The position numbers and the translations under genes were made by a program. The notes below the pieces were generated by a model. The model made no database searches. It was not told the origin of the DNA and saw only the letters and a program-made list of their open reading frames with translations. A stretch of 64,000 nt of DNA from Streptomyces sp. SAI-135 (GTDB lineage Bacteria; Actinomycetota; Actinomycetes; Streptomycetales; Streptomycetaceae), in the NCBI RefSeq assembly GCF_029893805.1, contig NZ_JARXYP010000002.1, forward strand, positions 5,642,001 to 5,706,000, written 5' to 3'. This document shows, one piece after another, positions 1 to 64,000 of this stretch (position 1 is its first letter; every line of letters starts with the position of its first letter).

Positions 1-184
1 GCGGGCCACCGACGAGACGGCCGCGCTGGACAGCGCGCTGGCCGAGACGGAGGAGGAGATCGTCACGACGGGGCAGGCGGGGCCGACCCGCCGGGAGCGC
101 CTGCGGGCGCTGCTGGACGACTCGCAGGCGCTGGTCGGCCTGGTCGCGTCGGCGGGAGCGGTGGCCGGGCTGCTCGGGTTGTGA
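1..184 (+). CDS. C-terminal end of an unrecognised protein (5' truncated by window)
   Basis: Codons run from base 2 to a TGA at 182-184, giving about 60 residues. The fragment has an acidic, Ala/Glu-rich stretch, then a short basic helix (PTRRERLRALL), and ends in a small hydrophobic segment (LVASAGAVAGLLGL). Codon third positions are nearly all G/C, which supports real coding. The rest of the gene lies outside the window, so no family can be named. The next gene starts about 95 bases later on the same strand. Confidence 0.6.
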   Translation, partial: RATDETAALDSALAETEEEIVTTGQAGPTRRERLRALLDDSQALVGLVASAGAVAGLLGL

Positions 185-280
185 GCGCGGGGGTACGGTG
201 CCGGTCTGTGCGGGCGCGGTGAGCCGGCCCGCACGGCACGGGTGCGAACGGGGGGACGCGGTGAGTGGGAAGGGGACGCC

Positions 281-1492
281 ATGAGCGGGGGAGTGCGGTA
301 CTGGAACGAGGAGACCCAGCGGTGGGAGGACGGGGACGGGAGCGGGTCCGCGACCGGTCCGGTCACTCCGCCGCCCCCGCCCCGGCCGGACGCGATGCCG
401 TCGGCGGGCGGGACCGCCACGCCCTCCGCGGAGCCCACCGTGCCCGTCTGGCCGCCGGCGGCCGGGGCGGAGCCGGACGCACGGACGGCCGCGGGGTCCG
501 GCTCCGCGGAACCGCCGGCGCCCTCCGTCCCGCCTCCGCCGGCCCCTCCCGCCGGCTGGCCCGGTGCCGGTGACGGCAGTACCTGGCACGGGCCCGGCAC
601 CCCGGGCGGCGGCTGGTCCTCGGCCGAGCGGATCGGTGGCGGATCCGTCACGTCGGCCGAGCAGATCGGTAACGGATCCGTGCCGTCGGCCGAGCAGATC
701 GGTGGCGTCCCGTCGGCCGAGTGGTCGGGGGCGGCCTGGTCGACCGCCGGCACGGCCGTCGCCGAGCCCTCCGCCCGGAAGGACCGCCGCGTCCTGTGGT
801 CCGCGCTCGCAGGGGTCGCCGCCGTCGGTGTCACCGTGGCCCTGGTGCTGACGTTCGTCGTCGGCGGCGGGGACGAGGACGACAAGGCCGTCGACGCGAG
901 CCCCACGCCCACGGGAGCCGTCTCGCAGCAGAGCGGCCCCGACGACTCACCGACCCCCTCGCCGACCGGGGACACGCCCTCCCCGCTCGCCTCGACGCCC
1001 GAACTCCCGCCCGGATACGAGCTGTTCGAGGACGCCGAGGGCTTCCGCATCGCACGGCCGCTGGGCTGGTCGCGCACCACCAAGGCGTCCCAGTACGGCA
1101 TCGACGTGGTCAACTACCGCAGCGCGGACGGCGAACGAAGGCTCCAGGTGTACCAGGTCGCGGAGGAGTCCCCGGAGGCGTCCTTCGAGCTGTACCTCTC
1201 CTCCGACACCCCCAAGCCGGACGGCTTCGAGCAGCTCGGCCTCCAGCCCGTGGCGGAGGCCGGGTTCACCGGCGAACGCCTGGAGTACCGGGCCGACTCC
1301 CTCAGCGGTGAACCGGACGTCGGCCCCTGGCACGTCTACGACGAGCGGTTCGTCGCCCAGGACGGCCTGATCTACGCGGTCGCCGCGTACGGCCTGGAGG
1401 AGGACGGCGGCCAGGACGAACTGGAACTGCTGACCACCGCTCTCTCCGGCTTCTGCGCCTCCTACGCCTGCGACCCGGCGTCGATCGACTGA
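281..1492 (+). CDS. Pro-rich single-pass membrane protein of unknown function
   Basis: The ATG at 281 is preceded by a good ribosome site (GGAAGGGGA), so I prefer it to the upstream GTG at 242. The 403-residue protein has three parts: a Pro/Ala/Ser-rich cytoplasmic-looking N-terminal half, one transmembrane helix (ALAGVAAVGVTVALVLTFVV, about residue 185), and an outer domain of about 170 residues after a Ser/Thr/Pro linker. The N-terminal half contains three tandem copies of SAEQIGGGS-like units. The outer domain resembles the C-terminal domains seen on some Streptomyces membrane-bound kinases, but no kinase domain is present. Two cysteines near the C-terminus (FCASYAC) could form a disulfide. 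Function unknown. Confidence 0.8.
   Translation: MSGGVRYWNEETQRWEDGDGSGSATGPVTPPPPPRPDAMPSAGGTATPSAEPTVPVWPPAAGAEPDARTAAGSGSAEPPAPSVPPPPAPPAGWPGAGDGSTWHGPGTPGGGWSSAERIGGGSVTSAEQIGNGSVPSAEQIGGVPSAEWSGAAWSTAGTAVAEPSARKDRRVLWSALAGVAAVGVTVALVLTFVVGGGDEDDKAVDASPTPTGAVSQQSGPDDSPTPSPTGDTPSPLASTPELPPGYELFEDAEGFRIARPLGWSRTTKASQYGIDVVNYRSADGERRLQVYQVAEESPEASFELYLSSDTPKPDGFEQLGLQPVAEAGFTGERLEYRADSLSGEPDVGPWHVYDERFVAQDGLIYAVAAYGLEEDGGQDELELLTTALSGFCASYACDPASID
620..721 (+). repeat. In-frame tandem repeat, three units of 33/33/27 bp
   Basis: Units begin at 620, 653 and 686, each opening with TCGGCCGAG and continuing with a GATCGGT core; a partial fourth unit begins at 713. They lie inside the gene at 281-1492 and encode SAERIGGGSVT, SAEQIGNGSVP and SAEQIGGVP. 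Unit lengths are multiples of three, so copy-number change would keep the frame. Confidence 0.85.
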
Positions 1493-1573
1493 ACCGGCGC
1501 CCGGCACACACCCGACGTGGTGCTTTTCATCCTGTTTGTCCGCAATTTCAGTGAGCCAGCGCACTTTCAGCCA

Positions 1574-1593
1574 TCGATTGCGCATGCAATCGA
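1574..1593. promoter_or_regulatory. Perfect inverted repeat upstream of the betaine operon (possible operator)
   Basis: TCGATTGC and GCAATCGA are exact 8-base arms separated by GCAT. The element lies about 90 bases before the aldehyde dehydrogenase start, in the 187-base gap 1493-1679, which is less GC-rich than the genes around it. A second feature of this gap is the pair of GTGACAC-like repeats near 1625-1645. No dedicated regulator gene sits next to the operon, so the binding protein is unknown. Confidence 0.45.
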
Positions 1594-1679
1594 GGCGCTG
1601 GGGCATGCGACGACGGTCCCCGTGAGTGACACCCGTGTGACACAGGGGAACCGAACAGGAACGGAAGGCAACACCGATC

Positions 1680-3206
1680 ATGGCCGGACAGCACGCGCGG
1701 CGGGAGCCGCACACCATCCACGCGGGCGGCGAATGGCGCGCAGCCGTCTCCGGAGCCACCCGCGAGATCCTCGACCCCGCCGACGCGCGGCCGTTCGCCG
1801 TGGTCGCCGAGGGTGACGAGAAGGACACCGACCTGGCGGTCGACGCCGCCCGCCGGGCCTTCGACTCAGGACAGGGCCCCTGGCCGCTCACCCCCGTCGC
1901 CGAACGCGCCGCACTGCTGCGCCGCGTCGCCGATCTTCTCGTACGCGACCGCGAAGAACTCGGCCTGCTGGAGAGCCGGGACGCGGGCAAGACCGTCGAG
2001 GAGGGCCGGGTCGACATCGACTGTGTCGCCGACGCCTTCCGCTACTTCGCCGACCTGGTCGCCGGCGAGTCGCCCGGCCGGGTCGTCGACGCCGGCTCGA
2101 CCGACGTCCACAGTGTCGTCGTCCACGAACCCGTCGGCGTGTGCGCGCTGATCACCCCCTGGAACTACCCGCTCCTCCAGGCCAGTTGGAAGATCGCCCC
2201 GGCGCTCGCGGCCGGCAACACCTTCGTGGTCAAGCCGAGCGAGATCACCCCGATGACGACCATCGCGCTCATCGAGCTGCTGGTCGAGGCCGGGCTGCCG
2301 CAAGGGGTCGCCAACATCGTGACCGGCCCCGGCCACACCGTCGGCGCCCGGCTCGCCGAGCACCCCGACGTGGACCTGGTCTCCTTCACCGGCGGCCTGG
2401 TCAGCGGCACCAAGGTCGCGCAGGCGGCCGCCGTCTCGGTCAAGAAGGTCGCCCTCGAACTCGGCGGCAAGAACCCCAACGTGGTCTTCGCCGACGCCTG
2501 CGCCACCCCTGAGGGCTTCGACACCGCCGTCGACCAGGCCCTCAACGCCGCCTTCATCCACAGCGGCCAGGTGTGCTCCGCGGGCGGCCGCCTCATCGTC
2601 GAGGAGTCGGTCCGCGACCGCTTCGTCGCCGAACTCGCCCGCCGTGCCTCGAAGATCCGCCTCGGCCGCGGCACCGAGGACGGTGTCGAGTGCGGCCCGC
2701 TGGTCTCCGAGCAGCAGCGCGCCAAGGTCGAGTCCTACGTCGCCTCCGCGCTGGAGGAGGGTGCGGTGCTGCGCTCCGGCGGCCAGCGCCCCAAGCCCGC
2801 CCCGGAGCGCCCGGAGAGCGGCTACTTCTACGAGCCGACCGTCCTTGACCGCTGCCACCGCGAGATGCGGGTCGTGCGGGAGGAGGTCTTCGGCCCGGTC
2901 CTCACCGTCGAGACCTTCCGCACCGAGGCCGAGGCGATCGCCCTCGCCAACGACACCGAGTACGGCCTCGCGGGGGCCGTCTGGACCGCCGACGCCGGAC
3001 GCGCCCGCCGGGTCGCCGGCCGGCTGCGCCACGGCACCGTCTGGATCAACGACTTCCACCCCTACCTCCCGCAGGCGGAGTGGGGCGGTTTCGGCAAGAG
3101 CGGGGTGGGCCGCGAGCTCGGCCCCGCCGGCCTCGCCGAGTACCGCGAGAGCAAGCACGTCTACCAGAACCTCGCGCCGAAGCCGGTCCGCTGGTTCGCG
3201 GGCTGA
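1680..3206 (+). CDS. betB: Betaine-aldehyde-dehydrogenase-like NAD(P)-dependent ALDH
   Basis: Aldehyde dehydrogenase superfamily protein of 508 residues, the usual length. It shows the substrate-channel motif PWNYPLLQ, the NAD-binding stretch ending VVKPSE, the catalytic glutamate in LELGGK (Glu260) and the nucleophile in GQVCSAG (Cys299). The family oxidises betaine aldehyde to glycine betaine. It starts an operon: the GMC oxidoreductase follows after 49 bases and the glycine-betaine ABC transporter after that. This context is why I assign betaine aldehyde rather than another aldehyde. Other amino-aldehydes remain possible because the family is broad. Confidence 0.85.
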   Translation: MAGQHARREPHTIHAGGEWRAAVSGATREILDPADARPFAVVAEGDEKDTDLAVDAARRAFDSGQGPWPLTPVAERAALLRRVADLLVRDREELGLLESRDAGKTVEEGRVDIDCVADAFRYFADLVAGESPGRVVDAGSTDVHSVVVHEPVGVCALITPWNYPLLQASWKIAPALAAGNTFVVKPSEITPMTTIALIELLVEAGLPQGVANIVTGPGHTVGARLAEHPDVDLVSFTGGLVSGTKVAQAAAVSVKKVALELGGKNPNVVFADACATPEGFDTAVDQALNAAFIHSGQVCSAGGRLIVEESVRDRFVAELARRASKIRLGRGTEDGVECGPLVSEQQRAKVESYVASALEEGAVLRSGGQRPKPAPERPESGYFYEPTVLDRCHREMRVVREEVFGPVLTVETFRTEAEAIALANDTEYGLAGAVWTADAGRARRVAGRLRHGTVWINDFHPYLPQAEWGGFGKSGVGRELGPAGLAEYRESKHVYQNLAPKPVRWFAG

Positions 3207-3255
3207 ACCCACTCGCTCCCTCCCCTCTCTCTCAAGACTTCCCTGGAGTACCCCC

Positions 3256-4785
3256 ATGTCCGAGTCCAAACAGGAGTACGACTACGTCGTCATAGGCGGC
3301 GGAACAGCAGGTTCCGTCATAGCCTCCCGCCTCACCGAGAACCCCGACGTCACCGTCGCCGTCATCGAGGGCGGCCCCAGTGACGTCGGCAGGGACGACG
3401 TCCTCACCCTGCGCCGCTGGATGGGCCTGCTCGGCGGCGAACTCGACTACGACTACCCCACCACCGAACAGCCGCGCGGCAACTCCCACATCCGGCACAG
3501 CCGCGCCCGCGTCCTCGGCGGCTGCTCCTCGCACAACACCCTGATCGCCTTCAAGCCGCTGCCGTCCGACTGGGACGAGTGGGAGGAGGCCGGCGCCAAG
3601 GGCTGGGGCGCGGTCCCCATGGAGGCGTACTACGCCCGGCTGAAGAACAACATCGTCCCGGTCGACGAGAAGGACCGGAACGCCATCGCCCGCGACTTCG
3701 TCGACTCGGCGCAGAAGGCGCTCGACGTCCCGCGCGTCGAGGGCTTCAACAAGAAGCCCTTCGACGACGGCGTCGGGTTCTTCGACCTGGCCTACCACCC
3801 CGAGAACAACAAGCGCTCCTCGGCGTCGGTGGCGTATCTGCACCCGGTGATGGACGAGCGGCCCAACCTCACCATCCTGCTGGAGACCTGGGCGTACAAG
3901 CTGGAGCTGGACGGCACGCGGGCACAGGGCGTGCACGTGCGCTCCAAGGACGGCCGGGAGACCCTGATCAGGGCCCGCCGCGAGGTCGTCCTGTGCGCGG
4001 GCGCCGTCGACTCGCCCCGTCTGCTGCTGCACTCCGGCATAGGCCCGCGCAAGGACCTCGAAGCCCTCGGCATCCCGGTCGTCCTCGACCTGCCGGGCGT
4101 CGGCGAGAACCTCCTCGACCACCCCGAGTCGGTCATCGTCTGGGAGACGAACGGACCGATCCCCGAGAACTCCGCGATGGACTCCGACGCGGGCCTGTTT
4201 GTGCGCCGCGACCCCGAACACCCGGGCCCTGACCTGATGTTCCACTTCTACCAGGTCCCCTTCACCGACAACCCGGAGCGCCTCGGCTACGAACGCCCGG
4301 CGTACGGCGTCTCGATGACCCCGAACATCCCCAAGCCGAAGAGCCGCGGCCGCCTGTACCTGACCAGCGCGGACCCGGAGGTCAAGCCGGCCCTCGACTT
4401 CCGCTACTTCACCGACGAGGACGACTACGACGGCCGCACCCTCGTCGACGGGATCAGGATCGCCCGCGAGATCGCGGCGACCGAACCGCTCGCCGGCTGG
4501 CTCAAGCGCGAGGTGTGCCCCGGCCCGGACATCACCGGTGACGAGGAGCTCAGCGAGTACGCGCGCAAGGTCGCGCACACCGTCTACCACCCGGCGGGCA
4601 CCTGCCGCATGGGCGCCGCCGACGACGAACTGGCCGTGGTGGATCCCGAGTTGAGGATCCGCGGTCTGGACGGCATCCGCATCGCGGACGCGTCCGTGTT
4701 CCCGACCATGACCGCCGTGAACCCGATGATCGGGGTGCTCATGGTCGGTGAGAAAGCCGTGGACCTGCTGGGAGGTGGTGCGTGA
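3256..4785 (+). CDS. betA: GMC family FAD oxidoreductase, choline-dehydrogenase-like
   Basis: The ATG at 3256 follows a GGAG site; the protein is 509 residues. The N-terminus carries the FAD-binding Rossmann motif VIGGGTAG, then the GMC signature around [10 protein letters not shown]. The C-terminus has [10 protein letters not shown] and [14 protein letters not shown], which hold the His/Asn pair of GMC active sites. Choline dehydrogenases of this family convert choline to betaine aldehyde. It sits between betB and the betaine transporter, and its TGA overlaps the ATPase ATG (TGATG), so the genes are translationally coupled. The closest function is inferred from context; other alcohols are possible. 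Confidence 0.82.
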
Positions 4786-5891
4786 TGAGTACGACCGCGA
4801 CCATGGAGAAGCCGCCGACGACGGACAACGCAGTGTTCTCCGTCGACGGGCTGTGGAAGGTCTTCGGCCCCAAGGCGGAGCGCGTCCCCGAGGACGCCGA
4901 GCTGTCCGCCCTGGCCCCCGCCGACCTGCGCGCGCAGACCGGCTGCACGGCCGCCGTCCGTGACGTGAGCTTCGACGTCCGCAAGGGCGAGGTCTTCGTC
5001 GTCATGGGCCTGTCCGGCTCCGGCAAGTCCACGCTGGTGCGCTGTCTGACCCGGCTCATCGAGCCGACGGCCGGCACCATCTGCATCGACGGCGAGGACG
5101 TCCGCGCGATGGACAAGTCCCGGCTGCGCGAACTGCGCCGGCACCGCGCCGCGATGGTCTTCCAGCACTTCGGCCTGCTCCCGCACCGCACGGTCCTCGA
5201 CAACGTGGCCTACGGCCTGGAGGTCCAGGGCGTCGGCAAGGCCGAGCGCCGGGCACGGGCCGCCGAGGTCGTCGCCAAGGTGGGCCTGGAGGGCATGGAG
5301 CAGCGCAAGCCCTCCCAGCTCTCCGGCGGCCAGCAGCAGCGCGTCGGTCTCGCGCGGGCCCTCGCGGTGGACCCGCAGGTCCTCCTCTTCGACGAGCCGT
5401 TCAGCGCCCTCGACCCGCTGATCCGGCGGGACATGCAGGAGGAGGTCGTGCGCCTGCACCGCGAGGAGGGCCGCACGATGGTCTTCATCACCCACGACCT
5501 GAACGAGGCGCTGAAGCTCGGCGACCGGATCGCCCTGATGCGCGACGGCAAGGTCGTCCAGCTCGGCACCCCGGAGGAGATCGTCGGCTCCCCGGCCGAC
5601 GGCTACGTCCGCGAGTTCGTCCGGGACGTGCCGCGCGAGCAGGTCATGACGGTCCGCCGGGCCATGAAGCCGGGCGACTGCGCGGGCCCGGCCCACCCCG
5701 GCGCCCTCGCCCCCGACGCCGTCGTCGCCGACGCCATCAAGGTCGTCGCCGGCAGCGGCCGGCCGGCGTGCGTCGTGGAGAACGGACGCTGCCTCGGCGT
5801 CGTCGACCACGAGCGCCTGCTCGGTGTGGTCGCCGGAACGGAGCTCCCCGGGGGAGCCTCCGGAACGGAGCTCCGCAAGGAGGCGGTCTGA
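4785..5891 (+). CDS. proV: Glycine betaine/proline ABC transporter ATP-binding protein
   Basis: A 368-residue ABC ATPase of the OpuAA/ProV type. It has Walker A (GLSGSGKST), the Q-loop region, signature LSGGQQQR, Walker B ([12 protein letters not shown]) and the switch histidine ITHD. The roughly 85 C-terminal residues after [11 protein letters not shown] resemble the CBS region that lets this family sense ionic strength, though it looks short. I chose the ATG at 4785 because it overlaps the preceding stop as TGATG and has GGAGGTGG upstream; GTG at 4782 is an alternative. It is coupled to the permease gene by another TGATG overlap. Confidence 0.92.
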
Positions 5892-7828
5892 TGGCCACCG
5901 TCACCGCGTCCACGCCCCGCGCCCTGCCCACCGGTCTGCTCAAGCACCGCGCGGTCCACAAGCTCCTGCTCATCGCCCTCGCCGCCGCGATCCTGGTCCC
6001 CCTGGCCAACGCCCGCTGGGCCAGCGGCAGTTGGCCCGCCGCCCTCACCGTCGACCTCACCAAGCCGCTCGGCAGCGCGAGCGACTGGATCATCGACAAC
6101 CGCGACAGCCACCCGCTGTTCCTCTACGGCTTCGGTTACGTCAGCAACGCGGTCGTGATCTCCGTACGCGCCGTCTACCTCGTCCTGCTCGGCGCCGGCT
6201 GGGCCGGTGTCACCGCGCTCGGCGCCCTCGTGGCCTGGCGCGTCGCCGGCGTCCGGCTGGCCCTGGGCACCACCGCGGCCTTCCTGGCCTGCGGTCTGCT
6301 CGGCATGTGGGTCCCCACCATGCAGACCCTCGCCCTGATGGTCGTCGCCGTGCTCGCCTCGGTCGTCGTCGGCGTCCTGCTGGGGCTCGCCGCCGGACTG
6401 TCCCGCCGCATGGACAAGGTCCTGCGCCCGGTCCTGGACACCATGCAGGTCATGCCCGCCTACGCCTACCTCCTCCCGGTCGTCCTGGTCTTCGGCATGG
6501 GCGTACCCGCCGCCGTCCTCGCCACCGTCGTCTACGCCGCACCGCCCATGGCCCGCCTCACCGCGCTCGGCCTCCAGGGCGCCGACAAGGAGGTGCTGGA
6601 GGCGGTCGAGTCGCTCGGCACCACCGCCCGCCAGCGGCTGCTGACCGCGCGCATCCCGCTGGCCCGCAAGGAACTCATGCTCGGACTCAACCAGACGATC
6701 ATGATGGCCCTGTCGATGGCCGTCATCGCCTCCGTGATCGGCGCCGCCGGTCTCGGTGACCGCGTCTACCAGGCGCTGGCCTCCGTCGACGTGGGCGCCG
6801 CCCTCGCGGCCGGCATCCCCATCGTGCTGCTGGCCGTCGTCCTCGACCGGGTCACCGGCGCGGCGGGCGACGGCACGGAGGGACAGGGGCGCGCAGGCTG
6901 GGCGTACGCCCTCGCCGGGACCGTCGTCGTGGCGGTCGCGGGACGGCTGCTGGGCCGCCTCGACTGGCCCGACGCCTGGACCCTGAACATCGCCGAACCC
7001 GTCAACCGGGCCGTCGACTGGATGACGGCCCACCTGTACTCCGGCGTCCCCGTCGTCGGCGGCACCGCCGACTGGGCGGGCCACTTCACCACCTGGGTCC
7101 TCGACCCGGTCCGTAACGGCCTCCAGGGCCTGCCCTGGTGGTCCGTGCTGCTCGTCGTCGCCACCCTGGCCTGGCTGATCGGCACCTGGCGCACCGCGCT
7201 CACCGCGGTCCTCGCCATGGCCGCGATCGGCGTCCTCGGCGTGTGGACGCCCGCGCTGGACACCCTGTCGCAGGTCCTCGCGGCCGTCGCCGTCACCCTG
7301 GTCCTGGGCTTCGCGACCGCCGTCGCGGCGGCCCGCAGCGACCGCGTCGAACGCCTGCTGCGACCCGTCCTGGACGTCTTCCAGACCATGCCGCAGTTCG
7401 TGTACCTGATCCCGGTCGTCGCCCTGTTCGGCGTGGGCCGCGCGCCCGCCGCCGCGGCGGCCGTCGTCTACGCGCTGCCCGCCGTCGTCCGCATCACCAC
7501 GCAGGGCCTGCGCCAGGTCGACCTGGCCGCGATGGAGTCCTCGCGCTCGCTCGGCGCGACCAGCTGGCAGCAGTTGCGGCAGGTCCAACTGCCGCTCGCC
7601 CGGCCCGCACTGCTGCTCGCCGTCAACCAGGGCGTGGTCCTCGTCCTCGCCGTCGTCGTCATCGGCGGTCTGGTCGGCGGAGGCGCGCTCGGCTACGACA
7701 CCGTGTTCGGCCTGGCCCAGGGCGACCTGGCGACCGGCCTGGTCGCGGGCGCCGCCATCGTCTGCCTCGGCCTGATGCTCGACCGGGTCACCCAGCCGAC
7801 GGAACGCCGGCCGGGGAAGGGAGCCTGA
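5891..7828 (+). CDS. proW: Fused double-domain glycine betaine ABC permease
   Basis: A 645-residue membrane protein containing two complete ProW-like permease domains, about residues 80-330 and 390-640. Each half has its own coupling (EAA) loop: EAVESLGTTARQRLLTARIPL in the first, and AMESSRSLGATSWQQLRQVQLPL in the second. Usual ProW proteins have one such domain and act as a dimer, so this gene encodes a covalent pair. It starts at the ATG overlapping the ATPase stop. The substrate-binding protein follows one base after the stop. The whole module should import glycine betaine or related compatible solutes across the cytoplasmic membrane. Confidence 0.9.
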   Translation: MATVTASTPRALPTGLLKHRAVHKLLLIALAAAILVPLANARWASGSWPAALTVDLTKPLGSASDWIIDNRDSHPLFLYGFGYVSNAVVISVRAVYLVLLGAGWAGVTALGALVAWRVAGVRLALGTTAAFLACGLLGMWVPTMQTLALMVVAVLASVVVGVLLGLAAGLSRRMDKVLRPVLDTMQVMPAYAYLLPVVLVFGMGVPAAVLATVVYAAPPMARLTALGLQGADKEVLEAVESLGTTARQRLLTARIPLARKELMLGLNQTIMMALSMAVIASVIGAAGLGDRVYQALASVDVGAALAAGIPIVLLAVVLDRVTGAAGDGTEGQGRAGWAYALAGTVVVAVAGRLLGRLDWPDAWTLNIAEPVNRAVDWMTAHLYSGVPVVGGTADWAGHFTTWVLDPVRNGLQGLPWWSVLLVVATLAWLIGTWRTALTAVLAMAAIGVLGVWTPALDTLSQVLAAVAVTLVLGFATAVAAARSDRVERLLRPVLDVFQTMPQFVYLIPVVALFGVGRAPAAAAAVVYALPAVVRITTQGLRQVDLAAMESSRSLGATSWQQLRQVQLPLARPALLLAVNQGVVLVLAVVVIGGLVGGGALGYDTVFGLAQGDLATGLVAGAAIVCLGLMLDRVTQPTERRPGKGA

Positions 7829-7829
7829 C

Positions 7830-8780
7830 ATGCGCGTACGTACGATCGCCGCGGGTGGCGCGCTGCTGCTGCTGCTCACCGGCTGCGGTGCCGCCGACAT
7901 GACCAAGCAGGCCTCGCCCTTCGCCAACGCCCAGGGCGCCAAGTCGGTGACCCTGTCCGTCCAGTCCTGGGTCGGCGCACAGGCCAACGTGGCCGTCGCC
8001 CAGTACCTCCTGGAGCACAAGCTCGGCTACCGCGTCGACACCGTCCAGGTCGACGAGGTCCCCGCGTGGGACGCGCTCAGCCAGGGCCGGGTCGACGCCA
8101 TCCTGGAGGACTGGGGCCACCCCGAGCAGGAGCAGCGGTACGTCAAGGACAAGAAGACGATCACCGCGGGCGGCGGACTCGGCGTCACCGGGCACATCGG
8201 CTGGTACGTCCCGACGTACTTCGCCAAGCAGCACCCGGACGTCACCGACTGGAAGAACCTCAACAAGTACGCCTCGCAGCTGCGGACGGCAGAGAGCGGC
8301 GGCAAGGGCCAGCTGATGGACGGCTCCCCGTCCTACGTCACCAACGACAAGGCGCTGGTGAAGAACCTGGACCTGGACTACCAGGTGGTGTTCGCCGGTT
8401 CGGAGGCCGCGCAGATCACCCAGATCCGGCAGTTCGCCAAGGAGAAGAAGCCCTTCCTGACCTACTGGTACGCCCCCCAGTGGCTGTTCGAGAAGGTCCC
8501 GATGACCGAGGTGAAGCTGCCCGCCTACAAGGAGGGCTGCGACGCGGACCCGGCGAAGGTCGCCTGCGCCTATCCGCACACCCCGCTCCAGAAGTACCTG
8601 AACACGGACTTCGCGAAGTCCGGCGGCAAGGCGGCGGCGTTCCTGAAGAAGTTCAAGTGGACGACCGAGGACCAGAACCAGGTCTCCCTGATGATCGCCG
8701 ACCAGAAGCTGACACCGGAGGAGGCGGCGAAGAAGTGGGTGGACAGCCACGAGTCCACATGGCAGGCGTGGCTGTCCTGA
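7830..8780 (+). CDS. proX: Glycine betaine-binding lipoprotein of ABC transporter
   Basis: A 316-residue OpuAC/ProX-type solute-binding protein. A short basic N-terminus and hydrophobic run lead to the lipobox LTGC (Cys19), so it is anchored to the outer face of the membrane. Tryptophans that typically build the aromatic cage for the quaternary ammonium are visible in QSWVGAQ, LEDWGHPEQ and IGWYVPTYF. It is the last gene of the betB-betA-transporter operon. Its stop codon directly abuts the stop of the convergent gene at 8781, so no independent terminator fits between them. Confidence 0.92.
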   Translation: MRVRTIAAGGALLLLLTGCGAADMTKQASPFANAQGAKSVTLSVQSWVGAQANVAVAQYLLEHKLGYRVDTVQVDEVPAWDALSQGRVDAILEDWGHPEQEQRYVKDKKTITAGGGLGVTGHIGWYVPTYFAKQHPDVTDWKNLNKYASQLRTAESGGKGQLMDGSPSYVTNDKALVKNLDLDYQVVFAGSEAAQITQIRQFAKEKKPFLTYWYAPQWLFEKVPMTEVKLPAYKEGCDADPAKVACAYPHTPLQKYLNTDFAKSGGKAAAFLKKFKWTTEDQNQVSLMIADQKLTPEEAAKKWVDSHESTWQAWLS

Positions 8781-9506
8781 TCACTGCTTCCGCAGTTCTG
8801 CGGCCGTCCCCCGCAGCGCCAGGGCGGCCCGGCGCTGGAGGCCGGGACCGAACGTGACACGAGTGGCCCCGAGTTCACCGAGTTCGGTGGGCGAGGGGCC
8901 CTCGCCGTCCAGCCGCCCGAACACGTTCAGCGGGCCCTGGATCCCGGACCGCAGCAGCGGAAGCACCTTCACGGGGGCGCCGATCGGATAGACGCAGTCG
9001 GCACCCGCGGCGACGTACAGGGCGGCCCGCTCGATGGCCCGCTCGGGATCGCCGTCACCACAGGAGAAGGTGTCCACGCGGGCGTTGACGAACAACTGGT
9101 CCCCGGCCGCGTACCGCACCTCGGCGAGCCGGTCGGCGTGCTCGCGCGGATCCCTGAGGACCCCGTGCTCGGAGTCCTCCAGATTGCAGCCGACGGCCCC
9201 CGCCTCCAGCAGCCGCTCCACCAGCTCCTTCGGCGCCAGCCCGTACCCGCTCTCCACGTCCGCCGACACGGGGATGTCCACCGCCTTCGCGATGCGCGCC
9301 ACCGCGGCGAACATCTCGTCGGCGGGTGTGGACCCGTCCTCGTGGCCGAGGGAAGCGGCGATCGCGGCACTCGGAGTGGCCAGTGCCGGGAACCCGGCCT
9401 CCTCGCACACCCGGGCGCTGACCGCGTCCCACGGGCCCGGCAGGACGAGGGGATCGCCCGGGAGGCGGCCCCGGTGCAGGGCGCGGAAGACGTCCACCTT
9501 GCTCAC
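8781..9506 (-). CDS. Isocitrate lyase/PEP mutase family protein
   Basis: A 241-residue member of the ICL/PEPM superfamily, an alpha/beta barrel enzyme group that makes or breaks C-C or C-P bonds next to carboxylates using Mg2+. Recognisable pieces are the N-terminal LPGPWDAVSARVCEEAGFPALATPSA, the metal-site segment VSADVESGYG, and NLEDSEHG. It is shorter than true isocitrate lyase and lacks that enzyme's KKCGH motif, so it is not glyoxylate-cycle isocitrate lyase. It starts with GTG at 9506, overlapping the AhpD-like gene upstream by four bases (GTGA). Substrate unknown. Confidence 0.85.
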   Translation of the reverse strand: MSKVDVFRALHRGRLPGDPLVLPGPWDAVSARVCEEAGFPALATPSAAIAASLGHEDGSTPADEMFAAVARIAKAVDIPVSADVESGYGLAPKELVERLLEAGAVGCNLEDSEHGVLRDPREHADRLAEVRYAAGDQLFVNARVDTFSCGDGDPERAIERAALYVAAGADCVYPIGAPVKVLPLLRSGIQGPLNVFGRLDGEGPSPTELGELGATRVTFGPGLQRRAALALRGTAAELRKQ

Positions 9507-9946
9507 GGCCGGTACCCCCCGGGCGGGATGCGGCGGGCGACCATCACCCGGTTCCAGTTGTTGATGGCGACGACCAGCCCGATGAGATGGGCGAGCCGGA
9601 CCTCGTCGAAGTGCCGCGCGGCGGTGTCGTACACGTCGTCCGGCACGAAACCGTCGGTGAGGACGGTCACCGCCTCCGTCAGCGCGAGCGCGGCCCGCTC
9701 CCGCTCGTCGAAGACGCCCTCCGCCTCCTCCCAGGCGGCGAGCAGGTCCAGCTGCTTCTCGCTCACCCCCTGCTCGCGGGCGATGGCCAGATGCATGTCC
9801 AGGCAGAAGGCGCAGTGGTTGAGCTGCGAGGCCCGGATGACGACCAGTTCGGCGAGGGCCGGGTCGCCGAGCCCCTGTTTCGCGGTGGCGCTGAGCGCGG
9901 ACAGGGCCCGGCCGACCTGAGGGTCGAGAACGTCCGTACGGCTCAC
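9503..9946 (-). CDS. AhpD-like carboxymuconolactone decarboxylase family protein (copy 2)
   Basis: The GTG start at 9946 overlaps the previous gene's stop as GTGA, giving 147 residues. It has the family redox motif in SQLNHCAFCLDMH (CxxC plus downstream His). Proteins of this family act as alkylhydroperoxidase-like reductants or decarboxylases. It is a clear paralogue of the gene at 9943-10434, sharing RASQLNHCAFCLDMH, ALTEAVTVLTDGFVPD and a NxWNR ending. With the neighbours it forms a three-gene operon in which each junction overlaps by four bases. Confidence 0.88.
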   Translation of the reverse strand: MSRTDVLDPQVGRALSALSATAKQGLGDPALAELVVIRASQLNHCAFCLDMHLAIAREQGVSEKQLDLLAAWEEAEGVFDERERAALALTEAVTVLTDGFVPDDVYDTAARHFDEVRLAHLIGLVVAINNWNRVMVARRIPPGGYRP

Positions 9947-10434
9947 TGGTGCCGGCCCGCCTCGTAGTGCCCCGGCACCATGCGGCAGGTCACCCCGAAC
10001 CGGTTCCAGGCGTTGATCACCGTGATCGCGGCGATCAGCTGGGCCAGCTCGGCCTCCTCGAAGTGCTTGGCCGCGTGCTCGTACACCTCGTCCGGCACAA
10101 AACCGTCGGTGAGGACGGTGACCGCGTCGGTCAGTGCGAGGGCCGCGACCTCCTTCTCCGTGTAGAAGTGCTTCGACTCCTCCCACGCGCCCAGCTGGAT
10201 GATCCGCTCGACGCTCTCACCGGCCGCGAGGGCGTCCTTGGAGTGCATGTCGAGGCAGAACGCGCAGTGGTTGAGCTGCGAGGCGCGGATCTTCACCAGG
10301 TCCAGCAGCCGGGGGTCCAGGCCCCGCCGGGCGGCCGTGTCGAGGCGGAGCATCGCCTTGTAGACCTCGGGGGCGTGCTGGGCCCAGGCGAGTCGTGGGG
10401 TGTGTTCGGGAGCGTGGGTTTCCGCTGTGGTCAT
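9943..10434 (-). CDS. AhpD-like carboxymuconolactone decarboxylase family protein (copy 1)
   Basis: First gene of the minus-strand operon, 163 residues, starting 46 bases from the divergent MocR regulator. It contains the CxxC-His redox motif HCAFCLDMH within a longer conserved block. Family members reduce peroxides or act as carboxymuconolactone decarboxylases; no substrate can be read from sequence. The tandem duplication with 9503-9946 suggests a heteromer or two related functions. The short shared promoter region makes control by the MocR protein likely. Confidence 0.88.
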   Translation of the reverse strand: MTTAETHAPEHTPRLAWAQHAPEVYKAMLRLDTAARRGLDPRLLDLVKIRASQLNHCAFCLDMHSKDALAAGESVERIIQLGAWEESKHFYTEKEVAALALTDAVTVLTDGFVPDEVYEHAAKHFEEAELAQLIAAITVINAWNRFGVTCRMVPGHYEAGRHQ

Positions 10435-10480
10435 GCCTCGACCCTAGGAGCCAGGCAGCCCAGGAGTATGGTCCACTTCC

Positions 10481-11869
10481 ATGGCGAAATCCTGGGCCCC
10501 TTTCGGCGTGGACCTGCATCTGGACCCCACCGGCCCCGGCGTCCGGCGCGGCCTCACCGACGCCCTGCGCGAGGCCGTCCGCACCGGCCGCCTCGCCCCC
10601 GGCACCCGGCTGCCCTCCTCCCGCGCGCTCGCCGCCGACCTGGGCATCGCCCGCAACACCGTCGCCGACGCCTACGCCGACCTGGTCGCCGAGGGCTGGC
10701 TCACCGCCCGCCAGGGCTCGGCGACGCGGGTCTCGGACCGCACGGTCGTCCCGCCCGCCGGAGCCGCACCCCGGCCCCGCGAACCCGGGCGCCCCACCCA
10801 CAACCTCGTCCCCGGCACCCCCGACCTCGCCTCCTTCCCGCGCGCCGAGTGGCTCAAGGCGGCCCGCCGCGCCCTCGCCACCGCCCCCTACCAGGCCCTC
10901 GACTACGGCGACCCCCGCGGCCGCGTCGAACTGCGCACCGCCCTCGCCGAGTACCTCTCGCGCGCCCGCGGGGTGCGCGCAGACCCCGACCGCATCCTGG
11001 TCTGCGCCGGGTTCTCGCACGGCCTGCGCCTGCTCGGCGCGGTGCTGCGGGCCCGGGGCGCCCGCACGGTCGCCGTGGAGTCGTACGGCCTCGACGTGCA
11101 CTGGAACCTGCTCGCGGCCGCCGGCCTGCGGACCGTGCCGCTGCCCTTCGACGAACGCGGCACGGACCCGGGGGAGTTGACCGACCAGGACGCGGTGCTG
11201 CTCACCCCCGCCCACCAGTTCCCGATGGGCGGCACCCTGCACCGCGACCGCCGTGCGGCCGTCGTCGAGTGGGCCCGCCGCACCGGCGGACTGGTCGTCG
11301 AGGACGACTACGACGGCGAGTTCCGCTACGACCGCCAGCCCGTCGGCGCCCTCCAGGGCCTGGACCCCGACCACGTCGTCCACGCGGGCACGGCCAGCAA
11401 GTCCCTGGCCCCCGGCCTGCGACTGGGCTGGCTGGTGCTGCCGCCCGGCCTCATGGAGGAGGTCCTGGCGGTCAAGGGCGGCATCGACACCTGCGGGTCC
11501 CTCGACCAGCTGACCCTCGCCGAGTTCCTGACCTCCGGGGCCTACGACCGCCATGTGCGCGCCGCCCGGCTGCGCTACCGGCGCCGCCGCGACGCCCTCG
11601 TCGCCGAACTCGCGCGGCGGGCCCCGCGGGTGCACGCCACCGGGATCGCGGCCGGGCTGCACGTGGTGCTGGGGCTCCCGCCGGGCACCGAGCAGCCGGC
11701 GCTGCGGGCGGCGGCCTGGCAGGGCCTCGCGGTCCACGGGCTGCACCGCTACCAGCACCCCGAGGCCGTCGTCGAGCGGCACGACGCGCTCGTCGTGGGC
11801 TACGGCACACCGCCCGACCACGCCTGGTCGGGAGCGCTGGAGGCACTGTGCGCGGTGCTGCCCGAATAA
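10481..11869 (+). CDS. MocR/PdxR family regulator (GntR HTH fused to aminotransferase fold)
   Basis: A 462-residue protein with a GntR-type winged helix-turn-helix at about residues 15-80 (LPSSRALAADLGIARNTVADAYADL). This is followed by a class I aminotransferase-like domain that binds PLP through the lysine in HAGTASKSLAPG (Lys307). MocR regulators use PLP or its adducts as the signal and often regulate a divergent operon. Here the divergent operon is the AhpD pair plus the PEP-mutase-like gene, with a 46-base intergenic region that must hold both promoters. The target is inferred from position. Confidence 0.92.
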   Translation: MAKSWAPFGVDLHLDPTGPGVRRGLTDALREAVRTGRLAPGTRLPSSRALAADLGIARNTVADAYADLVAEGWLTARQGSATRVSDRTVVPPAGAAPRPREPGRPTHNLVPGTPDLASFPRAEWLKAARRALATAPYQALDYGDPRGRVELRTALAEYLSRARGVRADPDRILVCAGFSHGLRLLGAVLRARGARTVAVESYGLDVHWNLLAAAGLRTVPLPFDERGTDPGELTDQDAVLLTPAHQFPMGGTLHRDRRAAVVEWARRTGGLVVEDDYDGEFRYDRQPVGALQGLDPDHVVHAGTASKSLAPGLRLGWLVLPPGLMEEVLAVKGGIDTCGSLDQLTLAEFLTSGAYDRHVRAARLRYRRRRDALVAELARRAPRVHATGIAAGLHVVLGLPPGTEQPALRAAAWQGLAVHGLHRYQHPEAVVERHDALVVGYGTPPDHAWSGALEALCAVLPE

Positions 11870-11948
11870 CGCCGGGCGATGCCGCTGTTCGCCTTACGGT
11901 CGGTATGGCTCACTCTGCCCACCTGTATCGGCAGCAACTGACCGACTC

Positions 11949-12818
11949 TCACTGAGTTCGTGCGGGGGATCGCGGAACGGAATGTGCCGGGGCCTCCCCG
12001 AACCTGGCCAGCGCCAACGCCCCCGCGACGGCCACCGCGAAACCCAGCACCGCCACCCACGCCAGCCCCTCCCGGGTGCGGTCCCCGAGCCACACCACCC
12101 CCACCAGCGCGGGCCCGATCGTCTCCCCGATCACCATCCCGGCGGTCGCCGTGGTCACCGACCCCCGCTGCAGCGCCGAGGTCAGCGACACGAACGCCGC
12201 TCCACCACCGACGAGGAGCGCATACGTCGCCGGATTGGCCACCAGCGCCGACGGGGCGAGCGAGTCGATCAGCCGCACCGCCACCTCGACCACCCCGAAC
12301 CCGAACCCTGCCCCCAGCCCGAGCGCCAACGCCCGCCCCCGGTCCGGCAGCCGTCCGCCCAGCAGCGCGAGTGCGAGCACCGCGAGAGCCGTCCCGAGCA
12401 TCGCGTACTTCAGGGCCGCCGAACCGCCGCGGTCGCCCTCGGTCCCGGACGCGATCCCCAGCAGTGCCATCCCGGCGCACACCACCCCGACCGCCGCCCA
12501 CTCGCCCCCGCGCAGCCGAACCCGCAGCAGCCGCGCCGACACCACCGCGGTCACCGCCAGACTCGACGCGAGCGCCGCGCCGACCGCGTAGATCGGGATC
12601 GACCGCAACGCGGCGATCTGCAACAGGAACCCCACCCCGTCCAGAGCGAGCCCCGCCAGATACCGCCACTGCCGCACCGCCCTCAGGAACAGCGTCACCG
12701 CGAACGCCGAGCCCTCGCCACCGCCCGCGTCCGCCGCCCGTGCCGCCATCGCCTGCAGCACGGTGGCCGTGCCGAAGCAGACCGAGGCACCGAGAGCACA
12801 CACCATTCCAAAGAGCAC
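11949..12818 (-). CDS. DMT/EamA-like transporter
   Basis: A 289-residue protein made almost entirely of about ten hydrophobic helices, the usual layout of the drug/metabolite transporter superfamily. The N-terminus MVCALGASVCFGTATVLQAMA and later repeated small-residue-rich helices fit the EamA fold. It starts with GTG at 12818. The gap 12819-12943 to the divergent lipoprotein gene holds a strong G-run. The 79-base gap 11870-11948 between this gene and the MocR gene shows nothing convincing. Substrate unknown. Confidence 0.82.
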   Translation of the reverse strand: MLFGMVCALGASVCFGTATVLQAMAARAADAGGGEGSAFAVTLFLRAVRQWRYLAGLALDGVGFLLQIAALRSIPIYAVGAALASSLAVTAVVSARLLRVRLRGGEWAAVGVVCAGMALLGIASGTEGDRGGSAALKYAMLGTALAVLALALLGGRLPDRGRALALGLGAGFGFGVVEVAVRLIDSLAPSALVANPATYALLVGGGAAFVSLTSALQRGSVTTATAGMVIGETIGPALVGVVWLGDRTREGLAWVAVLGFAVAVAGALALARFGEAPAHSVPRSPARTQ

Positions 12819-12830
12819 AAAGTGACCTTA

Positions 12831-12851
12831 GGGGAGGGGAGGGGAGGCGGG
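12831..12851 (+). other. Four consecutive G-tracts, potential G-quadruplex
   Basis: Three GGGG tracts separated by single A residues are followed by GG, C and GGG. The run lies between the divergent DMT transporter (start 12818) and the lipoprotein gene (12944), about 13 bases before the transporter start. Loop lengths of one base are favourable for a stable quadruplex in single-stranded DNA. No function is shown. Confidence 0.5.
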
Positions 12852-12943
12852 CCGCCTTCGGACAAGCTCTTACTGATCTCTAAGCTGTCCGCCGGACACA
12901 CGACACAGCAGGCCCACGGCCTGACCAAGGGGGAGACACGAAC

Positions 12944-13333
12944 ATGGCGGACGCACGCCGGCAACTTCGCTCGGGCACGGTCGCACTCGGCGGCGTGGGA
13001 CTGCTCGCCATGGCCCTGACCGCCTGCTCCTCCGACCCCGACAAGCGGTGTGTCGACCGCGACAGCTACACCCTCGGCAAGGGCTACCGGGTCGTCGCCG
13101 ACAAGAACTGCAAGTCCAGCACCTCGGTCAACGGCTCCTACTACTACGGCGGCAAGAAGAAGGGCTCCTGGGTCTCGGACGGCTCCTTCACCAAGTCCGG
13201 CAAGGGCTCCGGCAGTTCGTCGAGCAGCACGGGCGGCAGCGGCAGCGGGGGCAGCGGTGTCGACCGCGGTGGCTTCGGGAGCGGAGGCAGCGGCGACGGC
13301 GGCGGCGTCGGCAAGGGAAGCTCCGGCGGCTGA
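12944..13333 (+). CDS. Small Cys/Gly/Ser-rich lipoprotein, YgiB/DUF1190-like
   Basis: A 129-residue exported protein. An N-terminal hydrophobic run ends in a lipobox (LTAC, Cys about residue 28). The mature part has CVDRDSYTLGKGYRVVADKNC, two cysteines framing a region, then tyrosines with YYGGKKKG, and finally a long Gly/Ser-rich tail. This layout (short Cys pair, YYGG, Gly-rich tail) resembles the DUF1190 lipoproteins YgiB/YjfM that sit next to glutathionylspermidine-synthase-like ATP-grasp genes in enterobacteria. Here the ATP-grasp gene follows 17 bases later, which supports the comparison. Homology is proposed by eye only. Confidence 0.75.
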   Translation: MADARRQLRSGTVALGGVGLLAMALTACSSDPDKRCVDRDSYTLGKGYRVVADKNCKSSTSVNGSYYYGGKKKGSWVSDGSFTKSGKGSGSSSSSTGGSGSGGSGVDRGGFGSGGSGDGGGVGKGSSGG

Positions 13334-13350
13334 CGGCGGAGCCGAGCATC

Positions 13351-14535
13351 ATGCGCCGACACACCCTCACCCCCCGGCCCGGCTGGCAGCAGACCGTCGA
13401 GGCCCAGGGCCTCGTCTACCCGCTCACCCGCCACCCCGACGACTCCCTGCGCCCCTACTGGGACGAGAGCGCCTACTACTCCTTCACGCTCCCCGAGGTG
13501 GAGGCACTGGAGGAGACCGTCGAGAACCTCCACCGTATGTGCCTGGCGGCCGCCGACCACATCGTCACCGCGCACCGCTTCGCCGACCTCGGCATCACCG
13601 ACCCGCGGGTGGCCGAGGCGGTCGCCGAGTCCTGGCACCGGCGCGCCGAACTCCCCTCCGTCTACGGCCGCTTCGACCTCCGCCACGACGGCGACGGCCC
13701 GGCCAAACTGCTGGAGTACAACGCCGACACCCCCACCTCCCTCGTGGAGGCCGCCTCGCCCCAGTGGTTCTGGATGGAGGAGCGCTTCCCCGGCGCCGAC
13801 CAGTGGAACTCCCTCCACGAACGCCTCGTCGCCGCCTGGAAGAAACAGGCCGCCCTCCTGCCGCCCGGCAGCCCGCTCTACTTCGCGCACTCCAGTGCCG
13901 ACGAACTCGGCGAGGACCTCATGACGGTCGCCTACCTCAAGGAGACCGCAGAGCAGGCCGGCCTGGACACCGACTGGATCTCGATGGAGGAGATCGGCTG
14001 GGACCCCCTCTCCGGCCGCTTCGTCGACAACCAACTCCGCTTCATCCGCAGCTGCTTCAAGCTCTACCCCTGGGAGTGGCTCACCACGGACCGCTTCGCC
14101 ACCCACGTCCTCGACACCCTCGACAACGGCGGCGGCACTGGCAGCACCCTGTGGATCGAACCCGCCTGGAAGATGCTGCTCAGCAACAAGGCCCTCCTCG
14201 CGATCCTCTGGGAGCTGTACCCGGACCACCCGAACCTCCTGCCCGCCTACCTCGACGGCCCCCGGCACCTGGCCGCCACGACCGGCTACGTCGCCAAGCC
14301 GCTGCTCGGCCGCGAGGGCGCCGGAGTGACGGTGCACGAGCCCGGCACCGATGCACCGGTCCGTGAGGAGCCCTGCTGCTACCAGGAACTGGCCCCCCTC
14401 CCCGACTTCGACGGCAACCACGTGGTCCTCGGCGCCTGGGTCGTGGAGAACGAGCCGGCGGGCCTGGGCATCCGGGAGTCGTCCGGCTTGATCACCGACG
14501 AGTACGCACGCTTTTTGCCTCACGTGATCCTCTGA
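13351..14535 (+). CDS. Glutathionylspermidine synthase-like ATP-grasp amidoligase
   Basis: A 394-residue member of the GspS C-terminal/YgiC ATP-grasp family. It has the family motif LEYNADTPTSLVEA (about residue 125), metal/ATP-site acidic residues further on, and the glycine-rich KPLLGREGAGV near the C-terminus. The amidase domain of true glutathionylspermidine synthase is missing, and streptomycetes use mycothiol rather than glutathione. A different amine or peptide substrate is therefore likely. The start ATG at 13351 lies 17 bases after the lipoprotein gene, so the two are co-transcribed. The lipoprotein is a plausible partner or substrate. Confidence 0.88.
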   Translation: MRRHTLTPRPGWQQTVEAQGLVYPLTRHPDDSLRPYWDESAYYSFTLPEVEALEETVENLHRMCLAAADHIVTAHRFADLGITDPRVAEAVAESWHRRAELPSVYGRFDLRHDGDGPAKLLEYNADTPTSLVEAASPQWFWMEERFPGADQWNSLHERLVAAWKKQAALLPPGSPLYFAHSSADELGEDLMTVAYLKETAEQAGLDTDWISMEEIGWDPLSGRFVDNQLRFIRSCFKLYPWEWLTTDRFATHVLDTLDNGGGTGSTLWIEPAWKMLLSNKALLAILWELYPDHPNLLPAYLDGPRHLAATTGYVAKPLLGREGAGVTVHEPGTDAPVREEPCCYQELAPLPDFDGNHVVLGAWVVENEPAGLGIRESSGLITDEYARFLPHVIL

Positions 14536-14579
14536 GCGGGGCGGGCGGGGCGAGGCGAAGCAGGCGAGGCTAGGCGGGG

Positions 14580-14712
14580 TTCGGGCCTGTGGTGTGTGGG
14601 CGGGGGCCTGACCTCGGGGCGTGGGGGGCCTGGCCCCGGGTGCGTGGGCGGCGGGGCCTGGCCCCGGGTGCGTGGGCGGGGGCGTGGCCCCGGGTGCGTC
14701 GGTGGTGTGGGA
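14580..14712 (+). repeat. GC-rich tandem repeat, about 27 bp period, 3-4 degenerate copies
   Basis: Variants of GCGTGGGCGGGGCCTGGCCCCGGGT occur around 14597, 14622, 14643 and 14671. This is most of the long gap 14536-14980 between the ATP-grasp gene and the LLM oxidoreductase. The rest of the gap has no coding signal I trust; a GGAGG site precedes the next gene. Each GGCCTGGCC core could form a small hairpin, so the array may also end transcription of the upstream operon. Confidence 0.7.
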
Positions 14713-14980
14713 AGACCGCGGCCCCGGACCGCCTCTCCGGCGGCCGCCGACTGAAGCAGGCAGGACGATCGGGCCCCGTGACTTCCTATGAGCGCCCGAC
14801 GGAAAAAGCGTTGCCGCCCTCCACCCGCCCGCGTTACCGTCACCGCACTCTGACGCACACGCTCTCTTGAACCATCGCCGCAGAACGGGAGCAGGCCCGC
14901 GCACAGCGCGCGGTGCCACGGAGGGGCGGCACCGGATCCGGCCGACCGGCGGATCCCGTACGCCCTCCGGAGGACCCTCC

Positions 14981-15832
14981 ATGAACATCGGCCTCGGCCT
15001 TCCCATCGACGACCCCGCCCAGCTGCTGACCTGGGCCCGGCGCGCCGACGCGAGCCCCTTCCGCACCCTCGGCCTGCTCGACCGCCTCGTCTACGACAAC
15101 CCCGAGCCCCTCGTCACGCTGGCCACCCTCGCCGGTGCCACCTCCCGCATCCGCGTCCAGACCGAGGTGCTGCTCGCACCCCTCCACAACACCGCCCTGC
15201 TCGCCAAGCAGACCGCGACCCTGGACCGCCTCTCCGGCGGCCGCTTCACGCTCGGCATCGGTGTCGGAGGCCGCGAGGACGACTGCCTGGCCGCCGGCAT
15301 CGACCTCCACCGCCGTGGCCGCCGCCTCGACGAACAGCTGACCCTGCTGCGCCGCGCCTGGTCCGGCGAACCCTACGCAGAGGGTGTCGGCCCCATCGGC
15401 CCCGCTCCCAGCACCCCCGATGGCCCCGAGGTCCTGTTCGGCGGCTTCGCCCCCGCCGCCCTCGAACGCGTCGGCCGCTTCGGCGACGGCTTCCTCGGCG
15501 CCGCCCTGCCGCCCTCCTTCATGTCCAACCTGTTCCGCGACGCCGAAACGGCCTGGCAGAAGCACGACCGCCCCGGCCACCCCCGCCTGGTCGCCCAGGC
15601 CAACGTCGCTCTCGGCCCGGACGACACCGTGGACCGGGCCCGCCGCACGCTCCGCGACTACTACGCCTTCAGCGGCCACGTCGCGTACATGGAGGCCGGC
15701 CTGCTCACCACACCGCGGCAGATCCGTGAGACGGCCGACGCCTACTTCGGCATCGGCGCCGACGAGGTGATGCTCTACTGCTGGGCCTCGGACCCGGACC
15801 AGGTCGACCGCCTCGCCGACGCGCTGTTCTGA
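14981..15832 (+). CDS. LLM class flavin-dependent oxidoreductase
   Basis: The ATG at 14981 follows CGGAGGACCCTCC, a strong ribosome site, and gives 283 residues; the longer open frame from 14867 has no such site. It starts with the luciferase-like pattern MNIGLGLP and contains RIRVQTEVLLAPLHNTALLAKQTATLD and LGIGVGGRED, typical of F420- or FMN-dependent luciferase-like monooxygenases. The protein is slightly short for the family. It stands alone, with the glyA riboswitch region downstream. The cofactor (F420 or FMN) and substrate cannot be decided from sequence alone. Confidence 0.85.
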   Translation: MNIGLGLPIDDPAQLLTWARRADASPFRTLGLLDRLVYDNPEPLVTLATLAGATSRIRVQTEVLLAPLHNTALLAKQTATLDRLSGGRFTLGIGVGGREDDCLAAGIDLHRRGRRLDEQLTLLRRAWSGEPYAEGVGPIGPAPSTPDGPEVLFGGFAPAALERVGRFGDGFLGAALPPSFMSNLFRDAETAWQKHDRPGHPRLVAQANVALGPDDTVDRARRTLRDYYAFSGHVAYMEAGLLTTPRQIRETADAYFGIGADEVMLYCWASDPDQVDRLADALF

Positions 15833-15944
15833 CGTCCAGCGCACGCCACGGCTTCGAGGCCAGGAGCCCCCCGCCCGGCCTCGAAGCCGTCGCTCGCATG
15901 GTGGACGCCGCACAGGTGCCTCCCGACGTGGCCGGTAGGCTGGC

Positions 15945-16030
15945 CAGCAGGCCGTGACTGGCGCGCTGGGATGGGACGGACCATCGGGGAGCGGCCTGTG
16001 AGTGACCAAGTGCCGTGCGCCTGGGCCGAA
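15945..16030 (+). ncRNA. ZTP (pfl-motif) riboswitch controlling glyA
   Basis: The conserved blocks of the pfl/ZTP riboswitch are present in order: CGTGACTGGCG (15952-15962), ACCATCGGGGAGCG (15979-15992) and CGCCTGGGC (16017-16025). The outer stem is visible as CAGGCC (15948-15953) pairing with GGCCTG (15993-15998). The class binds ZTP/ZMP, which build up when 10-formyltetrahydrofolate is scarce, and commonly controls folate and one-carbon genes. It lies about 45 bases before the glyA start, the expected target. I did not run a covariance model. Confidence 0.92.
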
Positions 16031-16074
16031 CCGTGATCCGTGACCGCTTCAAGCCACGCAGCCCGGAGGCCGCC

Positions 16075-17526
16075 ATGTCAGAGCAGCAGCCCCTGTCCAC
16101 CGAGTCCACGGCCTTCCGCGCCGCCCTCGACGTGATCCGCGCCGTAGAGCCGCGCGTCGCCGACGCCATCGGCCAGGAGGTCCACGACCAGCGCGAGATG
16201 CTCAAGCTGATCGCCTCCGAGAACTACGCCTCCCCGGCCACTCTCCTCGCGATGGGCAACTGGTTCAGCGACAAGTACGCCGAGGGCACCGTCGGCCGCC
16301 GCTTCTACGCCGGCTGCCGCAACGTCGACACCGTCGAGTCCCTGGCCGCCGAGCACGCCAAGGAACTCTTCGGCGCCCGCCACGCCTACGTCCAGCCCCA
16401 CTCCGGCATCGACGCCAACCTCGTCGCCTTCTGGTCCGTCCTCGCCCAGCGCGTCGAGGTCCCCGCGCTCCAGAAGGCCGGCGTCCGTCAGGTCAACGAC
16501 CTCTCCGACGCCGACTGGGCCGAGCTCCGCCAGGCCTTCGGCAACCAGCGCATGCTCGGCATGTCCCTGGACGCCGGCGGCCACCTCACCCACGGCTTCC
16601 GCCCGAACATCTCCGGCAAGATGTTCGACCAGCGCTCCTACGGCACCGACCCCGCCACCGGCCTCGTCGACTACGAGGCTCTGCGCGCCTCGGCCCGTGA
16701 GTTCAAGCCGATGATCATCGTCGCCGGCTACTCGGCCTACCCGCGCCTGGTGAACTTCCGGATCATGCGCGAGATCGCCGACGAGGTCGGCGCCACGCTC
16801 ATGGTCGACATGGCCCACTTCGCCGGTCTCGTCGCCGGCAAGGTCCTCACCGGCGACTTCGACCCGGTCCCGCACGCCCAGATCGTCACCACCACCACCC
16901 ACAAGTCCCTGCGCGGCCCGCGCGGCGGCATGGTGCTGTGCGACGACTCCCTCAAGGACCAGGTCGACCGCGGCTGCCCGATGGTCCTCGGCGGCCCGCT
17001 CCCGCACGTCATGGCCGCGAAGGCCGTCGCCCTCGCCGAGGCCCGGCAGCCCTCCTTCCAGGACTACGCCCAGCGGATCGTCGACAACTCCCGCGCCCTG
17101 GCCGAGGGCCTGATGCGCCGCGGCGCCACCCTGGTCACCGGCGGCACCGACAACCACCTCAACCTGATCGACGTGGCCTCCTCCTACGGCCTCACCGGCC
17201 GCCAGGCCGAGGCGGCCCTGCTCGAGTCGGGCATCGTCACCAACCGCAACGCCATCCCGGCCGACCCCAACGGCGCCTGGTACACCTCCGGCATCCGCAT
17301 CGGCACCCCCGCCCTGACCACCCGTGGTCTCGGCACCGCCGAGATGGACGAGGTCGCCGGTCTCATCGACCGTGTCCTCACCACCACGGAGCCCGGCACC
17401 ACCAGCAAGGGCGCCCCCTCCAAGGCCCAGCACATCCTGGACCCGAAGGTCGCCGACGAGATCTCCCACCGGGCCACCGACCTCGTCGCCGGCTTCCCGC
17501 TGTACCCCGAGGTCGACCTCGGCTGA
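16075..17526 (+). CDS. glyA: Serine hydroxymethyltransferase
   Basis: PLP enzyme interconverting serine and glycine while loading tetrahydrofolate with a one-carbon unit, in the cytoplasm. The PLP lysine is in [14 protein letters not shown] (Lys277). Other family motifs are [10 protein letters not shown] and GYSAYPR. The ATG at 16075 follows CCGGAGG; an upstream GTG at 16015 lies inside the riboswitch and is not the start. At 483 residues it is about 60 longer than E. coli GlyA, owing mainly to an insertion around residues 120-165 (EVPALQKAG to RMLGMSL), as in other actinobacterial long forms. Its expression should respond to ZTP. Confidence 0.95.
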
Positions 17527-17564
17527 CCGGCGTCCCCTCTTGAGTTGTCAAAGAACAGTGACTC

Positions 17565-18308
17565 CTAGAGATCGATGAGTTCCTGTCGTGGCTCCTCCCG
17601 CGGCGGTCCGGCTCCCGGCCGGGCCGCCGCGCGGCGTATCAGCCGCGTGCCGCCCATCCCGGCCGCGAACCCCACGGCGACCCCCGGCACCGCCCACCAG
17701 GCTCCGTCCGCGTCGCCCTCCTCACCGCCGCCTCCGTCCTGGAGTCCGCCCTCCCCGGCGCCGCCCAACAGTCCCGCCCGGTCCAGCTGATCGAAGGCGG
17801 CCCGTGACGCCCGGTGCCGGCGGATGTCGTCGTCCTGCCGCTCCGGCACCGGATCCGTACGCACCCACGGAGTGCCGTCCCCGGTCAGGAAGAGCTGGTC
17901 CTGTCGCTCCACGGCAACCTCGCTCCCGGGTGCCGAGTTCGTCTGCGGCCGGCCGCCGACACCCGTCAGCCCCCGCGTCACGGTCATCCGCACCGGTGGA
18001 CAGCGGCCCTCCTGCCAGGTGTCCGACACCCGCTCCGTGCCCGCGTACATCGGTCGGAGCAGCCGCCACAGGCGGGTGAAGTACGGCTCGTCGGACCGCA
18101 CGGCCTCCGTCCGGCCTGCGCCCCCGGTGACGACCATCGCCAGGTCGGGGTCGTCGAATCCCGTCTCCCACGCCGCAGGTGCCCCCGCGTCCGCCGCCCG
18201 GGCCGTCGGCGCCCCGAGCGCCATCACCGCCACGGCCACGGGTACGAGTGCCGATAACGCCCTGCGCCCTCCGAGCCACGGTGCTGTGCGTGTGTTCCGC
18301 ACGGTCAT
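17565..18308 (-). CDS. Exported bitopic protein, paralogue of 18364-19107, in ECF sigma cluster
   Basis: The ATG at 18308 has GAGGGGGAG just upstream; 247 residues. It has an N-terminal signal-type helix (ALSALVPVAVAVMALGAPTARA), an outer domain of about 150 residues, and a C-terminal transmembrane helix (WWAVPGVAVGFAAGMGG) followed by a basic tail ending RQELIDL. It aligns by eye with the neighbour upstream: SDEPYFTRLWRLL against SDEEYGELQRLL, and RQELIDL against RQELRDV. It is the last gene of the minus-strand ECF sigma cluster, 55 bases after its paralogue. Function unknown; a surface sensor or structural role is a guess. Confidence 0.8.
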   Translation of the reverse strand: MTVRNTRTAPWLGGRRALSALVPVAVAVMALGAPTARAADAGAPAAWETGFDDPDLAMVVTGGAGRTEAVRSDEPYFTRLWRLLRPMYAGTERVSDTWQEGRCPPVRMTVTRGLTGVGGRPQTNSAPGSEVAVERQDQLFLTGDGTPWVRTDPVPERQDDDIRRHRASRAAFDQLDRAGLLGGAGEGGLQDGGGGEEGDADGAWWAVPGVAVGFAAGMGGTRLIRRAAARPGAGPPREEPRQELIDL

Positions 18309-18363
18309 CTCCCCCTCGATCAACAAAGCCTCACTGTCTCAAGCTCGCGAAGACCTCCCTTCG

Positions 18364-19107
18364 TCACACATCACGCAGCTCCTGCCGCGGCCCCGGCTCC
18401 CGGCGCGGGCGCTCCCACCGCCTCCGCAGTGCCAAGGGCCGCAAGGTCAGGGCCAGTACGGCACCTGCCGCCAGACCGGGAAGCGACCACCACCACCCGG
18501 TGCCGTCGTACCCCGTCGCGCGGGGAGCAGCGGACGCCGAGGTCTTTGCCGTCCCCGTGGGCGCTGCCTCCGCCGAACCGTCCGCCGCCTGTTCCGGTGC
18601 CGGGAAGATGGCATGCCCCTCGCCTGAGATCGCGCCCATCACGCCCAAGTCATCAAGCAGCGAACGTAGTTGGTGCGACTCGTTGGCGCGGTGCCAGTGC
18701 CCGTTCACCGACTCCGGGACGTGCTCCGCCGTGTGTATCCACACCTCGTCCGTGTCGGCCAGAGGGAAGACCTGGTCGATGCGCCACGGTGAGACGTCGT
18801 GCGCCATCCAGGTGACGTTGATCTGACGGGCGGCGAGGAGGTTCGCCTCGGGCGGCTTGGTGCGGGTGCCCGTGCCTGGAGAGCCGAGCAACCGCTGCAA
18901 CTCTCCGTACTCCTCGTCGGAGTGGTACAGCGATGCCGTCTCCCCGCTCTCGGGCGAGACCACCAGCACACTCGTCGGCCCACCCGCCGACGCGGCGGAC
19001 GCCGCCCACACCGTCAGAGTCAGCGCCGCCGCCAACGCCCCCAGACCCGAGGCCAGTTCCCGACCTCGACCCCTCCAGCCAATCCGGCCACTCTCACGCC
19101 TCTTCAT
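18364..19107 (-). CDS. Exported bitopic protein with ECF-type promoter, paralogue of 17565-18308
   Basis: The ATG at 19107 (GGGGGTCGGC upstream) gives 247 residues, the same length as its paralogue. It has an N-terminal signal/anchor (LGALAAALTLTVWAASAASA), an outer domain with SDEEYGELQRLL and a His/Trp-rich part (NGHWHRANESH), then a C-terminal helix (WWWSLPGLAAGAVLALTL), a basic tail and RQELRDV. A promoter-like motif identical in layout to that before the sigma gene lies 58 bases upstream. It is therefore probably a direct target of the sigma factor encoded in the same cluster. Function unknown. Confidence 0.82.
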   Translation of the reverse strand: MKRRESGRIGWRGRGRELASGLGALAAALTLTVWAASAASAGGPTSVLVVSPESGETASLYHSDEEYGELQRLLGSPGTGTRTKPPEANLLAARQINVTWMAHDVSPWRIDQVFPLADTDEVWIHTAEHVPESVNGHWHRANESHQLRSLLDDLGVMGAISGEGHAIFPAPEQAADGSAEAAPTGTAKTSASAAPRATGYDGTGWWWSLPGLAAGAVLALTLRPLALRRRWERPRREPGPRQELRDV

Positions 19108-19164
19108 GCCGACCCCCAGCTGACGATCCCCGTGCGCCTCGTCCCCGAGCCGCGTGTCACTTCT

Positions 19165-19193
19165 GGTACACCGCCCGGCCCGCCGGGGTTCCC
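19165..19193 (-). promoter_or_regulatory. Predicted ECF promoter before the paralogous exported-protein genes
   Basis: On the minus strand GGGAACC (19193-19187) and GGTGTACC (19172-19165) are separated by 14 bases. The same two blocks with the same 14-base spacing occur before the ECF sigma gene (20735-20707), and GGCGGTGTACC is shared. The GGAAC first block is the usual ECF -35 type. It overlaps the 3' end and gap of the anti-sigma-like gene (ends 19206). Confidence 0.72.
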
Positions 19194-19205
19194 ACCCCGG
19201 GCGCA

Positions 19206-20097
19206 CTATTTCGGGGAACTCCCGGCACCACCGTTCATGGGCCCGCCCAGGGACTCAGCGATCTTCAGCGCCCGCTCCTTCGACGCCACGCCCTCCAGCC
19301 GCAGCGTCACGCTCGCCCCGCCGTCGCGCCGGATCCACAGCAGGGTCGGCCCGGCGGTCCGCTCCGTGCGGGTGAAGCGGTCACCGTCGTCGTCCACCAG
19401 CCACAGACCGAGCACATGCGGACGCGGGAACCACAGGGCGTGGTCCTGCACCCCGTCGGCCACGGGCCCGCCCAGCGCGATCCACTCCGGCGGTTCGCGC
19501 AAGGTCTTGGTGAATGCGGGGTCGAGCCGCCCCAGGAACTCGTCCAGCCGGACCGTGTGCCCGCCCTCGCGCCAGCACAGGCTCACCACGAACCGCCCCC
19601 GCGGCTCGGCCGACACCGTCACCGTGCCCACAGGGCCGAGCGCCTCCGGCACCAGCGGTTCGAATCCCGCCCGCCGCTCGGCCTGCGCGAGCGACACCGA
19701 GCGCCCGCATCCGGGCACCTCGGCCCCCGGCGAGGGCACCGCCGACGGGTCGTACCGCACCTCGACCCCGCCGAAGTCGATCCAGTCCAGGACGGCCGCC
19801 CGCACCGGAGGCGTGAGCGCGAGGACCGCCAGCAGCCCGCACAGGGTCGCGGTCAGCGAACGCCACCGTGCCCGCGTCCACCGCCGCACCGCCCGCAACC
19901 GCTCACCGGGACCCGGCCCCTGGGCCACCGGAACCGGCAGCCGCTCGGCGAGTATCTGCTCCAGCACCCGCTCGACCATCGACTCGGACCCGGCCGAGCC
20001 CGGCGCGTCCAGCGAACGCCCGAGTGCCCGCAGCTCCTCGGGCAACCGGGAGCCACGCTCCCGCGGACCCTCGCCGGTGCCCTCATCGCCGTAGGGC

Positions 20098-20114
<17 letters not shown>
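19206..20114 (-). CDS. Membrane protein following ECF sigma gene, probable anti-sigma factor
   Basis: A 302-residue protein whose start overlaps the sigma gene end by 17 bases (ATG at 20114; 20111 also possible). Residues 1-84 are polar and charged, as expected for a cytoplasmic sigma-binding part. One transmembrane helix follows (SLTATLCGLLAVLALTPPV, about 86-104), then an outer domain of about 195 residues with two cysteines. I see no HxxxCxxC zinc motif of ZAS anti-sigma factors, so the anti-sigma role rests on gene order, coupling and topology. It is followed by the two paralogous exported proteins. Confidence 0.75.
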
Positions 20115-21814
<1,700 letters not shown>

Positions 21815-22000
21815 TCGCCGCCCCGGCCCGCCCGCCTCGGCGGCGGGCACCGGGCGTACCACCGCACACCAGCACCACCGGGCAGAGCGCTGCACATCAC
21901 TATGCCTGCGCCTGCCCACAGCACAGCCGTGGCCGTACAGTCGATAGCCGGACGGCTGGGAACGAATCCGGCAGGACGACAGGGACGAACAGGAGACGAC

Positions 22001-22585
22001 GTGGGGACCGTAACGATCGGTGTGTCGATCGCGGTCCCGGAGCCTCACGGCAGCCTGCTCCAGGAGCGGCGTGCGGGCTTCGGCGACGCCGCGGCTCACG
22101 GCATCCCCACCCATGTCACCCTGCTGCCGCCCACAGAGGTCGCGGACACCGCGCTGCCCGCCATCGAGGCGCACCTCACCGAGGTCGCCGCGGCGGGCCG
22201 GCCGTTCCCGATGAAGCTGGCCGGCACCGGCACCTTCCGGCCGCTGTCACCCGTCGTGTTCGTCCAGGTCGCCCAGGGCGCCGAGGCCTGCACCTGGCTC
22301 CAGAAGCAGGTCCGTGACGCCTCCGGGCCGGTCGCACGGGAACTCCAGTTCCCCTACCACCCGCACGTCACGGTGGCCCACGGCATCGAGGAGGCGGCCA
22401 TGGACCGCGCCTTCGAGCAGCTCGCCGACTTCGAGGCCGAGTGGCCGTGCACCGGCTTCGCGCTCTACGAACAGGGTGCCGACGGGGTGTGGCGCAAGCT
22501 GCGCGAGTTCACCTTCGGAGGCTCGATCGTGCCGCCTCAGGCGGGTCATGTGGAGCGCGGCTCCCTGCCCACGAGCCAGCTGTAA
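22001..22585 (+). CDS. 2H phosphoesterase / 2'-5' RNA ligase family protein
   Basis: GTG at 22001 follows AGGAGACGAC; 194 residues. The two HxT signatures of the 2H superfamily are present as THVTLLPP (about residue 42) and HPHVTVAHG (about residue 122). This superfamily includes RNA ligases and cyclic nucleotide phosphodiesterases acting on 2',3'-cyclic phosphate ends. The gene follows trpS after 186 bases in the same direction; that gap shows no clear terminator. Whether it acts on RNA or a small cyclic phosphate cannot be told from sequence. Confidence 0.87.
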   Translation: MGTVTIGVSIAVPEPHGSLLQERRAGFGDAAAHGIPTHVTLLPPTEVADTALPAIEAHLTEVAAAGRPFPMKLAGTGTFRPLSPVVFVQVAQGAEACTWLQKQVRDASGPVARELQFPYHPHVTVAHGIEEAAMDRAFEQLADFEAEWPCTGFALYEQGADGVWRKLREFTFGGSIVPPQAGHVERGSLPTSQL

Positions 22586-22597
22586 CTCCTGGTACAG

Positions 22598-22697
22598 CCG
22601 CCGTACCTCCCGTCACAACAGCCATACCTACCGCCCCAACGGCCATACCTGTCACCCACAACGGCCATACCTAAGGTGACAACAGCCACACCCGGAG
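22598..22697 (+). repeat. Degenerate direct repeats with CAACGGCCATACCT core
   Basis: Four to five imperfect copies of a roughly 20-24 base unit containing CCATACCT or CCGTACCT occur at about 22609, 22621, 22645 and 22669. They lie between the convergent 2H phosphoesterase and the SDR gene. There is no clean hairpin; the array fills the gap between the two stop codons. Confidence 0.7.
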
Positions 22698-23453
22698 TCA
22701 CAGCGGCAGCCGACGGAACACCGCCCGCGGCACATGCCGAAGCGCCGACATCACCACCCGCAGTGCTCCCGGCACCCACACCGTCTCGGAGCGGCGCCGC
22801 AGGCCCAGCTCGATCGCCGTCGCGACGGCCTCCGGAGTGGTCGCGAGGGGCGCCTCCTCCAGGCCGGCCGTCATCCTCGACCGCACGAACCCCGGCCGGA
22901 CGACCATCACGTGCACGCCCGTCCCGTGCAGGGCGTCGCCCAGCCCTTGAGTGAAGACGTCGAGCCCGGCCTTGCTGGAGCCGTAGATGAAGTCGGCGCG
23001 GCGGGCGCGCTCGCCGGCGACGGAGGAGAGCACGACGAGCGAGCCGTGCCCCTGGGCCTGCAACGCGCGCGCGGACACCAGGCCGGCCGAGACGGCGCCC
23101 GTGTAGTTGGTCTGTGCCACCCGCACCGCGGCCACCGGCTCGCGCTCGTCGTGGGCCTGATCGCCGAGGATCCCGAAGGCGAGCAGCACCATGTCGACGT
23201 CGCCCTCGGCGAAGACCTTGCCCAGCACCGCCTCGTGCGACTCGGGCTCCAGCGCGTCGAAGGCGACGGTGTGAACCTCGGCCCCCAGGGTGCGCAGTTC
23301 CGCTGCGGCCGCCTCCAGGCCGGGGGAGGGGCGCCCCGCCAGCCACACCGTGCGGGTGCGCCGGACGACGAGGCGGCGGACGGTGGCCAGTGCGATCTCG
23401 GACGTACCGCCGAGGACGAGCAGGGACTGGGGAATGCCGAAGGCGTCCTTCAC
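22698..23453 (-). CDS. SDR oxidoreductase, DprE2-like (decaprenylphosphoryl-2-keto-ribose reductase)
   Basis: Short-chain dehydrogenase of 251 residues with the cofactor motif VLGGTSEIALAT and catalytic residues in VLSSVAGE (Ser) and YGSSK (Tyr, Lys). The GGTSEIA form of the glycine motif and the length fit DprE2. That enzyme reduces the keto intermediate in converting decaprenylphosphoryl ribose to arabinose. The upstream partner at 23553-24950 is DprE1-like, which supports the call. GTG at 23453 follows AAGGAG. Streptomyces cell walls are not of the arabinogalactan type, so the product or its use may differ. Confidence 0.82.
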   Translation of the reverse strand: MKDAFGIPQSLLVLGGTSEIALATVRRLVVRRTRTVWLAGRPSPGLEAAAAELRTLGAEVHTVAFDALEPESHEAVLGKVFAEGDVDMVLLAFGILGDQAHDEREPVAAVRVAQTNYTGAVSAGLVSARALQAQGHGSLVVLSSVAGERARRADFIYGSSKAGLDVFTQGLGDALHGTGVHVMVVRPGFVRSRMTAGLEEAPLATTPEAVATAIELGLRRRSETVWVPGALRVVMSALRHVPRAVFRRLPL

Positions 23454-23492
23454 GAGCAGCTCCTTGGGAGGGCGGAGGGCCGGGGTGGGGCA

Positions 23493-23556
23493 GGGGGCTC
23501 AAAGTCCTCAGAGGGCTCAGGGGGCTCAAAGTCCTCAGAGGGCTCAGGGGGCTCAG
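23493..23556 (+). repeat. 27-bp tandem repeat, two full copies plus partial third
   Basis: Two identical units (23493-23519 and 23520-23546), each starting GGGGGCTCAAAG and ending GAGGGCTCA, are followed by a partial third that runs into the stop codon of the DprE1-like gene (23553). It is the whole space between the two Dpr genes, so it lies inside their common transcript. Confidence 0.85.
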
Positions 23557-24950
23557 AGGGTGAGGCGGCGGGACAGGTCGGAGGTGAACACCCCGCGCGG
23601 ATCCAGCTCCGCACGCAGCGCACGGAAGGCATCGAGGCGCGGGTACATCGCGGCGAGCAGCTCCGGCCGCAGCCGGGAGTCCTCGGCGAGGCAGACCCGC
23701 CCGCCGGCCGCGGCCACCTCCTCGTCCAGCGCGTCGAGGAGGGCGCCCAGGCCCGGCAGGGCGGCCGGGACATCCAGGGCCAGGGTCCAGCCGGGGGCCG
23801 GGAAGGAGAGCCAGCCGGGGTCGGCGTCGCCGAACCGCTGGAGGACGGCGAGAGCGGACGGGCAGCGCTGTCCGGAGAGCCGCCGCACGATCCGGCGCAG
23901 GGTCTCCTCCTGGCCGAGTCCGACGACGAACTGGTAGCGCACCAGGCCGCCGCGGCCGTAGATCCGGTTCCAGTGGGGCACGCCGTCCAGGGGATGGAAG
24001 AAGGCGTTGATCCTCTGCAGCCGGCCGGTACGCGCGCGTGACGCCCTCCGGTACCGGAGCTCGTTGAACAGCCCCACGGTCGTGCGGTTGACGAGCCCCT
24101 CGGGCAGCAAGGCGGGAAGGAAGGCAGGCAGCAAGGCGAGCGGTGCCGGGAGGCGCGGGGGCCGAAAGGCGAGCGGGTCCCTGCGCGCGCGTGGGCCGCC
24201 GGAGAGCAGCCCCGGCGCCTCCAGGGCCTCCAGCGGCGCGTGGTCGCCCCGGGTCAGCACCGCCCGTCCGGTGGCGGCCCCGCGGGCCAGCAGGTCGATC
24301 CAGGCGACCGAGTAGCGGTGACCGCGGTCCCCGGTCGTCAGACGGGCCATCAGGTCGTCCAGGTCCCGCGTGCGTTCTGTGGCGACCGACATCAGCGAGG
24401 TCTCGACCGGCTGGAGCTGGACCGTCGCGGTGAGGATCATCCCGGTCAGGCCCATGCCTCCGGTGGTCGCGTCGAACAGGGGCGTGCCCCGGCGCACGGT
24501 GCGGATCCCGCCGTCGGCGGTGAGGAGTTCGAAGGACAGCACATGGCGGGAGAAGGAGCCGGACACGGGGTGGTTCCTGCCGTGGACGTCCGCGCCGATC
24601 GCGCCGCCGACCGTGACGTAGCGGGTGCCGGGCGCCACCGGCACGAACCAGCCGAGCGGCAGCAGCACCTCCATGATCCGGTGCAGGGAGACGCCGGCGT
24701 CGCACAGCACGGTGCCGCCCTCGGCGTCGATCGCGTGCACACGGTTCAGCGCGGTCACGTCGAAGACCGCGCCGCCGGCGTTCTGCGCCGCGTCCCCACA
24801 GGCCCGCCCAAGGCCTCTCGGGATGCCGCCGCGGGCCCCGCTGCCCCGGACGGCGGCCACGGCCTCCTCGTAGCTCCGCAGGCGGATCGGACGGGCCGCG
24901 GTGGGAGCGGTGCGGCCCCATCCCGTGACGGGAACGGTGTCGGCAGACAT
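23553..24950 (-). CDS. FAD-binding oxidase, DprE1-like (decaprenylphosphoryl-ribose 2'-oxidase)
   Basis: A 465-residue VAO-type flavoprotein. Family features include GLGRACGDAAQN, the FAD loop YVTVGGAIGADVHGRNH, FFHPLDGVPHWNRIYG, RYQFVVG and the C-terminal AEDSR...MYPRLD and DPRGVFTSDLSRRL. All of these match the layout of mycobacterial DprE1. In the segment FPAPGWTLALDV, residue 391 is Ala where M. tuberculosis DprE1 has Cys387, the residue attacked by benzothiazinones. It is transcribed ahead of the DprE2-like gene. The role in a non-mycolate actinomycete is unclear; it may serve a minor arabinose-containing glycan or lipid. Confidence 0.85.
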   Translation of the reverse strand: MSADTVPVTGWGRTAPTAARPIRLRSYEEAVAAVRGSGARGGIPRGLGRACGDAAQNAGGAVFDVTALNRVHAIDAEGGTVLCDAGVSLHRIMEVLLPLGWFVPVAPGTRYVTVGGAIGADVHGRNHPVSGSFSRHVLSFELLTADGGIRTVRRGTPLFDATTGGMGLTGMILTATVQLQPVETSLMSVATERTRDLDDLMARLTTGDRGHRYSVAWIDLLARGAATGRAVLTRGDHAPLEALEAPGLLSGGPRARRDPLAFRPPRLPAPLALLPAFLPALLPEGLVNRTTVGLFNELRYRRASRARTGRLQRINAFFHPLDGVPHWNRIYGRGGLVRYQFVVGLGQEETLRRIVRRLSGQRCPSALAVLQRFGDADPGWLSFPAPGWTLALDVPAALPGLGALLDALDEEVAAAGGRVCLAEDSRLRPELLAAMYPRLDAFRALRAELDPRGVFTSDLSRRLTL

Positions 24951-25163
24951 GCCGGTGACCGTATCGCCGCTATTGCGGTAATTCGTTCGTAAACCTCGAC
25001 GACTCCGCGAGACGGGTGATTAGTGGGATGTCACTCCATATGGCCGGTACTCGGTCCACGGCAGCTCGCCCACCGTCATCGCCCTGGCCCGACACATGCC
25101 GCCGTCAGGCGTTTTCGGGGGTACTCACACATCGGTCTTCCGCGCGGAGGGCAAGATCCGATC

Positions 25164-26075
25164 ATGGACTGGCTGAAGAGACTCCCCGTCGTCGGGCCGC
25201 TCTGGGTGCGCCTGACGGCCACGCACGCGTGGCGGTCGTACGAACGGCTGGACCGGGTGAAGTGGACCCGGCTGGCCGCCGCGATGACGTTCACCAGCTT
25301 CGTCGCGCTGTTCCCGCTGCTCACGGTGGCCGCCGCCATCGCCGCCGTCACGCTCAGCACCCAGCAGCAGAACGACCTGCAGGACAAGATCGCCGACCAG
25401 GTGCCCGGCATCTCCGACCAGCTGAACATCGACGACCTGGTGCAGAACGCCGGCACCGTCGGCCTCATCGCCGCGGCCGCCCTGCTCTTCACGGGCATCG
25501 GCTGGGCCGGCTCGACGCGCGAGTGTCTGCGCGCGGTGTGGGAGCTGCCCGACGAGGACGAGAACGTGATCCTGCGCAAGGGCAAGGACCTGGGCATCCT
25601 GGTCGGGCTCGGCGGCGCCGTCCTGGTCACGCTCGCCATCTCCACCGTCGCCTCCGCGCTGGTCGACTGGATCGGCGGGCAGCTCGGCCTCCAGGAGGGC
25701 GGCGCGGGCCGGGCCCTGCTGCAGGCCGCCGCGTTCGTCATCGCCGTACTCGCCGACTTCCTGCTCCTGCTGTACGTCCTGACCCTGCTGCCCGGGGTCG
25801 AGCCGGGACGCCGCCGCCTGTTCGTCGCCGCGCTGACCGGCGCGGTCGGCTTCGAGCTGCTGAAGCTGCTGCTGAGCGGCTACATGCAGGGCGTGGCGAC
25901 GAAGAGCATGTACGGCGCGTTCGGCGTCCCCGTCGCCCTGCTGCTGTGGATCAACTTCACGGCGAAACTGGTGCTGTTCTGCGCCGCGTGGACGGCGACG
26001 GGGAGCAAGGAGCGGGAGCTCACGGACGGGGCGAGCGACGACGTACCAGATCCGGCAGCGGCCACCGGCGGTTGA
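25164..26075 (+). CDS. YihY/BrkB family membrane protein
   Basis: ATG at 25164 follows GGAGGGCAAG; 303 residues. It has about six hydrophobic helices and the family pattern RLAAAMTFTSFVALFPLLTVAAA near the N-terminus, then YGAFGVPVALLLWINFTAKLVLFCAAW near the C-terminus. The family is often annotated as ribonuclease BN or virulence factor BrkB, but it is a membrane protein of uncertain role. Its last 56 bases overlap the end of the convergent DD-carboxypeptidase gene. The 213-base gap upstream (24951-25163), shared with the divergent DprE1-like gene, must carry both promoters; I see no clear motif. Confidence 0.88.
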   Translation: MDWLKRLPVVGPLWVRLTATHAWRSYERLDRVKWTRLAAAMTFTSFVALFPLLTVAAAIAAVTLSTQQQNDLQDKIADQVPGISDQLNIDDLVQNAGTVGLIAAAALLFTGIGWAGSTRECLRAVWELPDEDENVILRKGKDLGILVGLGGAVLVTLAISTVASALVDWIGGQLGLQEGGAGRALLQAAAFVIAVLADFLLLLYVLTLLPGVEPGRRRLFVAALTGAVGFELLKLLLSGYMQGVATKSMYGAFGVPVALLLWINFTAKLVLFCAAWTATGSKERELTDGASDDVPDPAAATGG

Positions 26076-27315
26076 CGAGGTACGCGGCGCCCGCGAGAAG
26101 CACGAGCAGGCCGCCGGCGATCGCGAAGGCGGTCTCCATGCCGCGGGAGCCGCCGTCGGCCGTGGCGGACGCCACGGGCTGGTCCGAGGCCCCGGGGCCC
26201 CCGGACTGGCCGGAGCCGCCGGAGCCGCCCCCCGCCTGTCCGGAGGTCCCCGGCTGCGCCGCGCCCTTCGGCGGCACCAGCTCGCCCACCGGCTCGACCT
26301 TGCCGGCCGCCTTGAAGCCCCAGTCGAAGAGCTTCGCGGTCTCCTTGTAGACCTCGTTGTGCCCTTCCTTGGACGGGTTCATGACGGTGACGAGCAGCAC
26401 CCTGCCATTGCGCTCGGCGACCCCGGTGAAGGTGGCGCCCGCGTTGGTGGTGTTGCCGTTCTTCACACCTGCGATGCCCTGGTACTGCGAGATGTCGTAG
26501 TCGCCGCTCAGCAGCCGGTTGGTGTTCTGGATCTCGAAGGGCTTGCGGACGGTCTTGCCCTTCTTGTTCTTCTTCGTCTCGCCCGGGAACTTCGCGGTGA
26601 CCGTCGAGCAGTACTCGCGGAAGTCCTTCTTCTGCAGCCCTGAGCGGGCGAACAGGGTCAGGTCGTAGGCGGAGGAGACCTGACCGGGAGCGTCGTAGCC
26701 GTCGGGGCTGACCACGTGCGTGTCGAGGGCCTGGAGCTCCTCGGCGTGCTCGTTCATCTCCGCGACGGTCTTGGCGACGCCCTTGTTCATCGCCGACAGG
26801 ACGTGCACCGCGTCGTTGCCGGAGCGAAGGAAGACGCCGAGCCACAGATCGTGCACCGTGTACGTCTCGCCCTCCTTTATCCCGACCAGGCTGGAGCCGG
26901 CGCCCATGCCCGCGAGGTCGGTGGGGACGACCTTGTGCTTCTCGGTCTTGGCGAACTTCGGCAGCAGGGTGTCCGCGAAGAGCATCTTCATGGTGCTCGC
27001 CGGGGGCAGCCGCCAGTGCGCGTTGTGCGAGGCGAGCACATCACCGGACTCGGCGTCGGTGACGATCCAGGACCGCGCGGTGATGTCCTTGGGCAGCACC
27101 GGCACCCCGCTCGCGAGATTGACCTGGGTGCCCGCCTGGCCGAGCCGTGTGCCGCCCACGGTCGACATGCGCGCCGGGGGAGTGGCGCTCGGGGACGCGC
27201 TGGGCGTGGGACCGGGGGCCGCCAGGGCGACCGGCGCGGTCAGCGCGAGGGAGGACAGGGCGGCGGAGGTGACCAGCAGGGATCGCCCGGCGGTCTTCTT
27301 CAGGGGTGCGGACAC
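26020..27315 (-). CDS. D-alanyl-D-alanine carboxypeptidase (PBP5-like, membrane anchored)
   Basis: Penicillin-binding protein of 431 residues that trims the terminal D-Ala from peptidoglycan stem peptides outside the cell. The active-site motifs are PASTMKM (Ser-x-x-Lys), LRSGNDAV (SxN) and VKNGNTT (Lys-x-Gly). It has an N-terminal signal peptide ending near APVALAAP, a Pro/Ser linker, the catalytic domain, a Gly/Ser-rich stretch, and a C-terminal helix (FAIAGGLLVLLAGAAYLV) with a basic tail. I chose GTG at 27315 because it begins a proper signal peptide; no strong ribosome site is seen. Its 3' end overlaps the BrkB-like gene by 56 bases. Confidence 0.92.
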   Translation of the reverse strand: MSAPLKKTAGRSLLVTSAALSSLALTAPVALAAPGPTPSASPSATPPARMSTVGGTRLGQAGTQVNLASGVPVLPKDITARSWIVTDAESGDVLASHNAHWRLPPASTMKMLFADTLLPKFAKTEKHKVVPTDLAGMGAGSSLVGIKEGETYTVHDLWLGVFLRSGNDAVHVLSAMNKGVAKTVAEMNEHAEELQALDTHVVSPDGYDAPGQVSSAYDLTLFARSGLQKKDFREYCSTVTAKFPGETKKNKKGKTVRKPFEIQNTNRLLSGDYDISQYQGIAGVKNGNTTNAGATFTGVAERNGRVLLVTVMNPSKEGHNEVYKETAKLFDWGFKAAGKVEPVGELVPPKGAAQPGTSGQAGGGSGGSGQSGGPGASDQPVASATADGGSRGMETAFAIAGGLLVLLAGAAYLVNRRWPLPDLVRRRSPRP

Positions 27316-27406
27316 GCTCAGGAACGTACATGCCGCGGACGGCGAACTCCCAGCGCCCTGCCCACCCCGGCCGCCGGACCGGACGGTGGCCCGCGATACT
27401 GGACCC

Positions 27407-27667
27407 ATGAAGCTCAGCCGCCCCGTCTCCTGGTTCCTGCTCGCCTTCGGGGTGTGGAGCTGGATCATCTGGATCACTTTCGTCAAGAACCTCGTCAAGG
27501 ACGCCAGCGGGCTCGCGTTCGACGACGCGGGCGACCCGACGGGGTACTTCTGGGTGCACCTGCTGCTGGCCGTCGTCTCCTTCGTATTGGGGACGGTCGT
27601 CGGGCTCATCGGGTTGCGTGGGGTGCGCGCACTGCGCCGGAACTCACAGCCGACCCCGGAGAGTTAG
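27407..27667 (+). CDS. SCO4848 family small membrane protein
   Basis: An 86-residue protein with two transmembrane helices (VSWFLLAFGVWSWIIWITFV and VHLLLAVVSFVLGTVVGLIGL) and a basic C-terminus. It matches the conserved Streptomyces family named after SCO4848. GATACT lies six bases before the ATG and resembles a -10 box, so the transcript may be leaderless. It is divergent from the DD-carboxypeptidase (91 bases between starts) and six bases ahead of the metallophosphoesterase gene, probably co-transcribed with it. Function unknown. Confidence 0.85.
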   Translation: MKLSRPVSWFLLAFGVWSWIIWITFVKNLVKDASGLAFDDAGDPTGYFWVHLLLAVVSFVLGTVVGLIGLRGVRALRRNSQPTPES

Positions 27668-27673
27668 CAGACC

Positions 27674-29089
27674 GTGGTCATCCTCTTCGCACTGCTCGCC
27701 CTGACCGTCCTGGTGACGGCCAACTGGTACCTGTGGCGTCGCCTGTTCCGGGACACCACCGGCGGCCCCGGCCGGACCCGCCGCGTGGGCGCGGTGCTCA
27801 TCGGGGGTGGCTGGATCCTGGCGATCGCCGCCCTGGTCGCCGAGCGCACCGGCGCCCCCTTCTGGCTCCAGCGCGTGCTCGCGTGGCCCGGCTTCCTGTG
27901 GCTGGCGCTGTCGATGTACCTGCTGCTGGCGGTCGTGGCGGGAGAGCTCGTACGACCCGTGCTGCGACGTCTCCTCGAACGCCGGGACCGGGGCGCCGAA
28001 CCGGCTGTGACCGCCGTGGCGCATCCGGAGCGGGTGCCGGCGGGAGTGCCGGCCGAGAAGCCGGTAGGCGGCGGATCGGGGCCCGGGGAGCCGCGGAAGC
28101 CGCAGCAGGGCGCAACGGCGTCCGAGGAGCCGCGACAGGGCGGATGGGCGTCCGAGGAGCCGCGCGAGGGCGGATCGGCGTCCGAGCGGTGTCGGGAGCC
28201 GCAGCGGGGCAAGACGGCGTCCGGGGAGCCGCGGGAATCCGGCGTCTCCGCCCTCGTCGCCGCGCCCTCCCGCCGTCTCTTCGTCTCCCGGGTCGTCGCC
28301 GGAGCCGCCGCCGCGGCCGCCGTGGGAACCGTCGGATACGGCACCTACGGCGTCCTGCGCGGGCCCCGGGTCAAGCGGGTCACCGTGCCGCTGGCGAAGC
28401 TCCCGCGCGCGGCGCACGGCTACCGGATCGCGGTGGTCAGCGACATCCACCTGAGCCCGGTGCTGGGCCGTGGTTTCGCCCAGAAGGTCGTCGACACCAT
28501 CAATTCCACCCGGCCCGACCTGATCGCGGTCGTCGGCGACCTGGTCGACGGCAGCGTGCAGAACCTCGGTCCGGCGGCCGCGCCCCTGGCCGGGCTGGAG
28601 GCACGGCACGGCTCGTTCTTCGTCACCGGCAACCACGAGTACTTCTCCGGTGCCGAGCAGTGGGTCGAGGAGGTACGGCGGCTCGGTCTGCGCCCGCTGG
28701 AGAACGACCGCACGGAACTGGCCTGGTTCGACCTCGCCGGCGTCAACGACATCGCCGGCGAGAGCGAGGGCCAGGGCCCCGACTTCGCCAAGGCCCTCGG
28801 CGACCGGGACCCGGCACGCGCGTGCGTGCTCCTCGCCCACCAGCCGGTCCAGATCCACGACGCGGTCGACCACGGCGTCGACCTCCAGCTCTCCGGCCAC
28901 ACCCACGGCGGGCAGCTCTGGCCGGGCAACCTCCTCGCCGAGGCGGCGAACCCGACGGTCGCCGGCCTGGAGCGCTACGGCGACACACAGCTGTACGTCA
29001 GCCGCGGCGCCGGCGCCTGGGGCCCGCCCACGCGCGTGGGAGCCCCGTCGGACATCACGGTGATCGAACTGGCGTCGAAGCGGGCCTGA
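27674..29089 (+). CDS. Membrane-anchored metallophosphoesterase
   Basis: A 471-residue protein with an N-terminal membrane region (about three helices in residues 1-100), a repetitive charged linker (about 115-195, units like EEPRQGGWAS and EEPREGGSAS), another hydrophobic segment near 200-215, and a calcineurin-like phosphoesterase domain. Metal-binding motifs are VVSDIHLS, GDLVDG, GNHEYF and SGHTHGGQLWPGN, all intact. The layout is like YkuE/YaeI-type outward-facing phosphoesterases. The start is GTG at 27674, seven bases after the previous stop. The substrate is unknown, perhaps a lipid-linked phosphate. Confidence 0.88.
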   Translation: MVILFALLALTVLVTANWYLWRRLFRDTTGGPGRTRRVGAVLIGGGWILAIAALVAERTGAPFWLQRVLAWPGFLWLALSMYLLLAVVAGELVRPVLRRLLERRDRGAEPAVTAVAHPERVPAGVPAEKPVGGGSGPGEPRKPQQGATASEEPRQGGWASEEPREGGSASERCREPQRGKTASGEPRESGVSALVAAPSRRLFVSRVVAGAAAAAAVGTVGYGTYGVLRGPRVKRVTVPLAKLPRAAHGYRIAVVSDIHLSPVLGRGFAQKVVDTINSTRPDLIAVVGDLVDGSVQNLGPAAAPLAGLEARHGSFFVTGNHEYFSGAEQWVEEVRRLGLRPLENDRTELAWFDLAGVNDIAGESEGQGPDFAKALGDRDPARACVLLAHQPVQIHDAVDHGVDLQLSGHTHGGQLWPGNLLAEAANPTVAGLERYGDTQLYVSRGAGAWGPPTRVGAPSDITVIELASKRA

Positions 29090-29097
29090 CCGCCCGA

Positions 29098-29120
29098 CGC
29101 TCTCGCAAGCTGTGAGAGCG
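29098..29120 (+). terminator. Hairpin after metallophosphoesterase gene
   Basis: CGCTCTC (29098-29104) pairs exactly with GAGAGCG (29114-29120) across a nine-base loop, nine bases after the stop at 29089. There is no T-run, which is common for GC-rich terminators. The rest of the gap to 29273 holds the next gene's promoter and a GGGAGGG ribosome site; nothing else is recognised. Confidence 0.6.
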
Positions 29121-29273
29121 CTGTGAAACATGGCCGAAACTGCTCGCGGTAACGTCTTCCCCAACTCGACAAATCCCTCTTCCCCGAGGTGAAACACCTG
29201 TGATTAGGTGATCCGCGCCACTAGGGGGTGGCACGTGCATGGGGACCCCAAGGGGTCAGGGGAGGGCAAACCG

Positions 29274-30830
29274 ATGCGTTCGGTTCGCATGCGGATTCTC
29301 GCGACGCTGCTCGTTCTGGGGGTCGTGGGAGTGGGCGGCTGGCAGTTGCTTCCGTCCGACGGGGGGTCGGGCAGGGCGATCAGGGTGGGGACGACCGACG
29401 AGGTCACCGCACTCGATCCGGCCGGTGCCTACGACGCCGGTTCGTGGGCGCTGTTCAACAATGTTTTCCAGTCACTGCTGGCCTTCGAGCCGGGCAGTGT
29501 CACACCCGTCCCGGACGCGGCCGAGAGCTGCGGCTTCGTGGGCAGTGATCTGCGCACGTACCGCTGTGTGCTGCGCGAGGGGCTGAAGTTCCCGAGCGGC
29601 CGCGAGATGACCGCCAAGGACGTCAAGTACTCCTTCGACCGGGTCAAGAAGATCAACTCCGATGTCGGGCCGGCCACGCTGCTGGACACCCTGGCGTCGG
29701 TCGGCGCCAGTGGCCGCACGGTCACCTTCCGGCTCTCCTCGCCCGACGCGACCTTCCCGTTCAAGGTGGCCACGGGCGCCGGCGCCATCGTCGACAGCAC
29801 CAAGTACCCCGCCGCCGCCCTGCGCACCGACAACGGCGTCGACGGCACCGGCCCGTACGAGCTGACGTCGTACACCAAGGGGAAGAAGGCGGTCCTCGCG
29901 CCCAACGGCGACTACAAGGGCGAGATCAAGAGCACCGGCCGCCCGGTCGAACTCGACTACTACGGCGACTCGAACAAGCTGGCCGACGCCTGGAAGGCCA
30001 AGCAGCTCGACGTCGCCTACCGCCAGCTGCCGCCGGACGTCCTCGCCGGGCTCAACCCGAGCGACCCCGGCCAGCGGGTCTCGGAGGCCGACAGCTCCGA
30101 GGTCCGCAACCTCTACCTCAACACCCGCGCGGGCAAGCCGCTGCACGAGGTCAAGGTGCGTCAGGCCATGGCCTGGCTGATCAACCGCGAGCAGCTGGCG
30201 GCCTCGGTGTACGAGGGGACCGTCGACCCGCTCTACTCGCTGATCCCGGCCGGCATCACCGGCCACACCACGTCGTTCTTCGACGAGTACTCGGAGCCGA
30301 ACGTCAAGAAGGCCCGCGCCCTGCTCGCGGAGGCCGGTGTGAGCACGCCGGTCAGCTTCACCTACGGCTACGGCCTGACCAGCGGTTCCGCCGCCGCGGA
30401 GGCCAAGGAGATCAAGAAGCAGCTGGAGGCGAGCGGCCTGTTCAAGGTGACGCTCAAGGGCTACGAGTGGACCGACTTCCAAAAGCGCTGGGCCACCGGG
30501 AAGCTGGACGCCTACGCGGTCGGCTGGGTGGCCGACTACCCCGACCCGGACACCTACGGCTCCCCACTGGTCGGCACCGACGGCACCATGAACACCGGCT
30601 ACAGCAGCCACGAGGTCGACCGTCTGATTCAGGACAGCCAGCGCTTCGCCGACCGCGGCGAGGCCGAGCGGGACTTCCGCGACGTCCAGGCGTCGGTCGC
30701 CCGCGATGTCCCGGTCATCCCCCTGTGGCAGGCCAAGGAGTACGTCGTGACCAGCGAGGACGTCGGCGGCGGCCAATACCTCTCGGACGGCACCGGGGTC
30801 TTCAGGCTCTGGCGCCTCAACTGGCTCTGA
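29274..30830 (+). CDS. Family 5 ABC substrate-binding protein (peptide/nickel type), orphan
   Basis: ATG at 29274 after GGGAGGGCAAACCG; 518 residues. An N-terminal hydrophobic helix (ILATLLVLGVVGVGGWQLL) anchors or exports it. There is no lipobox cysteine, unlike most Gram-positive binding proteins. The body follows the oligopeptide/dipeptide-binding family: LREGLKFPSGREMTAKDVKYSFDRV, DGTGPYEL, VRQAMAWLINREQLA and VPVIPLWQAKEYVV. No ABC permease or ATPase genes lie nearby, so it either works with a distant transporter or has another role. Ligand unknown. Confidence 0.87.
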   Translation: MRSVRMRILATLLVLGVVGVGGWQLLPSDGGSGRAIRVGTTDEVTALDPAGAYDAGSWALFNNVFQSLLAFEPGSVTPVPDAAESCGFVGSDLRTYRCVLREGLKFPSGREMTAKDVKYSFDRVKKINSDVGPATLLDTLASVGASGRTVTFRLSSPDATFPFKVATGAGAIVDSTKYPAAALRTDNGVDGTGPYELTSYTKGKKAVLAPNGDYKGEIKSTGRPVELDYYGDSNKLADAWKAKQLDVAYRQLPPDVLAGLNPSDPGQRVSEADSSEVRNLYLNTRAGKPLHEVKVRQAMAWLINREQLAASVYEGTVDPLYSLIPAGITGHTTSFFDEYSEPNVKKARALLAEAGVSTPVSFTYGYGLTSGSAAAEAKEIKKQLEASGLFKVTLKGYEWTDFQKRWATGKLDAYAVGWVADYPDPDTYGSPLVGTDGTMNTGYSSHEVDRLIQDSQRFADRGEAERDFRDVQASVARDVPVIPLWQAKEYVVTSEDVGGGQYLSDGTGVFRLWRLNWL

Positions 30831-30951
30831 CCCGAAGCCATCACGCCGTGTCCCACGCGTTTTCGTGGAACGGACATTCGCCCGCGTGACGCGGGGCAGC
30901 CACTCGACACAGCACCATGTGACGGAGGTGTGCGCGGGGTGAGGAGCAATC

Positions 30952-31350
30952 GTGCTGAGACGCAACTCCTTCCGGTTGCCCCGGCATCCGGCTTCCGTCG
31001 GCCTCGCCCGGCGCCGGGTCCGGGACCATCTGGCCGACTGGGGGCACGGTCCGGATGATCCGGCGCTGGCCGACGCCGTCCTGCTGGTGTCGGAGCTGGC
31101 CACCAACGTCGTGCGCCACGGGCCGCTCCTGGAGCGGGAGTTCGAGGTCGCGGTGACAGCCCTCGCGGACGGCTCCTGTCTCATAGAGGTCTCCGACGAG
31201 GGCCGGCTTGAGCCCCGGCTGCGGGTGGTGGGCCAGTCCGACGAGACCGGCCGCGGGCTGCACCTGGTGGAGAACGTCGCCGCCGCGTGGGGCGTGTGGA
31301 GCCGCGGCCCGCACGGCAAGACCGTATGGGCCCTGGTGCCGGCCGGGTGA
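30952..31350 (+). CDS. RsbW-like anti-sigma/ATP-binding regulatory protein (HATPase)
   Basis: A 132-residue single-domain GHKL ATPase. The N-box is ELATNVVRHG, followed by EVSDEG and the GRGLHLVENVAAAWGV block. Streptomyces has many such proteins, which act as serine kinases or anti-sigma factors for SigB-like regulators. GTG at 30952 follows GAGGAGCAATC. It stands alone between the orphan binding protein and the convergent histidine kinase. The 121-base gap upstream includes a small CCACG/CGTGG hairpin near 30850. The partner anti-anti-sigma protein is not in the window. Confidence 0.85.
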   Translation: MLRRNSFRLPRHPASVGLARRRVRDHLADWGHGPDDPALADAVLLVSELATNVVRHGPLLEREFEVAVTALADGSCLIEVSDEGRLEPRLRVVGQSDETGRGLHLVENVAAAWGVWSRGPHGKTVWALVPAG

Positions 31351-31368
31351 GCGGTCGCGGGCGTGGCG

Positions 31369-32823
31369 TCACTGCTTCGCGCACGCCCGTACCGGCAGGG
31401 TGACCGTCACCGCCAGCCCCTCGCCCGGCGCCGTGCGCACCGCCACCTCGCCACCGTGGGCGCGGACCACCCCCTGCACGATCGCCAGGCCGAGGCCGCT
31501 GCCGGCGCCGCCGCCGACCCGGAAGAACCGGTCGAAGACACGCGCCGCGTCCTCCTCACCGAGCCCCGGCCCCTTGTCCGCGACACACAGCCGTACGACC
31601 CCGTCCTCGCGCTCCAGCCCGAGCCGCACCGGCACCTCGGCGGGCGTGTGCGTACGCACGTTGCCCACCAGGTTGCCCAGGACCTGTCTGAGCCCCGACT
31701 CGTCGGCCCGCACCAGCAGGGCGCCCTCGGCGGCGACCTCGACGGGCCGCTCGGGCTGCTGCACGCGCAGGTCCTCGGCCGCGTCCCGCACCAGCCGGCT
31801 CAGGTCGACGTTCCTGAAGCGCAGTTCGGGCTGCTGGTCCAGGCGGGCGAGGGTGAGCAGCTCGTCGACGAGCCGTCCCATCCGGTCGGTCTCCGCCAGG
31901 ACCCGGGTCCAGGCCCGCTTCCGCTCGTCCGGGTCCGAGAGCATGCCCTTGTCGTACAGCTGGAGGTAGCCGCGTATCGCGGACAGCGGGGTGCGCAGCT
32001 CGTGCGAGGCGTCGGCGACGAAGCTGCGCAGCTGGGCCGCGCTGCGCTCGCGCGTACGGTACGCCGACTCGACCTGGTGGAGCATGGAGTTCAGGGCGAC
32101 CCGCAGCTGCTCGACCTCCAGGGTGGCCTCGCAGCTGGAGGGGATGCGGCGGGTCAGATCGCCCTCGGCGATGGCCGACGAGGTCTCCACCATGTCCTCC
32201 AGCGGCCGCATCCGGCGCCGGACGCTGAACATCGTCAGACAGGCCAGCAGGGCGAGCAGCAGGCTGCCGATCGCGAGGTCGAGCTTGACGGCCTTGGCGA
32301 CGCCCTGGTGCAGGACGTCGGTGGGGGCGGCGAGCAGCGCGTACGAGCCGTCGCCGAGCCGGGCGGCGGTGGCGCGGTAGGCGGAGCCGTCCATGGTGAC
32401 GTCGTGCGGCTCGGAGTCGGCGGCGAGCGCGCGCGGGTCGCCCGCGGCCTCGGCCAGGTCCCGCTGGGACTCGCTCGGTTCGAAGCCGAGGATCCCGATC
32501 GGTTCGCCCCGGGCGTCGACGGCCGTGAAGACGGTCTCCGCCGAGCGCTCCTCGTCCTGGTGCGCGGGCATGAGCCGGTCACGGACGAAGCTCAGCATGC
32601 TCAGCGAGTCGATCTCGCGCAGGGTGAGCTGCGAACCGCCCAGGGAGTCGCGGGTCTTGATGAGCTCGCTGTCGATCTGGTCGAGCAGGTAGTACCGCAT
32701 GCCCATCACACTCACGGCGGTCGCCGCGACGATGCCGATCGCGAGCAGCGCCACATTGGCCAGGGTCAGCTTGCCGCGCAGCGAGCGGATGCCCGGTCGG
32801 CGACGCGGCGGGCGCAGCCTCAT
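31369..32823 (-). CDS. Sensor histidine kinase
   Basis: A 484-residue membrane kinase. It has a first transmembrane helix at about 20-42, a periplasmic-side sensor region to about 180, a second helix (LDLAIGSLLLALLACLTMF), then a HAMP domain, the phospho-acceptor in FVADASHELRTPLSAIRG, and an ATPase domain with N-box LVGNVRTH, G1 VADKGPGLG and G2 GAGSGLGLAIV. Its ATG overlaps the response regulator stop by four bases (ATGA at 32823-32820), so the pair is translationally coupled. The layout is typical of OmpR-type Streptomyces two-component systems. The signal is unknown. Confidence 0.93.
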   Translation of the reverse strand: MRLRPPRRRPGIRSLRGKLTLANVALLAIGIVAATAVSVMGMRYYLLDQIDSELIKTRDSLGGSQLTLREIDSLSMLSFVRDRLMPAHQDEERSAETVFTAVDARGEPIGILGFEPSESQRDLAEAAGDPRALAADSEPHDVTMDGSAYRATAARLGDGSYALLAAPTDVLHQGVAKAVKLDLAIGSLLLALLACLTMFSVRRRMRPLEDMVETSSAIAEGDLTRRIPSSCEATLEVEQLRVALNSMLHQVESAYRTRERSAAQLRSFVADASHELRTPLSAIRGYLQLYDKGMLSDPDERKRAWTRVLAETDRMGRLVDELLTLARLDQQPELRFRNVDLSRLVRDAAEDLRVQQPERPVEVAAEGALLVRADESGLRQVLGNLVGNVRTHTPAEVPVRLGLEREDGVVRLCVADKGPGLGEEDAARVFDRFFRVGGGAGSGLGLAIVQGVVRAHGGEVAVRTAPGEGLAVTVTLPVRACAKQ

Positions 32824-33521
32824 GCGAGCCCGTATCCGACGCCCCGCCTGGTGGTGATCACCGGCGGTCCCAGGGCGTCCAGCTTGCGCCGCAGATAGCT
32901 GATGTAGGTCTCGACGACGGTCGACTCGGGCGGGGTGTGCTCGTACTGCCAGACGTGGCGCAGGAGTTGTTCCTTGGGGACGATCCGGCCGCCGTTGCGC
33001 ACCAGGAAGCGCAGCAGCGCGTACTCGGTGGGGGTGAGCTGGACCGTGCGGCCGTCGCGGTGCACCGAGTACGTCGTCTCGTCCAGCTCCAGGTCGCCGT
33101 AGCGCAGGGGCGGGCGCTGCGGCAGGACGTCGGCGGGGCGGGTGCGGCGCAGGACGGCGGTGATCCTGGCGACGACCTCGTCGATGTTGAACGGCTTGGT
33201 GATGTAGTCGTCGCCGAAGCCGAGGGCGCCGACGATCTCGGCGGGGGAGTCCCGCGCGGTGAGGAAGACCAGGGCCAGGTCGGGCCGCCGCTCGCGCAGC
33301 TCACGGCCGAGGGCGCGGCCGTCGCCGTCGGGCAGCATGACGTCGAGCAGGGCCGCGTCCGGGCGGGTGCGGTCGGTGAGCGCGAGCGCCTCGCGGACGG
33401 AGCCCGCGACCATCACCTCGAACCGGTGGTAGCGCAGGGCGATGGCGAGGACGTCGGCGATGCTCTCCTCGTCCTCCACCACCAGCACGGTCCCCGGACT
33501 TCTCGTCTCTCCCCCAGCCAT
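32820..33521 (-). CDS. OmpR-family response regulator
   Basis: A 233-residue regulator with a receiver domain (phospho-acceptor Asp in ALLDVMLPDGDG, switch Thr in LTARD, Lys in ITKPF) and a winged-helix DNA-binding domain (about 135-230, LTPTEYALLRFLVRNGGRIVPKEQLL, VVETYISYLRRKL). It is first in the two-gene operon with the kinase. It is divergent from the MMPL exporter with 157 bases between starts. Control of that exporter by this regulator is plausible from position but not shown by a recognisable operator. Confidence 0.93.
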   Translation of the reverse strand: MAGGETRSPGTVLVVEDEESIADVLAIALRYHRFEVMVAGSVREALALTDRTRPDAALLDVMLPDGDGRALGRELRERRPDLALVFLTARDSPAEIVGALGFGDDYITKPFNIDEVVARITAVLRRTRPADVLPQRPPLRYGDLELDETTYSVHRDGRTVQLTPTEYALLRFLVRNGGRIVPKEQLLRHVWQYEHTPPESTVVETYISYLRRKLDALGPPVITTRRGVGYGLA

Positions 33522-33678
33522 GCCCCCAGTATCGGCCTGGCCACTGACAGTCGGGCCGGTTCGCCCTTTGGAGTTCCTTGAGAGTCATGGGGTTCGCGTG
33601 TCCACGCGCGCGTGCCGCCGCCAATCCTGTTGCGAGGACCTGGGGGACCGACCGAAGACCGATTGGGGAGTGTGGAGC

Positions 33679-36108
33679 GTGGCGGTATTGGCACGCTGGT
33701 GCTATCGGCACCGGCTGGTGGTCCTGTTGCTGTGGGTGGGGGCGTTGTTCGGGCTGGGCTTCTCGGCCTCGACGGCGGGCACGAACTACGCGAACGTGTT
33801 CTCCCTCCCCGACACGGACTCCAAGAGCGCGTACGACCTGATGGAGAAGGCCTTCCCGAACACCTCCGGGGACACCGACACGGTGGTCTGGAAGGTCGAC
33901 GAGGGCTCGGTGCGGGACCAGGCGGTGCAGGACCGGATCCGGCCCGCGCTGGACGACATGGCGAAGATGCCGGGCGTCGGGGCGGTGACCAGTCCCTACG
34001 ACGCCCGGGGAGCCGCGCAGATCAGCCGGGACGGCACGATCGCGTACGCCCAGGTGACCTTCGTCAAGCGGGCGAACGAGGTGCCCAAGGAACTCGTCCA
34101 GGACGTCGTCGACACCGCGCAGAAGGCCGAGCGGACCGGCCTCCAGGTGGACCTGGGCGGTCAGGCGATCCAGCGTGTGCAGGAGCCGCCGCAGGGCCTG
34201 TCGGAGGCGGTCGGCATCATCGCGGCGGCGGTCGTGCTGTTCCTGGCGTTCGGCTCGTTCTTCGCCATGACGCTGCCGATCGCGATCGCCGTCTTCGGCG
34301 TGGGCACGGGCCTGTTCGCCACCCAACTGCTCAGCCACACCACCGACGTCCCCGACATCGCCCCGCTGCTGGCCTCCCTGATCGGCCTCGGCGTCGGCAT
34401 CGACTACGCGCTGTTCATCGTCACCCGGCACCGCAAGGGCATCCAGCGGGGCCTGGACCCCGAGGAGGCGGCGGTCACCGCCCTCAACACCTCGGGCCGG
34501 GCGGTACTGTTCGCGGGCGGTACGGTCTGCATCGCGCTCGCCGGCATGCTGGTGACGCGACTGCGCTTCCTGGACGGCGTCGTGATCGGCACCTCGCTGA
34601 CTGTGGTGCTGAGCGTCCTGGCCGCAACAACCCTTCTGCCGGCCCTCCTGGGCCTCCTCGGCCCGCGGGTGCTCAGCCGCCGCCAGCGGCGCAGGCTGGC
34701 CGCTGAGGGACCCGAGCCCGAGGGCGCCTCGGGTCTCGCCGCCCGCTGGTCGACGGTCGTCGAGAAGCGCCCGCGCAGGACCGCCGCGCTCGCCCTGGTC
34801 TTCATGGCCGTGCTGGCCGTTCCGGTGCTGTCGCTGCGCCTCGGCGCCACCGACCAGGGCAACGACGACGCCTCGACGACCACCAGGCAGGCGTACGACC
34901 TGCTCGCCGAGGGCTTCGGACCGGGCTTCAACGGACCGCTCCAGGTGGTCACCGAGGGCGGTGAGACGAGTGCCCTGGTCAAGGGGCTCGAGGACACGCC
35001 CGGCGTCGCGCGGGTCGCCGCGCTGCCGCCCGCCCGGGGGGTCACCGTCATCCAGGTCGTGCCGACGACCTCACCGCAGTCCGTGGAGACGGACCGGCTC
35101 ATCGACCGGCTGCGGGACGACGTAATCCCCTCGGCCGGGGTGAAGGCGCACGTCGGAGGGGTGACGGCCGTTTCGAAGGACTTCTCGGCCGTCACCGGCG
35201 ACCGTCTGCCGCTGTTCATCGCGACGATCATCGGACTCGGCTTCCTGCTCCTGCTGGTCGCCTTCCGGTCGCTGGTGGTGCCGCTGACGGCCGCCCTGAT
35301 GAACCTGATCGCCGCCGCGGCGTCCTTCGGCGTCCTGGTCGCGATCTTCCAGTGGGGCTGGGGACTGGAGCTGCTGGGTCTCGGCAAGGAGGGCCCGATC
35401 AACGCCTTCCTGCCGGTCATCATGCTGTCCCTGCTGTTCGGGCTCTCGATGGACTACCAGGTCTTCCTGGTGAGCCGCATGCACGAGGAGTGGGTGCACA
35501 CACGCGACAACGCGCGCGCGGTGCGCGTCGGCCTCGCCGAGACCAGCCGGGTCATCAACTCCGCCGCCCTGATCATGGTCTGCGTGTTCATGGCGTTCGT
35601 CCTCAGCGGCGACTCGGGCGCCGCCATGGCGGGCGTCGGACTCGCCGCGGCGGTCGCCCTGGACGCGTTCATCCTGCGCACCGCCCTGGTGCCGGCCGCG
35701 ATGCATCTGCTCGGCGACTCCAACTGGTGGCTGCCCAAGGGGCTGGAGAAGCGGCTGCCGCACCTGGCGGTGGAGCCGAAGGAGGAGGCAGTGGCAGCGG
35801 CACCTGCGGCCGAGACCCGCACGGACGGTGGCCCGGCGTCGGCCGTCCACGGCTTCGTCCGTACGCCGGAGGGGGAGCCCGTGGCGGGCGCCGCCGTCAC
35901 GCTGCTGACGGGCGGGGGGCGTCAGCTGGACCGGGTGGAGTCACTGGCCGACGGCTCGTACATCGTCTCGGTCCCGGAGCCGGGGACGTACCTGCTGGCG
36001 GCCACGGCCCCCACGCACGGCTCGCGCGCGCGGCACGTCGTCGTGGGGGAGGGACCGCTGGTGTACGACGTCGAACTGGCCGAGGGCGAGGTCGACGCCG
36101 TCAACTGA
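33679..36108 (+). CDS. MMPL/RND family transporter with C-terminal Ig-like (CnaB-type) domain
   Basis: GTG at 33679 has GGGGAG eight bases upstream; 809 residues. It has two RND-like halves, each with a loop domain then a block of helices, and the charged intramembrane motifs GLGVGIDYALFIVTRHRKG (first half) and LFGLSMDYQVFLVSRMHEEW (second half). MMPL proteins export lipids or other lipophilic compounds. After the last helix, the final ~90 residues form a separate domain (VHGFVRTPEGEPVAGAAVTLL, ADGSYIVSVPEPGTYLLAA), the signature of carboxypeptidase-regulatory/CnaB folds. A convergent TetR gene ends five bases downstream. Confidence 0.9.
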   Translation: MAVLARWCYRHRLVVLLLWVGALFGLGFSASTAGTNYANVFSLPDTDSKSAYDLMEKAFPNTSGDTDTVVWKVDEGSVRDQAVQDRIRPALDDMAKMPGVGAVTSPYDARGAAQISRDGTIAYAQVTFVKRANEVPKELVQDVVDTAQKAERTGLQVDLGGQAIQRVQEPPQGLSEAVGIIAAAVVLFLAFGSFFAMTLPIAIAVFGVGTGLFATQLLSHTTDVPDIAPLLASLIGLGVGIDYALFIVTRHRKGIQRGLDPEEAAVTALNTSGRAVLFAGGTVCIALAGMLVTRLRFLDGVVIGTSLTVVLSVLAATTLLPALLGLLGPRVLSRRQRRRLAAEGPEPEGASGLAARWSTVVEKRPRRTAALALVFMAVLAVPVLSLRLGATDQGNDDASTTTRQAYDLLAEGFGPGFNGPLQVVTEGGETSALVKGLEDTPGVARVAALPPARGVTVIQVVPTTSPQSVETDRLIDRLRDDVIPSAGVKAHVGGVTAVSKDFSAVTGDRLPLFIATIIGLGFLLLLVAFRSLVVPLTAALMNLIAAAASFGVLVAIFQWGWGLELLGLGKEGPINAFLPVIMLSLLFGLSMDYQVFLVSRMHEEWVHTRDNARAVRVGLAETSRVINSAALIMVCVFMAFVLSGDSGAAMAGVGLAAAVALDAFILRTALVPAAMHLLGDSNWWLPKGLEKRLPHLAVEPKEEAVAAAPAAETRTDGGPASAVHGFVRTPEGEPVAGAAVTLLTGGGRQLDRVESLADGSYIVSVPEPGTYLLAATAPTHGSRARHVVVGEGPLVYDVELAEGEVDAVN

Positions 36109-36113
36109 GGTGA

Positions 36114-36851
36114 CTAGGGCTTCCTGCCGGGGTCCGGGATCACCTTGGTCATTCCCGGCAGGAAGTCCGTGAACAGCTCGTGCACCTCCCGCACGAGCGG
36201 CCTGAGCACCCGGAAGCGGGCCAGCGACACGCCCCTCGCGGTGAGCCGGGCACCGCGCTCCGCGAGCCGGTAACTGCGCTCACGGCCCTCCGTGCGGTCG
36301 AAGATCCAGTACAGGACGAGTCCCATCTGGGACAGCCACATCAACTCGGGCAGGATGTCCCGCAGTTCCTCGGGCACCTTCGTCTTCGTCGCCCCCCGCA
36401 GCACCTCCCGGTGGACGGCGATCGCCTCCACGCGCGCGTGCTCCGACTCGGGCGAGAAGGGACTGAGCGGGCTGTCGGGGTCGGCGGCGTTCTTGAAGAA
36501 CTGCACCGCGAACTCGTGGTAGGGCTGCGCGATGTCCAGCCAGACCTTCAGCACGCCCGCGAGCCGTGCCTCCAGGTCGCTCTCGCGGGCCAGCACCTCC
36601 CGGACCGCCACCTGGTGCTCGGCGGCGATCCGGTCGTAGAAGCCCTGGATCAGGTGTTCCTTGCCGGCGAAGTAGTAGTACGCGTTGCCCACGGAGACGC
36701 CGGCCTCCTGGGCGATGGCCCGCATGGTGGTCTTGTCGTACCCCCGCTCCTGGAACAGCCGCATGGCCGTCTCCAGGATCAGCGCGCGAGTCTGTTCGGA
36801 CTTGGTGGACGGCGCGGAGCCCTCTTCGGGGCCTTCGTTCTTGGCGGGCAC
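36114..36851 (-). CDS. TetR/AcrR family regulator
   Basis: GTG at 36851, 245 residues. The N-terminal helix-turn-helix is MRLFQERGYDKTTMRAIAQEAGVSVGNAYYYFAGKEHLI, followed by an all-helical ligand domain. It is the last gene of a minus-strand operon with a small membrane protein and a DCC-type oxidoreductase; the gap to the latter is 11 bases. Two TTGAAC/GTTCAA palindromes sit in the promoter of that operon and are the likely target of this protein. The adjacent convergent MMPL gene might also be a target, but no copy of the palindrome lies before it. Confidence 0.9.
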   Translation of the reverse strand: MPAKNEGPEEGSAPSTKSEQTRALILETAMRLFQERGYDKTTMRAIAQEAGVSVGNAYYYFAGKEHLIQGFYDRIAAEHQVAVREVLARESDLEARLAGVLKVWLDIAQPYHEFAVQFFKNAADPDSPLSPFSPESEHARVEAIAVHREVLRGATKTKVPEELRDILPELMWLSQMGLVLYWIFDRTEGRERSYRLAERGARLTARGVSLARFRVLRPLVREVHELFTDFLPGMTKVIPDPGRKP

Positions 36852-36862
36852 AACAAGAGAGC

Positions 36863-37396
36863 CTAGCCAGTGGCGCAGGTGCCGTCGTCGCACCCCGGTG
36901 GAGTGCGGGTCCAGCCCAGATGAGGGTCGTACGACCACCCGTCCGTCCGCCGGTACACCTGCCCGCCCCACCCCGCGCCCCCGGGACGCGTCCCGCCGCC
37001 CCACTGCGCCCCGCGCCACTTCGCCGCGGCGAGCACGGCCCCCCTGGCGAACCGCGCGCCCGACGGTGTGCTGAGACGATGCGCGAGTCCCCTGTGCTCG
37101 CGCAGCGCCCACAGCGTGACGATCCAGGCGGCCGCGGAGCGGTAGACCTGTCCGGAGTCGCCGACCACGGTGATCTCGTCGAGAGTGGCCCGGTGGTCCA
37201 GCCCGGGGAACCGCCGCCGGGCCTCCTCCGAGGCCGCAGGCACCAGTTCCAGCGGCACCAGCTGCGGCTGCCGTACGAGCCAGTCGCGCAGGAAGGTGCA
37301 GAGCGAGCACTCGGCGTCGTAGAGGACGGTGAGCCGGCGGACCGGGGTCCGGTCCGCCCGGTCCGCCCGGTCCGCCGCGGTGGCGTTCGCCGTCAT
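36863..37396 (-). CDS. DCC-family (DUF393) thiol-disulfide oxidoreductase-like protein
   Basis: A 177-residue protein with the DUF393 signature VLYDAECSLCTFLRDW: the conserved Asp and CxxC at the end of a first beta strand, as in thioredoxin-like folds. An Ala/Asp/Arg repeat (ADRADRAD) sits near the N-terminus, and the C-terminus carries a Trp/Gly-rich stretch and DDGTCATG. ATG at 37396 overlaps the upstream gene stop as ATGA, so the two are coupled. The family is thought to act as membrane-associated thiol oxidoreductases; no substrate is known. Confidence 0.85.
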   Translation of the reverse strand: MTANATAADRADRADRTPVRRLTVLYDAECSLCTFLRDWLVRQPQLVPLELVPAASEEARRRFPGLDHRATLDEITVVGDSGQVYRSAAAWIVTLWALREHRGLAHRLSTPSGARFARGAVLAAAKWRGAQWGGGTRPGGAGWGGQVYRRTDGWSYDPHLGWTRTPPGCDDGTCATG

Positions 37397-37788
37397 GCCC
37401 GGACCCAGTCCTGCGGTGCGACCGGCGGCACCTGTTCCCGCTCCATGGCCCCCCGCCTGCGGATCCGGTTGAGGACGTACACGTTGGCCAGGTGCATCAC
37501 GCCGAGCACCAGCAGCACCACGCCCAGCTTGGTGGACAGGGCCTCGAAGATGCCGCGGGTGTCCTCGATCGTGCCGTCGCCGCTGAGGTACAGCGCGACG
37601 AACCCGAGGTTCACGAGGTAGAAGCCGACCACCAGGAGGTGGTTGACGGCCTCGGCGAGCTTCTCGTTGCCGCGCAGCACGTCGGCGAGGAAGATCCGTC
37701 CGTTCCTGCTGAGCGTGCGGGCGACCCAGACGGTCAGGGCGATGCTGACGACCAGGTAGATGACGTAGGCGACGACCGTGCGGTCCAT
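37393..37788 (-). CDS. Small membrane protein of a TetR-regulated operon
   Basis: A 131-residue protein with three to four transmembrane helices (VAYVIYLVVSIALTVWVA, AVNHLLVVGFYLVNLGFVALYL, LGVVLLVLGVMHLANVYVL). It begins the operon that continues with the DCC protein and TetR. The ribosome site GGGGGAGG lies directly before ATG 37788. Two palindromic operators and a good promoter lie just upstream. Similar short membrane proteins next to DUF393 genes are seen in other streptomycetes as far as I recall. Function unknown. Confidence 0.82.
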   Translation of the reverse strand: MDRTVVAYVIYLVVSIALTVWVARTLSRNGRIFLADVLRGNEKLAEAVNHLLVVGFYLVNLGFVALYLSGDGTIEDTRGIFEALSTKLGVVLLVLGVMHLANVYVLNRIRRRGAMEREQVPPVAPQDWVRA

Positions 37789-37802
37789 GCGCCTCCCCCT
37801 TC

Positions 37803-37816
37803 TTGAACGCGTTCAA
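37803..37816. promoter_or_regulatory. TetR-type operator, proximal (TTGAACGCGTTCAA)
   Basis: Perfect 14-base palindrome. It lies between the predicted transcription start and the ribosome site of the operon starting at 37788, so a bound repressor would block elongation. It differs from the distal site (37848-37861) at one central position only. Confidence 0.8.
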
Positions 37817-37832
37817 AACGCTGACGGGAGAG

Positions 37833-37861
37833 ACTCTAGCCCTACTTTTGAACGTGTTCAA
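37833..37861 (-). promoter_or_regulatory. Sigma-70-type promoter overlapped by distal operator
   Basis: On the minus strand TTGAAC (37861-37856), 17 bases, TAGAGT (37838-37833): close to the consensus of the principal sigma factor, with the optimal spacing. The -35 hexamer is the first half of the palindrome TTGAACACGTTCAA (37861-37848). The start of transcription should be near 37826. The two palindromes are 45 bases apart centre to centre, roughly four helical turns, so two dimers could cooperate. Confidence 0.75.
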
Positions 37862-37904
37862 CTGGGGGGTGGGGAGGTCTGCGTCACGCGCGTGCGTGCC
37901 GGCC

Positions 37905-38315
37905 TCAGGCGCGCCGGGCCAGCTCCGGACGCTTGGTGTAGTCCGTGAACCCGAGGACGTTCCCCCAGGGGTCGGCGACCTCCGCGGTCCAGCCGGTGGC
38001 CACGGAGAAGGGCTCGTCGAGCAGTTCGACGCCGGCCGCGCGCAGCCTTCGGGCAGCGGTCCTGGCGTCCGGCACCTCCAGCCACACGCGCGTGGCCGGC
38101 CACGGGGGCGGCCGGTGCCCCAGCCCCTCCTCCTGCCGGAGCAGGATCCCGGGCGTCTCGCCGCCGACCTTCAGCAGGGCGATGCCGGCCTCGTCGAGCC
38201 GGAAGCCGACCGTGAAGCCCGCGCGCTCGTAGAAGGAGACGGCCTCGGCGAGGTTCCCCACGGGCAGCAGCACGTTGTCGAAACCGAGCAGTTCGTACGA
38301 CTCGTCATCTGACAT
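37905..38315 (-). CDS. VOC (glyoxalase/bleomycin resistance) family protein
   Basis: A 136-residue protein with the two beta-alpha-beta-beta-beta repeats of the vicinal oxygen chelate fold: LGFDNVLLPVGNLAEAVSFYERAGFTVGFRLDEAG, then TRVWLEVPDARTAARRLRAAGVEL and VADPWGNVLGFTDY. Members are small metal-dependent enzymes or drug-binding proteins. It begins with ATG at 38315, inside a perfect inverted repeat, and stands as a single gene. Substrate unknown. Confidence 0.88.
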   Translation of the reverse strand: MSDDESYELLGFDNVLLPVGNLAEAVSFYERAGFTVGFRLDEAGIALLKVGGETPGILLRQEEGLGHRPPPWPATRVWLEVPDARTAARRLRAAGVELLDEPFSVATGWTAEVADPWGNVLGFTDYTKRPELARRA

Positions 38316-38325
38316 GTCGTCAGAT
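38307..38325. promoter_or_regulatory. Inverted repeat spanning the VOC gene start codon
   Basis: ATCTGAC (38307-38313) and GTCAGAT (38319-38325) are exact arms around a five-base centre. The ATG of the VOC gene (38315-38313 on the minus strand) lies inside it. A protein bound here would block initiation, or the RNA could fold over the start. The gap 38316-38443 to the divergent TM2 gene shows no other motif. Confidence 0.5.
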
Positions 38326-38443
38326 TAAGCCGGGGGTGCCGGAACGGGCTTCTGCGACGCGGTGTCCGTCGGGCATGATGACCGGGCTCATTGTCGTCTT
38401 TTCACGCGGGTCCCCCCGCTTCGGTCCCCAGGAGCAGTCCCCC

Positions 38444-38899
38444 TTGAGCGAACAGCAGGGTCACGAACAGCAGGACCCCGAGCAGGGCCCGCCGCCTGGA
38501 CATCAGCAGCCGGGGCCTCAGCCGGGTTACCCGCCGCCGGGCTACCCGCCCCCCGGCCACCAGCAGCAGGGCTATCAGCAGCAGGGCTACCCGCCTCCCG
38601 GGTTCCCGCCGCCGGGCTACTACCCGCCCCCCGGGACGTACACCGGCGACCCCAACGCCCCCTACGGCTACGACCCGTACGGACGGCCTTACTCCGACAA
38701 GTCGAAGATCATCGCGGGCATCCTCCAGCTCACCCTCGGCGGCTTCGGCGTCGGACGCTTCTACCTGGGCAACGTGGGGATGGGGCTCGCCCAGCTCTTC
38801 ACCTGCGGCGGCCTCGGCGTCTGGTCGCTGATCGACGGGATCCTCCTGCTCACCGGGAACGACCACACCGATGAACACGGCCGGATCCTCCGCAGCTAG
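38444..38899 (+). CDS. TM2 domain protein with Pro/Gln/Gly-rich N-terminus
   Basis: TTG at 38444 has AGGAG nine bases upstream; an in-frame start further upstream has no such site. 151 residues. The first ~85 are low-complexity repeats of PPPGY, QQQGY and PPPGF. The TM2 domain follows: DKSKIIAGILQLTLGGFGVGRFYLGN with a second helix in GLGVWSLIDGILLLTG, the conserved short-loop helical hairpin. Its end overlaps the start of the DUF2752 gene by 29 bases. TM2 proteins are membrane proteins of unclear role. Confidence 0.85.
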   Translation: MSEQQGHEQQDPEQGPPPGHQQPGPQPGYPPPGYPPPGHQQQGYQQQGYPPPGFPPPGYYPPPGTYTGDPNAPYGYDPYGRPYSDKSKIIAGILQLTLGGFGVGRFYLGNVGMGLAQLFTCGGLGVWSLIDGILLLTGNDHTDEHGRILRS

Positions 38900-39416
38900 G
38901 GCGCGGGGGGCTGGACCCCGGCCCGGAAGGCCGGAGCCGGAGCTGCCGCCCGGGACGCCGGGGGCCGAGCCCCCACCGCCCCCGCGGCGCTTCCCTCTCC
39001 GCCGATCCCTTCTGCGCCGACCCCTTCCGCGCCGATTGCCGCTCCGCCACCCCGCGACGGCTCCCGCGGCGGTCCTCGCCGCGGGAGCCGCCGGTGCCGC
39101 CTACCTCTACCGCACCGACCCGCACGAGCCGGGACACCTCCTGCCGCAGTGCCCGTTCCGCATGCTCACCGGCCTGCTCTGCCCGGCCTGCGGCGGCACC
39201 CGCATGGTGTACGACCTGATGCACGGCCACCTCACCGAGGCCTGGCTGGACAACCGGGTCCTGTTGCTCGCCTTGCCGTACGCCCTCGTCCTGCTGGGCC
39301 GCTGGGCGTGGGCGGGTCTGCGCGGCCGGCGCCGGCGCCCCACGCTGAGCCCCCGGGCGCAGGTGGCCGTCCTCGCGCTCGCCGTGGCCTGGACCGTGGC
39401 CCGCAACATCGCCTAG
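38871..39416 (+). CDS. DUF2752 membrane protein
   Basis: A 181-residue protein beginning with an Arg/Pro-rich segment of about 65 residues, then three hydrophobic helices. The DUF2752 signature is CPFRMLTGLLCPACGGTRMVYDLMHGH: a Cys-rich stretch with CPACGGTR. The ATG lies inside the last codons of the TM2 gene, so the two are translated together. TM2 and DUF2752 genes are often neighbours, suggesting a common membrane complex. Biochemical function unknown. Confidence 0.85.
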   Translation: MNTAGSSAARARGAGPRPGRPEPELPPGTPGAEPPPPPRRFPLRRSLLRRPLPRRLPLRHPATAPAAVLAAGAAGAAYLYRTDPHEPGHLLPQCPFRMLTGLLCPACGGTRMVYDLMHGHLTEAWLDNRVLLLALPYALVLLGRWAWAGLRGRRRRPTLSPRAQVAVLALAVAWTVARNIA

Positions 39417-39466
39417 CCCCGTCGGTCCGGGACCCGTTGTCAGTGCCGGCTCGTACTGTCTTGGGC

Positions 39467-39859
39467 ATGGGAATCGTGATGTTCGTCGACGAGACGACAA
39501 GCGGGAGCCGCAGCGACGGCTGGGGTCTGGAGATCGCCGAGGAGCGGCTCGCCGTGCGCGAGTTGATCCGCCGCCGGGTCTTCCAGGAGGTCGCCGAGTA
39601 CAACGCGCGCACTCCCGCCGTCTTCCAGGGCCTGGTCCAGCCCGAGGACGCCGAACGCGTGGTGAACGGCTACGCGTTGCGCACGCCCCGCCGTATGGAT
39701 CCCGAGACCCAGACCGAGCTGGCGCTCCGCGCCTTCACGGGCAACGGCTTCCTGGTGCTGGTCGGCGACCGCCAGGTCACCGAGCTCGACGAGGAGATCG
39801 ACCTCGTTCTCGGCACCGAGGTGACGTTCCTGAAGCTCGTCCCGCTGGTGGGTGGCTGA
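39467..39859 (+). CDS. Small protein paired with a DUF4132 gene
   Basis: A 130-residue acidic soluble protein with no recognised domain. It starts with ATG at 39467 and ends two bases before the DUF4132 gene, so they form one operon. Predicted features are a helical middle (AEERLAVRELIRRRVFQEVAEYNAR) and a beta-rich end (FLVLVGDRQVTELDEEIDLVLGTEVTFLKLVPLVGG). From memory, a protein of this kind often precedes DUF4132 in actinobacteria, pointing to a partner role. Confidence 0.75.
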   Translation: MGIVMFVDETTSGSRSDGWGLEIAEERLAVRELIRRRVFQEVAEYNARTPAVFQGLVQPEDAERVVNGYALRTPRRMDPETQTELALRAFTGNGFLVLVGDRQVTELDEEIDLVLGTEVTFLKLVPLVGG

Positions 39860-39861
39860 CC

Positions 39862-42324
39862 ATGGGCCAGATCCAGAAGTACAAGGACCTGATCGGCCGC
39901 CGCGTCGCCGACGACGAGCTGGAGGAGCTCGCCGCCGACCTGCTCAAGGCCGCGTCCGTCAACAACGGCAACTGGACCGGTCTGTGGGAGGGCGTCCTGG
40001 CCCGGCTGCACGAACTGCCGCCCGAGGCACGGTCGAGGATCGCCGACGGGCTCGTGGCGCAGTACCACTCGCAGCAGGCGGGCCCGACCGCCCGGCAGAA
40101 CGCGCTGGTCCTGCTGGGCATCGTCTCCCGCGACCTGCCGCCCCACGACCGTCTGACGGCGGAGCGCCTGGCCCTGCTCGACACGATCTCCCGGCAGCAC
40201 TCCTTCTGGTACGGCGCCCGCTACGAGAACCTCATCGAGGCCGAGCTGGCCGCGGGCCGCCCGGTCGCGCCCGCCGTCGTCGCCACCGTCCGCCGGGCCG
40301 TCCTGCACGCCTACCACAACGAGGACCTGCCGAGGACGGCCAAGAAGCTGACCGAGCCGCCCCTCAACGTCGGCGAGGAGTGGGCCGAGGAAGCCCTGCG
40401 CGAGACCGACGCCGACTGGCGGCGGCTCCTGGCCCACATGACGACCGCCACCGCGGCCAAGCCCTCGGCCAAGTGGGACAAGCAGGCCCTGGAGCTGGCC
40501 GGCGCCCTCGGCCCCGACCGGGTCCGCGAGGCGGTGATCCGCTGGCTCGCCCTCGTCGGCCGCCCCCGCACCTTCGAGCTGGAACGCGGCCGCTACGAAC
40601 CGGACGTCAACAGCGCCTACGACCCCTACAACGCGAACGCCCTGCGCGGCCTCGCCTGGCTGCTCTCCCTCCTCCCGCCGCACCCCGACACCGCCCGCGC
40701 CCTCGGCGCCCTGGTCGAGACATCCCTCAAGAAGGTCGCAGGACTCGGCCCCCGCAACCCGAAGGTCGCCAACGCCGGGGTCAACGCCCTCGCCCGCATC
40801 GACAGCGAGGCGGCCCTCGCCGAACTGGCCCGGCTGGCCACCAGAGTGACGTACAAGAACACCGCCAAACTGCTCGACGCGGCCCTGGAGGCCCGTGCCG
40901 TCGCCCTCGGCCTCAGCCGCGAGGAGATCGAGGAGCTGGCCGTACCGGCGTACGGTCTGACCGAGGTCGGCCGCGCGGAGCACCGGCTCGGGGAGGCCAC
41001 CGCCGTCCTCGCGATCCTCGGCACCAAAGCCGTGCTGACCTGGCACAACGCGAGCGGCAGGCCGGTGAGGACCGTGCCCGCGGCCGTACGACGGGACCAC
41101 GCGGAGGAGTTGAAGGAGCTCAAGGCGGCCGCCAAGGACATCGACAAGATGCTCTCGGCCCAGAGCGAGCGCCTGGACCGCCAGTTCCTCGCCGACCGCA
41201 CCTGGTCCTACGCCACCTGGCGCGAGCGCTACCTGGACCACCCGCTGGTCGGCACCCTGGCCCGCCGCCTCCTGTGGACGGTGGACGGCACCACGGCCTG
41301 CTACGCCGACGGCGCCCTGCGCACGCTCACGGACACCCCGGTCAGCGGGGGCACGGAGGTCCGCCTCTGGCACCCGGTGGACCACGACCCCGCCGAGATC
41401 GTCGCCTGGCGCGACTGGCTGGAGCGCCACGGAGTCACCCAGCCGTTCAAGCAGGCCCACCGCGAGGTCTACCTGCTCACCGACGCCGAGCGCGCCACCG
41501 GCACCTACTCCAACCGCTTCGCGGCGCACATCCTGCGCCAGCACCAGTTCCACTCCCTGGCCGCGGCGCGGGGCTGGACCAACAGACTGCGGCTGGCCGT
41601 GGACGACGAGCTTCCCCCGCCCACCCGCGACCTTCCGCGCTGGGGCCTGCGTGCCGAGTTCTGGATCGAGGGCGAGGGCGGCGAGGACTTCTCGGACATC
41701 ACCGACTCCGGCACCTTCCTGCGCCTGCGCACCGACCAGGTCCGCTTCTACCCGATCGACGCCCCGGAGAACTCGGCCCACTGCGCGGGCGGCGCGTACC
41801 ACATGTGGCTGCGCGACGGAGCGGACCCGGTGGACCCCCTGCCGCTGTCCGACATCCCGCCCCTGGTCCTCTCCGAAGTCCTGCGCGACGTGGACCTGTT
41901 CGTCGGCGTGGCCAGCATCGGCAACGACCCCACCTGGCAGGACGGCGGCCCCGGCGGCCGTTTCCAGGAGTACTGGACGTCGTACGGCTTCGGAGAGCTC
42001 AACCAGAGCGCCGAGACCCGCCGACTCCTCCTGGACCGCCTGATCCCGAGGCTCGCGATAGCCGACCGGTGCACCCTGGAGGGCCGCTTCCTCCACGTCA
42101 AGGGCGACCGCCACACGTACAAGATCCACCTCGGCTCGGGCAACATCCTGCGCACCCCGAACGACCAGTACCTCTGCATCGTCCCGAAGTCCAACCCGTC
42201 CACCCCGCAGACCGGTTACCTCCCCTACGAGGGCGACCGCATGCTCGCGGTCGTCCTCAGCAAGGCGATGATGCTGGCCGACGACACCAAGATCACGGAC
42301 CCGACGATCCTGAGCCAGCTGTGA
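39862..42324 (+). CDS. DUF4132 domain-containing protein (MolR-like)
   Basis: An 820-residue soluble protein. The first ~430 residues are helical and repeat-like (LARIDSEAALAELARLATRVTYKNTAKLLDAALE), fitting a HEAT-like scaffold. The DUF4132 core follows (DRQFLADRTWSYATWRERYLDHPLVGTLARRLLW, about residue 440), then a C-terminal domain with NRFAAHILRQHQFHSLAAARGW and a mixed alpha/beta end. The E. coli relative MolR has no proven biochemical activity. Its operon partner is the 130-residue protein two bases upstream. No signal peptide or membrane helix. Confidence 0.85.
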   Translation: MGQIQKYKDLIGRRVADDELEELAADLLKAASVNNGNWTGLWEGVLARLHELPPEARSRIADGLVAQYHSQQAGPTARQNALVLLGIVSRDLPPHDRLTAERLALLDTISRQHSFWYGARYENLIEAELAAGRPVAPAVVATVRRAVLHAYHNEDLPRTAKKLTEPPLNVGEEWAEEALRETDADWRRLLAHMTTATAAKPSAKWDKQALELAGALGPDRVREAVIRWLALVGRPRTFELERGRYEPDVNSAYDPYNANALRGLAWLLSLLPPHPDTARALGALVETSLKKVAGLGPRNPKVANAGVNALARIDSEAALAELARLATRVTYKNTAKLLDAALEARAVALGLSREEIEELAVPAYGLTEVGRAEHRLGEATAVLAILGTKAVLTWHNASGRPVRTVPAAVRRDHAEELKELKAAAKDIDKMLSAQSERLDRQFLADRTWSYATWRERYLDHPLVGTLARRLLWTVDGTTACYADGALRTLTDTPVSGGTEVRLWHPVDHDPAEIVAWRDWLERHGVTQPFKQAHREVYLLTDAERATGTYSNRFAAHILRQHQFHSLAAARGWTNRLRLAVDDELPPPTRDLPRWGLRAEFWIEGEGGEDFSDITDSGTFLRLRTDQVRFYPIDAPENSAHCAGGAYHMWLRDGADPVDPLPLSDIPPLVLSEVLRDVDLFVGVASIGNDPTWQDGGPGGRFQEYWTSYGFGELNQSAETRRLLLDRLIPRLAIADRCTLEGRFLHVKGDRHTYKIHLGSGNILRTPNDQYLCIVPKSNPSTPQTGYLPYEGDRMLAVVLSKAMMLADDTKITDPTILSQL

Positions 42325-42345
42325 CCGGCCGGGCCCGGGGAACCG

Positions 42346-42687
42346 TCAGAGGCCGCCGTATCCGTCCCTGACGACCTCCGGGGCCAGCGTCCCGCGCGCG
42401 TCCGCCAGCTCACCGGTGACCGGCTCGGAGGGACCGGCGTCCGCCGTCACCGAGGCGGGCGCCGGCGGCCCTTCCAGCAGGAGCCGACGCCGTAGCCCGA
42501 AATGGGTCACACTCGCGTTCCCGTCGGTCAGCGCGTACCGGCCCCCGGGCGGCCGTACCAACGTGGGCGCGTCGGCTCCCGGCGCCTCGGCGATGGCCCA
42601 GTGCGCCCAGTCCGGCGCGCCGGGGCCCTCCGACCTGAGTGTCCTGATCAGGGGATCCACGGTGGCCGGATCTCCGCCTTCGATCAC
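42346..42687 (-). CDS. Small hypothetical protein, uncertain
   Basis: A possible 113-residue gene from GTG 42687. Codon usage is GC-rich at third positions, and the protein (DPLIRTLRSEGPGAPDWAHWAIAEAPG, ASVTHFGLRRRLLLEGPP) looks globular and acidic. No clear ribosome site and no known domain. It is convergent with the DUF4132 gene (21 bases apart) and divergent from the Uma2 gene. It could be a real short gene of the accessory island or a remnant. Confidence 0.4.
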   Translation of the reverse strand: MIEGGDPATVDPLIRTLRSEGPGAPDWAHWAIAEAPGADAPTLVRPPGGRYALTDGNASVTHFGLRRRLLLEGPPAPASVTADAGPSEPVTGELADARGTLAPEVVRDGYGGL

Positions 42688-42764
42688 TCGTTGCGGTGAG
42701 GCGGCCGTCGTTTCCGCTGGATACGCTGAAGCGACTCGCGAGACTCCGTCGTATGGGAGCAGTG

Positions 42765-43406
42765 ATGAGCGCCGCATCCGGCAACGGCATGGACGACGAG
42801 ACGCCGTACCACTGGCCGATCCCCCCTGCCGAAGGTTGGACCGCGGACGACCTCGACCGGATTCCGGGCCTGCCCCCGCACACGGAGTTGCTCGACGGGA
42901 GTCTCGTCTTCATGAGTCCGCAGACCCGATTCCACACCCGGACGATGCGTCTGCTGGACAACGCTCTGCTCCGGCAAGCGCCCGATCACCTGGACGTGGA
43001 CCGTGAGATGACGGTCAGACTGGATGCGAAGAACCGTCCTGAGCCGGACCTCGTCGTCTTCCCGGTGGACGCGGTGACCGGGCCGAACCAGACCTGGTAC
43101 GAGCCCGACGACCTCGTCCTCGCCGTGGAGGTGGTCTCTCCGGATTCCCGCGAGCGGGACCGCGAGGTCAAACCTCGTAAGTACGCGGCAGCCGGCGTAC
43201 CGCACTTCTGGCGAGTGGAACAGGACGAGAACAAGGGCCTCCCCGTCGTCTACGTCTACGAACTCGACCCGGCCACGCAGTCCTACGGCCTCACCGGCAT
43301 CTTCCACGAGCGGCTCAAGGTCTCCGTCCCCTTCGACATCGACATCGATCTGACGGCGGTCGACAAGCGTCCTGGACGTGTGGCGGGAGAACCACACGAG
43401 CGCTGA
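42765..43406 (+). CDS. Uma2 family endonuclease-like protein (DUF820)
   Basis: ATG at 42765 after GGGAGC; 213 residues. It matches the Uma2/DUF820 PD-(D/E)XK nuclease-like family: LLDGSLVFMSPQTRFH near residue 45, the catalytic-looking EPDLVVF, then AVEVVSPDSRERDREVKPRKYAAAGVPHFWRV, which supplies the E-x-V and Lys of the fold. The family is greatly expanded in cyanobacteria and Streptomyces and often lies in accessory regions. Its biological target is not known. Confidence 0.88.
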   Translation: MSAASGNGMDDETPYHWPIPPAEGWTADDLDRIPGLPPHTELLDGSLVFMSPQTRFHTRTMRLLDNALLRQAPDHLDVDREMTVRLDAKNRPEPDLVVFPVDAVTGPNQTWYEPDDLVLAVEVVSPDSRERDREVKPRKYAAAGVPHFWRVEQDENKGLPVVYVYELDPATQSYGLTGIFHERLKVSVPFDIDIDLTAVDKRPGRVAGEPHER

Positions 43407-43503
43407 GCCGAAGGACCGTGCAGAGTGCCCCTCCCGCTGCTCCGCCCGACCCTGCGCCCCATACTGAACAGCGCTCAAGGGGCGTATGGGGAGGGCGAGC
43501 TAC

Positions 43504-44418
43504 GTGCGACGGGTGCTGTCGGTGCACTTTGCGCCGTGCGCGCTGTTCGTCGCGGGGGTGCTCGCGCTGGTGCGGGCGGGAAGCTTCTCGGGTCGCAGCG
43601 ACTGGCGTGCCGTGCCGCCGGCGGGACCGGTCGCCGCGCTCGGACTGGCGGCGACGGTCACCGTCTGCGCCGCACTGCTCGGTCTGCTGCTCCAGCCGTT
43701 CCAGGTCCGCGCCGTGCGTGTCCTGGAAGGCTACTGGGACCGCTGGACGGCCACAGCGGGCCTCGCCGAGATTCTCGTCCAGGTGCAGCGCAGGCGCTGG
43801 GAGGCGTTGAGACGACGGGCGGACAGGACTGCGGAGAAGGACGCTGAGTTCCGGATGCGAGCCGACGCACGTCGTCGGCTCGCCGCTCAGCCGCCCGCTG
43901 ATGTCCTCCTGCCCACAGCGCTGGGCAATGCCCTCCGGCGGGGCGAGCTGAGTGCGGGGGAGCGCTACGGTCTGGCGACGCTGGCCTCATGGCCCCGGAT
44001 CTATTTCCAGGTCTCGGACCGCATGGCCGACGTCCTGCGCTCGACCCGGGATTCGCTCGACCGGTCGGTGAATCTGTGCTGGTCGTTCCTGGCCCTCACT
44101 GCTACGGGCGCCGTGGCTCTGTACGACGAGTCCGCCGACTGGTGGTGGTGTGCGGCAGGTCTGACGCTCGCCTTCGTCGCCTACAAGGGAGCGGTGACGG
44201 CGGCCCAGGCGTACTCGGGCCTGATGCACGTCGTGTACGACCTGCATCGGTTCGATCTGTTGGAGGCGCTGCACTATCCATTGCCGACACGAGAGGGCGA
44301 GGAGGACGCGTTCGGCGACGTCTCCGATCTCCTCATTCACGGAGAGCGCTCCGACCTGCCGTATGCCCACCCCGACAACGGGCCGGAATCCCGGCGCGGT
44401 GCCGGTGAGGCACCGTGA
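43504..44418 (+). CDS. Membrane protein of unknown function in accessory island
   Basis: GTG at 43504 has GGGGAGG eight bases upstream, so I prefer it to ATG 43486; about 304 residues. Two helices near the N-terminus (APCALFVAGVLALV, LGLAATVTVCAALLGLLL), a charged coiled region (RRRWEALRRRADRTAEKDAEF), the phrase LLPTALGNALRRGELSAGERYGLATLASWPRIYFQVSD, then two more helices (SFLALTATGAVALY, CAAGLTLAFVAYKGAVTAA). The PTALGNALR...RYG...WPRIY pattern recurs, as far as I recall, in an unnamed actinobacterial membrane family. No function can be assigned. A convergent gene ends three bases after its stop. Confidence 0.75.
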   Translation: MRRVLSVHFAPCALFVAGVLALVRAGSFSGRSDWRAVPPAGPVAALGLAATVTVCAALLGLLLQPFQVRAVRVLEGYWDRWTATAGLAEILVQVQRRRWEALRRRADRTAEKDAEFRMRADARRRLAAQPPADVLLPTALGNALRRGELSAGERYGLATLASWPRIYFQVSDRMADVLRSTRDSLDRSVNLCWSFLALTATGAVALYDESADWWWCAAGLTLAFVAYKGAVTAAQAYSGLMHVVYDLHRFDLLEALHYPLPTREGEEDAFGDVSDLLIHGERSDLPYAHPDNGPESRRGAGEAP

Positions 44419-44421
44419 GGA

Positions 44422-44730
44422 TCACACAAGGCCGAGAATGCGCATCAATTCCTCCGCCCTGGCCCTGGCATCGACTCCCGCGATCCGTATGAGGGCCGGG
44501 CCGGGCAGGATCCGGACCGGGCAGGGACCGTCGTTGTAGTCGCCGTGCTGGAAGCGGGACCGGTCCTGGACGAGGTAGGCGTTGATGGTCTCCGGGTTCC
44601 GTTCGTCCAGCGTCTTCTGCCAGTGGCGGGGCTCGTTGGTGCCGTAGCGCGCCCGCTGCAGAGGACGCTTCCGGCACAGCGGGCACTGGATCAGCTCGGT
44701 GGGAACACCGGGAAGGACGACGTCATACAT
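44422..44730 (-). CDS. Small CxxC protein of unknown function
   Basis: A 102-residue protein. It has a CPLCRKRPLQ motif (a possible half zinc site), then NEPRHWQKTLDERNPETINAYLVQD and a C-terminal PALIRIAGVDARARAEELMRILGL helix. The ATG at 44730 overlaps the upstream membrane-protein gene by eight bases, so the two are coupled. More A/T-ended codons than the surrounding core genes. No family recognised. Confidence 0.65.
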   Translation of the reverse strand: MYDVVLPGVPTELIQCPLCRKRPLQRARYGTNEPRHWQKTLDERNPETINAYLVQDRSRFQHGDYNDGPCPVRILPGPALIRIAGVDARARAEELMRILGLV

Positions 44731-45364
44731 CCTGACTCTCCAATTCCGCGTGGGACCGGTCGGGGTCGATCTCCCTGCGCCTGAACAGGCGCGGTATCTC
44801 TCTGGGCCGCAACAGCCGGGAGAACCAGTTGCGATGGTCATGGACCGTCCAGACCGCCTCGCCGACGGCTGCTGCGCTGACGAGACAGACGGCGAGCCAA
44901 CGCCACACGGAGAGCACTCCCGTGCCGGTGGGGACGAGCACGGCGGCGACACCGCAGGCAAGGAGCAAAGTGCCAGTGTTGTAAGCGATTCCGGCGCGCG
45001 CCAGCTTCTCCTCGCCCTTCCGGCAGTCCTGCCTCTGGAGCTCCAGATCGGCCGGATGGGGTTCATGTCGTCCCGTCCAGTTCTGGATCTCCTCGTAGGA
45101 GTAGATCCACTGTCGGGCGTGATAGCCGAGTTGGATGCTCAGCATGAGCGCGATCACCGCTGCCACGAGCAACAGAAGCGTGGGTCCCGCCAGCCTGATC
45201 CTCTCGGCGTCGGCGCAGACCACACCGATGAGGGAAAGCGCGCCGGCGGACAGCAGAGGCGCCGCGATGAACAGGGCTGTCTCGGTTGCCCGTATGAGCC
45301 CCAGCGGCTTGGGCCACAACACGTGTTCGTCGCGCTCGTCGCTTTTCGCCACTTGAGTGCTCAC
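44723..45364 (-). CDS. Four-helix membrane protein of unknown function
   Basis: GTG at 45364, 213 residues. Two pairs of helices: ALFIAAPLLSAGALSLIGVV with LLLLVAAVIALMLSIQLG, and GTLLLACGVAAVLVPTG with WLAVCLVSAAAVGEAVW. They flank a soluble stretch of about 55 residues (ARQWIYSYEEIQNWTGRHEPH). The layout is loosely like small transmembrane effector proteins of defence loci, but I see no defining motif. Codons such as ACT, CAA, AAA, CAT and GAA are more frequent than in nearby genes. It is the first gene of the pair with the CxxC protein. Confidence 0.7.
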   Translation of the reverse strand: MSTQVAKSDERDEHVLWPKPLGLIRATETALFIAAPLLSAGALSLIGVVCADAERIRLAGPTLLLLVAAVIALMLSIQLGYHARQWIYSYEEIQNWTGRHEPHPADLELQRQDCRKGEEKLARAGIAYNTGTLLLACGVAAVLVPTGTGVLSVWRWLAVCLVSAAAVGEAVWTVHDHRNWFSRLLRPREIPRLFRRREIDPDRSHAELESQDV

Positions 45365-45458
45365 TCGCCCCCCAGGGAACAACCATGACAGATCGGTCGA
45401 ATCGCCGAATTCGCAGTGTGGCAGATACCTGTCAGGTCGGAAACAGGGCGTACGTGAA

Positions 45459-45508
45459 CCAGAGGCCCCGTTCCTCCACCTGGTGCGGTGGGGGAACGGG
45501 GCCTCTGG
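45459..45508. terminator. Very strong hairpin terminator downstream of sdhB
   Basis: A 22-base-pair stem (45459-45480 with 45487-45508), perfect except for one G-U type pair, with a six-base loop. It lies 19 bases past the sdhB stop and upstream of the start of the divergent membrane-protein gene at 45364. In this orientation it ends the sdhCDAB transcript. The rest of the gap 45365-45458 has no clear motif and must contain the promoter for the membrane-protein gene. Confidence 0.9.
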
Positions 45509-45527
45509 ACCAGTCGTGGTGTGAGGG

Positions 45528-46307
45528 TCAGAACCGCCGAGTGATCAGCGCCCTCTTCACTTCCTGGATCGCCTTCGTGACCTCGATGCCGCGCGGGCAG
45601 GCGTCCGTGCAGTTGAAGGTCGTGCGGCAGCGCCACACGCCGTCGCGGTCGTTGAGGATCTCCAGGCGCTGCTCGCCCGCCTCGTCACGCGAGTCGAAGA
45701 TGAAGCGGTGGGCGTTGACGATGGCCGCCGGACCGAAGTACTGGCCGTCGTTCCAGAAGACCGGGCAGGAGGACGTGCAGGCCGCGCACAGGATGCACTT
45801 CGTGGTGTCGTCGAAGCGCTCGCGGTCCTCGGCCGACTGGAGGCGTTCCCGGGTCGGCTCGTTCGTGTCCTTCGTGATCAGGAAGGGCATCACGTCGCGG
45901 TACGCCTGGAAGAACGGCTCCATGTCGACCACGAGGTCCTTGAGGACCGTCAGGCCCTTGATGGGCTCGACCGTGATCGGCTTCGACGGGTTGATGTCCT
46001 TGATCAGCGTCTTGCAGGCCAGACGGTTCTTGCCGTTGATCCGCATCGCGTCCGAGCCGCAGATGCCGTGGGCGCAGGAGCGGCGGAAGGTCAGCGTGCC
46101 GTCCAGGTCCCACTTGATCTTGTGCAGCGCGTCGAGGACACGTTCCTTCGGGTCGATCTCCAGCTGGAAGTCTTCCCAGGTCGCCTCCGCCGAGACCTCC
46201 GAGTTGAAGCGGCGGATGCGGAAGGTGACCGTGATGTACGGGGAGTCGGCGAAGCCGGGCTCGGGCTGGCCGGCCGCGTCCGCCTTGTCCAGAACGGGGG
46301 TTGCCAT
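45528..46307 (-). CDS. sdhB: Succinate dehydrogenase iron-sulfur subunit
   Basis: A 259-residue complex II electron-transfer subunit on the inner face of the membrane. The [2Fe-2S] site is RSCAHGICGSDAM with a further Cys in RLACKTL. The other clusters use CILCAACTSSCP and FNCTDACPRGI. The ATG overlaps the sdhA stop by one base (TGATG). It is the last gene of sdhCDAB and is followed by the strong terminator at 45459-45508. Confidence 0.97.
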   Translation of the reverse strand: MATPVLDKADAAGQPEPGFADSPYITVTFRIRRFNSEVSAEATWEDFQLEIDPKERVLDALHKIKWDLDGTLTFRRSCAHGICGSDAMRINGKNRLACKTLIKDINPSKPITVEPIKGLTVLKDLVVDMEPFFQAYRDVMPFLITKDTNEPTRERLQSAEDRERFDDTTKCILCAACTSSCPVFWNDGQYFGPAAIVNAHRFIFDSRDEAGEQRLEILNDRDGVWRCRTTFNCTDACPRGIEVTKAIQEVKRALITRRF

Positions 46308-48061
46308 CAGTACTTACGCTCCATCGGCTGGTAGCGGGTCTGGACGACCGGCTTGTAGTCCAGGCGGACGGTCTCGGTGCCGTCGTCGCCCACCTCGCGG
46401 TACGCCATGGTGTGGCGCATGAAGTTGACGTCGTCGCGGTTCGGGTAGTCCTCGCGGTAGTGACCGCCGCGGGACTCCTTGCGGGCCAGCGCCGACACCG
46501 CCATGACCTCGGCGAGGTCGAGGAGGTTGCCGAGCTCGATGGCCTCCAGGAGGTCGGTGTTGAACCGCTTGCCCTTGTCCTGGATCGAGACGTTCAGGTA
46601 GCGCTCGCGCAGTTCCGCGATCTTCTCGACCGCCGTCTTGATGGTCTGCTCGGTGCGGAACACCATGACGTTCGCGTCCATGGTCTCCTGCAGCTCGCGC
46701 CGCAGCACCGACACGCGCTCGGTGCCGGTCGCGTTCCGCAGGCGCTCGACCTGCGCGACGACGAGCTCCGCCGGGTTCTCCGGCAGCTCGACGAAGTCGG
46801 CCTTCTGGGAGTACTCGGCGGCGGCGATGCCCGCCCGCTTGCCGAACACGTTGATGTCCAGCAGCGAGTTCGTGCCCAGACGGTTCGCTCCGTGCACCGA
46901 GACGCAGGCGACCTCGCCGGCCGCGTACAGGCCCGGGACGACCGTCGTGTTGTCCGCCAGGACCTCACCCTCGACGTTGGTCGGGATGCCGCCCATCGCG
47001 TAGTGCGCGGTGGGCTGGATCGGGATCGGGTCCGTGTACGGCTCGATGCCCAGGTAGGTGCGCGCGAACTCGGTGATGTCCGGCAGCTTGGCGTCCAGCT
47101 GCTCCGGCGGCAGGTGCGTGAGGTCGAGGTAGACGTGGTCGCCCTCGGGACCGCAGCCGCGGCCCTCACGGATCTCCGTGTAGATGGAGCGGGACACCAC
47201 GTCTCGCGAGGCGAGGTCCTTCATGACCGGCGCGTACTTCTCCATGAAGCGCTCGCCGTCCTTGTTGCGGAGGATGCCGCCCTCACCGCGGGCGCCCTCC
47301 GTCAGCAGGATGCCCATGCGCCAGATGCCGGTCGGGTGGAACTGGAAGAACTCCATGTCCTCCAGCGGCAGCCCGCGACGGTACACGGCCGCCTGGCCGT
47401 CACCGGTCAGGGTGTGCGCGTTCGACGTCACCTTGAAGAACTTGCCGCAGCCGCCGGACGCGTAGATCACGGCCTTCGCCTGGAAGACGTGGATCTCGCC
47501 GGTCGCCAGCTCGTACGCCACGACACCGGCCGACTTCTTGACGCCGTCGACCTCGGTGATCAGCTGGTCCAGGACGTAGAACTCGTTGAAGAACTCCACG
47601 CCCTCCTTGACGCAGTTCTGGTACAGCGTCTGGAGGATCATGTGGCCGGTGCGGTCGGCCGCGTAGCAGGACCGGCGGACCGGGGCCTCGCCGTGGTTGC
47701 GGGAGTGCCCGCCGAACCGGCGCTGGTCGATCGTGCCGTTGGGCGTGCGGTTGAACGGCAGGCCCATCTTCTCCAGGTCGAGGACCGAGTCGATGGCCTC
47801 CTTCGCCAGGATCTCGGCGGCGTCCTGGTCGACCAGGTAGTCACCGCCCTTGACCGTGTCGAAGGTGTGCCACTCCCAGTTGTCCTCCTCCACGTTGGCC
47901 AGCGCCGCGGCCATGCCGCCCTGCGCGGCACCCGTGTGGGAGCGGGTGGGGTAGAGCTTGGTCAGCACGGCGGTACGGCTGCGCTTCGTCGACTCGATCG
48001 CGGCGCGCATGCCGGCGCCGCCCGCGCCGACGATGACGGTGTCGTACTTGTGGATCTTCAT
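46307..48061 (-). CDS. sdhA: Succinate dehydrogenase flavoprotein subunit
   Basis: A 584-residue flavoprotein oxidising succinate to fumarate. It has the FAD Rossmann motif [13 protein letters not shown], the covalent-FAD histidine region [12 protein letters not shown], and substrate residues in [16 protein letters not shown] and HGANRLG. Length and motifs fit the four-subunit E. coli-type enzyme. It follows sdhD after 22 bases and is coupled to sdhB. Confidence 0.97.
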
Positions 48062-48083
48062 CAGGAATTCCTCAGCCCCGTGC

Positions 48084-48566
48084 CTAGCGGATGTTCGGGT
48101 CGAAGGTGAAGATCACCAGCGTGCCCAGCAGGATGGTGAACACCGTGGCGGTGTAGAGCAGGCCCTTGAGCCACAGCCGGGTGTTCGGGCGCTCCGCGTA
48201 GTCGTTGATGATCGTGCGCAGGCCGTTGGCGCCGTGCAGCATCGCCAGCCACAGCATCATCAGGTCCCAGACCTGCCAGAACGGGGACGCCCAGCGGCCG
48301 GCCACGAAGGCGAAGCCGATCTTCGAGACGCCGCCGTCCAGCACCAGCTGGATCAGCAGGTGGCCGATGACCAGGACGACCAGCACGACACCCGACAGGC
48401 GCATGAAGAGCCACGCGGCCATCTCGAAGTTGCCGCGGGTCGAGCGGGGGGTCTTCTTGGTGCGCTTGCGCGGGGCCTCGATCAGGGGCGCCGGGTTGTC
48501 GACGCCGTAGCCGGAGTCGCCCTCGACGGGGCCGATTCCGGAAGCGGTGGTTTCAGTGGTCGCCAT
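48084..48566 (-). CDS. sdhD: Succinate dehydrogenase membrane anchor subunit
   Basis: A 160-residue protein with a soluble, charged N-terminus and three transmembrane helices ([63 protein letters not shown]). The histidines in IGHLL and LHGANGL are candidate heme and quinone-site residues. Five bases separate it from sdhC. Assignment rests on position and topology as well as sequence. Confidence 0.93.
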
Positions 48567-48571
48567 CGGTA

Positions 48572-48952
48572 TCAGCTCCCGAACAGTTCACGAGCGGCGT
48601 GGCCGAGGACGGGGTAGATCGCCCCGATCATGAGCACGACCCACAGGCCCACGACGGACCAGAGCATCTGCTTCTGGTAGCGCGGGCCCTTCGACCAGAA
48701 GTCGACGGCGATGACGCGCAGGCCGTTGAGCGCGTGGAAGAGGATGGCGGCCACCAGGCCGTACTCCAGGCACGCGACGAGCGGGGTCTTGTACGTGGCT
48801 ACGACCTTGTCGTAGTCCTCGGGTGAGACACGGACGAGAGCGGTGTCCAGCACGTGAACGAACAGGAAGAAGAAGATGAGGACGCCGGTGACTCGATGAG
48901 CCACCCAGGACCACATTCCTTCCCGGCCGCGGTACAGCGTTCCAGCCGGCAC
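48572..48952 (-). CDS. sdhC: Succinate dehydrogenase cytochrome b556 subunit
   Basis: A 126-residue anchor with three helices. The family signature SWVAHRVTGVLIFFFLFVHVLD includes the heme-region histidines, and LFHALNGLRVI follows in helix 2. GTG at 48952 has CCGGAGGG upstream. First gene of the operon. The 189-base gap to the OHCU decarboxylase (48953-49141) must hold the sdh promoter; I see candidates such as TACGAT near the 5' end of the gap but no certain one. Confidence 0.94.
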   Translation of the reverse strand: MPAGTLYRGREGMWSWVAHRVTGVLIFFFLFVHVLDTALVRVSPEDYDKVVATYKTPLVACLEYGLVAAILFHALNGLRVIAVDFWSKGPRYQKQMLWSVVGLWVVLMIGAIYPVLGHAARELFGS

Positions 48953-49141
48953 GGAAGTCCCTCCGGGAGCGGGGTATCGGGGCCTGCCGGCTTGTGCTGT
49001 CGGTCGGGCCCGGCCGGGTACGGTCCACCGGCCCCCAGCATCGTAGCGACGTGTTGTCGGAACGCTTACGCCGGGCCTATCTGTGTGATCAAAGTGGCAC
49101 GCAGATGGGGGAACCGGGCGGCTAATGCGGTGGGGTGTCCG

Positions 49142-49678
49142 TTATGCGCCGGGTGCGGGCTCGTGATGGCCGGTGGCGCCCCTGAGGGAGGACACCAGGC
49201 GCCCCCTCGCCATGCGGCGGAGTTCCTCTGCCGCCACCACCCGCTCTTCCTCCGGATCGTTTGTCAATCGTGACCGGATGCCCGCCAGCACATGGTCCAG
49301 GACCTCGTCGGCGGGCAGGCCGTCCAGGCAGATGACGAAGGCGTGCCCGAAGCGGGACTCGTAGGCCGCGTGGGCCGCGTTCAGGGCCATCTGCGCCGCC
49401 GAGTAGGCCCCGTCCGGCAGGACCGGCAGGGTCTCGGCCGCGAGGGCCTCGGAGAGATCCGACACGGTCAGGTCGTACGCCGCCTCGTCCGAGGCCGCGA
49501 GGAGCGCCTCCACGGTCGGGTAGGGGCGGTGCGCCGCGATGCGCTCGGCCCAGCGGAGGCTGCGCAGGCAGTCCAGGAGGAGGCCCCGGGCCTCGGCGGC
49601 GGGGGCGATGTTGAAGGCGTCCAGGACCGTGGGCAGGGACGGTATGGCCACTCGGCCGGGAGTATGTGTGGGCGTCAC
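49142..49678 (-). CDS. uraD: OHCU decarboxylase (purine/urate degradation)
   Basis: A 178-residue helical protein of the 2-oxo-4-hydroxy-4-carboxy-5-ureidoimidazoline decarboxylase family, the last step turning oxidised urate into (S)-allantoin. The conserved histidine is in ERIAAHRPYPT, and AAYESRFGHAFVICLDG is the second family block. GTG at 49678. It lies alone here, apart from the other urate genes, and upstream of sdhC in the same direction. The usual HPRIG-like motif is replaced by AHRPYP, so activity is likely but not certain. Confidence 0.85.
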   Translation of the reverse strand: MTPTHTPGRVAIPSLPTVLDAFNIAPAAEARGLLLDCLRSLRWAERIAAHRPYPTVEALLAASDEAAYDLTVSDLSEALAAETLPVLPDGAYSAAQMALNAAHAAYESRFGHAFVICLDGLPADEVLDHVLAGIRSRLTNDPEEERVVAAEELRRMARGRLVSSLRGATGHHEPAPGA

Positions 49679-49728
49679 GTGTGTTTCGACAGGGGAAGCT
49701 GTGAGCGGTGTGACTCAACGTTATCGAG

Positions 49729-49744
49729 AGTGGACATGACCTGT
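49729..49744. promoter_or_regulatory. Possible DasR-responsive element before the hexosaminidase gene
   Basis: AGTGGACATGACCTGT matches the DasR site consensus AGTGGTCTAGACCACT at 11 of 16 positions. It lies 90 bases before the GH20 gene. DasR is the GlcNAc-responsive regulator that controls chitin and N-acetylglucosamine genes in Streptomyces, so the location is sensible. The match is weak, hence low confidence. The remainder of 49679-49833 shows no other motif. Confidence 0.35.
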
Positions 49745-49833
49745 CCGACGGATGCCCGAATTTCACCCGCACGGGAGAGTTTCGGAACGTGTGGTGGACA
49801 CGGCCCCCGCTCTTGAGGCCCTAGGTTGACGAT

Positions 49834-51492
49834 GTGAGCCAGCACAGGAAACGACCGGAGAAGCAGGCACGGGGGCTGATCGCGGGGGCGGTCGCCGTCA
49901 CCGTGGCGGCCGGAGTGGGTCTCGGGCTGTGGGCGGGCGGCGACGGCGACCCGGCGGGATCGGCCAGTTCCGAGTCCCGGGCCCAGTCACCCGCGGGCGG
50001 CCGGGCGGAGGGCTCCCCAGGGCCCTCGAAGGCCCCGAGTCCGGCCCCCAGCCCCACCCGGTCCTACCCTCTGTCCACCACTCCCCGCACCATCCCCGCC
50101 GTGCGCGCCCACACCCCGGCGCGCGGCCCCGGCTGGCGTCCCGCCTCCGGCCTGCGCGTGGTCGTGAACGACGCCGACCTGGCCGACGAGGGGCGCCTGC
50201 TCGCCGGTGAGCTGGGGCTGAGGTACGCCGGGCAGAAGGACGACGTACGCGCCGGGGACGTACGGCTCACGCTCAACGACGACGAGGGCGCGGACCCGGA
50301 GTCGTACCGCATGACCGTGCGCGGCGGGCGGGTCGCCATCAGCGCGCCGGACGACGCGGGCGTGTTCTACGGGACCCGCACGCTCAAGCAGGAGGTGCAC
50401 GGCGGCGGTACGGCACCGGAGGGCGTCGTGCGCGACGAGCCCGCCAAGCCGGTGCGCGGGCTGATGCTGGACATCGCGCGCAAGCCGTTCACGGCCGGGT
50501 GGATCGAGGACCGGGTGCGCGAGCTCGGTGATCTGAAGTACAACGAGCTCGGGCTCCACTTCTCCGACGACCAGGGCTTCCGGATCCAGTCCGACACGCA
50601 CCCCGAGATCGTGTCCCGCACGTATCTGACGAAGGCGCAGGTCAGGAAGATCATCGCGCTCGCGGCGCAGCGGCACATCACCGTCGTGCCGGAGATCGAC
50701 TCGCCCGGTCACCTGGGCGCGGTCATCGCCGCGCACCCCGAGCTCCAGTTGCGCAGTGCGGCGGGCAACGCGCCGCAGGGAGCCGTGGACATCTCCAAGC
50801 CCGCGGCCGCCGAAATCGTGGACGACCTGCTGAACGAGTACGCCGAGCTGTTCCCCGGTGCCGACTGGCATCTCGGTGGCGACGAGTACCGCGCGCTGAT
50901 GGTGTCCAGTCCGGCGACGACCTACCCCCAGCTCGCCGCCGCCGCCCGGAAGGCCTACGGCTCCGGCGGCACCGTCGCCGACCTGACCACGGGCTGGCTC
51001 AACGACCGCGCCCGCACCGTCCGCGCCCACGGCAAGACCCCGCGCGCGTGGAACGACGGCTTCTTCCGGGGCACGTCCGTCCAGCCGGGCAAGGACATCC
51101 AGGCCGGGTACTGGACCGGCAAGGAGATCGGCGCCCGGCAGCCCGTGGAGTACCTGAGCACGGGCCGCAAGGTCATCAACTACAACGACAAGCTGCTCTA
51201 CTACGTCCTCGGGCAGCCCAACCAGTTCTACTACCCGACGGGGCAGCGGATCTACGAGGAGTGGACCCCCCGGGTCCTGCGCGGCACCACGGCCGTCCCC
51301 TCGAAGTACGACGACCAGATCCTCGGCGGGTCGTTCGCGGTGTGGGGCGACTTCCCGAACGCGCAGACGCAGGCCCAGGTCGCCGCGGGCATCCGGATGC
51401 CGCTGCGGGCGACCGCGCAGAAGCTGTGGGACCCGCGACAGCCCGCCCTGACCTGGACGCGCTTCAAGGAGCTGGCGGACCGGCTGAGCTGA
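49834..51492 (+). CDS. Beta-N-acetylhexosaminidase, GH20, membrane anchored
   Basis: A 552-residue enzyme releasing terminal N-acetylhexosamine from chitin fragments or glycans outside the cell. It has an N-terminal anchor (GLIAGAVAVTVAAGVGLGLWA), a Ser/Pro/Ala-rich linker to about 90, a GH20b-like domain, then the GH20 barrel. The catalytic Asp-Glu pair is in WHLGGDEY. Other family motifs are RGLMLDIARKPF, HFSDDQGFRI and PEIDSPGH. Start is GTG at 49834. A strong terminator hairpin follows at 51564-51610. Confidence 0.93.
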   Translation: MSQHRKRPEKQARGLIAGAVAVTVAAGVGLGLWAGGDGDPAGSASSESRAQSPAGGRAEGSPGPSKAPSPAPSPTRSYPLSTTPRTIPAVRAHTPARGPGWRPASGLRVVVNDADLADEGRLLAGELGLRYAGQKDDVRAGDVRLTLNDDEGADPESYRMTVRGGRVAISAPDDAGVFYGTRTLKQEVHGGGTAPEGVVRDEPAKPVRGLMLDIARKPFTAGWIEDRVRELGDLKYNELGLHFSDDQGFRIQSDTHPEIVSRTYLTKAQVRKIIALAAQRHITVVPEIDSPGHLGAVIAAHPELQLRSAAGNAPQGAVDISKPAAAEIVDDLLNEYAELFPGADWHLGGDEYRALMVSSPATTYPQLAAAARKAYGSGGTVADLTTGWLNDRARTVRAHGKTPRAWNDGFFRGTSVQPGKDIQAGYWTGKEIGARQPVEYLSTGRKVINYNDKLLYYVLGQPNQFYYPTGQRIYEEWTPRVLRGTTAVPSKYDDQILGGSFAVWGDFPNAQTQAQVAAGIRMPLRATAQKLWDPRQPALTWTRFKELADRLS

Positions 51493-51563
51493 GGAACAGG
51501 GGATTCCCTGTGGACGTACGGGGCCGCCGAACCGTATGTTCCGCATGCTGCGCGTGAGGCTTC

Positions 51564-51610
51564 GGGGAGAACTCCGCGCGGTCTGCTGATCATCCACCGG
51601 AGTTCTCCCC
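51564..51610. terminator. Hairpin terminator after the hexosaminidase gene
   Basis: GGGGAGAACTCCG (51564-51576) pairs perfectly with CGGAGTTCTCCCC (51598-51610) around a 21-base loop. It lies 72 bases past the GH20 stop and 20 bases before the next start, so it could end the first transcript or fold in the leader of the second. Confidence 0.8.
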
Positions 51611-51630
51611 GTCATCGGGGGGACCTCACC

Positions 51631-52395
51631 ATGCTCTGCACGCGCTGCCACCACTTCGAAGCGGCACCGGACGGCGTCCTGTGCAGTCAGTGCGCCGCGG
51701 CGCCCGCGTTCCAGGCCCCGCCGGCCGGTGCCCCGAAAGCCTGGCTGCGCTCGCCGGTCGGGCTCGGACGCGCCACCGCGGTGCTGCTCGCGGTGACCGC
51801 GGCCGTCGACGCGTTCGCCGTCGGGGCGGACTTCCTGGAGTACGACGTCACGGGCGACCTCGCCGGGGGCGCGTTCGGGGACGCCGTCCTGGACCGGGCC
51901 GACCTGGCGGACACGCTCACCGCCGTGGCCGCCTCCGCGCAGGCCGCCGTGCTGCTGGCCTGCGCCGTCGTCTTCGTGATCTGGCTCTGGCGGGTACGGG
52001 TCAACGCCGAGGTGTTCGCCCCGGACGGGCACCGCAAGGCGCGCGGCTGGGTCATCGCGGGCTGGGTCGTGCCGTTCGTGAGTGTCTGGTACCCGCGCCG
52101 GGTCGTGCTGGACGTCTGGGACGCGAGCAGCCCGGAGGGCCAGCGCGAGGGGCACGCGCTGGTCAACGTCTGGTGGACGCTGTGGCTCCTGACGAACGTG
52201 GTCGGGCGGTTCCTGGCCGGCATGGCCGGGGAGGCCGACTCCCCGCAGGAGATCCACGACGCGATGGCGCAGATGATGTTCGCCGACGGCGTCGACCTGG
52301 TCGCCGCGCTGGTCGCCGCCGCGCTCGTGCTGCGACTGACCCGGATGCAGGACGAGAAGGCCCGCCGGGGACCGGCGGTACCCGCCGCCGTGTGA
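51631..52395 (+). CDS. DUF4328 membrane protein with N-terminal zinc ribbon
   Basis: A 254-residue protein. Four cysteines at the start (LCTRCHHF and LCSQCAAA) form a probable zinc ribbon. Then come four transmembrane helices: TAVLLAVTAAVDAFAVGADF, AVLLACAVVFVIWLWRVRVNAEVF, a helix after GWVIAGWVVPFVSVWYPRRVV, and VDLVAALVAAALVLRL. The GWVIAGWVVPFVSVWYPRRVV block is the DUF4328 hallmark. Function unknown; membrane-located. Confidence 0.85.
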   Translation: MLCTRCHHFEAAPDGVLCSQCAAAPAFQAPPAGAPKAWLRSPVGLGRATAVLLAVTAAVDAFAVGADFLEYDVTGDLAGGAFGDAVLDRADLADTLTAVAASAQAAVLLACAVVFVIWLWRVRVNAEVFAPDGHRKARGWVIAGWVVPFVSVWYPRRVVLDVWDASSPEGQREGHALVNVWWTLWLLTNVVGRFLAGMAGEADSPQEIHDAMAQMMFADGVDLVAALVAAALVLRLTRMQDEKARRGPAVPAAV

Positions 52396-52480
52396 CGGAT
52401 TTGGTCCGTCCTGCTGCGAACTGCCGTACGAATGTGGTGTATTCGGGCCCGAACCGTACCGAGCAGCCGGGGGGACCGGG

Positions 52481-52984
52481 ATGGGCTACTGGGGTTACTT
52501 CGTCGTCGGCCGCGCGGAGCGGCCGCTCGCCGGGCTGGACGCGCTGGCCGGCGCCGAGGGCATGGTCCTGCGCGAGTCGGCGCCCGGCGGATGGCAGGTC
52601 TGGGAGTACGCGAGCAGCGAGGGCGACGTCGGGAACATGAACGCCCTCGCCCTGGAGACCGGTTCGCCCGCGCTCTTCGGATACGTCATGGACAGCGCGT
52701 CGGTGGCGGTGGAGGCGGCGGGACCGGAGAGCGGGGCCTGGACGACCTGTCTGGCCCGCGCCGCCATGGCCACGTACATCGGGGGCGGCGAGGAAGGGCT
52801 GACCGTGGACGACTACTTCCTCGAACCCCGGGACGCGGCCGCGCGGGCCGTCGCCTGGGCCGGGGAGGCCGGGCACGAGGTGGCCGAGGAGCCGCTGCTC
52901 GACGTACTGAACTCCGAACCCGACCCATTGGCCGAAAACCTCTTCTTCCGTATGCTCGACCGGCTCGGTGTGGTGCCCCTGTGA
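52481..52984 (+). CDS. Hypothetical protein, 167 residues
   Basis: Soluble acidic protein beginning MGYWGYFVVGRAERPL, with WQVWEYASSEGDVGNM and a C-terminal helical end (DVLNSEPDPLAENLFFRMLDRLGVV). The ATG follows GGGGGGACCGGG. No domain is recognised. GC-rich codon usage fits a real gene. It is followed 76 bases later by another unknown gene in the same direction. Confidence 0.75.
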   Translation: MGYWGYFVVGRAERPLAGLDALAGAEGMVLRESAPGGWQVWEYASSEGDVGNMNALALETGSPALFGYVMDSASVAVEAAGPESGAWTTCLARAAMATYIGGGEEGLTVDDYFLEPRDAAARAVAWAGEAGHEVAEEPLLDVLNSEPDPLAENLFFRMLDRLGVVPL

Positions 52985-53060
52985 CACTCCCGGGCCGTCG
53001 CGCGCAGTAAGGGGAAGTGCGGGTTCCGTTAGGGAACACCGCTCGGCGAGGGAGGCGTGG

Positions 53061-53666
53061 ATGAGTCTGGTGGAGCTGATCGGCCAGGCCGACGAACGCG
53101 GACTGGCCGCCAGCGGGTTGGCTTGTTTGGATCGGTGCGTACCGCTGCTCGGTGGCGACGACGAGGTTCTCCGGCCCCTGTGGGCCGGCCTCGCGGACGA
53201 CGCCGGGGCCGAGGAGTGGGGCGAACGGCTGGAGCAGGTGCGGGGGAAGCTGGGCGGGGACGGGGAGTTCGGGGGAGCTGGTTCCGGTTCGGACTCGGAC
53301 TCGGGTTCGGGTTCGGGTGAGGACGAGGCCGTGCTGCTGGCCCGCCGCATGCTCGCCGCCGCGCCGACGGAGCGGTCCGCCGCCGGAGTGCGGGTGTGGG
53401 CCGACGCCTGTTCGGTCGCCGCGCTCCAGATCCACCGGCTGCTCGACCCCCTGAAGGACACCGGCGACTCGGTCGACGCCCGCCGCGAGGGCCGTACGGA
53501 GGGCATGTCCCCCCTCGTCGCCGCCGAACTGCGCCGCCAGATCACCGTCCTGGAGCTTGTCGCCGGCCACGGGACGGCGGGTCTGCGCCCGGCCCTGGAG
53601 GTCTCGACGGAGGGCCGCCGGGTGCTGCGCGCGGTGGTGTCCCGCAGGAGCCGCCGGCAGGGGTGA
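53061..53666 (+). CDS. Hypothetical protein with Ser/Gly/Asp low-complexity linker
   Basis: ATG at 53061 after GGGAGGCGTGG; 201 residues. Helical N-terminal part (GLACLDRCVPLLGGDDEVLRPLWAGLADDAG), a GSGSDSDSGSGSGED linker at about 73-88, then a helical C-terminal part (DEAVLLARRMLAAAPTERSAAGVRVWADACSVAALQIHRLLD). No known family. The two genes 52481 and 53061 may be co-transcribed. Function unknown. Confidence 0.75.
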   Translation: MSLVELIGQADERGLAASGLACLDRCVPLLGGDDEVLRPLWAGLADDAGAEEWGERLEQVRGKLGGDGEFGGAGSGSDSDSGSGSGEDEAVLLARRMLAAAPTERSAAGVRVWADACSVAALQIHRLLDPLKDTGDSVDARREGRTEGMSPLVAAELRRQITVLELVAGHGTAGLRPALEVSTEGRRVLRAVVSRRSRRQG

Positions 53667-53734
53667 GGAGCGGCGGTTCAGTGCCGTAGCGGCTCAGTGG
53701 TGCGGTGGGCCCAGTGATGCAGTGGCGTAGCGGC

Positions 53735-54196
53735 TCACTGGATGAGCCACTTGACCACCGCGTCCCCGTACTGCGCCGTCTGCCCGTAGAACGCCGTCAG
53801 GTCCCGGTGCGCCGCCGCGAACACCCCCCGCGCCTCCTGTTCCGCGGCCGCCCCGCCGTGTCTCGGCAGCAGTTCCTCGCGGGCGACCCGCCACAGGGAC
53901 TCGAAGTCCGCCGAGCCCAGGTACGACGAGACGCGGTTCGCCCGGGCCGCGGTCAGGACCAGGAACGGGGGCTTGTCGTGGTCGCCCGGGTAGACCGGGA
54001 GGCCCCCGAGAACCACCTCGGCGCCCTCGTAGAGGAGTTCGTGGTCCAGGTAGGACTTGTCCAGCACCTCCTCCCGGTGTCGTCCGATGCGTTCGCGTAC
54101 GGCGTCCCAGTCGTCCTCGAACAGCCGTTGCATCCAGTTGGCGCTGTTGCGCAGGGCCGAGGGCGGCACCGCGCGGAGGTGGAAGTAGTCGCTCAT
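53735..54196 (-). CDS. DUF1877 (YfbM) family protein
   Basis: A 153-residue soluble protein starting MSDYFHLRAVPPSALRNSANWMQRLFEDDW. The family pattern continues with LDKSYLDHELLYEG and PPFLVLTAARANRVSSYLG. DUF1877 proteins have a known fold but no known activity. It is a single gene convergent with 53061-53666. The 176-base gap to the next plus-strand gene shows a GAGAGGG site and no other motif. Confidence 0.85.
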   Translation of the reverse strand: MSDYFHLRAVPPSALRNSANWMQRLFEDDWDAVRERIGRHREEVLDKSYLDHELLYEGAEVVLGGLPVYPGDHDKPPFLVLTAARANRVSSYLGSADFESLWRVAREELLPRHGGAAAEQEARGVFAAAHRDLTAFYGQTAQYGDAVVKWLIQ

Positions 54197-54372
54197 CGAA
54201 GACAGGAGCGCACCGGAGGAGGGAATCGTCACTCCGGCGTCAACCGCGCTGCCGAGAGGGTCCTGTGACCGTCCGGGGAGGGTTGCGGCGAAGGTGCGTC
54301 GGTCCTGCACCGGTCCCGCCGAGGTGCCCCGAGGCGGGTGACGAAACGCCCCGCCCGAACGCTCTCTCCCTT

Positions 54373-54813
54373 GTGACCACTGATGTGACGGCTCATGCAA
54401 CTGCCCCTGCGACGGCCGGGGCGACCACCCGCCGGACCAGCCGCCCCGCCGCCGCGGCCAAACCCGTGCGGTGGGCCGCCGACGCCGTGTCGGCCCTGCG
54501 CGAGGGCGCCCGCGTCCGGCTCGACTACTCGGCGCAGAGCCTGTGGCGCGTCGACCGCCTGATCGAGGAGATCCGGCGGGAGGGAGCGCCGTACGCCGCC
54601 GTGGAGACCGTGCTGCGCGGGCTCGGCGCCTACGCCGGTGAGGTCGTCGTCCGCCAGGCCGGTGCCGAGTGGTGGACGAGCGGCGGCGAGCACTGGGTCC
54701 GTACGCCCGACGGACGGCTGTGGGACCCGGTGGACGAGGCCCGCCGCTGCTTCGCCGGTGACGGCTCGCTGCGGCTGCTGTGCCGCGACGCGACGGGTGC
54801 CGGGCGGCGCTGA
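54373..54813 (+). CDS. Hypothetical protein of about 146 residues
   Basis: The C-terminal ~110 residues look globular (RLDYSAQSLWRVDRLIEEIRREG, YAGEVVVRQAGAEWW, DGRLWDPVDEARRCFAGDGSLR) and are preceded by an Ala/Thr-rich stretch. I prefer GTG 54373. The region back to GTG 54265 has a better ribosome site (GAGAGGG) but much poorer codon usage, so the start is uncertain. No family is recognised. It is convergent with the amidase gene, with a terminator between. Confidence 0.65.
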   Translation: MTTDVTAHATAPATAGATTRRTSRPAAAAKPVRWAADAVSALREGARVRLDYSAQSLWRVDRLIEEIRREGAPYAAVETVLRGLGAYAGEVVVRQAGAEWWTSGGEHWVRTPDGRLWDPVDEARRCFAGDGSLRLLCRDATGAGRR

Positions 54814-54820
54814 ACGCACA

Positions 54821-54865
54821 ACGGGCGCCCGCCCTCCCCGCGATGCGGGGGGAGCGGACGCCCGT
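54821..54865. terminator. Bidirectional GC-rich terminator between convergent genes
   Basis: ACGGGCG...CCCTCCCCGC and GCGGGGGGAG...CGCCCGT form a long, slightly bulged stem with a GAT loop. It lies between the plus-strand gene ending at 54813 and the minus-strand amidase ending at 54892, so it serves both. Confidence 0.85.
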
Positions 54866-54891
54866 GCCGGTGGACGCGGCGCTGCGGAGGG

Positions 54892-57048
54892 CTACTTGAT
54901 GTAGACCAGGCCGTCCGTCGTGATCGTCGGGCGGCCGCTGGTGCCGACCACCACGATCTTGACGGTGTGCTTGGCGCTGCCGGACCAGGACTTGGTCCAG
55001 ATCGCGTCGCGGTACTTCGTGGTCGAGGACTTCAGGTCCACGGTCGCGACCTTGGTGCCGTCCACGTACACGTACGCCTGCCCGGAGGTGGACGCCCGCG
55101 AGACCACCCAGGCGGCGGACCGGCCGGTGAACGTCCAGGTCAGGCTCGCGCCCTTGGAACCGCTGGAGTACGACTTGCCGCCGAGGTAGCTGGTCGACGA
55201 ACGGGAGGTCCAGCTGCCGGACTTCGTCGCCGAGGTCTCCTGAAGGATCATCGGCGTGTAGGAGGGCGACGAGGTGCGGGTGTTGCCCGCGACGTCGTAC
55301 GCCTTCATCGACCAGGTGCTCGCGGTACCGGACTTGGCGGTGCGGCTGGAGCTGGTGGTGGTCGGGCCGAAGGTGGCCGTCGTCGGGGAGAGCAGGCTCA
55401 CCTGCTTCAGGGCCGCGTTGTCGGCGGCCTTCCAGCCGAGGGTGACCGGGACGGCGGTGGTGTTGACCGTGCCGGTGCGCAGGGTGATCTTCGGGGTGGT
55501 GGAGAAGGTCGGCGCGGTGGTGTCGGCGACGACGGTCAGCGCGGTCGTCGCGGGAGCGGTCTTGCCGGACTGGTGCACCGCCCGCACGGCGACCTTGTGG
55601 GTGCCCGCGGCCAGGGTCGTGCTCGCCGAGGTGGCCGTGCCCGCGGCGGTCGTGACGACCGTGCCGTCGACCAGCACCTCGAACTTCGAGATCAGCGAGC
55701 CCGGCGTGGTCGTCGACCACTTCACGGTGATCGCGCCCTTGGTGTAGTACGTCGAGCCGGACAGGGTCGCGCCGGTCAGCGAGGTGACCTTCAGGCCCTG
55801 CACCGGGCCGGCCGCCCAGGCGCGGATGGTCGGCAGCTGGCCGTAGAGGGAAGTGCCGGGGCACTCGGTGGCGTAGCCGTCACGGTGGCCGGAGATCCGG
55901 TTGAAGGTGTAGAGGCTGCCCGCGGTGAAGCTCGTACCGGCGAGGTTCTTCTGGGTGGCACCGGCCTTCAGCTGGACCGTCGTGCCGGGGTCGGCGCCGT
56001 ACTGGCCGAGCTTCCAGGCCGCGATGCGGGCGACCGAGGCGAGGGCGGCGTTCGAGGCGCCCGCCGAGGTGTACTCGCCGATGACGGCGATGCCGGTGGA
56101 CTCACGGTTCCACCCGTAGGTGTGGGCGCCCAGGACCGGCTGGTCGACGCCGCCCTTGCGGCCCTCGAAGATCGTGCCGCACTTGTCGACCAGGAAGTTG
56201 TAGCCGAGGTCGTTCCAGCCGTTGCCGCTGGGGGCCGGGGCGGTGTGGTACGCGTAGATGGCCCGCACGACCGACGCCGATTCGGCGCAGGTGTAGTCGT
56301 TCGACCCGGTCGTGTGATGGACGAAGACGGCCTTCACATCCGCGTTGTACTCCGACGGGTCGGGGCTCAGCGACTCGTCGGCGCCCCAGTCGGCGCGCGA
56401 GACGATCGGCGGCTCGGGAACCGTGGACGCCGGGGCGGTGGGCGTGGTGGTGGGCGAGGGGCTCGGGGTCACGTCCTCCGTGTAGGCCGCCGGCTCGGTC
56501 GTGGCGCCGGCCGCCTCGGCGGCGGTCACGCCCGGGTCGACCAGGTTGACCTTGAGACCCGAGGGCAGTCCGGCGCTGGTGGTGCCGTCCTCGTGGACGA
56601 CCTGGACCTCGACACCGTCCGAGGGGCCCACCCACAGCGGTTCGGACGCGCCGCGTGCCCCGGCCCGCTCGTCGGCGTCCTCCACCGGGTCCGCGTCCGT
56701 CTCCAGGTCCTGCCAGGACGTCCACGCGCCGGTGTCGACGCTGCGGGTGCGCACCTGCGCCTTGCCGTCGAGCCGCTTGGTCGCCCCCGTCCAGGAGATG
56801 CCGAGCAGCGAGAACTGCTTGGTCTCGGTGCGCGGCAGCTCGCGCTCGCCGGTCTCGGGAGCCTTCAGCGCGAGGTTGTAGACCTTCACCGGCCGCTCGG
56901 ACTGCGGATCCCCCGCGGTGTCGGCCGACGGACTGGCGACGGCGTAGGTCGCGATGCCGCCGCCTCCCAGAACCACCGCACCGAGCGTCAGCCACGCCCG
57001 CCGCTTCATGCTCAGCGGTCTGTACGCACGGCTATTACGACGACTCAC
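54892..57048 (-). CDS. Secreted N-acetylmuramoyl-L-alanine amidase (PGRP type)
   Basis: GTG at 57048 has AGGGGTGGGG upstream; 718 residues. It has a signal helix (AWLTLGAVVLGGGGIATYAVA), an N-terminal domain typical of Streptomyces amidases (about 45-200), a Pro/Thr/Ser linker, the PGRP/Amidase_2 domain (about 225-400), then Fibronectin-type repeats and a C-terminal wall- or sugar-binding-like domain. Zinc ligands appear in VFVHHTTGSN, GAHTYGWN and ISGHRDGYATECPG (His, His, Cys). It cuts the bond between muramic acid and the stem peptide. It is divergent from an ECF sigma gene with 277 bases between starts. Confidence 0.9.
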   Translation of the reverse strand: MSRRNSRAYRPLSMKRRAWLTLGAVVLGGGGIATYAVASPSADTAGDPQSERPVKVYNLALKAPETGERELPRTETKQFSLLGISWTGATKRLDGKAQVRTRSVDTGAWTSWQDLETDADPVEDADERAGARGASEPLWVGPSDGVEVQVVHEDGTTSAGLPSGLKVNLVDPGVTAAEAAGATTEPAAYTEDVTPSPSPTTTPTAPASTVPEPPIVSRADWGADESLSPDPSEYNADVKAVFVHHTTGSNDYTCAESASVVRAIYAYHTAPAPSGNGWNDLGYNFLVDKCGTIFEGRKGGVDQPVLGAHTYGWNRESTGIAVIGEYTSAGASNAALASVARIAAWKLGQYGADPGTTVQLKAGATQKNLAGTSFTAGSLYTFNRISGHRDGYATECPGTSLYGQLPTIRAWAAGPVQGLKVTSLTGATLSGSTYYTKGAITVKWSTTTPGSLISKFEVLVDGTVVTTAAGTATSASTTLAAGTHKVAVRAVHQSGKTAPATTALTVVADTTAPTFSTTPKITLRTGTVNTTAVPVTLGWKAADNAALKQVSLLSPTTATFGPTTTSSSRTAKSGTASTWSMKAYDVAGNTRTSSPSYTPMILQETSATKSGSWTSRSSTSYLGGKSYSSGSKGASLTWTFTGRSAAWVVSRASTSGQAYVYVDGTKVATVDLKSSTTKYRDAIWTKSWSGSAKHTVKIVVVGTSGRPTITTDGLVYIK

Positions 57049-57061
57049 TACCCCACCCCTG

Positions 57062-57135
57062 AAATCGGTCACAGACCTTGAATTCGGTCACAGAAACACC
57101 ACCTGTCTCACAGGTGGCACTCGTACAGCGTACGA
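57062..57135. promoter_or_regulatory. Cluster of repeats upstream of the amidase gene
   Basis: Three ordered elements lie just before the amidase start. TCGGTCACAGA occurs twice (57065-57075 and 57084-57094), 19 bases apart. A perfect inverted repeat CCACCTGT/ACAGGTGG spans 57099-57117. TCGTAC/GTACGA with a three-base centre spans 57121-57135. Any may be an operator for the amidase or the divergent ECF gene. Binding proteins are unknown. Confidence 0.5.
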
Positions 57136-57325
57136 ACACTGCCAGGCGTCACAGGAGTTCGAGGCGGGGTGCCCTGAATGTCCGACCTGCTGTGACACTT
57201 CTGTGAGGTCCGGCGCTGTTGACCGTGGGGGACATGGGCAAGGGCGACCGTGCCGGACGGTGCGGAATCGCCACGAACCGGTACGGACGGGAAAGTTCTT
57301 GGGCCAGGGAGGGGAACCCCGCCGC

Positions 57326-57916
57326 GTGCAGGCGTACGACGGGGAACTGGGCGCGGCCGTGGCACGGGCCCAGGAAGGCGACGAGGCCGCCTTCGCGGTC
57401 GCCTACCGGCTGGTGCAGCCCGGACTGCTCGGGTATCTGCGCGGGCTGGTCGGGGAGGACGCGGAGGACGTGGCGTCGGACGCGTGGCTGGAGATCGCCC
57501 GGGACCTGGGCCGGTTCAGGGGGGACGGGCCGGGCTTCCGGGGCTGGACCGCGACCATCGCCCGGCACCGGGCCCTGGACCATCTGCGCCGGCAGAAGGT
57601 GCGGCCCCGGTCGGCGGCGCTGGAGCAGGACATGCTGGACCTGCCCGGCCCGTACAGCACACACGACCAGGCGCTGGAGTCCCTCTCCACCGAGTACGCC
57701 CTTGACCTGGTCCGGGGGCTGCCGCGGGACCAGGCCGAGGCGGTGCTGCTGCGGGTGGTGGTCGGACTGGACGGCCCCGCCGCCGCCCGGGTCCTCGGCA
57801 AGCGGCCCGGCGCGGTGCGCACCGCGGCGTACCGGGGGCTGAAGCGGCTGGCGCGCCAACTGGGCGTCGAGAGTGTGACGGATGACAGCCCCCGGACGCT
57901 GGGGGAGTCGACATGA
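57326..57916 (+). CDS. ECF sigma factor (first of two tandem paralogous systems)
   Basis: GTG at 57326 after AGGGAGGGG; 196 residues. Region 2 is AAFAVAYRLVQPGLLGYLRGLVGEDAEDVASDAWLEIARDL. Region 4 is LPRDQAEAVLLRVVVGLDGPAAARVLGKRPGAVRTAAYRGLKRLA. It is closely similar to the second sigma factor at 59074-59736, sharing DQAEAV.LRVVVGL and LGKRPGAVRTAA.RGLKRLA. A membrane protein gene follows within 37 bases. The start codon lies 12 bases past the ribosome site, a little far, so the start could be off slightly. Confidence 0.9.
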   Translation: MQAYDGELGAAVARAQEGDEAAFAVAYRLVQPGLLGYLRGLVGEDAEDVASDAWLEIARDLGRFRGDGPGFRGWTATIARHRALDHLRRQKVRPRSAALEQDMLDLPGPYSTHDQALESLSTEYALDLVRGLPRDQAEAVLLRVVVGLDGPAAARVLGKRPGAVRTAAYRGLKRLARQLGVESVTDDSPRTLGEST

Positions 57917-57952
57917 CAGGTGAGCACCACCTCGGACAGGGACGGACACGGC

Positions 57953-58750
57953 ATGGGTGACGAGCGGAACGGCGAGGCCCCCGGCCGCCGGCGTGCGCGC
58001 CCGGAGGAGACCGTGCGCGGCCGGGAGCAGTCGTACGGCCCTGAGTCCCGGTACGACGACAGCCCCCTGGAGGCGCTGCTCGCCGCGGCCCTGCGCGGGG
58101 GGAAGGCCGAGGACGAGGCGGAGCGGCGCGCCGTGGCCGCGTTCCGGGCGGCGCGCGACGCGGGGACGCACCGGGCGCGGACGCGGCGGCGGGACGACTG
58201 GCGCCCCCGCGAGCGGCGCCGGGCGCGCTCACTGAAGGCGACGCTCTGTGTCCTGCTCGGCAGCCTGACCCTCGGCGGGGTCGCCTACGCGGCCATCGGC
58301 TCGGTGGGCGGCGGTCCTGACCAGGGCGCGGTGGGCGGCAGGGACGTGCGCCCGAGCGTCTCGGCGGGCACGTCGGCCGGGTCGCCCGGGGGCGCGCGGC
58401 CGTCCGCGTCCGTCCCCGCCGAGCGCCCGTCCACCGCGAAGGACACGCTCGCGCACTGCCGTGCGTACGAGAAGCTCCGGGGCCGCGGCGAAGCGCTGGA
58501 CGCCACGGCGTTCCAGCGGCTGGTGACGGCGGCCGGCGGCGAGGGCGCCGTGAGCGCCTACTGCACCGCGTTGACGGACGCGGCCGACGCGAAGGGTGCT
58601 GCGGGCGAGAACGGCGCGGGCAACGCGAACGGCGGAGGGAACGCGAACAGCGGGGGCAACGCCGGGGACGCGGGCGGCGCGCAGTCCGGGAGCCGGCAGG
58701 GCACGAGCGGCCAGTCGAACGCGGGCGGGAACAAGTCCGGGAAACAGTGA
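57953..58750 (+). CDS. Membrane protein paired with ECF sigma factor, Gly/Asn-rich outer tail
   Basis: ATG at 57953 (AGGGACGG upstream) gives 265 residues; GTG 57920 is an alternative start. The cytoplasmic N-terminal part (about 1-90) is charged (ALLAAALRGGKAEDEAERRAVAAFRAARDAG). One transmembrane helix follows (ATLCVLLGSLTLGGVAYAAIG), then a Ser/Pro linker, a small outer motif with two cysteines (HCRAYEKLRGRGEALDATAFQRLV to YCTAL), and a Gly/Asn/Ala-rich tail. Topology and coupling to the sigma gene suggest an anti-sigma factor. The paralogue is 59736-60836. Confidence 0.8.
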   Translation: MGDERNGEAPGRRRARPEETVRGREQSYGPESRYDDSPLEALLAAALRGGKAEDEAERRAVAAFRAARDAGTHRARTRRRDDWRPRERRRARSLKATLCVLLGSLTLGGVAYAAIGSVGGGPDQGAVGGRDVRPSVSAGTSAGSPGGARPSASVPAERPSTAKDTLAHCRAYEKLRGRGEALDATAFQRLVTAAGGEGAVSAYCTALTDAADAKGAAGENGAGNANGGGNANSGGNAGDAGGAQSGSRQGTSGQSNAGGNKSGKQ

Positions 58751-58768
58751 CCCGGGGCGGCCGAGGCA

Positions 58769-58810
58769 ACGGCCGGGGCCGCCACCCCCCACAGGAGAGG
58801 CCCCGGCCGT
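58769..58810. terminator. Terminator after the first ECF operon
   Basis: ACGGCCGGGGCC (58769-58780) and GGCCCCGGCCGT (58799-58810) are perfect 12-base complements around an 18-base loop, 18 bases after the stop at 58750. It separates the two ECF operons, so each has its own promoter. Confidence 0.85.
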
Positions 58811-59073
58811 CGCGCGGCACGGGCCGCGCGGCGGCCCGTACTTCCTTCAGCGTCATGAGTGCGGTTTCTGTCACACCCCGCAGGACCGCCTCCGGATCAC
58901 GAGCTCGTTGCATTTTGTACGGACATGGACGAGCAGCGGTTTCAGGTCGTAACGTGCCTTTCGCGCCGGGCGCGGAAGTTGAATGATCAACGCGACTCTC
59001 GAACGATCACCACAACCCCTCGACGGCTCGAAGCGGCGACCATCGATCGCGACCACGTATTGAGGATTCACGG
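58811..59073 (+). other. Promoter region of the second ECF operon
   Basis: This stretch is noticeably richer in A/T than the surrounding genes (around 58900-59060). It contains TTGCATTTTGTACGG near 58912 and GTTGA/TCAAC (58978-58991) as a short inverted repeat. I find no convincing ECF -35/-10 pair shared with the first operon, and no credible small gene. Confidence 0.5.
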
Positions 59074-59736
59074 GTGCTGGGGGACGACGCGGAGTTGACT
59101 GCCGCGGTGCTTGCGGCACAGGACGGGGACGAGACCGCGTTCCGGACTGTGTACCGCGCGGTGCACCCGCGGCTGCTCGGATACGTCCGGACGCTGGTCG
59201 GTGATCCGGACGCCGAGGACGTGGCCTCCGAGGCCTGGCTCCAGATAGCCCGTGACCTGGACCGTTTCGAGGGGGACGCGGACCGGTTCCGCGGCTGGGC
59301 GGCGCGGATAGCCCGCAACCGCGCCCTCGACCACATCCGGATGCGCGGCCGCCGCCCCGCCATCGGCGGTGACGAGACCGAGCTGACCGGGAAGCCCGCC
59401 GAGTCGGACACCGCGGGCGAGGCCATCGAGGCGCTGGCCACCGACACCACGCTCTCGCTCATCGCCCGGCTGCCCCAGGACCAGGCCGAGGCCGTGGTGC
59501 TGCGGGTGGTGGTCGGCCTTGACGCCAAGACCGCCGCCCAGACCCTCGGCAAGCGGCCCGGCGCGGTACGGACGGCCGCGCACCGGGGTCTGAAACGGCT
59601 CGCCGAGCTCCTCGGCGAGGATCCGGAATCGGCCGGTGTGCTCGACGCCCTGCCGCCGCAGCGAGAACCGCAGAACCGTGCGGTGACGTCCGCGAGTGTG
59701 ACGCATACGCGTCCGCGGACGCAGAAGGACATGTGA
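59074..59736 (+). CDS. ECF sigma factor (second of two tandem paralogous systems)
   Basis: A 220-residue sigma factor beginning at GTG 59074. Region 2: FRTVYRAVHPRLLGYVRTLVGDPDAEDVASEAWLQIARDLDRF. Region 4: LPQDQAEAVVLRVVVGLDAKTAAQTLGKRPGAVRTAAHRGLKRLAELL. A C-terminal tail of about 35 residues follows region 4. Its stop overlaps the next gene's ATG as TGATG. Clear paralogue of 57326-57916, with the same partner-gene layout. Confidence 0.92.
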   Translation: MLGDDAELTAAVLAAQDGDETAFRTVYRAVHPRLLGYVRTLVGDPDAEDVASEAWLQIARDLDRFEGDADRFRGWAARIARNRALDHIRMRGRRPAIGGDETELTGKPAESDTAGEAIEALATDTTLSLIARLPQDQAEAVVLRVVVGLDAKTAAQTLGKRPGAVRTAAHRGLKRLAELLGEDPESAGVLDALPPQREPQNRAVTSASVTHTRPRTQKDM

Positions 59737-60836
59737 TGGCCGACGAGAGCTACAGGTGGCTGGACCTCGAGACCGCGGAGCGGCTGCTGCGCGGCGAGTC
59801 ACTGGAAGCTGTCGACGAGGCCGCCCGTGACCAGGCCGAGCGGCTGGCGAAAACGCTGGACGCGCTGACCGTCGAACCCGCTCCGACCAGCGGCGGACTG
59901 CCCGGTGAGGAGGCCGCGCTGGCCGCGTTCCGCAAGGTGCGCGCGGAGCGTGCGGACGACTGGGTGAGCCCGCCCGTGCGGGGCCGGCACCGGGGCGCGG
60001 CCGGTTCCGCCGACGCCGGTCTGGTGCGCATCGGCGCCCCGGAGGCGGGGGCCGGGCGTCCCCGTCGGCGGCGTCCCGCGCACCTCGCGCTGGCCGCCGT
60101 GCTGACCGTCGGGATGGTGGGCGGGGTGGCCGCCGCGGCCGGAATCGGAGTCCTGCCGCACTTCGGGAACGGCGAACCGGAACCCGCGGCGTCGGTGTCG
60201 GCCGCCACCACCCCGGACCACCCGCTCGTCTCGCCGTCGACCCCGGCCCCGCAGGCCGTGCCCTCGCCCGGGGGCTCCCCGTCCAGTGGGAGCGGCTCCC
60301 GGGACACGGCACGCGGCGGCACCGGCGCGACGCCCGGCAAGGGCTCCGAAGGGCCGGGCGTACGGCCTCGCGGCGACTGGAACGGAGCCGCCTCGGCCTG
60401 CCGGGACGTGCGCGCGGGCAAGAAGCTCGACCCGGTCCGCAAGCGCGCCCTGGAGGGTGCGGCGGGCGGTTCCTCGCAGGTGTGGAAGTACTGCAAGGGA
60501 GTGCTGGCCGGCGCCGACCCCCAGAGCGGTGACGTCAGGTCCGCCCCCGACGACCACAAGGGCGACGGCAAGGGCGACGACAGCGGCGACCACGAGGACA
60601 GCGACAAGAGCGGCGGCGGGCACGGCCGGGGCGGGAACGGCGGCCACGGCGGGAATGGCGGCCACGGCGGGAAGGGCAGCCACGGCGGGAAGGGCGGGAA
60701 CGGCAACCAGTTCACGTCCCCCCGCAAGAACCACCACGCCCCCGACGGCGGCACCACCTCCGCCGCCCCGCTCGCCACACCCCGGGCAACGATGTCACCC
60801 GACCCCCGCCCGAGCCCGTCGTACAGCGCGCTTTGA
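59736..60836 (+). CDS. Membrane protein paired with second ECF sigma factor, Gly/His-rich outer tail
   Basis: A 366-residue protein coupled to the sigma gene. The N-terminal cytoplasmic part (about 1-105) starts DESYRWLDLETAERLLRGE and contains AALAAFRKVRAERADDW, parallel to the paralogue. It has a transmembrane helix (HLALAAVLTVGMVGGVAAAAG), a Ser/Pro linker, an outer motif with two cysteines (ACRDVRAGKKLDPVRKRALEGAAG to YCKGVL), and a long tail rich in Gly/His/Asp (units like GGHGGNGGHGGKGSHGG). The His-rich tail could bind metal. Probable anti-sigma factor by position and topology. Confidence 0.82.
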   Translation: MADESYRWLDLETAERLLRGESLEAVDEAARDQAERLAKTLDALTVEPAPTSGGLPGEEAALAAFRKVRAERADDWVSPPVRGRHRGAAGSADAGLVRIGAPEAGAGRPRRRRPAHLALAAVLTVGMVGGVAAAAGIGVLPHFGNGEPEPAASVSAATTPDHPLVSPSTPAPQAVPSPGGSPSSGSGSRDTARGGTGATPGKGSEGPGVRPRGDWNGAASACRDVRAGKKLDPVRKRALEGAAGGSSQVWKYCKGVLAGADPQSGDVRSAPDDHKGDGKGDDSGDHEDSDKSGGGHGRGGNGGHGGNGGHGGKGSHGGKGGNGNQFTSPRKNHHAPDGGTTSAAPLATPRATMSPDPRPSPSYSAL

Positions 60837-60871
60837 CCGCTGCGGCACCTCGCCGACCTGCGCTTTTCCCG

Positions 60872-60897
60872 CCCACCGTGATGTCTGTCGCGGTGGG
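60872..60897. terminator. Possible hairpin after the second ECF operon
   Basis: CCCACCG (60872-60878) pairs with CGGTGGG (60891-60897) over a 12-base loop, 36 bases after the stop at 60836. The rest of the gap up to the L,D-transpeptidase end at 61093 holds the 9-base repeat at 61049 and nothing else I can name. Confidence 0.55.
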
Positions 60898-61048
60898 TGT
60901 GACGTTTTCGGGGTCTGCGGCGCAGTACTGAGTGAGCCGACTGGTCATCGGCCGTCGCACAGAGCCGGGGTTCCCCCCGTACCTACGGCTCGTGCACCTG
61001 GCGCGGGCGGGACACGTTCCCCCGGTCCCGTCCGCGCCCCTCACTCCT

Positions 61049-61093
61049 CGCGGAAGTCGCGGAACCCACGGAACCCGCGGAACCCGCGGAACT
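61049..61093 (+). repeat. 9-bp tandem repeat, five copies
   Basis: Five consecutive units of the form CGCGGAACC, starting at 61049, 61058, 61067, 61076 and 61085, with small variations. The last unit runs into the stop codon of the L,D-transpeptidase gene. In the antisense reading frame they would encode GFR repeats, but the frame is past the stop. Confidence 0.85.
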
Positions 61094-61929
61094 CACCAGT
61101 GCACGACGACCTTGTCGCCGTTCCGCACCTGGGCGAACAGGTCCGCGATCGCCGCCTCGTCGCGGACGTTGACGCAGCCGTGGGAGCCGCCCGCGTATCC
61201 GCGGGCGGCGAAGTCGGCCGAGTAGTGCACCGCCTGGCCGCCGCTGAAGAACATGGCGTACGGCATCGGGGAGTCGTAGAGCGTCGACACATGGTGGCGT
61301 GACTTCCAGTAGACGCTGAACACGCCCTCACGGGTGGGGGTGCCCACCGAGCCGAAGCGGACCGGCACGGTCGTGAGCGTCCGTCCGTCGATCATCCAGC
61401 GCAGCGTGCGGCTGGTCTTGCTGATGCACAGCACCCGTCCGGTCAGACAGCGCGCGTCGGGCGCGTCGGCCGGCTGGCCGCCCATCAGATACAGCTCCCA
61501 CTTGCCCGGCTCATGGGTCATGGCCTTCAGCCGCTTCCAGGTGACCGTGTCGGTCTTCCCCGTCCTGGGCAGCCCGCGCTTTCCCTGGAACCCCTTCACC
61601 GCCCGCTCGGTGAGATCGTCGTACGAGCCCGTGGGGCCGTCGTAGAGCCAGGCCACCTGACGCAGCCGGGCCTGCACCTCCCGTACGTCCCGGCCGGTGT
61701 CGCCCCGCGACCACAGGACGGTGGGCGCAGCGGCCGGGGCCGACGGGGTCGTCGCAGAGGGCTTCGGGTCGTCGTCCGCCGGCGGCGTGCTGTGGTCCGG
61801 GACCTCGATCCGCACCGGCAGACGCCGCTTGCCGTCCCCGTCCCCGTCGGCGGTCTGCACCGTGCAGCCGCAGGCCGTCACCAGGACCAGCAGCGCGGCG
61901 AACGATCTCCCCATGCCCGTACTACGCAT
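61093..61929 (-). CDS. L,D-transpeptidase lipoprotein with peptidoglycan-binding domain
   Basis: ATG at 61929 follows GGGGGTCCGG; 278 residues. The lipobox is VTAC (Cys20). After a Pro/Asp/Ala linker comes a PG_binding_1 domain ([41 protein letters not shown]), then a YkuD/L,D-transpeptidase domain with the catalytic motif [15 protein letters not shown] (His, Gly, Cys). It makes 3-3 cross-links or trims cell-wall peptides outside the membrane and is not inhibited by most penicillins. It is convergent with the second ECF operon and divergent from the mutase gene. Confidence 0.93.
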
Positions 61930-62036
61930 CCGGACCCCCTGTCGTCTCACCGGCATCCCTGAGATGTCTCCCCCCGGACGGCCGGTTGCGAACGACCCGG
62001 CGGCGCTTCGCCCGGGACCGCAATACGGTGGTGGGC

Positions 62037-63617
<1,581 letters not shown>

Positions 63618-63634
63618 ATGCGACACTCGTCAGC

Positions 63635-64000
63635 ATGTTCGGTGTCATCGACCTCCCCACCTATCTGGCAGGCCTCGTCCTGATCGTCCTGCTGCCCGGC
63701 CCCAACTCGCTCTACGTCGTCTCCGTCGCCGCGCGGCGGGGTGTGCGGGCCGGGTACACCGCCGCGGCCGGGGTGTGGTGCGGGGACGCCGTGCTGATGA
63801 CCCTGTCCGCCGCCGGGGTCGCCTCACTGCTCCAGGCCAACGCCGTGCTGTTCGGGATCGTGAAGTACGCGGGGGCCGGGTACCTGACCTGGCTCGCGGT
63901 GGGGATGCTGCGGGCCGCGTGGGACACCTGGCGGTCGCGGCGGTCGCCCGTGGCCGAGGCGGAGGCGGCCGCCGACACCGGCCCGGGTGAGCGGGCCGTA
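63635..64000 (+). CDS. LysE/LeuE family amino-acid exporter (3' truncated by window)
   Basis: From ATG 63635 the first 122 residues are present. The LysE family pattern is clear: LIVLLPGPNSLYVVSVAARRGVRAGYTAAAGVWCGDAVLMTLSAAGVASLL, with a first helix, a Pro-rich turn and a second helix. It matches leucine-exporter-like (LeuE) members. The gene starts 17 bases after the mutase stop, so the two are probably co-transcribed. The rest lies beyond the window. Confidence 0.85.
   Translation, partial: MFGVIDLPTYLAGLVLIVLLPGPNSLYVVSVAARRGVRAGYTAAAGVWCGDAVLMTLSAAGVASLLQANAVLFGIVKYAGAGYLTWLAVGMLRAAWDTWRSRRSPVAEAEAAADTGPGERAV

Follow-up and report, generated by a model that had tools for sequence, protein, structure and literature searches.

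The partner proteins of nearly all YgiC-like ATP-grasp ligases surveyed share a C-terminal signature, R[GS]GFG with 7-14 residues behind it and a small residue at the end. A lipoprotein-ligase gene pair of this kind occurs in Streptomyces sp. SAI-135. We consider it fairly probable that the two proteins are a substrate and its enzyme, the ligase joining an amine to the C-terminal carboxylate of the lipoprotein before export. The stretch of 64,000 nucleotides that was analysed (the window) lies inside a genome of 10.37 Mb in two contigs.

The gene pair and the ligase

The lipoprotein gene, encoding the proposed substrate, was recognised from its open reading frame and lipobox (12944..13333, forward strand, 129 aa). 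It is followed on the same strand, after 17 nt, by the gene of a stand-alone GspS-type ATP-grasp ligase of the YgiC/YjfC group (13351..14535, 394 aa, PF03738). Both reading frames bore out the first-pass annotation, which had described a lipoprotein with a Cys pair, YYGG and a Gly/Ser tail ahead of a stand-alone ligase; the RGGFG motif in that tail was absent from it. A DMT-type transporter gene is annotated upstream of the lipoprotein on the opposite strand (11949-12818), and a gene for a luciferase-like oxidoreductase, probably F420-dependent, lies downstream of the ligase (14996-15832). Right behind the ligase gene there is a G+C-rich tandem repeat with a unit of 28 bp in 4.3 copies (window 14591-14699).

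PF03738 (GSP_synth) matched the whole ligase (residues 12-393 of 394; 463.8 bits, E 6e-139), and the domain search found no amidase domain in it. The best sequence matches in the PDB were 7uk8 and 7uk6 (E. coli YgiC and YjfC), followed by GspSA and trypanothione synthetase, and Foldseek with the AF2 model of the ligase (pLDDT 94) placed 7uk6 (E 1e-39, TM 0.87) ahead of GspSA. The enzyme has the ATP-grasp synthetase fold and the catalytic residues of E. coli GspSA, of which R316, D318, E330, N332, K498, K533, R538 and R598 are conserved in the alignment, the first four corresponding to the active-site residues R107, D109, E122 and N124 of the ligase (13669..13722, forward strand; alignments A1 and A5). 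It differs from GspSA in having no amidase domain and in the replacement of T441, K607 and D610, as in YgiC/YjfC; the aligned GspSA residues, including the glutathione-site positions, were given the roles that we take them to have in that enzyme. Judged by its sequence and predicted structure, the ligase is grouped with YgiC/YjfC and not with the glutathionylspermidine synthetase, and the kinship claimed in the first-pass annotation holds in sequence, fold and active site alike. The same annotation had argued for a substrate other than glutathione on the assumption that Streptomyces makes none, and such a substrate gains support from the glutathione-site positions being changed as in YgiC/YjfC.

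NCBI names YgiC and YjfC peptide--spermidine ligases; a 2023 paper by Pederick is reportedly the source of this naming. No statement on the natural substrate of E. coli YgiC/YjfC was found in the literature searched.

The lipoprotein and its C-terminal signature

The lipoprotein, with all its features on the forward strand, begins with a signal peptide bearing an Arg-Arg stretch (RRQLRS) and the lipobox LTAC with the lipidated Cys28 (12944..13027). RR..LRS and the lipobox recur in 55/56 Streptomyces relatives, a signal that would suit Tat, by which the lipoprotein may be exported. The region from Cys36 to Cys56 (13049..13111) holds a conserved Cys pair, both members of which are invariant in alignments A3 and A7, and it is followed by YYYGG (13139..13153), whose Tyr67 and Tyr68 are invariant in alignment A3. 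The motif RGGFG (residues 108-112, 13265..13279), preceded by VD and conserved beside ligases across phyla and phages, is the proposed recognition element for the ligase. Behind it comes a 17-residue Gly/Ser tail (13280..13330) ending in SSGG, the Gly-Gly end being residues 128-129 (13325-13330) and its C-terminal carboxylate the proposed ligation site. Of the 548 window reading frames with 60 aa or more, the lipoprotein alone has R[GS]GFG in its last 35 residues. Across the whole genome the RGGFG codon pattern was near the control level (40 vs 31), and among 30 genomic sites read, several had a stop within 25 residues, including this lipoprotein, while most lay in other or short frames.

The lipoprotein matched no Pfam family at E<=1 and no NCBIfam family. 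The comparison with DUF1190 suggested in the first-pass annotation gave a divided answer: directly compared with DUF1190 (PF06693) proteins, the lipoprotein profile aligned only at the lipobox (75%), but a linkage was obtained by a chain of profile matches through other phyla. In this chain, the Streptomyces lipoproteins (A3) matched other-phyla partners that share their Cys pair and YYGG (A8) at 98.4% (E 6e-15), A8 matched a second partner set (A9) at 98.2%, and A9 matched DUF1190 (A6) at 97.7%, through the tail only, where low complexity can inflate scores. Weak DUF1190 matches were also seen in 5/11 members of a mixed intermediate alignment (A7), which includes a Streptomyces row, so the chain was run via A8. 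The Streptomyces lipoproteins, the other-phyla partners and DUF1190 (YgiB/YjfM) may then form one broad group, a grouping to be read with caution because lipoboxes and low-complexity tails inflate profile scores. At three actinobacterial loci (L074, L076 and L077) the partner has a single membrane anchor in place of the lipobox and keeps an RGG[FL]G tail.

YgiB-YgiC and YjfM-YjfC of E. coli, each a DUF1190 lipoprotein with a ligase, agree with the Streptomyces pair in gene order and in the family and fold of the ligase. YgiB and YjfM are likewise lipoproteins encoded directly upstream of the ligase, with a C-terminal RGG[FY]G and a terminal Gly-Gly (TRGGFG...RSMGG in YgiB; SRGGYGRSSSARGHWGG, that is SRGGYG...GG, in YjfM), whereas the Streptomyces lipoprotein has no DUF1190 match and a shorter Cys-pair/YYGG body. 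Similar partner ends were found in Rhizobium, Vibrio, Pseudomonas, Sulfitobacter, Roseomonas, Acinetobacter and Deinococcus, as well as in the phages Motura, Phosso and Aes012.

A loose tail pattern identified a partner in 236/261 loci, and variants such as HGGFG and RAGFG added 13 loci (249/261); several of the remaining 12 were truncated by contig ends. A strict pattern, R[GS]GFG within the last 24 residues, was applied to a broad set of 160 loci (80 from viral contigs, 80 from genomes spread over many phyla) and matched 123 of 8,708 frames, every one of the 123 on the ligase strand; 112 lay within 1.7 kb of the ligase, eight up to 2.1 kb, and three where the script had placed no ligase. The reversed motif gave four matches. 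The motif stood 7-14 residues from the end in 184/203 non-redundant tails (91%) and closer than 7 in one; with 17 residues, the window lipoprotein belongs to a longer-tailed minority outside this main range.

Gly-Gly closes all 56 Streptomyces tails (41 distinct), whereas the Gly content immediately ahead of the end would predict 18%; the codons vary little (GGC GGC at 51 of the 56 ends), so that codon bias and common ancestry may play a part and a simple probability of 56/56 is unusable. A strictly required terminal Gly was considered and rejected, because S, E and A occur as end residues in other phyla (among 213 distinct tails: G 133, S 60, E 9, A 8); the tails generally end in a small residue, not specifically in Gly. 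RGGFG-type partners are missing beside a few divergent ligases (L095, L096). On a Bacillus subtilis plasmid (L097:3410-5725) another divergent ligase, also without RGGFG beside it, stands behind a lipoprotein ending in SSGFGG and is itself followed by a poly-gamma-glutamate hydrolase family protein that may act in deconjugation, and a Roseomonas plasmid (L102:2709-5059) carries two tandem ligase genes followed by DUF350 and DUF1190. None of the matches listed in our literature search deals with an RGGFG tail in bacteria, though the motif may have been mentioned before.

Co-inheritance and phages

The ligase was found in 83/121 genomes of the genus. All 85 ligase loci of an actinobacterial set, retrieved with 1.5 kb on either side, have a partner upstream that bears this tail signature, and the pairing is far above chance. 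A search model built from 16 Streptomyces lipoproteins detected the lipoprotein in 19/19 ligase-positive and in 0/40 ligase-negative Streptomyces genomes; the survey of other genomes that the first-pass annotation had set as a test of its idea thus found the pairing conserved. Weak lipoprotein matches in G197 and G200 were discarded, as the open frames there encode another protein with no lipobox/RGGFG pattern. The lipoprotein was also present in 5/7 Streptomyces genomes with broken or partial ligase genes (G023, G040, G077, G119 and G156), where the split or partial frames are either broken genes or sequencing errors. The two genes are kept or lost together, a pattern that deletion of an operon would equally give. 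A plasmid search with the lipoprotein gave no match.

In the phage collection, 136 records, chiefly of Acinetobacter, Aeromonas and Pseudomonas phages, carry ligase genes, and 133, chiefly of Klebsiella, Erwinia, Cronobacter and Serratia phages, carry YgiB-like lipoproteins; a few records shared by the two lists are bacterial contigs. Compared by organism name, the ligase matches included none for the Klebsiella, Erwinia, Cronobacter or Serratia phage groups. All six YgiB-like lipoproteins read from Enterobacterales phages (L325-L330) keep TRGGFG and the GG end, and since their phage groups had no ligase match, this suggests that the phage proteins could be substrates for the host's ligase. 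In Achromobacter phage Motura (L088:2303-5896), genes for a homospermidine synthase, an RGGFG lipoprotein and a ligase lie together, with a DUF350-like protein two genes on.

The proposed reaction and its alternatives

The first-pass annotation had suggested the lipoprotein or its tail as the ligase's substrate, and the conserved C-terminal signature now points to the tail as the likely one. This interpretation is strengthened by comparative genomics. The chemistry is our inference, as are the carboxylate as site, the kind of amine, the timing relative to export and the role in the cell; it would run as follows. The ligase would bind RGGFG close to the C-terminal end of the freshly synthesised lipoprotein and activate the C-terminal carboxylate (Gly-Gly-COOH) with ATP as an acyl phosphate; GspS activates the C-terminal Gly of glutathione in the same way. 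The C-terminus is the proposed site because GspS-type enzymes activate a carboxylate and this is the only one common to all the tails. The activated carboxylate would be joined to an amine, probably a polyamine. The ligase is expected to be cytosolic, so that modification would have to precede export, after which the lipoprotein would leave the cytosol, perhaps by Tat, be lipidated and stand on the cell surface with a C-terminus that is capped by the amine and positively charged. Its physiological role may lie in envelope stress, as E. coli yjf suggests by analogy.

The lower limit on the distance between motif and end fits a docking element with an end that has to reach the active site. AF2 predictions from natural tail-plus-ligase sequences joined by stop readthrough (L213 as first row, TGA translated as W) left the tail disordered and undocked, and they lend no docking support to the binding of the tail by the ligase. 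Further points against capping are that not all tails end in Gly, that the motif of this lipoprotein lies outside the main 7-14 range, that a few divergent ligases lack such a partner, and that a Gly-rich tail may be conserved for other reasons. A rival reading makes the RGGFG tail a docking tag, serving as a membrane tether or in regulation, while the soluble peptide-polyamine that the ligase makes would derive from some other peptide. The motif is indeed better conserved than the end residue, and modification of the lipoprotein itself is something we infer; however, a docking tag leaves unexplained both the 7-residue minimum between motif and end and the invariant GG of otherwise varied Streptomyces tails, and no further gene is obviously part of the Streptomyces unit. 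We hold this reading to be unlikely.

It is also rather doubtful, to a similar degree, that the amine is other than a polyamine (an amino acid, an aminolipid or a cell-wall amine), in which case the tail would be anchored and not charged; this reading overlaps with the capping proposed above. Searches of the genome gave no match to AdoMet decarboxylase (PF02675), which makes spermidine doubtful as the amine, and only three aminopropyltransferase-like matches. Polyamine genes nevertheless recur near ligases, such as the homospermidine synthase of phage Motura, AdoMet decarboxylase is present in published operons (PMC11237479), and the ligase should be a cytosolic enzyme.

Prior cleavage, in which a protease would cut the tail near RGGFG and the ligase would use the newly exposed C-terminus, appears improbable. 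The motif is the most conserved part and the small residues around it would suit cleavage, but no recurrently linked protease was seen in the annotated contexts read, and the conserved distance to the end and the conserved GG would be needless. That the genes are plain operon neighbours, with Gly/Ser tails common in Streptomyces, GG arising by composition (low-complexity tails, high-GC codons favouring Gly) and a single operon deletion accounting for joint loss, is very hard to believe given GG ends so far above the expectation, the recurrence of the signature in phyla and phages whose composition differs, and the lack of the lipoprotein in all 40 ligase-negative genomes.

Two further published systems are among the closest to this pair. 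Operons of the type YjfI-PspA-DUF2491-DUF350-DUF1190-ligase (PMC11237479) have the lipoprotein and ligase core in common with Streptomyces, which has the two-gene form only; unlike these operons and the E. coli systems, its genome gave no match to DUF350 (PF03994). Peptide aminoacyl-tRNA ligases (PEARLs) likewise extend the C-terminus of a ribosomal scaffold peptide through an amide, as proposed for the Streptomyces pair, but they belong to another enzyme family, use aminoacyl-tRNA and yield a small molecule (PMC10979984). The Streptomyces pair is a variant of the YgiB-YgiC kind, and the shared C-terminal signature is the new element.

This signature names YgiB and YjfM as candidate substrates for YgiC and YjfC, and it points to specific residues in E. 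coli and Streptomyces alike. Whether exported lipoproteins are widely capped with an amine at the C-terminus under the direction of an R[GS]GFG-x(7-14)-end signal, a so far unrecognised bacterial protein modification, with YgiB and YjfM as the native substrates of YgiC and YjfC, Streptomyces holding a minimal two-gene form and phage substrates using the host's ligase, is in our judgement evenly balanced. If true, it would mean that a C-terminal protein modification charges envelope lipoproteins across many phyla and is used by phages.
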